Origin: a virus
DNA length: 24,549 bases
Reading direction: 5' to 3' (one strand)
Virus record (IMG/VR): IMGVR_UViG_3300030333_002837
Span: 1 to 24,549 of that record
Part shown: one piece after another, positions 1 through 24,549 of the stretch
Layout: each line of letters opens with the position of its first letter
Position numbering within the stretch: the stretch's first letter is position 1
Translations under genes and position numbers: made by a program
The notes under the pieces: generated by a model
The model's database searches: none
The model's input: the letters and a program-made list of their open reading frames with translations, nothing else
Told to the model about the DNA's origin: nothing

Positions 1-143
1 TAACCTGACTCAAACGATCCAACTTCTATGTATTCACCATATTGTTTAATTGGTAATCTATATATTCTCGTACCATTCTTTATCTGTCTATCGGTTGTAA
101 TATCCTTCCAACCTAATAAATCTATTTGTTCTTGTAATGTCAT
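1..143 (-). CDS. Partial hypothetical protein, truncated by the window edge
   Basis: Reading leftward from an ATG at 143-141, an open frame of 47 codons runs to the window edge without a stop. It begins MTLQEQIDLLGWKDITTDRQ. The start overlaps the stop of the upstream gene in an ATGA arrangement (ATG 143-141, TGA 142-140), which is typical of translationally coupled phage genes and supports the start. I do not recognise the family. No membrane segment or signal peptide is visible in the part present. Confidence 0.6.
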   Translation of the reverse strand, partial: MTLQEQIDLLGWKDITTDRQIKNGTRIYRLPIKQYGEYIEVGSFESG

Positions 144-322
144 AAGTCTAATTTTTCCATTCTATCTCTAATTTCTTCCATATCTTTCTCCCAAATATAC
201 TCCCATAGTATATCGTTTATTGCTTCTAATTCTTTAATTTCTGAGAGTAAGTCTTCTCTATCGTATCCTTCGTAACGACTATCTATCAATAACCGCTCTT
301 CAATATATTTATTTTCTTCCAT
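140..322 (-). CDS. Small acidic hypothetical protein (60 aa)
   Basis: A 60-residue, strongly charged protein rich in Glu, Asp, Arg and Lys, predicted mostly helical (for example LLSEIKELEAINDILWEYIW in the middle). It has no signal peptide, membrane segment or recognised motif. Its TGA stop overlaps the next start as ATGA, and its ATG directly abuts the TAG stop of the upstream gene with no intervening base, so it sits inside a tightly packed leftward operon. The function is unknown; small acidic proteins in early phage arms often modulate host proteins, but nothing here shows that directly. Confidence 0.65.
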   Translation of the reverse strand: MEENKYIEERLLIDSRYEGYDREDLLSEIKELEAINDILWEYIWEKDMEEIRDRMEKLDL

Positions 323-634
323 CTATTTATTTTTACTTTGTGATGCTAATTCCATTGCTTGTTCAAGTGTTAGACCATCACTATTAGTATAACTACCCAT
401 AGCGTCGTTAAGTGCTTCTTGGAAATTTTTACCCAAAGGAGTTCCATCTTCAAGTGTCCATTCACCATCATCTTCTTCAACCTCTTGAATATCAATTAGT
501 TGTGTCATATAGTCACCATTGTCTATTAACTCTGTTTGTAAGTTTATAATAGCTTGTCTTTCACTAAGACCTTCTATTTCTAAAACAGTTTTCATACCTA
601 TACAATCTCTGTATGCAATTTCATAATTTTTCAT
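323..634 (-). CDS. Hypothetical protein (103 aa)
   Basis: A 103-residue acidic protein beginning MKNYEIAYRDCIGMK. The N-terminal half alternates hydrophobic and polar residues like a small alpha/beta domain, and the second half carries an acidic stretch (EVEEDDGEW) and a helical tail ending in KNK. No catalytic motif is recognised. It ends in TAG directly before the next leftward gene. Its leader on the minus strand is A-rich (AATAATAAAACTATG) with no Shine-Dalgarno sequence, as expected for a Bacteroidota phage. Confidence 0.65.
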   Translation of the reverse strand: MKNYEIAYRDCIGMKTVLEIEGLSERQAIINLQTELIDNGDYMTQLIDIQEVEEDDGEWTLEDGTPLGKNFQEALNDAMGSYTNSDGLTLEQAMELASQSKNK

Positions 635-660
635 AGTTTTATTATTTTATTAGTTAGTTA

Positions 661-888
661 TTATTTATTTATAAATCTATCACCAAACGTATCTTCCCAG
701 TCTATTTCTGTTAAACACTGGTCTGTCCACGTAAAGAAGTCTCTTAAATCTTCCACACTCATTTCACCCCAAAACATTATAGACTTTAAAGACTCTTCTA
801 ATCTTTGTGGAGCTGAATGATATTTCTCTTGGTGTTTTAATATTCTTTGTTTATACTCTGGTTTGAGTCTATCCCATATAGTTTTCAT
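661..888 (-). CDS. Hypothetical protein (75 aa)
   Basis: A 75-residue protein, predicted helical, with many Trp, Lys and Glu residues (MKTIWDRLKPEYKQRILKHQ at the start, FFTWTDQCLTEIDWEDTFGD near the end). The start is one base after the stop of the upstream gene on the minus strand (TAA-T-ATG), which supports co-transcription and coupled translation. No family was recognised and no membrane segment is present. Confidence 0.62.
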   Translation of the reverse strand: MKTIWDRLKPEYKQRILKHQEKYHSAPQRLEESLKSIMFWGEMSVEDLRDFFTWTDQCLTEIDWEDTFGDRFINK

Positions 889-889
889 A

Positions 890-1120
890 TTATCTACTTT
901 CTTTATAATTTATATCTTTATTACTTGTCAAACAATCTATTATCATTTTACTATTATTAAAACAACTTTCATGAATATACACGTAACCTTTCATTTTTAT
1001 TATATCTTGAGGGTCGAATTCATGATACTTTTTAGGTAATTGATGTAATTGATGAGGTATATAACGTTGGTTATTTACTGTCAACACTCCTGACATGTTA
1101 TTGATTCTAAATTTATTCAT
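890..1120 (-). CDS. Hypothetical protein (76 aa) under a repeated promoter-like element
   Basis: A 76-residue, slightly basic protein, His- and Tyr-rich in the middle (QRYIPHQLHQLPKKYHEFD), with no recognised domain. It lies immediately downstream, in the leftward direction, of copy A of the TATTATCC-N9-CGTATTW element (1137-1160), with an AT-only leader to the ATG at 1120. It is therefore likely to be the first gene of a leftward transcription unit continuing through the next gene one base away. The function is unknown. Confidence 0.62.
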   Translation of the reverse strand: MNKFRINNMSGVLTVNNQRYIPHQLHQLPKKYHEFDPQDIIKMKGYVYIHESCFNNSKMIIDCLTSNKDINYKESR

Positions 1121-1136
1121 ATTTATTATTTATATA

Positions 1137-1160
1137 TATTATCCTACTTTATTCGTATTT
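1137..1160 (-). promoter_or_regulatory. Repeated bipartite promoter-like element, copy A
   Basis: On the plus strand it reads TATTATCC, nine bases, CGTATTT. On the minus strand this is AAATACG-N9-GGATAATA, ending 17 bases before the ATG at 1120. It overlaps the last codon and stop of the upstream gene. The same spacing and sequence recur at 3028, 3289, 3416 and 3810. Confidence 0.6.
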
Positions 1161-1454
1161 GTTTTGTGTCTCTGGCCGTGTGTATAGCAAATTTCTATTT
1201 TCTTCGGCCATATCTTCTAAATTCCAAATATACGAGTCAAACACAGTAGAATCAGAGTAATTCTCTTTATCTTGACCCATCCACTCTATTATATCTTCAC
1301 AAGTATTTATGTTTTCTATTATTACTCTTTCAATTTTAACATCTTGTAACATACTATTTAATTCTTTATCTGTTTGAACAAAGAACATACTTATTGTTCC
1401 TATAGTGAATCCAAATATCCCACCTATTATTGCTGTTTGATTTTCTATTTTCAT
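1149..1454 (-). CDS. Small single-pass membrane protein (101 aa)
   Basis: A 101-residue protein with one hydrophobic segment at about residues 7-27 (TAIIGGIFGFTIGTISMFFV), preceded by the short polar N-terminus MKIENQ and followed by an acidic, probably helical soluble domain. This suggests an inner-membrane anchor with the acidic part on one side; the topology cannot be fixed from sequence alone. It follows the lipoprotein gene by nine bases, so a cell-envelope function shared with the lipoproteins is plausible (inference). The 3' end overlaps promoter-like copy A and carries one copy of the TGTATAGCA word inside its coding sequence. Confidence 0.65.
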   Translation of the reverse strand: MKIENQTAIIGGIFGFTIGTISMFFVQTDKELNSMLQDVKIERVIIENINTCEDIIEWMGQDKENYSDSTVFDSYIWNLEDMAEENRNLLYTRPETQNKYE

Positions 1455-1463
1455 AATTTTTTT

Positions 1464-1652
1464 TTAATCTATTTCATCACAGTTTTCACAATCATCTTTA
1501 TAGAATTCATTTATTAAAGAATCTGTTTTATACTTGTAATTTATCCATAATTTATCTAATTCATAATTAATTTCTACTTGTCTTTGTGTTAGTTTATTTA
1601 CAGTACAAGATGTAGTAAATAAAACTAATATTATTATTATTATCTTTTTCAT
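1464..1652 (-). CDS. Small predicted lipoprotein (62 aa)
   Basis: The open frame extends upstream to 1715, but the ATG at 1652-1650 is preferred. It gives a textbook lipoprotein signal, MKKIIIIILVLFTTSC, with the lipobox cysteine at residue 16, whereas the longer start would bury that signal. The mature part is about 46 residues, charged, and has a second Cys pair near the C-terminus (DDCENCDEID). It is the last of three consecutive tiny lipoprotein genes transcribed leftward. Phage lipoproteins are known in some systems to block receptors and exclude superinfecting phages (for example T5 Llp); that role here is inference only. Confidence 0.7.
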   Translation of the reverse strand: MKKIIIIILVLFTTSCTVNKLTQRQVEINYELDKLWINYKYKTDSLINEFYKDDCENCDEID

Positions 1653-1662
1653 ACTCTTTATT

Positions 1663-1773
1663 TTAATAGAATGAAGGACAGTTTGTATGAACTGTAGTAT
1701 GTTGAACACTTCCACAAGATGAAACTATCATAATCATTCCTATTATTACTATTATTGTTATTATCTTTTTCAT
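1663..1773 (-). CDS. Tiny predicted lipoprotein (36 aa)
   Basis: A 36-residue open frame starting at the ATG at 1773-1771 and ending with TAA at 1665-1663. It reads MKKIITIIVIIGMIMIVSSC followed by a 16-residue tail (GSVQHTTVHTNCPSFY). The N-terminus is a lysine-plus-hydrophobic lipoprotein signal with the lipobox cysteine at residue 20, so the mature peptide would be only 17 residues. It sits between two other lipoprotein genes with gaps of 10 and 4 bases, which supports it being real despite its size. The tail shares a CG[ST]...H...C.P...Y pattern with the upstream gene. Confidence 0.6.
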   Translation of the reverse strand: MKKIITIIVIIGMIMIVSSCGSVQHTTVHTNCPSFY

Positions 1774-1777
1774 ATTC

Positions 1778-1942
1778 TTAGTATTGAGGGTGAGATAATG
1801 GAGAACCTGAACAACTCTTTTTCGCTGGATATCCAGTTCCTACATGATAATAACTAGTTCCACAACTACTCATCATCATTAGTCCTATTACTAAAGATAT
1901 CCAAGTTATTAAAAATACATTTCTACTTTTTCTTTCACTCAT
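1778..1942 (-). CDS. Small predicted lipoprotein (54 aa)
   Basis: A 54-residue open frame from the ATG at 1942-1940 to TAA at 1780-1778. It begins MSERKSRNVFLITWISLVIG and continues LMMMSSCG: a positively charged N-terminus, a hydrophobic core, and a lipobox ending at Cys27. The mature part is about 28 residues and rich in Gly, Ser, Tyr and Pro, with one more Cys. It is the first of a three-gene lipoprotein cluster whose members are 4-10 bases apart. The leader contains AGAAATTATG with no Shine-Dalgarno sequence. Its function is unknown; envelope modification or exclusion is possible. Confidence 0.62.
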   Translation of the reverse strand: MSERKSRNVFLITWISLVIGLMMMSSCGTSYYHVGTGYPAKKSCSGSPLSHPQY

Positions 1943-1971
1943 AATTTCTATTTTTATTTAGTTAATATTAG

Positions 1972-2052
1972 TGGTAGGAGAGGAATCGAACCTCTCTGTA
2001 TACGTGGAATCTCACCACCTTACTATCCATAACTACCTATCGAGACATACCA
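1972..2052 (-). tRNA. tRNA-like element, isotype unresolved
   Basis: On the minus strand a perfect T-arm is visible, AGAGG-TTCGATT-CCTCT (2000-1979 region), followed by CCTACCA, which pairs at 6 of 7 positions with TGGTATG at 2052-2046. Position 8 is T, and a D-loop with the conserved GG (ATAGGTAG) follows. The anticodon arm is not clean: the best stem, GTGG/CCAC, encloses the loop TGAGATT, which lacks the usual T at position 33. There are about seven more bases between the D and T arms than in a standard tRNA. It may be a class II tRNA, a decayed tRNA, or a tRNA mimic. No CCA is encoded. Confidence 0.42.
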
Positions 2053-2067
2053 TTAAGGTATGGAATT

Positions 2068-2337
2068 TTAATCTAATCCGTCTCTATTACCCTTCAAGAT
2101 TCCACTTTTTTTGTCGATCTGGTGGAGGGCGTGTATAGCATTACTAAGTGGATCGACCTCACGTTTAGTTTCGTTTTCCCATATTTCTTTCGCTCTAAGT
2201 TCTATCATTTCATAACTATTAGGACCTGTAAGAGTCTCTGAGTAACCTAAATGATGTTCTTGACCGAAACTATCTATCACATGGATATTATAGTGTGTAT
2301 TTCCTTGATATTTATCTATTATTATTCTTCTACTCAT
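2068..2337 (-). CDS. Hypothetical protein (89 aa)
   Basis: An 89-residue protein beginning MSRRIIIDKYQGNTHYNIHV. The first 45 residues look like a small beta-rich domain (RIIIDKY, HYNIHVID, HHLGYSETL) and the rest is helical and charged. No family was recognised. Its start overlaps the stop of the upstream gene as ATGA (2337-2334), so the two are translationally coupled. The segment near its 3' end carries one copy of the nine-base word TGTATAGCA (2132-2140), read in frame. The tRNA-like element lies just downstream. Confidence 0.66.
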   Translation of the reverse strand: MSRRIIIDKYQGNTHYNIHVIDSFGQEHHLGYSETLTGPNSYEMIELRAKEIWENETKREVDPLSNAIHALHQIDKKSGILKGNRDGLD

Positions 2338-2588
2338 TTTATTACTATATCATTTATTATTAACTCGTATTCTGGTTGTTCTAACTTTCTCATTATTGCA
2401 TAGTGTATTGGGTCTTCTTGATGAGTCTTAAATGAAGTATATCCATTTGATCCTTCACTCAATACCTCTACATCACCATAACCAGGCCAGTAAGGGTTTT
2501 TATTTACTTCTACTATTATTTGTTTTCTTTCTTTAACATTACTCCAATCTTGTTGAAGGAACATAGTTTTTAATTCTTGTCTAGTCAT
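2334..2588 (-). CDS. Hypothetical protein (84 aa)
   Basis: An 84-residue protein starting MTRQELKTMFLQQDWSNVKE, with a central Gly/Pro/Tyr-rich piece (NPYWPGYGDVEVLSEGSNGY) and a helical acidic end. No recognised domain, signal peptide or membrane segment. It overlaps the next leftward gene by four bases (ATGA). The leader on the minus strand is AAAGAAATTATG, again without a Shine-Dalgarno sequence. Upstream lies a 143-base gap holding a long imperfect inverted repeat (2676-2716) that may act on this gene's transcript. Confidence 0.65.
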   Translation of the reverse strand: MTRQELKTMFLQQDWSNVKERKQIIVEVNKNPYWPGYGDVEVLSEGSNGYTSFKTHQEDPIHYAIMRKLEQPEYELIINDIVIK

Positions 2589-2675
2589 AATTTCTTTTTA
2601 ATTAGTGTGACATTAGGGTATTACTCTCTTTATTTAACTACCAATTGTCACAGTTATACATTCACTTAAAAGGAG

Positions 2676-2716
2676 GAGATGATACTCACTACTCAGTACT
2701 TCATGAGTACCATCTC
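2676..2716. repeat. Imperfect inverted repeat (13-bp arms) in an intergenic gap
   Basis: GAGATGATACTCA (2676-2688) and TGAGTACCATCTC (2704-2716) are inverted copies with one mismatch, separated by 15 bases. The repeat lies between two leftward genes. Read leftward it is followed by CTCCTTTT, a weak T-run, so it may be an inefficient terminator, a processing hairpin, or a binding site for a dimeric regulator. Confidence 0.5.
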
Positions 2717-2731
2717 GACCTATCCAACTAA

Positions 2732-2983
2732 CTAAACTAGTTCTTTACCTCTTAGTATCATTGGTATATTATTTGTAGCAGTGTAAGACTTATATTTTGA
2801 CCAACATGGTAGTTTAGTTAAAGTTTCTTTCATAATTTCGAATACTTTGTCATGGTTATAAGTTATTTCTTTACCTTTTTTAGTCACAAAAGTTATAATT
2901 TGATTTTTACCTATTAATGACTTTCTTACTACAAATCTTTTAGATTTTAATACATTTACTGTGTTTTCTTCTTTCTTTTTCAT
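2732..2983 (-). CDS. Small basic hypothetical protein, paralogue of the gene at 3541-3765
   Basis: An 83-residue basic protein. Residues about 15-55 (KRFVVRKSLIGKNQIITFVT, then KKGKEITYNHDKV) match the product of 3541-3765 nearly residue for residue, and both end with a C..KYKSYT.TNNIP motif. The two are clearly a duplicated pair. The core looks like a small beta-sheet domain with a basic face, and nucleic-acid binding is possible but not shown. Copy B of the promoter-like element ends 45 bases before the ATG, the same distance as copy E before the paralogue, so gene and promoter may have been duplicated together. Confidence 0.7.
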   Translation of the reverse strand: MKKKEENTVNVLKSKRFVVRKSLIGKNQIITFVTKKGKEITYNHDKVFEIMKETLTKLPCWSKYKSYTATNNIPMILRGKELV

Positions 2984-3027
2984 AATTTCTTAGTTTAATT
3001 AGTTTATATTTATTTTAATTTCATTTA

Positions 3028-3051
3028 TATTATCCAATACCATTCGTATTT
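3028..3051 (-). promoter_or_regulatory. Repeated bipartite promoter-like element, copy B
   Basis: TATTATCC (3028-3035), nine bases, CGTATTT (3045-3051) on the plus strand. It lies 45 bases upstream of the leftward gene that starts at 2983. This copy lacks an obvious TGCTATACA word nearby, although GTATATAC lies close by on the upstream side. Confidence 0.6.
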
Positions 3052-3121
3052 ACATTGTAAAAGTATATACTTTGTTTAGTTGATATTTTTAGTTGTCTAG
3101 TATGATACTACATCTCTGTGT

Positions 3122-3265
3122 CTATAATACTTCTATTGACATATTTAGTTCATCAAATAACTTACTATATTTACTTTCATATACATTATCAAGTGTATAA
3201 ACTTCACCATTCACTGTCATTTCATAAATATCATTATCAGAATCTACTTTAATTGTTATAGTCAT
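3122..3265 (-). CDS. Small acidic hypothetical protein (47 aa)
   Basis: A 47-residue open frame from the ATG at 3265-3263 to TAG at 3124-3122, beginning MTITIKVDSDNDIYEMTVNG and ending in an acidic helix (KLFDELNMSIEVL). The pattern of two or three short beta strands followed by a helix is compatible with a small folded domain. It sits 24 bases downstream of promoter-like copy C with an A-rich leader (AATTAAAAATAATAACTATG), which supports its being expressed. It lies between the two paralogous basic genes. The family and function are unknown. Confidence 0.6.
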   Translation of the reverse strand: MTITIKVDSDNDIYEMTVNGEVYTLDNVYESKYSKLFDELNMSIEVL

Positions 3266-3288
3266 AGTTATTATTTTTAATTCATATA

Positions 3289-3312
3289 TATTATCCATGG
3301 TGATTCGTATTA
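3289..3312 (-). promoter_or_regulatory. Repeated bipartite promoter-like element, copy C
   Basis: TATTATCC (3289-3296), nine bases, CGTATTA (3306-3312). It lies 24 bases before the leftward start at 3265. Upstream on the minus strand are ACACAAAAC, CGGCCA and the TGTATAGCA word. The stretch from CGGCCA to GGATAATATATAT closely resembles that at copy A. Confidence 0.6.
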
Positions 3313-3334
3313 GTTTTGTGAGAGTGGCCGAGTG

Positions 3335-3409
3335 CTATACACCTTGGGAGACGGGAGATTTGAAGTCGGTGTGCCTCGCTTGTATGGTCAATGAAGTACC
3401 AATCATCAT
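3335..3409 (-). CDS. Possible leader peptide (24 aa) downstream of promoter copy D
   Basis: The only leftward open frame after copy D starts with two adjacent ATGs (3409-3404) and ends at TAG (3337-3335), coding for MMIGTSLTIQARHTDFKSPV plus four more residues. Its start is only seven bases from the GGATAATA box, so it would have almost no leader, and its codons come from a GC-rich stretch unlike neighbouring genes. It may be chance, with copy D instead driving a small RNA or simply the gene at 3122-3265. Confidence 0.2.
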   Translation of the reverse strand: MMIGTSLTIQARHTDFKSPVSQGV

Positions 3410-3415
3410 TTATTA

Positions 3416-3439
3416 TATTATCCATTCACTCTCGTATTT
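3416..3439 (-). promoter_or_regulatory. Repeated bipartite promoter-like element, copy D
   Basis: TATTATCC (3416-3423), nine bases, CGTATTT (3433-3439). No normal gene starts just downstream; the next leftward products are a doubtful 24-aa frame and the gene at 3122-3265 behind copy C. Upstream lie the palindrome ACTCGCGAGT (3451-3460) and two TGCTATACA words. Confidence 0.55.
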
Positions 3440-3461
3440 ATTTCGGGAACACTCGCGAGTA

Positions 3462-3490
3462 TGCTATACACGGCGAGCCGTGCTATACAT
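3462..3490. repeat. Two TGCTATACA words flanking a GC hairpin
   Basis: TGCTATACA occurs at 3462-3470 and 3481-3489, and CACGGC-GA-GCCGTG between and across them forms a short hairpin. Further copies of the word lie at 3333-3341 and 3856-3864, and in inverse orientation at 1181-1189 and 2132-2140. Confidence 0.6.
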
Positions 3491-3515
3491 CGGCCCCTTC
3501 GGGGCCTTTTGTATT
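3491..3515 (+). terminator. Rho-independent terminator-like hairpin, plus-strand orientation
   Basis: GGCCCC-TTC-GGGGCC (3492-3506) is followed by TTTTGTATT. The T-run lies on the plus-strand side, so as a terminator it would stop rightward transcription, although the neighbouring genes run leftward. On the minus strand the hairpin is followed by GATGTATAGC with no T-run. Confidence 0.5.
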
Positions 3516-3540
3516 ACTAGTTTTATAACAACACTCTGTA

Positions 3541-3765
3541 TTATCTACAGAATGTTGGTATGTTGTTAGTATTAGTATAAGACTTATACTTCTTGAAACA
3601 GTTCATAGACTCGAATCTATCTTTGTTTCTGTTGTACACTTCATCATGATTGTAAGTTACTTCTTTACCTTTCTTAGTTGTGAAGGTGATGATTGTGTTA
3701 GTTCCGATTAGACTCTTTCTAATTACGAATCTCTTTGTTGTGATGTTGTTTACTTTGTTTGACAT
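3541..3765 (-). CDS. Small basic hypothetical protein, paralogue of the gene at 2732-2983
   Basis: A 74-residue basic protein, MSNKVNNITTKRFVIRKSLI and onward, with the conserved core KRFV.RKSLIG.N.IITF.TKKGKE.TYNHD and the C-terminal KYKSYT.TNNIP shared with the product of 2732-2983. It is the first leftward gene after the divergent region and starts 45 bases downstream of promoter-like copy E. It is slightly shorter than its paralogue and ends TFCR where the other ends MILRGKELV. A small beta domain with a basic surface is likely; the function is unknown. Confidence 0.7.
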   Translation of the reverse strand: MSNKVNNITTKRFVIRKSLIGTNTIITFTTKKGKEVTYNHDEVYNRNKDRFESMNCFKKYKSYTNTNNIPTFCR

Positions 3766-3809
3766 AGTAGTTTAATTTATTTAGTTAGTATTTATTTAAT
3801 TATCATTCT

Positions 3810-3833
3810 TATTATCCATGTCTATTCGTATTT
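3810..3833 (-). promoter_or_regulatory. Repeated bipartite promoter-like element, copy E
   Basis: TATTATCC (3810-3817), nine bases, CGTATTT (3827-3833). It lies 45 bases upstream of the leftward start at 3765. On the upstream side it shares TTCGGGA (in the sense TCCCGAA) with copy D, at the same distance, and the TGCTATACA word lies 22 bases from the CGTATTT box in both copies. Confidence 0.62.
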
Positions 3834-3868
3834 ACTTCGGGAGTGCGAGGCAAAATGCTATACATACG

Positions 3869-3884
3869 CGCCGCTGGCGCGGCG
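3869..3884. repeat. GC-rich hairpin next to a TGCTATACAT word
   Basis: CGCCGC (3869-3874), loop TGGC, GCGGCG (3879-3884) forms a six-pair GC stem in otherwise AT-rich DNA. It follows TGCTATACAT (3856-3865) by three bases. No T-run follows on either side, so a simple terminator role is not supported. Confidence 0.55.
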
Positions 3885-4125
3885 GCTTAATGTTTCTAGT
3901 AAAAGGTAGAATGTTTGATGGGGTTGAGGTAGTTAGATCTTATACCTCACATACATTAGTGATAGATGAGGTGAGAGAGATATGACGAACGTAAAGACCT
4001 ATGGAATAGAGAATAGGAGGATAGGATGGGGGCTGGGCAAATAAAACGCGTTTTTCCTGGGGAAAAGGGGGGAGGAGGGGAGATGCAAGACAACACCCCG
4101 GTGTTTATAATGCTTTTTTATTTGG

Positions 4126-4156
4126 GTACCCTTTATATAGAAGTACCCTATATATC
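4126..4156. promoter_or_regulatory. GTACCC direct repeats before the rightward operon
   Basis: GTACCCTTTATATA (4126-4139) and GTACCCTATATATC (4143-4156) are near-identical copies 17 bases apart, and the first is part of the palindrome GGGTACCC. They lie 35-65 bases upstream of the first rightward gene. Their spacing, about one and a half helical turns, and position suggest an operator or an activator site for late transcription (inference). Confidence 0.45.
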
Positions 4157-4190
4157 TTGTAGCTTGCAAATTAAATAACAAAAATAATAT

Positions 4191-5612
4191 GTGATTATTA
4201 GTGTAACTAATAACGTAAAAACTAGTGACAACGATAGTAATATGATGATAACGCCTCTAACAAAATCTTTAAGTCCACTTCTTGCTGAAGAAAAAGAAGA
4301 AGAAGAAAAAGTTGTATATCCTGAGATTTCTACTAAAAAAGTATATACTGGTGGAGTGGGTAAACTTCCTTTAGTTTTAGAGATGCCACAGAAGATAGAA
4401 TTTGATGAGGAGGAAAATACTACATTTGTAACGCCTAAAAACGCTAATCAAGAGCAGATAGATAAAGAAATGGAATCTTTTAATAAGAACCAAGAGATCC
4501 AAATGGAAGTAGCATACGCACAGAGAGGTGATTTAAACGCTAATAACGAGCTAATAAAAAACTACGAAAAGAACCATAACGAGAAATATAGTGAACAGAT
4601 AGCTGATGGAAGAGAAATGACATTTGGAGACAAAGTGGATATGACTCTATCGGTGGGAGGTTTAGCCCCAGTTTGGGGGATATTTTCCGATGCCGCGAAT
4701 CTAGTACAAAATCTAGGACAAGCTGCTGCAGCTGGGATAACAGGTGACTTTGATGAAATGAAGCATGATTTAGAAAATGCTGGTTGGGCCACGGCGGGAA
4801 TAATACCATTTGGAATTGGACAGTTTTTTACCGGTATAAAGCATGCTAAAAACTCTAAGAATATTGTTAATACAGTAAAAAACACTAGCGGCACTAAAAA
4901 TATAAACTCTGAATCACTACTTGATTTCATAAGAACAGCGGATGATGCTGCTATTCAGAACTCTAAATTACTAACTAATGAACAAAAAGTATCAATACTA
5001 AATACTAGAGTAGATGCAAGGATAGCTAAAGCTGCTAATGCTGGGGACGTGGTCAATGGTGTAGACTATTATAAAGGAGCTACACATTATGGGGAAGTGA
5101 ATAATATAGAGAAATATAATACAGTAAAAAATCAAGTTGTTGCTGGTCAAACTAGTTACGGGAGAACAGTAGATGCAAATATGTCTAATATAAACTTTAC
5201 AGCAGCTACAGATCTAAAACCAGACATGGTAAATAAAATAGGTACACAAAGTGGTAGAAATATATATGAGGTTACTTTTCCAGATGGTAGTACACAAAGA
5301 TTTTGGAGATCTTCAGGAAAGGGAGGTAAAACAATAAAAATGCCAGATGGTACAAATGTAAGTTCGGAAGGATTTTTCGGTACACTTCCTGGTCACATGG
5401 ATATAAAACTACCTTATGATCAAGCGGTTCAAATGGCTATTAACTCAGGGGCAAAAATGGGAACAAAGCAATTTGATGATTATGTAAGACACTTTCAAGG
5501 TACTAACGGTTGGTTTGTTAAATCTGGTGATTGGCAAGGATATGGATCTACAACTTTTCAACAAACTGGTGCTGTGTTAAAAAATTGGTTCGATAGTGGC
5601 CTATTAAAATAA
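4191..5612 (+). CDS. Large protein with pre-toxin-like hydrophobic centre; possible virion or effector protein
   Basis: A 473-residue protein starting at GTG (4191) behind an A-rich leader; ATGs at 4242 and 4245 are alternatives. Residues 1-145 are acidic and low-complexity. Residues about 145-220 hold a Gly- and Ala-rich hydrophobic segment with P.WG.F.DAANL...G and a second stretch GWATAGIIPFGIGQFFTG, a style seen before the toxin domain of polymorphic toxins (pre-toxin regions) and in some membrane-penetrating virion proteins. The C-terminal 120 residues are a separate aromatic-rich domain (GHMDIKLPYDQA, HFQGTNGWFVKSGDW). No catalytic motif was recognised. Its stop overlaps the next start as TAATG, so the two are coupled. 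It could equally be an internal virion (ejection) protein. Confidence 0.75.
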   Translation: MIISVTNNVKTSDNDSNMMITPLTKSLSPLLAEEKEEEEKVVYPEISTKKVYTGGVGKLPLVLEMPQKIEFDEEENTTFVTPKNANQEQIDKEMESFNKNQEIQMEVAYAQRGDLNANNELIKNYEKNHNEKYSEQIADGREMTFGDKVDMTLSVGGLAPVWGIFSDAANLVQNLGQAAAAGITGDFDEMKHDLENAGWATAGIIPFGIGQFFTGIKHAKNSKNIVNTVKNTSGTKNINSESLLDFIRTADDAAIQNSKLLTNEQKVSILNTRVDARIAKAANAGDVVNGVDYYKGATHYGEVNNIEKYNTVKNQVVAGQTSYGRTVDANMSNINFTAATDLKPDMVNKIGTQSGRNIYEVTFPDGSTQRFWRSSGKGGKTIKMPDGTNVSSEGFFGTLPGHMDIKLPYDQAVQMAINSGAKMGTKQFDDYVRHFQGTNGWFVKSGDWQGYGSTTFQQTGAVLKNWFDSGLLK

Positions 5613-5857
5613 TGGCTGAAACTACAACGGGACCAGATGGTGGTAAACAAAAGCTATCTGCGCAAGCAAGAAGGGATAAACAAGCAAGAGATAAAGCTTA
5701 CGCGATGACAGATGATAGAAAGAAAAAGAAAGCGCAAAACCAGAGAATAGGACAAAGAAGTGACTCTGATCTTCATCATACTAAGTCTGGCACAGTAAGA
5801 AGAACATCGATAGCTTATAATAGAGCAACTCACACTAGAGGTGAGGTTAATACATAA
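5612..5857 (+). CDS. Small, highly basic protein with an HH...NR...H motif
   Basis: An 81-residue protein, very rich in Lys and Arg (RDKQARDKAYAMTDDRKKKK), predicted disordered in the first half. The C-terminal third reads SDLHHTKSGTVRRTSIAYNR then ATHTRGEVNT, an HH, a Gly, then N-R and a final H-T-R-G. This faintly recalls the His-rich core of HNH/endonuclease VII-type nucleases, but the fold cannot be claimed from so few residues. It is translationally coupled to the large upstream protein (TAATG), so the two probably act together, either as effector and partner or as virion proteins. Confidence 0.62.
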   Translation: MAETTTGPDGGKQKLSAQARRDKQARDKAYAMTDDRKKKKAQNQRIGQRSDSDLHHTKSGTVRRTSIAYNRATHTRGEVNT

Positions 5858-5870
5858 AAAACAAAAAGAT

Positions 5871-6197
5871 ATGAGTAAACCATTCAAAATGCTAGGACAC
5901 GAACTTCCTGGACCCAATCAGAGGACCTCTCTTAAAATGTTAGGTCAAGAGATGACGAGAGGCACTGGTTTAAGAGCAGATATGGAAAGTAATATACATT
6001 CGCTTATAGGCGGTGGAATGTTAGATGCGGCTGTAAGAGGGCAATATGTAGAAGATGATACTGGGATGAAAAGAAATCAACCAGCTGTAGAAGATGATAC
6101 TGTGGAAACGTTCTCAGGAGGCGTTGACGGAGGGCACGGACCAACAAGTAAGAAAAAAGTAGACGTAGAAGTAACTGTTAACGGACAAAAAGTATAA
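5871..6197 (+). CDS. Small protein with the shared SKPFKM N-terminal motif (108 aa)
   Basis: The open frame extends back to 5841, but the ATG at 5871 is preferred. It follows an A-rich leader (AAAAAACAAAAAGATATG) and gives MSKPFKMLGHELPG, whose first seven residues match the products of 6203 and 7166. A second, similar unit follows at about residues 21-29 (SLKMLGQEM), so the motif may be duplicated inside the protein. The rest is acidic and low-complexity, ending VDVEVTVNGQKV. No enzyme motif is present. It belongs to a run of five genes with related N-termini and is probably a small virion-associated or scaffold-like protein (inference). Confidence 0.66.
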   Translation: MSKPFKMLGHELPGPNQRTSLKMLGQEMTRGTGLRADMESNIHSLIGGGMLDAAVRGQYVEDDTGMKRNQPAVEDDTVETFSGGVDGGHGPTSKKKVDVEVTVNGQKV

Positions 6198-6202
6198 AGA
6201 AT

Positions 6203-6523
6203 ATGAGTAAACCATTCAAAATGAGGGGAACACCCTTTAAAAGAAATTTCGGTATAGGAGAGACAGAATCTCCTGATAAAACATCACCAGCTAGTCTAAA
6301 TATCAATTGGGGTGACGTAGCTGGTAAAGCAGTGGAAGGATTTGGAAATTGGGCTCAGAAAACATATGGAGGAGTTAATCCTACTAACACTGAAGAAAAA
6401 GATGAAGAGGGAAATCCAGTTGAAAAAGAATCTATAGGTTCTAAACTAGTAAAAAGTATAATAGGTAGTTTTAAGAAAGATGAATCTACTGAAGATGTAA
6501 CAGACGAAGAAAAAGAAGGATAA
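6203..6523 (+). CDS. Small tag-bearing protein (106 aa)
   Basis: A 106-residue protein whose first 19 residues, MSKPFKMRGTPFKRNFGIG, are identical to those of the product of 7166. The middle (about residues 34-55) has a Gly-rich amphipathic helix (GKAVEGFGNWAQKTYGG) and residues 70-106 are a charged tail (FKKDESTEDVTDEEKEG). It starts six bases after the upstream stop and ends one base before the next ATG. The basic-aromatic tag followed by a disordered acidic body would fit a protein directed into the capsid or to a membrane, but this is inference. Confidence 0.7.
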   Translation: MSKPFKMRGTPFKRNFGIGETESPDKTSPASLNINWGDVAGKAVEGFGNWAQKTYGGVNPTNTEEKDEEGNPVEKESIGSKLVKSIIGSFKKDESTEDVTDEEKEG

Positions 6524-6524
6524 T

Positions 6525-7136
6525 ATGGAAATAATGTCACCGTTAAGAGCAGGAGGAGGAACATCTCCATTTCAAAAGAGAACAGCCACTAGAGGTGGTA
6601 AGCATGGTATAAAGGCTACATCAACAGCTAGACGTAGAGGTGGATTCTCTAAAACCGGTGCTAAAGGTTCTAATGTACATGGTTACAATGTGGCTACAAG
6701 ATTTTCTCCATTTGCAGATCCTAGTCTCCAAAATCCATTAGCTGGTAAATCAGGTGGTGGAGGAGGTGGAGGAAAAGGTGGAGGTGGAGGTGGAGGCGAC
6801 ACTTATAACTACACTATTGGTGATATTGACATGGGAGATATAACTACCGGAAACCAAAGCAATATAAACGAACAAGTAAATAATCAAAACGCTGGAAGTT
6901 TACCTACATACAAAGAAGCTTGGAGAAAAATGTCTGTTGAAGAAAAAGAAAAACACGGTGGAGATTACAATAAATTTGTTGAAGCAGCTGAAAAATGGTG
7001 GGCTTCTGACGCTGGTAAAAAGTATAAAGCAAGTTTAAAACAAAAAAATAAGCAAAAACAAAAAAATATCAATCAAAAAAATATACAAAAAAATATAGGT
7101 CACACACTTAAAATCGGCCCAGGATTTTCTATATAA
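6525..7136 (+). CDS. Glycine-rich protein with a variant of the N-terminal motif (203 aa)
   Basis: A 203-residue protein starting MEIMSPLRAGGGTSPFQKRT; the inner ATG at 6534 would give MSPLRAGGGTSPFQK, closer to the motif P[FL][KR]..G..PF[KQ] of the neighbours. The basic N-terminal 60 residues are followed by a pure Gly linker (about residues 76-91, GGGGGGGKGGGGGGG), a Thr/Asn/Gly-rich stretch (about 93-115), a helical segment with YKEAW.KMS..EK...GGDY.KF and a Lys/Gln/Asn-rich tail (KQKNKQKQKNINQKN). This is a modular, structural type of protein with no catalytic motif. Its position in the tag cluster suggests it is virion-associated. Confidence 0.68.
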   Translation: MEIMSPLRAGGGTSPFQKRTATRGGKHGIKATSTARRRGGFSKTGAKGSNVHGYNVATRFSPFADPSLQNPLAGKSGGGGGGGKGGGGGGGDTYNYTIGDIDMGDITTGNQSNINEQVNNQNAGSLPTYKEAWRKMSVEEKEKHGGDYNKFVEAAEKWWASDAGKKYKASLKQKNKQKQKNINQKNIQKNIGHTLKIGPGFSI

Positions 7137-7165
7137 AAAGAATAAATAATTAAAAACAAAAAACT

Positions 7166-7867
7166 ATGAGTAAACCGTTTAAAATGAGAGGGACACCATT
7201 CAAAAGGAATTTTGGAATTGGTAATGAACAACCTTCTCCAGCACAGTGGCATAAAGAGGGTCACGAAAAAGGATTCTTTCAAAGTATACACGGTGCAATA
7301 ACCGGTACTGAAGGAAAGAAATTCGGAGAAACAAAATTTGGACAAGCACTTCAAACTGTAGGTTCTAATATACAAGAAGGTGAACCTTTGTTAGAAGGAG
7401 TTTTACCTGGTTCTGAAAACAAAGATGTTGACGTAAATACAGAAGAAAATGTTAACACTAAAAACACTGAAAACGCTGAAAACACAACAACGTTAAGTGA
7501 AGAGCAAATGTCGGCTGGAAATCTTCATGACTTCTATAAAGCTGGCGGTGGTAAATTACCATCTTTAGCAGACAGAAGAACTATATATGAGCAAATGGGT
7601 GGAGAAGGAAATTATAGAGGTACTGCCGAGCAAAACACTCAGCTACTTCAACACTTAAAAGGAAACTCACCATTAACTACACACACAACAGGTGTTCCTC
7701 ATAAAACTGATGAAGAAAGATTGAAAGAAATTGAACAAATGCAAGATTGGTGGAGCAAAAAAGAAGAACGCGCTAAAGCAACAAAAACAAGAGATGATAA
7801 AATAAAAACAAAGAAAGAACAAGAAGAAAAAAACAAACCTTTCTGGGAAAAAAAGACAATCTGGTAA
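7166..7867 (+). CDS. Tag-bearing protein with a charged coiled-coil tail (233 aa)
   Basis: Residues 1-19 equal those of the product of 6203, yet the DNA differs at 11 of 19 codons, all synonymous. Residues 25-55 are basic and Gly-rich, 85-115 are an Asn/Glu/Thr-rich linker, and 130-175 form a conserved-looking module (GGGKLPSLADRRTIYEQMGG, then NYRGTAEQNTQLLQHLKG) that I have seen as a short C-terminal module in Bacteroidota phage proteins but cannot name. Residues 185-233 are a Lys/Glu coiled coil ending KPFWEKKTIW. The leader is A-rich (AATTAAAAACAAAAAACTATG). The role is unknown; a virion or ejected protein is plausible. Confidence 0.7.
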   Translation: MSKPFKMRGTPFKRNFGIGNEQPSPAQWHKEGHEKGFFQSIHGAITGTEGKKFGETKFGQALQTVGSNIQEGEPLLEGVLPGSENKDVDVNTEENVNTKNTENAENTTTLSEEQMSAGNLHDFYKAGGGKLPSLADRRTIYEQMGGEGNYRGTAEQNTQLLQHLKGNSPLTTHTTGVPHKTDEERLKEIEQMQDWWSKKEERAKATKTRDDKIKTKKEQEEKNKPFWEKKTIW

Positions 7868-7927
7868 AAAACTTACCAAAAAATAATAAAACCAAATTAA
7901 TTAAACAAATATAAAAACATAAAAATT

Positions 7928-8506
7928 ATGGCAGGAATAGGAGATTACGACTCAAACAAGCCTTTTAGATTAAAATCACAAGGAATGCCTTTTAAAGAAA
8001 TAGGTTCGTCTAGCGTTAACGATAGTCCATTACCTCTTCATGAAAAAGGACATGGGTTAGGTAAAATACTAAAAAATACTTTTAGTAACGTTAAACAAAA
8101 AATTGTAACAGGTATTACTAAATCTAGGGTTAAAAAATCTGAGAAAAAAGATAAAGATCATGGTGGTATAGTTCCAGGAACTAGAAAAACATTAGATACT
8201 TATATTGAAACTAAAGGTTCTAATGCTGGAAACTTAAAACCAAAAGGTAAAAATACACCAATAGATATAAAACATAGTAAAGGGTTTGAATTTACTAGAG
8301 GTGGTGGAGATCCTTATATTTATAAAACAAAAGATGATGGCCAAACATTCCAATACAAGAAAATTGGAGAGACAGGTTGGTCAGACGTTAAAGGTGGACA
8401 TGATAAGATAATGGAATCTTATGTAAAATCTATAGAGAAACCTTTAAAAAACGTAAAAAAGGATAAAGAAATAAAACATTCAGAATATAACTTTATCGAA
8501 TATTAA
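7928..8506 (+). CDS. Basic protein with a variant of the PFK motif (192 aa)
   Basis: A 192-residue Lys-rich protein. Residues 9-26 (SNKPFRLKSQGMPFKEIG) align with the SKPFKM.RG.PFK tag of the upstream genes, here preceded by MAGIGDYD. The remainder is basic, with KSEKKDKDHGGIVPGTRKT in the middle and a beta-rich stretch FTRGGGDPYIYKTKDDGQTF, then KKIGETGW, near residues 120-155. No membrane segment or catalytic motif is visible. It is the last member of the tag-gene run, and a small hairpin (8516-8532) follows it. Confidence 0.68.
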   Translation: MAGIGDYDSNKPFRLKSQGMPFKEIGSSSVNDSPLPLHEKGHGLGKILKNTFSNVKQKIVTGITKSRVKKSEKKDKDHGGIVPGTRKTLDTYIETKGSNAGNLKPKGKNTPIDIKHSKGFEFTRGGGDPYIYKTKDDGQTFQYKKIGETGWSDVKGGHDKIMESYVKSIEKPLKNVKKDKEIKHSEYNFIEY

Positions 8507-8515
8507 CAATAAAAC

Positions 8516-8532
8516 ATAGGGAAAGACCCTAT
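8516..8532 (+). repeat. Short hairpin between genes
   Basis: ATAGGG-AAAGA-CCCTAT forms a six-pair stem in the gap after the tag-gene run. It is followed by A-rich rather than T-rich sequence, so it is more likely a stabilising or processing hairpin than a terminator. Confidence 0.35.
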
Positions 8533-8565
8533 ACCTACAAATATTAACCAAAAAAACCAAAAAAA

Positions 8566-8856
8566 ATGACTTATTTGTATTACAAAAGTTCGTACACCAC
8601 GAACACAAACAAACCGAATGAAAAAACTATTAAACAATGGGAGCATCTTGCAGAAAAGAAAAACTGGAGGATCACCCAATTACCCAATGGGTTCTACCAA
8701 ACAGAATGCTCAAATCCTGATAACGAGGAATGGTACGCTGTTACAAGGAGGGAAACTGTAGAAGGCGCTGAAACAGCTATTAATGGAAGCATCGAACACT
8801 TCTCTAAAAAATTAGAATCTATAAAAGGACCTAAAGTTATAAAAACATTCAAGTAA
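8566..8856 (+). CDS. Conserved hypothetical phage protein (96 aa)
   Basis: A 96-residue protein with KKNWRITQLPNGFYQTECSN, then NPDNEEWYAVTRRETVEGAE, and an end SIEHFSKKLESIKGPKVIKT. It reads as a small beta-hairpin region followed by a helix. I recall closely similar sequences in uncultured marine phage genomes, without a known function; this is memory, not a search. It lies 23 bases before groEL in the same direction and behind a strongly A-rich leader (AACCAAAAAAACCAAAAAAAATG), so it is likely co-transcribed with the chaperonin genes. Confidence 0.68.
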   Translation: MTYLYYKSSYTTNTNKPNEKTIKQWEHLAEKKNWRITQLPNGFYQTECSNPDNEEWYAVTRRETVEGAETAINGSIEHFSKKLESIKGPKVIKTFK

Positions 8857-8879
8857 AACAATAAATTAAATTAAATTAA

Positions 8880-10445
8880 ATGGAATATAATCAGCCTAGC
8901 GAGATTGTCAAAGATTTAAACTTTGGTGATGACGCTAAACAAAGAATTATAAGAGGCGTGGATAAACTTGCTCAAGCAGTTAAGTCCACTCTAGGGGCTT
9001 CTGGTAAATGTGTTATTTACGAAGACGCCCGAGGAAAACCGGTAATCACAAAAGACGGAGTAACTGTAGCCGAATCAGTTGTCTTGTTTGACCCGGTTGA
9101 AAATATGGGTGCTACTTTAATTAAAGAAGCAGCTAGAAATACAGTGAAAGAAGCAGGTGACGGTACCACAACGGCTACCGTTCTTGCTGAAGCGCTAATA
9201 AAAGAGGTAAATAACTGTGAAAAAGATGTAACTATTAGAGATATCAAAGAAGGAATTTACTCTGGACTTGAAAAAGTAAATAATTACTTAGATTCTATTA
9301 AAATAGACGTAAAAGGAGACATGTTAAGTAGTGTTTCTTCTATAAGTTGCAACAACGATACTAAACTCGGTGAGATAATAGCTGAGGCTTACACTAAAGT
9401 TGGTAAGGATGGTGTTGTTTTAATGGAGGAATCTGAAATAGAAAAGACTTACGTAGAGGTTGTTGATGGGGTTCAAGTTGATTGTGGATTGACTTCTCCT
9501 CATTTTGTTACAGATAACGAAAAACAACGTGTTATTTTAGATAATCCACTTGTTTTAATAGTAGCTTCAGAAATTCCAAACGTTAGAAAAATACAAAACG
9601 TGTTAGAGTTTGTGATTAAAAACAATAGATCGTTATTAATTGTAGCACCAGTGTCTCAACAAGTTAAAAGCGCACTTTTAATGAACAAAGTTAAGGGCAC
9701 AATTAAAGTAAACATTATAGATTTACCAGGTTTTGGCCCAACAAAGCAAGATACAATTAAAGATTTAGCAATTTTGACTGGTGCAACAGTAATAAATGAA
9801 GAATTAGGTGATGATTTAGATGGAATATCACTAGATGTGCTTGGAGAGGCTGAAAAAGCCGTTACAGATGATAAAAACACTATATTAACGCTTAATGAAA
9901 CAATTCCAAGTGTTAAAGAGCGTGTAAAAGAGGTTAAAAAGCTACATAAAAACGAAAAAAATCCGTTTTTAAAGAAAAAAATAGAACAAAGAATAGCAAT
10001 GTTATCAGGTTCTGTTGGAATTATAAGAGTTGGAGCTAATTCTAAGGTAGAATTAAAAGAAAAGAAAGATAGAGTTGAAGACGCGATATATGCCACAAAA
10101 GCAGCGTTAAAAGAAGGTATTGTACCAGGAGGAGGAATAGCTTTGTTAAATGCCGCTCAAAGTATAGAAAAAGAAAACGTTGGAGAGAGAATATTGTTAA
10201 AGTCTATAAAGGCACCATTCGAAACTATACTAGACAATGCTGGATTCACACAAGTAGCACCGCGCCCAGAGAAAGGGTTAGGTATAGATGTTGTTACAGG
10301 TAAAAGCGTGGATATGATTGAAAAAGGAATTATAGACCCAGTACTTGTTACTAAAACAGCATTAAAAAACGCGGTAAGTGTAGTATCAACTATAATATCG
10401 GCAAATTGTGTAATATCTAATATGAGAACAAATGAAAGCAGTTAA
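8880..10445 (+). CDS. groEL: Phage-encoded 60 kDa chaperonin GroEL
   Basis: This is a type I chaperonin that assembles into double heptameric rings and folds proteins with ATP in the cytoplasm. The equatorial domain has ITKDGVTVAESV (56-67) and the nucleotide loop AGDGTTTATVL (92-102, matching E. coli Asp87). Asp401 in RVEDAIYATKAALKEG matches catalytic Asp398, and VPGGGIAL follows. The apical substrate site reads GLTSPHF (203-209) where E. coli has GYLSPYF, so two aromatic positions are changed. At 521 residues it is shorter than the 548 of E. coli, mostly because the C-terminal GGM tail is missing. It overlaps groES by 14 bases. It probably folds phage structural proteins, perhaps the capsid (inference). 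Certain as a family member; activity is untested. Confidence 0.97.
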   Translation: MEYNQPSEIVKDLNFGDDAKQRIIRGVDKLAQAVKSTLGASGKCVIYEDARGKPVITKDGVTVAESVVLFDPVENMGATLIKEAARNTVKEAGDGTTTATVLAEALIKEVNNCEKDVTIRDIKEGIYSGLEKVNNYLDSIKIDVKGDMLSSVSSISCNNDTKLGEIIAEAYTKVGKDGVVLMEESEIEKTYVEVVDGVQVDCGLTSPHFVTDNEKQRVILDNPLVLIVASEIPNVRKIQNVLEFVIKNNRSLLIVAPVSQQVKSALLMNKVKGTIKVNIIDLPGFGPTKQDTIKDLAILTGATVINEELGDDLDGISLDVLGEAEKAVTDDKNTILTLNETIPSVKERVKEVKKLHKNEKNPFLKKKIEQRIAMLSGSVGIIRVGANSKVELKEKKDRVEDAIYATKAALKEGIVPGGGIALLNAAQSIEKENVGERILLKSIKAPFETILDNAGFTQVAPRPEKGLGIDVVTGKSVDMIEKGIIDPVLVTKTALKNAVSVVSTIISANCVISNMRTNESS

Positions 10446-10689
10446 CAATTACCTTATAATAGATATGATCAAAAACGAGCCTAAAAAAGTAGGTGGATTG
10501 ATTTTAACAGACGAAATCAACGAAGATAATAGATATTTAAAAGCAAAAGTTGTGTCTGTTGGTGATCTTGTGCAAGGAATAAAAGAAAATGATGTTGTTT
10601 ATTACGATAAGCACGCAGGCCACGGTATACAACATAAAGATAAATTTTACGGCGTTATTAAACAACAAGACGTTGTATTAATAGATTAA
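10432..10689 (+). CDS. groES: Co-chaperonin GroES (Cpn10)
   Basis: An 85-residue Cpn10, the lid of the chaperonin ring. It shows the family pattern NNYLIIDMIKNEPKKVGGLI with the mobile-loop GGLIL (E. coli GGIVL) that docks into GroEL, then KAKVVSVGDL, the ND.VYYDK strand and a C-terminal VIKQQDVVLID. It is shorter than the 97 residues of E. coli GroES, partly in the roof loop. Its ATG lies inside the end of groEL, so translation is coupled and the two are made together. The gene order, EL before ES, is reversed relative to nearly all bacterial groESL operons. Distant phage homologues of Cpn10 such as T4 gp31 serve capsid folding. Confidence 0.93.
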   Translation: MKAVNNYLIIDMIKNEPKKVGGLILTDEINEDNRYLKAKVVSVGDLVQGIKENDVVYYDKHAGHGIQHKDKFYGVIKQQDVVLID

Positions 10690-10758
10690 GCCCAAACCAC
10701 AATCCTTAAACCTTAAACTTAAAAACGAAAACAAATTATTAATCCTAAAAAATAAATT

Positions 10759-11100
10759 ATGAAAGGAGAAACTTACTTGTACACAGTTAATGCTTTAGCT
10801 GGTGCAGACGATGGTGGTGTTTTTAAAGCTTCTGATTTTATGTCAGCAGAAATAGCTAGTGCTAGTACTGTTGAATTAAGATTCAAAGCTGGAAATAATG
10901 CCCTTAAAAATGGAGTGGTTACATTAACACTACCAGCTAATTTAGGTACAGAAAACAAATTAGTATTTAAAAATATATGTAAACAGATTTCTGGATTGCT
11001 AAATAAAGCAGATGGAAAAATGTTTGTATTAGCAGATCAGGTTAATGGTGTTTATATGCAACCATTTACTGGAGCTGTAGCAATCGATGACGTTAACTAA
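10759..11100 (+). CDS. Probable virion protein, tandem paralogue 1 (113 aa)
   Basis: A 113-residue, Ala/Gly/Val-rich, beta-rich protein without Cys-rich or catalytic motifs except one KNICKQI segment. Its residues about 25-110 (SASTVELRFKAGNNA, TLTLPANLG, GKMFVLADQVNGVYMQPFTG) match the corresponding parts of the next two genes: a polar strand, a .TLT strand, a helix, then .[MF].V.AD....Y..P. The three are tandem copies of one about 85-residue domain. The composition and the location in the late operon suggest capsid decoration or another abundant structural role, which is inference. The leader is A-rich (CTAAAAAATAAATTATG). Confidence 0.72.
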   Translation: MKGETYLYTVNALAGADDGGVFKASDFMSAEIASASTVELRFKAGNNALKNGVVTLTLPANLGTENKLVFKNICKQISGLLNKADGKMFVLADQVNGVYMQPFTGAVAIDDVN

Positions 11101-11114
11101 TAAAAAATAAAAAA

Positions 11115-11441
11115 ATGAACAAAAACTTATATTTTACTATTGGTAGCGCTCCATCGGACGCTGCTGATGACGCATTAATGATAAACGCGGATTTATTCCT
11201 AGCAATGGGACCAACAACTGCAACAACTACAAAAATGTATTTCTTAGATAGAGCAAATACAGGTGCTGCAGAAACAATCATAACTTTAACACACGCTGAA
11301 GGTAGAAATATCGATGTTATGGAAGACGTGTGCGAGGCTATGTCTGGTGAACCGAGAGACGGATTCATCGTAATCGCAGATCCAACTAATTCGGAATTTT
11401 GTAGTCCGTATATAACAGACTGTGCATTAACTCAATTATAA
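11115..11441 (+). CDS. Probable virion protein, tandem paralogue 2 (108 aa)
   Basis: A 108-residue protein starting MNKNLYFTIGSAPSDAADDA. It carries the shared domain: ATTTKMYFLDRANTGAAETI, ITLTHAEGRNIDVMEDVCEA and GFIVIADPTNSEFCSPYITD. Compared with the first copy it is more acidic and has two or three Cys residues. It begins 14 bases after the previous stop with the leader TAAAAAATAAAAAAATG. The product is probably cytoplasmic until assembled, as there is no signal peptide. It is likely a small head or tail structural protein. Confidence 0.72.
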   Translation: MNKNLYFTIGSAPSDAADDALMINADLFLAMGPTTATTTKMYFLDRANTGAAETIITLTHAEGRNIDVMEDVCEAMSGEPRDGFIVIADPTNSEFCSPYITDCALTQL

Positions 11442-11460
11442 ACTATTAAAAATTAAAAAA

Positions 11461-12114
11461 ATGAGAGATAAATATTTATACTTTGGAGTTGATGCGGCTG
11501 CTACTATGGCTTTTGATAACCACGCGGCGCAAACACTTCAATTAACAACAGGTGGTTTCGATAACCCAGTTCCAACAGGAGCAGATTTTATAGCAAATGG
11601 TGGTTTAAAGGTTACTATAACGTACCATTCAGATATTACTTTTGGTTCGTACTACACTTCAACGGCTGGAGAAATAGAAGTACATCCAAACGCTTTAACT
11701 TATGACGGTACTGATACTATAACTGTAGCTACAGCCGCTGCTGATCCAGTATATGGTATTACAAAAAGTAGTACGGCTAACAATAACGATTGGGATGTAA
11801 CACAATTAAAACCTTACGTTGAAGGTAATGGTTATGTGTACAATTCTAGGTATTTAAAAGGTATTGCTGTTGCGGGTGCGTCTACTACAGCTTTAAATTT
11901 CCAAGCTAAAACTGGAGATGCTAATGCCATAGACATCATGACAGTAACACATGGTTCTGCTAAATTTAAAGAATTTTCACAAGGACTAACAGATATTATA
12001 GCTGATGACAACAAGGTGTCAGGTATGGTAGTTATAGTAGATGATATGAGAAGTTTAGTTATGCCTGAAGACGCATCTTCAATTGCTAGTGTAGCTGGAA
12101 CTTACGACTCATAA
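11461..12114 (+). CDS. Probable virion protein, tandem paralogue 3 with an inserted domain (217 aa)
   Basis: A 217-residue protein. The start MRDKYLYFGVDAAATMAFDN resembles copy 2, and residues about 125-205 repeat the shared domain (ASTTALNFQAKTGDANAIDI, MTVTHGSAKFKEFSQ, GMVVIVDDMRSLVMPEDASS). Between them is an extra about 90-residue segment (GLKVTITYHSDITFGSYYTS, then EIEVHPNALTYDGTDTITVA) that looks like an additional beta-sandwich-like insertion. The three-gene series suggests duplication followed by domain insertion. A structural role is likely, for example exposed decoration of the virion, but nothing in the sequence proves location. Confidence 0.72.
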   Translation: MRDKYLYFGVDAAATMAFDNHAAQTLQLTTGGFDNPVPTGADFIANGGLKVTITYHSDITFGSYYTSTAGEIEVHPNALTYDGTDTITVATAAADPVYGITKSSTANNNDWDVTQLKPYVEGNGYVYNSRYLKGIAVAGASTTALNFQAKTGDANAIDIMTVTHGSAKFKEFSQGLTDIIADDNKVSGMVVIVDDMRSLVMPEDASSIASVAGTYDS

Positions 12115-12117
12115 TAA

Positions 12118-12558
12118 ATGAGATTAACCGCGCAAGATTTGCGTGAAATGAATATCCTTAAGTATTACAGGCTCACACGAAAGTGGGCTTGTAAGACTTA
12201 CGGGTTAACAGATGCAGATTTAGAATTATTAATTTATTTAGATTGTAAAGGAAGATTTACACGAAAAGAGTTTATAGACGGTGTTTATACAATGAGTTGG
12301 GATAAAAACCGCTGGGAGAGACTCAGAAAAAAAGGTTGGATAGAAGTCTGGAGACATAGAAATAGAACAACAATAAAGTACTCGGTATTTAAAACGTCAT
12401 TTAAGTGTTCTCAGTTAATAAGTAGAATATATAGAGTGTTGTTAGGTGAAGAAGATTTGCCAGTATCAGAAAGAAGTGCTTTTTATAATAACAAATCATA
12501 TACAGATAAAGTTTACAACAAAGCTATAGATGATATGATCAAAGATAAAGAAAGATAA
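12118..12558 (+). CDS. Winged-helix DNA-binding protein (MarR-like)
   Basis: A 146-residue basic protein. Residues about 28-95 look like a winged helix: helix LTDADLELLIYLDCKGRFTR, recognition-helix region KEFIDGVYTMSWDKNRWERL followed by RKKGWIEVWRHRNRTTIKYS as the beta wing. The C-terminal third is helical and basic, ending DKVYNKAIDDMIKDKER. Similar proteins are frequent in the late blocks of Bacteroidota phages, so it may regulate late genes or act on DNA during packaging. It starts three bases after the previous stop, so it is co-transcribed with the structural genes. The MarR-like label is from pattern recognition, not a search. Confidence 0.72.
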   Translation: MRLTAQDLREMNILKYYRLTRKWACKTYGLTDADLELLIYLDCKGRFTRKEFIDGVYTMSWDKNRWERLRKKGWIEVWRHRNRTTIKYSVFKTSFKCSQLISRIYRVLLGEEDLPVSERSAFYNNKSYTDKVYNKAIDDMIKDKER

Positions 12559-12559
12559 T

Positions 12560-12955
12560 ATGGCGTTTAAATTTAAGAAAACTACATCGGCATTAGCGAG
12601 CAAAGGTCACTTGAATAGAAACTTGTCTTTTAAAAATGAAGAACAAGAATCTATACCAGGTACACCTATACTGCGTAAGGATTTAGAAGGTGGTATTTTA
12701 GGAGAAGCTAATAAAGATGGGTCTATATTTTTAAGCAAAGATTTAGAACCAGGTGGGGAAAAAGAAAAACAAGTACTAGCTCATGAAATTGTACACATGA
12801 CAGACATGAAAACAGGTAAGTTAGCTTACGACGATAACTCTGTTACTTGGAAAGGTATAAAATACGATAGAGAAGCTGGACATATAAAGTACAATGGCGA
12901 GTGGTATGTAGAGGGCGCCAAACAACTTCCTTGGGAGGTTATGCCTTGGGAATAA
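12560..12955 (+). CDS. HExxH zinc metallopeptidase-like protein (131 aa)
   Basis: A 131-residue protein whose residues 72-83 read VLAHEIVHMTDM: the HExxH zinc signature with H75, E76 and H79, and D82 three residues on as a possible further ligand. Acidic candidates for another ligand lie in the C-terminal WEVMPWE. The N-terminal 40 residues are basic (MAFKFKKTTSALASKG) and loosely resemble the tags of the upstream genes. Comparable short HExxH proteins occur in marine phage structural regions. It could be a virion-associated peptidase, a maturation protease or part of lysis; the adjacent holin-like gene makes lysis possible. Confidence 0.7.
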   Translation: MAFKFKKTTSALASKGHLNRNLSFKNEEQESIPGTPILRKDLEGGILGEANKDGSIFLSKDLEPGGEKEKQVLAHEIVHMTDMKTGKLAYDDNSVTWKGIKYDREAGHIKYNGEWYVEGAKQLPWEVMPWE

Positions 12956-12968
12956 TAAAAAACAAAAA

Positions 12969-13361
12969 ATGAATATATTAGGAAAAATATTTTCAGGTGG
13001 AGCAACTGATTTAGTAAAGGGTGTAGGTGGAGTTATAGACAACCTACATACGTCTAAAGAAGAAAAGCTTGAAGCTGAAAAGAAAATAAAAGATATGATA
13101 ATGGGATACGAAGCTGAGATGCAAAAGCAAGTATCCGAAAGATGGAAGGTTGATATGAATTCAGATTCATGGCTTTCTAAAAATATACGGCCTATGGTCC
13201 TTATATTTCTAGTGGTAGCAACAGTATTAATGATATTTATTGATGCTGGTGTTGTTCAATTTGAAGTAAAAGATACTTGGGTTGATCTATTACAATTAGT
13301 ATTAATAACGGTGATTGGTGCTTACTTCGGTGGTAGATCACTAGAAAAAGTAAAAAAATAA
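12969..13361 (+). CDS. Holin-like membrane protein (GTA-type 3TM holin family)
   Basis: A 130-residue protein with a Gly-rich N-terminal helix (LVKGVGGVIDNL, about 15-26), a charged helical middle (about 29-60), the motif SERWKVDMNSDSWLSKNIRP (57-75), a membrane segment (about 75-92) and another (about 104-122) ending in the basic tail GGRSLEKVKK. The order and the W..D..SDSWLSKN.RP motif fit phage holins of the GTA_holin_3TM type (PF11351), which form lesions in the inner membrane at the end of infection. Only two strong membrane segments are seen here; the N-terminal helix would be the third. No endolysin was recognised in the window. Confidence 0.75.
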   Translation: MNILGKIFSGGATDLVKGVGGVIDNLHTSKEEKLEAEKKIKDMIMGYEAEMQKQVSERWKVDMNSDSWLSKNIRPMVLIFLVVATVLMIFIDAGVVQFEVKDTWVDLLQLVLITVIGAYFGGRSLEKVKK

Positions 13362-13365
13362 AATT

Positions 13366-14163
13366 ATGGGAAAATTTTTTAATGTAGACGTAGTTCCAGA
13401 TTGTATCGCTGGAGATATCTCTGATAATCCAGGTAGTGGTGATGTATCTGGTGGTAGTGTTATATTTGGCTGGACAGCGGTAGATGTTCCTAAAGGAGCT
13501 TGTTTGCTAAGAAGTATTACAGCTACTGTAAACGCTGAAGATGGTGCTTATGGCGCTGGTTCTTTAGTTGATCTTGAATTACTATTCGCAAAATCAATAG
13601 ATGGTGTTGCACCACCTTCTATAGGTACTATTGGTGCCGCACCAACTTGTAACGGAAGTACTAATTGGGCGCGTCATTTAGTCGGTGCTTATAGGTTAGA
13701 AAGTGAAGCGTATCATGGTACATTAACTAAAACTCCATTTAGGGTTGTTTATTCAGGACCTGGTGGATCTGCCGACACTAACCTTGGGTGGAATAACACG
13801 GTAATAGATTTAGGACCTGATAATGGTACAAATACTGGATACGATAGATTATATGTAGCCGGAATTCAAACCACTGCAAGACATTACGGAACAGGTGTTT
13901 TAGTTAATGGGGCTATAACTTCTGACACGGCAACAACTATAACTGTTGATGGTACAGATGTTAGAAAAGTGTTTTGTATAGGTGACGAAGTATATATACA
14001 ATCTGTTGATACGGCTTTAGGAACAATCAAATCTATGACACACGATGGCACAGATGGTACTATAACATTAAACGCAGCTATCGCTGGTGGAACAGATTTA
14101 ACAGATGATCACGAATTATTAAACGCAAATCCATGGAGATTTAAACTTGGATTTGAAAGATAA
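13366..14163 (+). CDS. Beta-rich probable virion structural protein (265 aa)
   Basis: A 265-residue Gly-, Thr-, Asp- and Ala-rich protein, MGKFFNVDVVPDCIAGDISD at the start, with alternating hydrophobic strands (LLRSITATVNAED, LVDLELLFAKSIDG, TPFRVVYSGPGG) and a C-terminal beta module (TATTITVDGTDVRKVFCIGD, EVYIQSV, GTIKSMTHDGTDGTITLNAA). The composition is typical of head decoration or tail proteins. No enzymatic motif is seen. The leader is AAAAAAATAAAATTATG, five bases downstream of the holin-like gene, so the two are co-transcribed. It could be a decoration or fibre protein. Confidence 0.72.
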   Translation: MGKFFNVDVVPDCIAGDISDNPGSGDVSGGSVIFGWTAVDVPKGACLLRSITATVNAEDGAYGAGSLVDLELLFAKSIDGVAPPSIGTIGAAPTCNGSTNWARHLVGAYRLESEAYHGTLTKTPFRVVYSGPGGSADTNLGWNNTVIDLGPDNGTNTGYDRLYVAGIQTTARHYGTGVLVNGAITSDTATTITVDGTDVRKVFCIGDEVYIQSVDTALGTIKSMTHDGTDGTITLNAAIAGGTDLTDDHELLNANPWRFKLGFER

Positions 14164-14191
14164 AAATAATAATTAACTTAAATTAAATAAA

Positions 14192-14464
14192 ATGGCAAAA
14201 AGAAAAACAAAGAAAGTCGAGAAGGCTACAAAAATTACAAACGAAGAATTAAATCAAGTACAATCAGTAATTAACGATATAAATAGAACTCAATTAGAAA
14301 TAGGTAATCTAGAAACTAGAAAACATAATTTCTTACATCATATATCTATATTACAAGAAAAGTTAAATAAAATGCAAGATGAGTTTGAAAAGACTTATGG
14401 TACAGCTGACATTAACATTCAGGATGGTACTATAAACTATGAAAAAAATGAGCAAACTAATTAG
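14192..14464 (+). CDS. Small coiled-coil protein (90 aa)
   Basis: A 90-residue, highly charged protein. The N-terminus is a Lys run (MAKRKTKKVEKATK) and residues 18-68 form a long heptad-like helix (ELNQVQSVINDINRTQLEIG, then LQEKLNKMQDEFEK). The stop is TAG, unusual among the rightward genes, and the next gene starts 26 bases inside it. It may be a scaffold or tail-assembly helper, or bind nucleic acid through its basic start; the sequence does not decide. Confidence 0.7.
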   Translation: MAKRKTKKVEKATKITNEELNQVQSVINDINRTQLEIGNLETRKHNFLHHISILQEKLNKMQDEFEKTYGTADINIQDGTINYEKNEQTN

Positions 14465-14669
14465 AAAGATTACTGTAGGTAAAGATTATAAGGAAAACGC
14501 TATGCATTACGCAGTTGGTCAAGACGTTTATGGTGGACATACTATATCTGATATTATAGAAGAAAAGGATAAATATTCTATTTATATTAGAAAAAACAAA
14601 GATGTTTTACCTTGGAAAGATTTTAACAAAAACATGGCGATATCTATAGAATATAATTTAGAGTACTAA
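14439..14669 (+). CDS. Conserved hypothetical phage protein (76 aa)
   Basis: A 76-residue basic protein with KITVGKDYKENAMHYAVGQD and YSIYIRKNKDVLPWKDFNKN and an end MAISIEYNLEY. This pattern (VG.DYK..MHY.VGQ...WK.FN..M..SIEYN) is familiar from Bacteroidota phage genomes, where it has no assigned function as far as I know. Its start at 14439 overlaps the previous gene by 26 bases; the ATG at 14448 (MSKLIRK) is an alternative. Its TAA overlaps the next ATG (TAATG). A small beta-rich domain is likely. Confidence 0.7.
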   Translation: MKKMSKLIRKITVGKDYKENAMHYAVGQDVYGGHTISDIIEEKDKYSIYIRKNKDVLPWKDFNKNMAISIEYNLEY

Positions 14670-15259
14670 TGAAGGCACCTTTTGACTTTGTTATAGAGCC
14701 AAAAGGAAATAGATATAATAATACTAAAAAAGTTGGAGACAAAGATTTTGTTGTTAATACTGAAATAACTAATCATCAATTTGTTAATAGAGAAGCTATT
14801 GTTAAATCTATTCCCACGGCTTTTGAAACAGAAATAAAACCTGGAGATACCGTTATTGTACATCATAATGTTTTTAGACGTTGGCACGATGTTTATGGTA
14901 ACGAAAAAAACAGTAGAAGTTATTTTAATGAAAATACTTATCTTATAAAAGAAGATCAAATATTTTTATATAAAAGAGATAACGAATGGAAAGCTTTAAA
15001 GGGATATTGTTTTGTGCAACCTATAAAAGAAAGAAACCATTTAAACGTTGATAAAGAAGAAGAATGTATTGGTATAGTTAAATATACCGATGGTAGTTAT
15101 CAAAAAGAAGATTTAATAGGTTTTACTCCTTTTTCAACTTATGAATTTATAATCGACAATAAAAGATTATATAGAGTTATAAATAAATTTATTACAATTA
15201 AATATGAATACCAAGGAAACGAAGAAGAATATAATCCAAGCTGGGCAGAAAGCAGTTGA
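14669..15259 (+). CDS. Conserved protein with GroES-like beta-barrel features (196 aa)
   Basis: A 196-residue protein. Residues about 45-62 (SIPTAFETEIKPGDTVIVHH) followed by NVFRRWHDVYG resemble the I..GD.VIV strand of Cpn10 barrels, and a second beta unit is suggested at about 135-175 (CIGIVKYTDGS, LIGFTPFSTYEFIIDNKRLY). The C-terminus ITIKYEYQGNEEEYNPSWAE is a conserved-looking tail. The similarity to GroES is at the level of strand pattern only and I recall such proteins as GroES-like in related phages. It lacks a GGIVL mobile loop. It is coupled to both neighbours by overlaps (1 base upstream, 56 bases downstream). Confidence 0.7.
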   Translation: MKAPFDFVIEPKGNRYNNTKKVGDKDFVVNTEITNHQFVNREAIVKSIPTAFETEIKPGDTVIVHHNVFRRWHDVYGNEKNSRSYFNENTYLIKEDQIFLYKRDNEWKALKGYCFVQPIKERNHLNVDKEEECIGIVKYTDGSYQKEDLIGFTPFSTYEFIIDNKRLYRVINKFITIKYEYQGNEEEYNPSWAESS

Positions 15260-15479
15260 AGAGTTAATTAAAGTTGCAAAAGAACCTATTGTAGATTCAG
15301 ATGATGATATATCAGCAGATAGATTGAAAAATGCCGCGGCCACTAAAAAACTAGCTATATTTGACGCATTCGAAATACTCACAAGAATCCAAGAAGAAGA
15401 AAACCTGCTTGAGGGCAAAGCATCTGAAGAGAGAAAGGAAACGACGTTTAAAGGATTCGCAGAAGGTAGATCTAAGTAA
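15204..15479 (+). CDS. Small helical acidic protein upstream of terminase; candidate small terminase subunit
   Basis: A 91-residue, mostly helical protein (NIIQAGQKAVEELIKVAKEP, then DRLKNAAATKKLAIFDAFEI and LTRIQEEENLLEGK) with an acidic linker DSDDDIS. It overlaps the previous gene by 56 bases and the terminase by one base (TAATG). Small terminase subunits usually sit immediately upstream of the large one and are helical, which is the reason for the suggestion; no HTH DNA-binding motif can be seen, and it is shorter than most small subunits. It may instead be an unrelated conserved phage protein. Confidence 0.66.
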   Translation: MNTKETKKNIIQAGQKAVEELIKVAKEPIVDSDDDISADRLKNAAATKKLAIFDAFEILTRIQEEENLLEGKASEERKETTFKGFAEGRSK

Positions 15480-17695
15480 TGTACAAGCAAAGTTTAGTTA
15501 AAACTGTAGAACCTATTAAAAGAACCACGGTTACTAGAATGAATCGAGGTAAAAAATGGAAATACGGTTACAATAAAGAACATGATTTAATTGTGTTATC
15601 TAAAAATGGTGTAATAGGAGAGATTATAGAGATACAAAATTTAGTTATAGCTTTACCAAAATCACCTAAAGAGATATATAAACATCCAAGCAATAAATGG
15701 GTTAAACAAGAATATCCTAAAGAACTACAAAGGATTAAAAATATATTTGACTGGAGAAACTATCCAGACGAACAAAAAGAACAGTGGTACGATTATATAG
15801 ACGAAGAATTTAAACGTAGAGAAGAGGGTTTCTGGTTTATGAATAATAATAAACCAACGTATATAACTGGAACACACTACATGTACTTACAATGGAGTAA
15901 GATTGACGTTGGAGCTCCTGATTATAGAGAAGCAAATAGATTGTTTTTTATATTTTGGGAGGCTTGTAAGGCAGATAAAAGATGCTATGGTATGTGTTAT
16001 CTTAAAAATAGACGTTCTGGATTTTCTTTTATGTCATCTGCAGAAACTGTTAATCTAGCTACTATATCAAGCGACGCTAGATATGGAATACTCTCTAAAA
16101 CAGGTGCAGATGCTAAAAAGATGTTTACTGATAAAGTTGTTCCAATTAGTATAAATTATCCATTTTTCTTTAAACCTATTCAAGATGGTATGGATAGGCC
16201 AAAAACAGAACTTGCTTATAGAGTACCAGCTAGTAAGTTTACTAGAAAGAAAATAACATCTAATGAGAAATTAGAAGATATAGTGGGATTAGATACAACT
16301 ATCGATTGGAAAAATACTGGGGATAATAGTTATGATGGGGAAAAGTTGAATCTATTAGTGCATGATGAAAGTGGTAAATGGGAAAGACCTGATAATATAT
16401 TAAACAACTGGAGGGTTACAAAAACTTGTTTACGATTAGGTAGTAGAATAGTTGGTAAATGTATGATGGGTAGTACTTCAAACGCTTTAGATAAAGGAGG
16501 AGATAATTTTAAAAAACTATATTATGATTCAGATGTTACGGAGCGTAACCGTAATGGACAAACAAGGTCTGGTTTATATTCTCTTTTTATCCCAATGGAG
16601 TGGAACTACGAGGGATTTATTGATGAATACGGACAACCAGTTTTTAATAACCCAGATCATGATGTACTCGGACCAGACGGTGAATTAATAGATTATGGAA
16701 TAATAGAGCATTGGGAAAACGAAGCTGAGGGTTTAAAACAAGATCAAGACGCTTTAAATGAGTTTTACAGACAATTCCCAAGAACAGAAGAACATGCGTT
16801 TAGAGATGAGGCTTTAAATAGTATATTTAATTTAGTTAAAATATACGAGCAAATAGATTATAATGATGGAGTTAGAACTGACTCTACATTTTCAGTTGGA
16901 AATTTTCAATGGGTGAACGGAATAAAAGATACTCAAGTAATGTTTTATCCAGACCCAAAAGGTAGATTTAAAATAAGTTGGGTTCCACCTTCCAACTTAC
17001 AAAATAGAATAGTAATTAAAAATGGAATTAAATATCCAGCTAATGAACATATAGGTGCTTTTGGTTGTGATAGTTATGATATATCAGGAACGGTAGATGG
17101 AAGAGGATCAAATGGAGCACTGCATGGTTTGACCAAGTTTTCAATGGAAGATGCTCCTCCAAATCACTTTTTTTTAGAATATATAGCTAGGCCACAAACA
17201 GCTGAGATATTTTTTGAAGACGTATTAATGGCTTTAGTTTTTTATAGCATGCCATTACTATGTGAGAATAACAAACCTAGATTACTGTATTATCTTAGAA
17301 GAAGAGGGTATAGGGGTTATAGTATGAATAGACCTGATAAGGTTTGGAACAAGTTATCTGTAGCTGAAAAAGAAATAGGTGGAATACCAAACTCCAGCGA
17401 AGATATAAAACAAGCCCACGCAGCAGCCATTGAAATGTATATACAACAATATGTTGGTCATTTAGGTGATGGTAATTATGGTAATATATATTTTAACAAA
17501 ACGTTAAATGATTGGGCAAGATTTGATATCACCAAAAGAACTAAGTTTGATGCGACGATAAGTTCTGGATTAGCAATTATGGCTTGTAATAGACATCTTT
17601 ATAGGCCCAATGCTAAAATTGAAAAACCAAAATTAAACATTCACATATCCAAATATTCAAACAAAGGTGATATGTCTAAAATAATTAAAAATTAA
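15479..17695 (+). CDS. terL: Terminase large subunit (packaging ATPase and nuclease)
   Basis: A 738-residue motor protein that pumps phage DNA through the portal and cuts it. The ATPase domain shows a Walker A-like YLKNRRSGFSF (174-184), which replaces the usual GK[ST] as in crAss-type terminases, Walker B LNLLVHDE (290-297) with the catalytic Glu297, and a coupling motif MMGSTSN (329-335). The nuclease domain begins near GAFGCDSYD (527-534), where Asp531 is the first metal ligand. The FPRTEEHAFRD segment (433-443) is typical between the domains. The length is normal for this branch. It starts on the stop of the previous gene and ends one base before the portal ATG. Confidence 0.93.
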   Translation: MYKQSLVKTVEPIKRTTVTRMNRGKKWKYGYNKEHDLIVLSKNGVIGEIIEIQNLVIALPKSPKEIYKHPSNKWVKQEYPKELQRIKNIFDWRNYPDEQKEQWYDYIDEEFKRREEGFWFMNNNKPTYITGTHYMYLQWSKIDVGAPDYREANRLFFIFWEACKADKRCYGMCYLKNRRSGFSFMSSAETVNLATISSDARYGILSKTGADAKKMFTDKVVPISINYPFFFKPIQDGMDRPKTELAYRVPASKFTRKKITSNEKLEDIVGLDTTIDWKNTGDNSYDGEKLNLLVHDESGKWERPDNILNNWRVTKTCLRLGSRIVGKCMMGSTSNALDKGGDNFKKLYYDSDVTERNRNGQTRSGLYSLFIPMEWNYEGFIDEYGQPVFNNPDHDVLGPDGELIDYGIIEHWENEAEGLKQDQDALNEFYRQFPRTEEHAFRDEALNSIFNLVKIYEQIDYNDGVRTDSTFSVGNFQWVNGIKDTQVMFYPDPKGRFKISWVPPSNLQNRIVIKNGIKYPANEHIGAFGCDSYDISGTVDGRGSNGALHGLTKFSMEDAPPNHFFLEYIARPQTAEIFFEDVLMALVFYSMPLLCENNKPRLLYYLRRRGYRGYSMNRPDKVWNKLSVAEKEIGGIPNSSEDIKQAHAAAIEMYIQQYVGHLGDGNYGNIYFNKTLNDWARFDITKRTKFDATISSGLAIMACNRHLYRPNAKIEKPKLNIHISKYSNKGDMSKIIKN

Positions 17696-17696
17696 T

Positions 17697-20096
17697 ATGA
17701 AGGAGTTTCCAAGTCAAGTAGTAAGCGATATAGAAAAGTTAAGTTTCGAATATGGACTTAAAGTAGCTCAAGCTATTGAATCTGAATGGTTCGATAAAGA
17801 CAAAAATAGAAATAGATATATACACAATAGAAGTAGCTTTCATAACCTCCGTTTGTACGCTAGAGGAGAACAATCAATTCAAAAATATAAAGATGAATTA
17901 TCTATTAATGGTGATTTGTCGTATCTTAATCTAGATTGGAAACCTGTTCCAATTATACCAAAGTTTGTAGATATAGTTGTGAATGGAATGGCTAATAGAA
18001 CTTATGATATAAAAGCGTTTTCACAAGACCCATTTGGTGTAGATAGAAGAACACAATACATGAACATGGTGATGGAAGACATGAGAAGCAAAGATCTTAA
18101 ACACTATGTAAGAGAAAACTTTGGAATGGATCTTTTTAATAATGACCCACAATTATTACCAAGTTCTCAAGAAGAGTTAGATTTACACATGCAACTCAAT
18201 TACAAACAAGCGATCGAGATAGCTCAAGAACAAGCTATAAACACTTTATTGGAGAGCAATAAATACGAGTTAACAAAGAAAAGATTTTATTATGATCTTA
18301 CAGTCTTAGGTATAGGTGCTGTAAAAACAAGTTTTAATACTTCTGAAGGTATAACTATAGATTATGTAGACCCTGCTAATTTAGTTTATTCGTATACAGA
18401 TTCTCCTTATTTTGAAGATTGTTATTATGTTGGTGAAATAAAATCTATTCCAGTAAACGAATTAGCGAAAGAATTTCCACATTTAGATTCTGAAACTTTA
18501 GAAGATATAATTAAAAATAACAACCAAAGTTTAGGAAGGTACAACTCAGAAGTACATAGATCTAAAAACTCAGATAATAATAAAGTTCAAATTCTTTATT
18601 TTGATTATAAAACCTATATGAACGAGGTTTACAAAATCAAGACTACCGCAACAGGCGCTGATAAAGCAATACCAAAGGACGATTCTTTTAACCCTCCACA
18701 TCAAACGGATAATTTCAACAAAGAGCATAGGTCTATAGAATGTTTATATGAAGGCGCTTTAATATTAGGTACAGAAAGATTAATAAAGTGGGAAATGTCT
18801 AGAAACATGATGCGAAGTAAAAGTAATTTAACAAAGGTTAAAATGAATTACAATATTTGCGCACCTAGAATGTATGAGGGAAGAATAGAGTCATTAGTTA
18901 GTAGAATAACAGGTTTTGCTGATATGATTCAATTAACGCATTTAAAGTTACAGCAGGTTATGGCTAGAATAACACCTGATGGAGTTTATTTAGATGCTGA
19001 TGGACTTGCTGAAATTGACCTAGGTAACGGAACTAATTACAACCCACAAGAAGCTTTAAACATGTTCTTCCAGACAGGTTCTGTTATAGGTAGATCATTG
19101 ACTAGTGAGGGAGATATGAATCCTGGTAAAGTACCTATTCAAGAAATACAATCTGGAAGTGGAGGACAAAAATTACAATCATTAATAGGTAATTATAATT
19201 ATTATTTACAAATGATTAGAGACACGACTGGATTAAATGAGGCTAGAGACGCGGCACAGCCAGATCCTAAAGCTTTGGTTGGTGTACAAAAAATGGCCGC
19301 AGCTAATTCTAATACAGCCACTAGACATATATTACAAGGTGGACTGTTTTTAACATCAGAAATATGTTACTCTCTTTCTTTAAGATTATCAGATATTTTA
19401 GAATATTCTCCTATGAAAGATATGTTTGTAGAATCTATAGGAGCTCATAGCACGGCTACTTTAGATGAATTATCAGAACTACACTTACATGATTTTGGTA
19501 TATTTATAGAGCTTTCTCCAGACGAAGAAGAAAAAGCTATGTTAGAAAACAATATACAAGTAGCTTTAGCTCAACAAAATATTGAATTAGAAGATGCTAT
19601 TGATCTTAGAGAGATTAAAAATATAAAATTAGCTAATCAATTATTAAAGATTAGAAGAAAAAAGAAAATAGCTAGAGATCAAGAGATACAACAGCAAAAC
19701 ATTAGAGCTCAATCACAAGCTAATATTGAAGCGCAACAAGCCGCGGCTGAATCAGAAATGCAAAAACAACAGATGTTAACACAAACATCTTTAGCTATAG
19801 AGCAACAGAAAAATCAACTTGAAATAGAAAAATTATATCAAGAAGCTGAGATTAAGAAACAATTAATGCAATTAGAATTCCAATACAATATGCAATTAAA
19901 AGGTATGGAAAACCAAACTATGTCAGCAAAGGATAAACAAAAAGAAGATCGTAAAGATAAAAGAACTAAAATACAAGCTACACAACAAAGTCAACTTATA
20001 GACCAAAGAAACAACAACAAACCACCTAAAAACTTTGAATCAACAGGTAATGATATATTAGGTGGGTTTGACATGGCGCAATTTGGTCCTAGGTAA
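17697..20096 (+). CDS. Portal protein
   Basis: A 799-residue protein that forms the dodecameric ring at the capsid vertex through which DNA enters and leaves. It follows the terminase by one base. The middle carries RDTTGLNEARDAAQPDPKAL (about 508-527) followed by VGVQKMAAANSNTATRHIL, a hallmark of portals in crAss-like and related phages. The C-terminal 130 residues are a Gln/Glu/Lys-rich coiled coil (IEAQQAAAESEMQKQQML region, then EIKKQLMQLEFQYNMQL), consistent with the helical barrel. The length is at the upper end for portals. No frameshift or stop is present. Confidence 0.92.
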   Translation: MKEFPSQVVSDIEKLSFEYGLKVAQAIESEWFDKDKNRNRYIHNRSSFHNLRLYARGEQSIQKYKDELSINGDLSYLNLDWKPVPIIPKFVDIVVNGMANRTYDIKAFSQDPFGVDRRTQYMNMVMEDMRSKDLKHYVRENFGMDLFNNDPQLLPSSQEELDLHMQLNYKQAIEIAQEQAINTLLESNKYELTKKRFYYDLTVLGIGAVKTSFNTSEGITIDYVDPANLVYSYTDSPYFEDCYYVGEIKSIPVNELAKEFPHLDSETLEDIIKNNNQSLGRYNSEVHRSKNSDNNKVQILYFDYKTYMNEVYKIKTTATGADKAIPKDDSFNPPHQTDNFNKEHRSIECLYEGALILGTERLIKWEMSRNMMRSKSNLTKVKMNYNICAPRMYEGRIESLVSRITGFADMIQLTHLKLQQVMARITPDGVYLDADGLAEIDLGNGTNYNPQEALNMFFQTGSVIGRSLTSEGDMNPGKVPIQEIQSGSGGQKLQSLIGNYNYYLQMIRDTTGLNEARDAAQPDPKALVGVQKMAAANSNTATRHILQGGLFLTSEICYSLSLRLSDILEYSPMKDMFVESIGAHSTATLDELSELHLHDFGIFIELSPDEEEKAMLENNIQVALAQQNIELEDAIDLREIKNIKLANQLLKIRRKKKIARDQEIQQQNIRAQSQANIEAQQAAAESEMQKQQMLTQTSLAIEQQKNQLEIEKLYQEAEIKKQLMQLEFQYNMQLKGMENQTMSAKDKQKEDRKDKRTKIQATQQSQLIDQRNNNKPPKNFESTGNDILGGFDMAQFGPR

Positions 20097-20129
20097 ACGC
20101 AATTTTTATTAATTATATAATATTTTATT

Positions 20130-21359
20130 ATGGCAAAAAAGAAAAAAGAAACAGTAGTTGAAGAAACTACTAAAGAAAAAGTAATGGAGGAAACTCCCGT
20201 GGAGAAAAAAGAAAAAGAAACTCCTAAAATTGATTTAGAAAAATTTGACAGTAAAGACGATGAAACCGTTGTTAAAGTTGATCTATCTAAACCAGTAGAA
20301 GAAAAAAATGAAAAAGAGGAAGTTACAAAGGTTAATCTAAAAAAAGACAACTCTGAAAATAAAGAAGATAGTGTTATAGAAGAAGTTGTTGAAGAAAATA
20401 AAGAAGAAGAGCCTAAAGAAGACACGCCTATTATAGAAGAAGTTACAGAAGAAAATACCGCAGAAAAACATGCTGAGAAAGTTGCTGAGGTTGTAGAGGA
20501 AGAAGTAAATAAATCTATAGAGGAAAATGTAGCTTTACCTGATAGTATTCAAAAGTTGTTAACTTTTATGGAAGAGACAGGAGGTAATTTATACGATTAT
20601 GTTAAATTAAATCAAGATTTTTCTGAAATGGATAATGACACTTTACTTAGAGAGTACTACAAGCAAACAAAACCTCATTTATCAGAAGACGAAGTTGAGT
20701 TTGTAATGGAAGATAAGTTCTCTTTTGACGAAGAATCAGACGATGAAAGAGATGTAAAACGAAAGAAATTAGCTTTGAAGGAGCAAGTTGCTCAAGCAAG
20801 GCACCACTTGGAAAGTGTAAAATCCAAATACTATGAAGATATCAAAAGCGGGTTAAGGCTTCCTGAAGAAGCTCAAAAAGCTTTAGATTTTTTCAACAGA
20901 TATAACGAGGAATCAAAAAAGAGTAATGAGGTGTTAGAAGACCAAGCAAAAGTTTTTAAAACAAAAACCGACAATGTTTTTAACGATAAATTCAAAGGTT
21001 TTGAATATAATGTTGGAGATAAAAGATTTAGGTTTAATATAAAAAACACTAGCGAGGTTAGAGAAACTCAAGGTGACATTAATAACTTTATAGGAAAGTT
21101 TCTTAATAAAGATATGAAAATGGAAGACGCTGAGGGTTATCACAAGTCTCTTTATACTGCTATGAATGCAGATGCTATTGCTAATCATTTTTATGAACAA
21201 GGAAAAGCTGATGCTATCAAAGAAAGTATTGCTAAGTCTAAAAACATCGATATGACTCCTAGACAATCATACGGAGAAAACGTAAACACTAGTGGTTTAA
21301 AAGTTAGATCTCTTGACGATGGTCCTGATTTTAAGTTTCAAATTAAAAATAAAAAATAA
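20130..21359 (+). CDS. Capsid scaffolding-like protein (409 aa)
   Basis: A 409-residue protein between portal and capsid, the usual place for a scaffold. Residues 1-160 are a low-complexity Glu/Lys/Val region (MAKKKKETVVEETTKEKVME, EEPKEDTPIIEEVTEEN); the rest is helical and charged with LALKEQVAQARHHLESVKSK in the middle and a C-terminal end LDDGPDFKFQIKNKK. No protease triad can be seen. The first codons and the preceding leader closely match those of the gene at 22951. Scaffold is the best fit by position and composition; sequence identity to known scaffolds is not claimed. Confidence 0.8.
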   Translation: MAKKKKETVVEETTKEKVMEETPVEKKEKETPKIDLEKFDSKDDETVVKVDLSKPVEEKNEKEEVTKVNLKKDNSENKEDSVIEEVVEENKEEEPKEDTPIIEEVTEENTAEKHAEKVAEVVEEEVNKSIEENVALPDSIQKLLTFMEETGGNLYDYVKLNQDFSEMDNDTLLREYYKQTKPHLSEDEVEFVMEDKFSFDEESDDERDVKRKKLALKEQVAQARHHLESVKSKYYEDIKSGLRLPEEAQKALDFFNRYNEESKKSNEVLEDQAKVFKTKTDNVFNDKFKGFEYNVGDKRFRFNIKNTSEVRETQGDINNFIGKFLNKDMKMEDAEGYHKSLYTAMNADAIANHFYEQGKADAIKESIAKSKNIDMTPRQSYGENVNTSGLKVRSLDDGPDFKFQIKNKK

Positions 21360-21379
21360 CAATTTAAAAATTAAAAATT

Positions 21380-22876
21380 ATGGCAATTACTGCAGGAGGT
21401 AGTTTAAATAGCACGCCAGCTCCACAAAAGCAAACGTTAGCTACAAACTACTTAGATTTTACGGGAACAAGTGATACTACTTGGGCTCAACAATACCTGC
21501 CTGATTTGATGGAAAAAGAAGCTGAAGTATTTGGTCCTAGGACTATTTCTGGTTTCCTTTCTCAAGTTGGAGCAGAAGAAGCGATGATGGCTGACCAAGT
21601 AGTTTGGTCTGAACAAGGTCGTTTACACTTACATTATACTGGTGAGATCACTGATGGTGATGCTGGTACAATTGCAGGTGGACAAATTACTATTGGTAAT
21701 GATATCGATGGTAAATCAGCTGGTGCTAATCACGGTATTAGAAAAAATGATACTGTTATTGTTGCTAGTTCTGAAGGTACAGTTAAAGCATTAGTTACAT
21801 TAGTAAACAATGCTGTTATTGATGTAGCTCCTTACGGGGTTGTTGACTTAAATGATGTGTTTACAGATAGCCAAGGTGCTAATTCGGTTAACGTATTAGT
21901 TTATGGTTCTGAATACGGAAAAGGAGACAACTACGATGGAAGCTCTACAAGAGGTGCTAATGAACCTAAATTCCAAACTTTCTCTAACAAACCAATCATA
22001 ATGAAAGATTACTACGAAGTATCAGGTTCTGATACAGCTAGAATTGGTTGGGTAGAAGTTTCTGGAGAAATGGGTCAATCAGGTTACTTATGGTACTTAA
22101 AAGCTGAAGCTGACACTAGAGCTAGATTTACTGATTACTTAGAGATGTCTATGTTAGAAAGTGTTAAAGGTGGTGTTGCTGGTGGTTACACTGGCGGTGT
22201 TGCTGATTTAACAGATTCTCACTTTGATCATTTAGGTGCTACAGATACAACTGGTACTCAAGGTTTATTTAATGCTATTGAAGAAAGAGGTAATGTTACT
22301 ACTGGTGTTACTGGTGTTAACGCTGCTACTGATTTAGCTGAATTCGATGCTATCTTAGCTGAGTTTGATAAGCAAGGTGCTATTGAAGAAAACATGATGT
22401 TTGTAAATAGAGATACTTCTCTAGCTATGGATGATATGTTAGCTTCTATGAATTCTTATGGTGCTGGTGGTACTTCTTACGGAGTATTCCAAAACTCTGA
22501 AGATATGGCACTTAATTTAGGTTTCTCTGGATTCCGTAGAGGTTCTTATGATTTCTATAAATCAGATATGAGATACTTAAATGATAAAGCTACTAGAGGT
22601 GGTATCAACACTGCTTACTCTGCTGGTGCTATTAGAGGAATGATTATTCCTGCTGGTACATCTACAGTTTACGATCAAGCATTAGGAAAGAATCTTAAAC
22701 GTCCTTTCTTACACGTTAGATATAGAGCTTCACAAATGGATGACAGAAGAATGAAATCATGGGTTACTGGTTCGGTTGGTGCTGCTACATCTGCACTTGA
22801 CGCGATGCAGATACACATGTTATCTGAAAGATGTCTAGTTACACAAGGTGCTAATAACTTCATGATAATGAAGTAA
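21380..22876 (+). CDS. Major capsid protein (HK97-fold type)
   Basis: A 498-residue Gly/Ala/Thr/Ser-rich protein. It starts MAITAGGSLNSTPAPQKQTL and has a helical N-arm (WAQQYLPDLMEKEAEVFGPR), a long central domain and ends with DAMQIHMLSERCLVTQGANN and FMIMK. Position after the scaffold, size, composition and strong bias to GCT/GGT codons (a sign of high expression) all point to the shell protein. Its arrangement resembles crAss-like major capsid proteins of about 490-510 residues. The leader AATTTAAAAATTAAAAATTATG has no Shine-Dalgarno sequence but fits Bacteroidota initiation. A rho-independent terminator follows. Confidence 0.88.
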   Translation: MAITAGGSLNSTPAPQKQTLATNYLDFTGTSDTTWAQQYLPDLMEKEAEVFGPRTISGFLSQVGAEEAMMADQVVWSEQGRLHLHYTGEITDGDAGTIAGGQITIGNDIDGKSAGANHGIRKNDTVIVASSEGTVKALVTLVNNAVIDVAPYGVVDLNDVFTDSQGANSVNVLVYGSEYGKGDNYDGSSTRGANEPKFQTFSNKPIIMKDYYEVSGSDTARIGWVEVSGEMGQSGYLWYLKAEADTRARFTDYLEMSMLESVKGGVAGGYTGGVADLTDSHFDHLGATDTTGTQGLFNAIEERGNVTTGVTGVNAATDLAEFDAILAEFDKQGAIEENMMFVNRDTSLAMDDMLASMNSYGAGGTSYGVFQNSEDMALNLGFSGFRRGSYDFYKSDMRYLNDKATRGGINTAYSAGAIRGMIIPAGTSTVYDQALGKNLKRPFLHVRYRASQMDDRRMKSWVTGSVGAATSALDAMQIHMLSERCLVTQGANNFMIMK

Positions 22877-22890
22877 GCATTTATTATATT

Positions 22891-22927
22891 AAAGAGTCGA
22901 GGCTTCGGCCTCGGCCCTTTATTTTTA
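22891..22927 (+). terminator. Rho-independent terminator after the capsid gene
   Basis: CGAGGC-TTCG-GCCTCG (22898-22913) is a perfect six-pair stem closed by a UUCG tetraloop, flanked by AAAGAGT and GCCCTTTATTTTTATT. It probably lets capsid mRNA be stopped or stabilised separately from the downstream genes. Confidence 0.78.
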
Positions 22928-22950
22928 TTAATTTTATTATATATTATATT

Positions 22951-23778
22951 ATGGCAAAAAAGAAAAAAATAGAGGTAGAAGAACCTCAAGTTCAAGAACA
23001 AATAGTAGAAACACCGGAAGATATTAAAGAAAAACCTCTTCCAACACCAGAAAACACATGGGAAGTAAAAGATAGATTGTATTATTTAAGAGGTAGAGAA
23101 AAACCAATATCTTATATGATTAGATCTTCAGATATATATTACTTTGACGAAGATTTAGGTTATGAAAGAGAGTTAAAATATACAAAAAACCAAAAAACCC
23201 CATTTGTAGATGAAATGAAGGGAGACCAAAGATTAGATCATATAATTTTTAGAAATGGTAGTTTGTTTGTTCCTAGAAACAAACAGACATTGCAAAAATT
23301 ATTATCTTTGTATCATCCGCATAGAGATCAAATATTTGAAGAGTATAAACCTATTAAGGAGGCTGAAGATCAAATGACAATATTAGAAATGGAAGCAGAT
23401 GCTTTGTTAGCTGCTAAAAATATGGATATTGACATGGCTGAAGCAATACTTCGTGTTGAGAACGGTTCTAGTGTGTCTAACATGAGTTCTAAGGAGCTTA
23501 AACGTGATTTACTTATATTTGCTAAGAAAAATCCTAAACTTTTCTTAGATTTAGCTGTTGATGAAAATGTTCAACTTAGAAATTTTGGTATTAAAGCTAC
23601 AGAATTAGGTATATTAAGCCTATCTAGCGATCAAAGGTATTTTTCTTGGGCATCGAATGGTAGAAAATTACTTACTGTTCCTTTTGATGAACACCCATAT
23701 TCAGCTTTAGCCGCTTGGTTTAAAACTGATGAAGGTATGGAAATTTATTCCAATATAGAAAAAAGATTAAACGATTAA
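22951..23778 (+). CDS. Conserved post-capsid phage protein (275 aa)
   Basis: A 275-residue protein with a basic-acidic N-terminus (MAKKKKIEVEEPQVQEQIVE), a beta-rich part (WEVKDRLYYLRGREKPISYM, RELKYTKNQKTPFVDE, RNGSLFVPRNKQTLQKLL) and a helical C-terminal half (EAEDQMTILEMEADALLAAK, LKRDLLIFAKKNPKLFLDLA). Similar proteins follow the capsid gene in other Bacteroidota phages, in my recollection, without a confirmed role; head completion or assembly is the likely context. It shares its leader and MAKKKK start with the scaffold gene. It is followed by a strong hairpin. Confidence 0.75.
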   Translation: MAKKKKIEVEEPQVQEQIVETPEDIKEKPLPTPENTWEVKDRLYYLRGREKPISYMIRSSDIYYFDEDLGYERELKYTKNQKTPFVDEMKGDQRLDHIIFRNGSLFVPRNKQTLQKLLSLYHPHRDQIFEEYKPIKEAEDQMTILEMEADALLAAKNMDIDMAEAILRVENGSSVSNMSSKELKRDLLIFAKKNPKLFLDLAVDENVQLRNFGIKATELGILSLSSDQRYFSWASNGRKLLTVPFDEHPYSALAAWFKTDEGMEIYSNIEKRLND

Positions 23779-23785
23779 TCTAACT

Positions 23786-23822
23786 GTAGTGGCAGTCGCC
23801 CTACGGGGCGATTGCAAACTAC
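23786..23822 (+). terminator. Strong intergenic hairpin without a T-run
   Basis: GTAGT and ACTAC form the outer stem around GCAGTCGCCC-TAC-GGGGCGATTGC (one G-U pair, loop TAC). No T-run follows; the sequence becomes A-rich, so an intrinsic terminator is doubtful. It may stabilise or partition the mRNA ahead of the connector gene. Confidence 0.45.
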
Positions 23823-23838
23823 AAATTAAAAAGAAATT

Positions 23839-24549
23839 ATGATAAGAGTAGATAAAATATATCAACGTGTTTTATTGTTAGCAAATAAAGAACAAAGAGG
23901 CTACATAACACCTCAAGAATTTAATGTGATGGCGAACCAGGCGCAGATGGATATTTTTGAGCAATACTTTTATGACTTAAGTCAATTTAGAAGAAGACCT
24001 GGAAACGACACTATTCATTCTGATATGGTAGATGTCTTAGAAGAAAAAATACAAGTTTTTAAAAAAGAATCAGAAGTGACTTATAATACCACATATGATT
24101 TGTACAATCTAAGTTCTCTTACTAATTTATATAGAATCTCTAACGTAAGAAGAGATCGAGTTCTAGACGCAAACAACAATGTTTTAGCTGAGACGTCTAG
24201 CATAGAAGAGGTTTCTCAAGGTGAACTTAACTACATGACAACTCCATTGACTAAACCTAGTTATCTTAGAGCTGTATATGTAAGAAAAGAAGATAAAATA
24301 AAAGTCTACCCATCCCCTAGTCTTACCACTAATTATAATATAAAAGTTGAGTGGATTAGAAAACCCAAACAAGTTAATTGGACTTTTGTTGTCGTGGGAC
24401 AAAGACCTTTGTATAACGCTAGTGCTCCAGACCACCAAGACTTTGAACTGCACCCTTCAGAAGAAACAGAACTAGTATTAAAAATATTAACTTTAGCAGG
24501 TTTTACTTTAAAAGATGAAGCCCTATATAGTTTATCAGCACAAGAAGAT
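23839..24549 (+). CDS. Connector/tail-ring-like structural protein, partial at the right edge
   Basis: An open frame of 237 codons that runs off the window. It starts at ATG 23839 behind AAATTAAAAAGAAATTATG. The N-terminus MIRVDKIYQRVLLLANKEQR, followed by GYITPQEFNVMANQAQMDIF and EQYFYDLSQF, matches a pattern I recall in structural proteins (head-tail connector or tail stabilisation proteins) of marine Bacteroidota and crAss-like phages. The middle has beta strands with IKVYPSPSLTTNYNIKVEWI and a W.RKP motif, then a helical ending that is cut. Its place after capsid and post-capsid genes fits a ring or adaptor at the neck. The exact function is not established. Confidence 0.8.
   Translation, partial: MIRVDKIYQRVLLLANKEQRGYITPQEFNVMANQAQMDIFEQYFYDLSQFRRRPGNDTIHSDMVDVLEEKIQVFKKESEVTYNTTYDLYNLSSLTNLYRISNVRRDRVLDANNNVLAETSSIEEVSQGELNYMTTPLTKPSYLRAVYVRKEDKIKVYPSPSLTTNYNIKVEWIRKPKQVNWTFVVVGQRPLYNASAPDHQDFELHPSEETELVLKILTLAGFTLKDEALYSLSAQED

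Follow-up and report, generated by a model that had tools for sequence, protein, structure and literature searches.

The leftward arm of a phage described as a marine bacterial virus carries five copies of one strict bipartite repeat, which raises the question of whether these repeats are promoters and, if so, which RNA polymerase reads them. The window, that is, the whole stretch of DNA analysed here (24,549 nucleotides; IMG/VR record IMGVR_UViG_3300030333_002837), contains TATTATCC-N9-CGTATT exactly five times, on the same strand and always facing leftward (Table 1; each match begins at the first coordinate of the -10 box), against a chance expectation of 0.00 in 100 dinucleotide shuffles of the window. 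Exact matching and shuffling thus bear out the original prediction of five strict copies in a single orientation, and no further window copies stand out at ≤3 mismatches (9 found versus 4.5 expected). Reading of the flanks agrees with two of its finer points, namely, that CGGCCA-N5-CACAAAAC is common to copies A and C and TCCCGAA to copies D and E, and four of the copies do lie 17–45 bases before a leftward ATG. What needs amendment is the extent of the conserved unit, which spans -36 to +1 and is longer than the two boxes initially described; the predicted +1 is a purine in every copy. The listed ORF at 3122–3298 has its start inside the promoter of copy C and, if transcription starts at 3283, would have to begin at ATG 3265 instead. 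The ORFs behind copies B and E look paralogous by eye, and no tRNA was found near 1970–2050, where one had been suspected by eye.

Table 1. Predicted promoter copies and the leftward ORFs behind them (window coordinates; distances are from box end to ATG on the minus strand)
Feature	Coordinates	Strand	Upstream box	-10 box	Predicted +1	Remarks
Promoter copy A (predicted)	1131..1167	-	1153-1167 (-36 to -22, ACAAAACAAATACGA)	1137-1143 (GATAATA)	1131	exact match; numbering from sequence logos; 17 bases to ATG (1120)
Promoter copy B (predicted)	3022..3058	-	3044-3058 (ACAATGTAAATACGA)	3028-3034	3022	exact match; 45 bases to ATG (2983)
Promoter copy C (predicted)	3283..3319	-	3305-3319 (ACAAAACTAATACGA)	3289-3295	3283	exact match; 24 bases to ATG (3265)
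Promoter copy D (predicted)	3410..3446	-	3432-3446 (CCGAAATAAATACGA, weaker -35 part)	3416-3422	3410	exact match
Promoter copy E (predicted)	3804..3840	-	3826-3840 (CCGAAGTAAATACGA)	3810-3816	3804	exact match; 45 bases to ATG (3765)
Small ORF behind copy A	890..1120	-				76 aa
Small ORF behind copy B	2732..2983	-				83 aa
Small ORF behind copy C	3122..3265	-				47 aa; corrected start ATG 3265
ORF behind copy D	3335..3409	-				24 residues; opened by ATG at 3409
Small ORF behind copy E	3541..3765	-				74 aa

The copies belong to a class of promoters found in a group of uncultured phages that are kin to the Flavobacterium/Cellulophaga podoviruses and form one clade. Among records chosen by the motif it is present in 42/42 (window included), on a single strand only in 39 of them, with 2 control matches in total. 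When genomes with longer arms were chosen solely by their sigma-70 protein, 46/46 carried it, at 326 sense versus 6 antisense sites; in loci chosen by the sigma protein it was found at ≤1 mismatch in 39/50 and 24/30 (63/80 together), and a weight matrix recovered it in 65 of the 80 short sigma loci, with 110 sense versus 0 antisense sites at 8 bits. Rather than being spread evenly through coding regions, the element is restricted to one arm and, few exceptions aside, to one strand, and is nearly absent from the late strand. It was seen only in sigma-encoding genomes or in fragments cut off ahead of the point where that gene would lie. The relatives phi38:1, phi18:3, Gundel_1, MW202828, and elemoA lack both the sigma gene (0/5) and the motif at ≤1 mismatch (0/5), and four sigma-lacking relatives hold 0, 0, 0, and 1 element sites. 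Upstream of ORF starts, 4/4 sigma-negative genomes show enrichment of host-type TAnnTTTG boxes, against 0/6 sequences of the sigma clade, which do carry the element. A search with a 21-base pattern across a collection of 84,980 bacterial and archaeal species returned one match, which lies inside a kinase-like coding region; at this stringency the element is therefore not a host regulon, and that candidate was rejected. The proposal of a phage-specific promoter class that departs from the Bacteroidota consensus is supported, the class being present in tens of genomes.

Across genomes, the full element opens with ACAAACTAAATACGA at -36 to -22; after a spacer, GATAATA follows at -12 to -6, and the predicted +1 is a purine. 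G-12, A-11, and T-7 occur in 99.4%, 99.7%, and 99.1% of the 326 sites, and A-36, C-35, and A-34 in 95–96% each, which places an upstream element covering -35 at a fixed distance; position -13 is mixed (G 0.41, A 0.32). The predicted +1 column, although excluded from the search, holds A or G at 308/313 sites (98%), and -1 is T or C in 260/313. One logo was built from the 209 sites with enough flank. An A-11/T-7 hexamer, a purine ~6–7 nt past the -10, and a fixed upstream element are all found, as in sigma-70-family promoters, and the geometry, as read from the sequence, is of the sigma type; the TAnnTTTG at -7 and TTTG at -33 of Bacteroidota sigma-A promoters are absent from the element logos. 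We are nearly certain that the element is a genuine promoter. An ATG stands exactly at +1 in 85/458 sites against 30 expected, and some genes behind the element are apparently leaderless. Two variant lineages were noticed: G044 keeps the GATAATA -10 and by eye replaces the AAATACGA box with TTAAATAATT in three copies, and G058 uses ACGA-N9-CGATAATA.

The window ends before the genes for the sigma factor and its helix-turn-helix neighbor, both of which terminate this arm in relatives. The sigma protein matches Pfam Sigma70_r2 above cut-off and the PHROG RNA polymerase sigma factor family at 1e-22, and the matches listed in its fold search are sigma factors. PF04542 scores 29.6 and 24.4 against a cut-off of 24 (2/2) and, across 14 genomes, lies above cut-off in 9 and below it in 4 more; TIGR02937 scores 48.7–65.9 bits against 42.9 in 6/6. 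G106 and R109, invariant in 59 sigma sequences, occupy the columns of Q and T in the RpoD motif "IRQAIT," a change at the site that reads -12 in sigma-70. In the 51/63 genomes left after near-identical sigmas were removed, the variable promoter bases covary weakly with columns of the sigma or its neighbor, and the signal does not cluster in region 2.4. By eye, T at -13 together with AACACG accompanies a GSIK/GAIK sigma variant, which may represent one lineage. The helix-turn-helix neighbor has no informative relative by PDB sequence or fold, and matched one unnamed viral model.

These features point to a sigma-70-family promoter, in which ACAAACTAAATACGA, GATAAT(A), and a pyrimidine-purine step at -1/+1 would together drive small genes heading the leftward, early-type arm. 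We infer that transcription initiates at the predicted +1 and lean toward the view that the phage sigma recognizes the element by way of the host core RNA polymerase. The likeliest reader would be this core enzyme equipped with the phage-encoded sigma of ~250 residues, with its regions 2 and 4, possibly assisted by the ~208-residue helix-turn-helix protein encoded beside it. Of the two readers originally suggested, an altered host polymerase is the one favored, because element-carrying genomes also encode a sigma-70 factor; a phage polymerase is unsupported, as a single-subunit RNA polymerase was found in 0/15 records and the giant proteins of the virion arm gave no match to any polymerase. 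Because the sigma-bearing and the motif-bearing phages form one and the same clade, shared descent could also account for the association. Nearly all sites (322/326) precede the sigma gene, and with a median of ~2 kb between the last site and the helix-turn-helix gene, most sigma operons do not directly follow a site. Host -7 boxes show no enrichment in the 1.2 kb leading up to the first site (31 found versus 38 expected in the 47/63 genomes with enough DNA there), so nothing is visible that would start the cascade. The late genes of the clade carry another, AT-only element (65/80 capsid loci used), likewise without host-box enrichment, and this late element could be the target of the sigma instead.

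Several other readers have to be weighed. AATACG followed ~10 bp on by GG resembles the T7 promoter sequence TAATACGACTCACTATAGGG, and a phage single-subunit RNA polymerase could accordingly be imagined to start at the GG. However, PF00940 was found in 0/15 records while the T7 positive control scored 1e-110, and the Rx3Kx6-7YG pattern occurs in no giant protein, its one match being an 812-aa ORF of genome G031. Compared with T7-type spacing, the spacer lacks one base, and no more than ~40% of the 326 sites have G at -13, the first position of the GG. We reject this reading as very improbable, because no such polymerase was found and the near-invariant purine lies elsewhere. Equally improbable is that the repeats are operators or other regulatory or replication elements instead of promoters; they are largely intergenic, as such elements might be, but their strict orientation toward genes, the purine 6 nt past the -10 hexamer, and the excess of ATG at +1 are unlike a symmetric operator. 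Less likely than reading by the phage sigma, yet a serious rival given that nearly all sites come ahead of its gene and that a host-type starter promoter was not seen, is an immediate-early class read by host polymerase with a primary or alternative host sigma whose preference differs from TTTG/TAnnTTTG, with the phage sigma then serving late genes, as in phiEco32 and 7-11. The arm layout resembles that of phiEco32-like phages, where host sigma-70 acts early and the phage sigma is a middle product (PMC8948821), and the AT-only late element would be a natural target for such a sigma. Against it, the element departs from the Flavobacterium johnsoniae -7 element at -12, -8, -6, and -5 (PMC6847099), the strict pattern forms no regulon in the 84,980-species collection, and the element is confined to sigma carriers and fragments truncated ahead of the sigma position.

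The start-up paradox also invites a virion-delivered factor: a sigma-like or polymerase activity carried in the virion by the product of the giant gene that closes the structural arm (2577–3041 aa in five genomes) would start early transcription, and the encoded sigma would act later. By eye, its segment RGILDLIxEYKPESGVPLAAYINKFLPARAIEAS is sigma region 2-like, and NCBIfam SigI matches at E 0.029. Profile comparison with the phage sigma, however, gives a probability of 1.5%, no Pfam sigma match exists in 22 members, PDB searches yield no sigma match, there is no polymerase match, and the virion location is itself deduced from gene position and the annotation of relatives. A sigma-like domain in the giant protein is suggestive by eye and unsupported by profile methods, and we consider this reading improbable. 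Also improbable is a scheme in which both arms have left the host promoter code, through the early element and the late AT-only class, a virion factor, perhaps the sigma-2-like segment of the giant protein, starts transcription, and the sigma and its helix-turn-helix partner follow.

Recognition by host core polymerase with the phage sigma can be set beside known systems. T4 middle promoters combine a MotA box near -30 with a -10 TATAAT; the phage element likewise pairs a box at about -30 with a separate -10, and an activator-like partner could read the box, but its -10 is GATAAT. Sigma-28 is the second-best PDB profile match of the phage sigma, which stays far under the FliA/WhiG family (TIGR02479) cut-off, at best 59.1 against 189.6 bits. 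Sigma-28 (FliA) promoters read TAAAGTTT-n11-GCCGATAA with a GATAA -10 core (PMC2859248). The phage element shares this core and its G-12, but has neither the GCC extended -10 nor the TAAA -35; its A-rich CAAA -35 lies ~1 bp further upstream than TAAA, and an extra AAATACGA is conserved at -29 to -22. The sigmas phi32_gp36 and SaPh711_gp47 of phiEco32-like phages direct host core polymerase to a phage-only consensus, which is bipartite for phage 7-11 (PMC8948821). The present clade resembles that group in being podoviruses with divergent arms and an encoded sigma, whose recognition of the element is here presumptive, while consensus and host group both differ, and the sigma promoters described there are middle/late, with host-type early ones, whereas the present element occupies the early-type arm only. 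The F. johnsoniae -7 element comprises T-12, A-11, T-8, T-7, T-6, and G-5 (PMC6847099); A-11, T-7, and short A-rich leaders are shared with these TTTG/TAnnTTTG promoters, but the upstream box differs in addition to the four positions noted above, and the genomes tested do not combine the two classes.

In the open-licence literature searched, no paper on such a phage promoter class in Bacteroidota was found. To our knowledge, Escherichia coli promoters do not work in Bacteroidota, and the present promoter may not depend on signals of the host itself. For genome annotation, the start-site rule corrects start codons and picks out genes that look leaderless. The findings raise the question of which factor recognizes the promoters ahead of phage sigma synthesis. 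They suggest that these phages have replaced the host promoter code with their own, and they provide a testable promoter–sigma pair for a widespread group of uncultured phages.

The original prediction of five exact copies of a bipartite element, all on one strand in the leftward arm, was borne out, with no match in 100 shuffles, and the repeat is confirmed and extended. A scan of viral contigs recovered the motif in at least 118 stretches, 115 of which had enough flank to supply 209 sites; in none of these loci did both orientations occur. The motif search of relatives that the prediction had proposed found the element in all 42 motif-chosen whole records (the window and 41 others; a single strand in 39), against 2 control matches in total across the same records, and in 46 of 46 arms chosen by a phage sigma factor. 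Strict-search misses include lineages with an altered -13 base or upstream box. The window is a virus record of 24.5 kb. Its terminase is 73-82% identical to those of five motif-bearing IMG/VR genomes used in comparisons; identity is 64% with podovirus MW202828, 47% with Flavobacterium elemo phages and, among the matches listed, 32-39% with Cellulophaga and Tenacibaculum phages.

Numbered from its conserved purine (+1), the element opens with TTACAAACTAAATACGA at -38 to -22; after an unconstrained spacer comes GATAATA at -12 to -6, and -1 is a pyrimidine. Lest the matrix itself select the purine, all columns beyond -6 were dropped in a second scan, and +1 was then A in 175 sites, G in 133, T in 5 and C in none. 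The spacing is that of a sigma-70-type promoter and, judged by sequence, the element is very probably a promoter. Of the window's copies, A and C have a good -35 part and B a fair one, while that of D and E is weaker. In 85 of 458 sites +1 coincides with the first base of the ATG of an ORF of at least 25 codons, versus 30 expected from base frequencies, an excess that suggests leaderless messages; PMC6847099 describes leaders on most F. johnsoniae mRNAs. The GATAA -10 core is common to the phage element and sigma-28 promoters (PMC2859248). Within the window, promoter-gene units seem to duplicate together (Table).

The prediction had also proposed looking for a phage sigma factor elsewhere in the genome, and one was found in all 14 motif records of at least 60 kb (frame interrupted in genomes G015 and G039), the window itself being without it. 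This ~250-residue protein, seen when the early strand was read in two full-length records, has sigma region 2 above and region 4 slightly below the Pfam cut-off, and matches a PHROG sigma factor; its predicted fold (pLDDT 75, pTM 0.47) retrieves sigma factors. Invariant G and R occupy the positions of Q and T in RpoD IRQAIT. The sigma factor adjoins a helix-turn-helix protein in five of five full-length records fetched; neither was found in elemoA or MW202828. Sigma was absent from 7 of 20 motif-selected records tested, window included, in which the motif arm hits the contig end near the expected sigma place; these were counted neither way. It occurred in none of 15 terminase-selected fragments (motif at the contig end in two), most of which lack an early arm and are little informative.

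The reverse selection agrees. Among contigs picked by the sigma protein alone (best 80 of 393), the motif occurred at up to one mismatch in 39/50 and 24/30. At 8 bits, a weight matrix applied around the sigma gene in these 80 loci gave 110 sense sites and none antisense; at 12 bits, 65 of the loci had sites. Across 63 arms or full records it gave 458 sense versus 10 antisense sites, at least two in each genome, and in the 46 of them picked by sigma only, 326 versus 6.

Features and their coordinates
Feature	Location	Coordinates	Remark
Bipartite repeat amid small genes	window, leftward arm	copies A-E: 1137, 3028, 3289, 3416, 3810	
GroEL/GroES, holin, terminase, portal, capsid genes	window, rightward arm		
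92-nt direct repeat	window	2962-3053, 3744-3835	spans promoter and start of similar genes 2732-2983, 3541-3765
GTATAGCA, six copies	window, leftward arm	1182, 2133 (+); 3333, 3462, 3481, 3856 (-)	four shortly upstream of promoters C (one), D (two), E (one); frequent in genome G031 too
GC-rich hairpins GGCCCCTTCGGGGCC, GCCGCTGGCGCGGCGGC, ACTCGCGAGT, CGGCGAGCCG	window	3450-3520, 3865-3890	crowd between promoter units; sequence otherwise 33% GC
Terminator-like hairpin, then strictly conserved AT-only TTAATTTTATTATATATTATATT	window	22900-22953	adjoins ATG of post-capsid gene
Two sigma and helix-turn-helix pairs	genome G016	3078-4447, 64292-65661	
Giant last gene of structural arm, protein of 2577-3041 residues	e.g. 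genome G026	43516-52641 (locus L134:3516-12641:+)	contains FDFDDTLAKSNS stretch; weak match to polynucleotide kinase PHROG
Perfect 16-bp palindrome GTGTCGTTAACGACAC, 14 copies	MW202828 (loci L124, L125)	43744-55170	early-type arm only; often 30-50 nt before ATG; an early-arm element of another kind, in a relative without sigma
AACACTATCA, 10 copies	Cellulophaga phage phi38:1, minus strand	11.4-31.8 kb	mostly right upstream of leftward-arm start codons
ACTATCAAA, 11 copies	phi38:1, minus strand	11.4-31.8 kb	one copy on opposite strand

Late genes of the sigma clade carry a conserved AT-only block of their own, TTAATTTTATTATATATTATATT-ATG, behind a terminator-like hairpin; it precedes the gene after capsid in 63 of 65 loci by eye and is a candidate late promoter or translation signal. 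Where the clade has this block, elemoA instead has a host box. A segment of the giant protein resembles sigma region 2 by eye, profiles giving no confirmation; a virion-borne starter of transcription was sought and not established.

Several findings fit poorly with the phage sigma as reader of the element: 322 of 326 element sites precede the sigma gene, no enrichment of a host-type box was found ahead of the first element site, and covariation of promoter bases with sigma residues gave nothing convincing. Similarly placed genes of phiEco32-like phages are early and host-read according to PMC8948821, and sigma might serve the late AT-only class. That the element is an early class read by the host is possible, at a lower probability than the sigma reading. 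The host box TAnnTTTG is enriched right before ORF starts in sigma-negative MW202828, elemoA, phi38:1 and phi18:3 (9, 10, 7 and 9 starts, counts reached by no more than one random shift in 200), clearly so on the late strand. Five genomes with sigma, and the window, show no such enrichment, with 0-2 starts. Sigma-clade sequences have 5-14 element sites on their early strand, versus 0, 0, 0 and 1 in those four relatives, and a strict pattern has a single match, within a coding region, in an 84,980-species genome collection. This reciprocal pattern and single match, with the G and R at IRQAIT and the GATAA core, favour the phage sigma factor, which would read the element on the host core enzyme; this is the best single explanation, and a narrowly probable one.

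Follow-up and report, generated by a model that had tools for sequence, protein, structure and literature searches.

Small proteins of one marine phage lineage, with otherwise unrelated bodies, begin with the same bipartite peptide, in which FK[ML][KR]G is followed nearby by S[PA]xK and which is strictly N-terminal. We are inclined, on balance, to regard this peptide as a virion-packaging (capsid-targeting) tag, and we infer packaging, a receptor, and injection from its distribution and genomic setting. The analysis started from a window of 24,549 nt, comprising the whole stretch of the IMG/VR record IMGVR_UViG_3300030333_002837 that was analysed, and its relevant features are listed in Table 1.

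Tagged genes of the window and selection on the peptide

A first-pass annotation had described an N-terminal peptide common to five consecutive small proteins of the window, with a perfectly matching pair at its centre. The pair was borne out: the products of 6203-6523 and 7166-7867 have identical first 19 residues (MSKPFKMRGTPFKRNFGIG), and the 11 codons that differ do so synonymously without exception. Nei-Gojobori counting gave 10.7 synonymous and 46.3 non-synonymous sites for the two tags, and under neutrality 11 synonymous changes out of 11 would be expected with a probability of ~1e-8. Because all changes are synonymous and the synonymous sites are saturated, recent copying of the tag is excluded and strong selection on the peptide is indicated. 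The two bodies were correctly described as unrelated, since BLASTP found no significant alignment between them (best E 4.5). The proposal that purifying selection acts on a short N-terminal peptide in front of unrelated bodies is thus strongly supported by the codons, the 127 body clusters, and the N-terminal bias reported below. The accompanying proposal of an old duplication is one possibility only. Cassette shuffling occurs too, since in another contig (L003:4405-4713), at the matching place before groEL, a different N-terminus that lacks the FKMRG tag precedes a copy (88% identical) of the last 66 residues of 7166.

Variants of the peptide had also been claimed for three further proteins. 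Those on 5871 and 7928 are clear, and their sub-types recur in other contigs (FKMKGHELPGPNQ in G005; KPFKLRSGNxPxFKMMGSSP-like starts in G004, G005, and G013). In contrast, the protein at 6525-7136 (MEIMSPLRAGGGTSPFQKR) is without the Phe-Lys core, which is otherwise nearly invariant, and shows SP[LF] elements only, making it the weakest of the five. A sixth tagged gene, overlooked in the annotation, encodes a metallopeptidase (12560-12955, MAFKFKKT...).

Table 1 Features of the window, with positions counted from its first nucleotide
Feature	Position	Strand	Remarks
Untagged small basic protein adjoining the tagged array	5612..5857	+	phrog_6437, family of phi38:1 gp080
Variant tag MSKPFKMLG (HELPGPNQ sub-type)	5871..5897	+	On protein 5871-6197 (MSKPFKMLGHELPGPNQ)
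Full tag MSKPFKMRGTPFKRNFGIG	6203..6259	+	Start of 106-aa protein 6203-6523
SPLRAGGGTSPFQKR, weakest member, without FK core	6537..6581	+	In protein 6525-7136
Tag identical to that of 6203	7166..7222	+	Start of 233-aa protein 7166-7867; codons differ from 6203 at 11/19
Variant tag NKPFRLKSQGMPFKEIG (KLRSGN..FKMMG sub-type)	7955..8005	+	On protein 7928-8506
Phage GroEL and GroES genes	8880..10689	+	Border the tagged array
Tagged (MAFKFK) HExxH metallopeptidase	12560..12955	+	64 relatives aligned
Terminase large subunit and portal	15479..20096	+	Define lineage and late structural block
Putative scaffold, acidic, between portal and coat, ends DFKFQIKNKK	20130..21359	+	Tail resembles tag core
Major coat protein candidate	21380..22876	+	phrog_13704 virion structural protein

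Two further regions lie ahead of the array. Positions 2732-2983 and 3541-3765 on the minus strand encode paralogous small proteins (FV[VI]RKSLIG.N.IITF...YKSYT.TNNIP) of a minus-strand operon, copies of which are present in L003 and L106. The plus-strand operon opens with a 473-aa protein (4191-5612) that has no family match, is absent at that place in L003, and has a C-terminal part that looks like a separate domain.

Spread and anatomy of the tag

IMG/VR was scanned with degenerate tag patterns, which matched 6, 12, and at least 120 of its stretches. Among the matches listed, 134 viral pieces encoded 265 distinct tagged proteins; the proteins (median 121 aa, basic) formed 127 single-linkage body clusters, 99 of them singletons. 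FKMKG occurs 183 times in these pieces, 177 times within the first 15 residues, compared with 0.29 expected from composition. The tagged relatives are all uncultured and mostly fragments, and gene starts were set mechanically. An artefact, be it low-complexity coincidence, bait bias, or DNA-level gene conversion, could draw on the fact that most loci were fetched by the tag pattern, which biases raw numbers upward, but it is refuted by the counts and we assign it practically no probability. Across 2,252 distinct proteins of related contigs, N-terminal FK[ML][KR] in forms other than the bait MAFKMKG, and hence outside the selection of the main scan, was seen 95 times versus 0.45 expected from its rate in the interior of these proteins (5 in 422,181 residues). 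FKMKG stands on 102 independent bodies and the best unrelated N-terminal 5-mer on 9, and the saturated synonymous sites of the 6203/7166 pair speak against an artefact as well. The tag is not a chance pattern, and the motif is conserved in relatives, a point on which the first-pass annotation had staked its proposal. One contig (L106) carries about a dozen tagged or tag-like genes. MAFKMKG was also sought in prokaryote genomes, where 27 matches in 257 Gb were mostly not at an ORF start or lay on bacterial-looking ORFs and look like chance. Searches of cultured phages by tblastn with the tag, 7166, 5612, and the 12560 peptidase gave no useful match.

The tag is confined to one marine phage lineage (132 of the 134 pieces). 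In 122 pieces there are homologues of structural genes of the window or of genes next to them, with terminase identity of at least 67.8%, and for 10 of the other 12 the full record contains a terminase that is 77-90% identical. The terminase and portal of the window are 64% and 54% identical, respectively, to those of the uncultured podovirus MW202828 (Manatee Spring). Portal identity falls from 47% to 27% across Maribacter phage Panino, Elemovirus, Cellulophaga phages phi38:1 (Pervagoviridae; 36%) and phi19:3 (Pachyviridae), and Tenacibaculum phage Gundel. For the terminase, identity to Elemovirus is 47%. The order terminase, portal, putative scaffold, coat, and ring protein is common to the window and these relatives, and the homology of the first four genes in the same order supports kinship with the Pervagoviridae, Pachyviridae, and Elemovirus relatives. 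The tag is missing from the regions read of the nearest outgroup, MW202828, and from those of Elemovirus, Panino, phi38:1, phi19:3, and Gundel, although the Elemovirus scaffold homologue starts MFKMKLEG, without the rest of the tag. Within the lineage, the 156 tagged genes available for strand comparison are without exception on the structural-gene strand. The arrays are mostly upstream of groEL (held by 64 of the 134 pieces) or between groEL and the terminase gene, and further tagged genes lie at the tail/lysis end (G010 44487, G005 51609).

The core was aligned in 122 proteins with unrelated bodies, one per body cluster and with the peptidase left out. It usually follows M-A and consists of F (122/122, by selection), K (121), M or L (109 and 13), K or R (99 and 15), and G (100). 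Behind it comes a variable stretch in which aromatic residues, Pro, and Gly are abundant, with sub-types that include GxPFxRNFGIG, GFSGF, GWSPF, GPSLY, GHxLPGxNQ, and KLRSGNxxFKMMG. S[PA]xK sits within 35 residues after the core, and SPx[KRQ] was seen 52 times in the first 40 residues compared with 4.6 +/- 2.1 in shuffles. Tagged proteins are basic, with a median net charge of +0.08 per residue (0.0 for the remaining proteins in the 45-350 aa range), and some bodies consist of long K/S/P/M repeats (G004 15256, L108 816). Full-length tagged proteins contained almost no known domains from Pfam and PHROGs, save DUF6321 and a few weak matches.

The largest tagged family with a clear fold is the 12560 peptidase, present in 88 of the 134 pieces. 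Among 64 aligned members, H75, E76, H79, and E126 are invariant and M1, F3, and K4 are at least 90% conserved, and positions 5 to ~24 vary freely. Residues 1-31 are predicted to be disordered by AlphaFold2, with pLDDT below 50 for nearly all of them and 70-91 for most of the body. With 82 distinct relatives the peptidase is very common in the lineage, where it is close to the holin gene and gene 12118.

Virion links and the packaging reading

Three links, each partial and indirect, connect the tagged genes to the particle. The untagged 5612 protein belongs to phrog_6437, as does phi38:1 gp080, which a profile of the window family finds at E 7e-9; the annotation of gp080 as a structural protein is by similarity and not from its own MS. 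Tagged proteins of L103, G008, and L089 contain a GYxxxSPD..ITMxGV domain, which also makes up the N-terminal domain of phi4:1 gp040; MS/MS experiments showed gp040 to be a structural protein, and the domain in common with L103 is body and not tag. Finally, a 294-aa protein of G010 that matches phrog_6121 (virion structural protein, E 1e-10) starts ...PPFKARGGVSPMK and has a tag-like N-terminal extension containing KPPFKARGGVSPMK; three of eight phrog_6121-type proteins compared start without any extension, and several relatives have extensions with SP[FLMN]. For this protein the PHROG match was relied on, as a profile search for homology to phi38:1 gp099 was not significant (E 0.12). A likeness between a tagged L160 protein and phi38:1 gp069 (structural) was dropped, being weak, lysine-rich, and outside the tag.

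The first-pass annotation had offered several destinations for the peptide, and entry into the particle is the best-fitting of these, given the late gene block and the three links. The results speak neither for nor against the portal as a destination. A packaging tag fits best because it explains a fixed tag on free bodies, the N-terminal position, the disorder, the late setting, the many tagged genes per genome, and the restriction to one lineage. Under this model, the flexible basic-aromatic tag would be bound during head assembly by a head component, for which the putative scaffold, the coat, and the portal are candidates, and small unrelated cargo proteins would be co-packaged and delivered with the DNA into the next host. 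A fixed receptor would keep the tag fixed, and bodies that are dispensable, host-specific effectors could turn over quickly.

A more specific version concerns the scaffold. In 28 contigs, 20 of the 28 putative scaffolds have a C-terminal tail like DFKFKIKNKK ([FL]KxKIK), which is likely to be coat-binding. FKMKG..S[PA]xK might mimic this tail and so act as a cargo-loading code, in which any gene gaining the 20-residue start would have its product loaded, giving an exchangeable injected arsenal of up to about ten proteins per genome and more than 100 kinds across the lineage. We regard this version as possible but unlikely. The resemblance is kept as a hypothesis only, because F[KR][MLFI][KR] outside N-terminal tags does not exceed its expectation from composition (54 occurrences against 63).

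In its logic, the tag would best be compared with the T4 capsid targeting sequence of IPI, IPII, and IPIII, also a short N-terminal peptide on small basic proteins with unrelated bodies that vary among related phages. T4 IPI is an anti-restriction protein, which suggests, by analogy, what the variable tagged bodies might do. The N-termini of IPII and IPIII are identical over 11 residues, the first 10 residues of IPIII are enough for entry into the head, fusions bring foreign proteins in, and CTS-like starts are found on further basic proteins in relatives of T4 (PMC9026906; that source likewise describes the IPII and IPIII propeptides as identical). The differences are nevertheless clear. By inspection, FKMKG..S[PA]xK does not resemble the T4 sequence MKTYQEFIAEA; the main internal proteins of T4 number three, whereas one contig here can have ten or so tagged genes (L106); and the T4 lineage is distinct from that of the tag, whose members are relatives of phi38:1. 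T4 also uses a gp21-type protease with an L/I-x-E site. No such prohead protease was recognised among the window proteins searched, and no conserved cleavage-site column was seen in the tags, in which [LI]xE occurs in residues 5-30 of 24 of 127 (mean 11.5, maximum 23 in 200 shuffles). The tag is placed outside the T4 family, because its sequence is unrelated and neither a gp21-type protease nor its site was recognised. The remark in the annotation that no named signal has this form holds for the sequence, as our literature search found no mention of the tag or of 'FKMKG', but not for the kind of signal, which the T4 sequence exemplifies. To our knowledge, the head proteins of PhiKZ, 201phi2-1, and SPN3US do not share such a fixed N-terminal core. 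Many different proteins occur in these heads, as would be the case here, but with cleaved propeptides and Glu-specific prohead protease sites (PMC9026906). In PhicrAss001, a Bacteroidota podovirus, capsid and tail likewise contain a large protein cargo (gp45-gp50), made up of few, large proteins unlike the small tagged ones, and the main text of its description contains neither 'signal' nor 'protease' (PMC10172136).

Should the peptide be a packaging signal, sequence alone would be enough to list the proteins that this abundant, uncultured marine phage lineage injects, most of them without a recognisable domain, and to pick from them candidates for anti-defence or take-over functions. Beside the T4 sequence, the tag would then be a second head-targeting signal, of independent origin, and could serve as an address label for loading phage particles with foreign proteins. 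Otherwise, the strong selection on a peptide of 20 residues in front of more than 100 unrelated proteins still calls for an explanation.

Alternative roles of the peptide

The tag, together with repeated SPxK/KMKK, might instead bind the AT-rich minor groove and organise or protect the genome, its presence in virions being a by-product. Histone H1 has minor-groove motifs of the SPKK type, which are S-P-x-K tetrads in basic proteins. The basic charge of the tagged proteins, the enrichment of S[PA]xK near the tag, the repeat-rich bodies, and the AT content of the window (67%) are consistent with such a role. We nevertheless consider it improbable, as it leaves FKMKG and the strict N-terminal position unexplained when repeats anywhere would do. 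The tetrad here is concentrated behind a fixed N-terminal core, unlike in histone H1; beyond the first 40 residues SPx[KRQ] shows no clear excess (13 seen, 7.0 +/- 2.7 expected from shuffles), and the tag is present on a folded metallopeptidase too. That peptidase could itself be the partner, with the tag as its propeptide, substrate, or docking site. It is widespread and itself tagged, and the solved structures nearest to it are those of archaeal minigluzincins, which include proteins crystallised as zymogens. Its profile match to minigluzincin MJ1213 (4qhf) is weak (E 0.003), however, as are its best fold matches (abylysin, E 0.27; selecase, E 0.29), and no cleavage site is visible, so that we judge this role very unlikely; it could also coexist with packaging, by analogy with gp21 in T4.

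Targeting to the host envelope or peptidoglycan, for lysis or entry, and not to the capsid, would agree with the position of the tagged peptidase beside the holin, with a weak match of the 7166 body to part of the L-Ala-D-Glu peptidase family (E 2e-5), and with tagged genes that adjoin the M15 endolysin. It is highly improbable in our view, since the tags contain no hydrophobic segment or lipobox on inspection of their sequences, most tagged bodies are without a known domain, and the neighbouring M15 peptidase and holin are untagged. The membrane destination suggested in the annotation is likewise unlikely for a short, basic peptide without a hydrophobic stretch. A second set of small basic proteins occurs at G005:45797-46159 and G010:43347-44945, near the M15 endolysin in both, and in L092, L103, and L143; some have DUF6321-like C-terminal domains, which are found also in pelagiphages and cyanophages. 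Recruitment of the tagged proteins to phage-encoded GroEL, or to an intracellular assembly site and not the particle, could account for the arrays that border groEL/groES, yet it has little probability: the outgroups Elemovirus, Panino, and MW202828 encode GroEL without the tag, and tagged genes occur at the tail/lysis end too. Typical GroEL substrates, moreover, are not short, disordered, mostly polar peptides like the tag. Methylated phage GroEL is among the proteins detected in free phi38:1 (KC821614) virions (PMC13288928), and the phage chaperonin may accordingly travel with particles.
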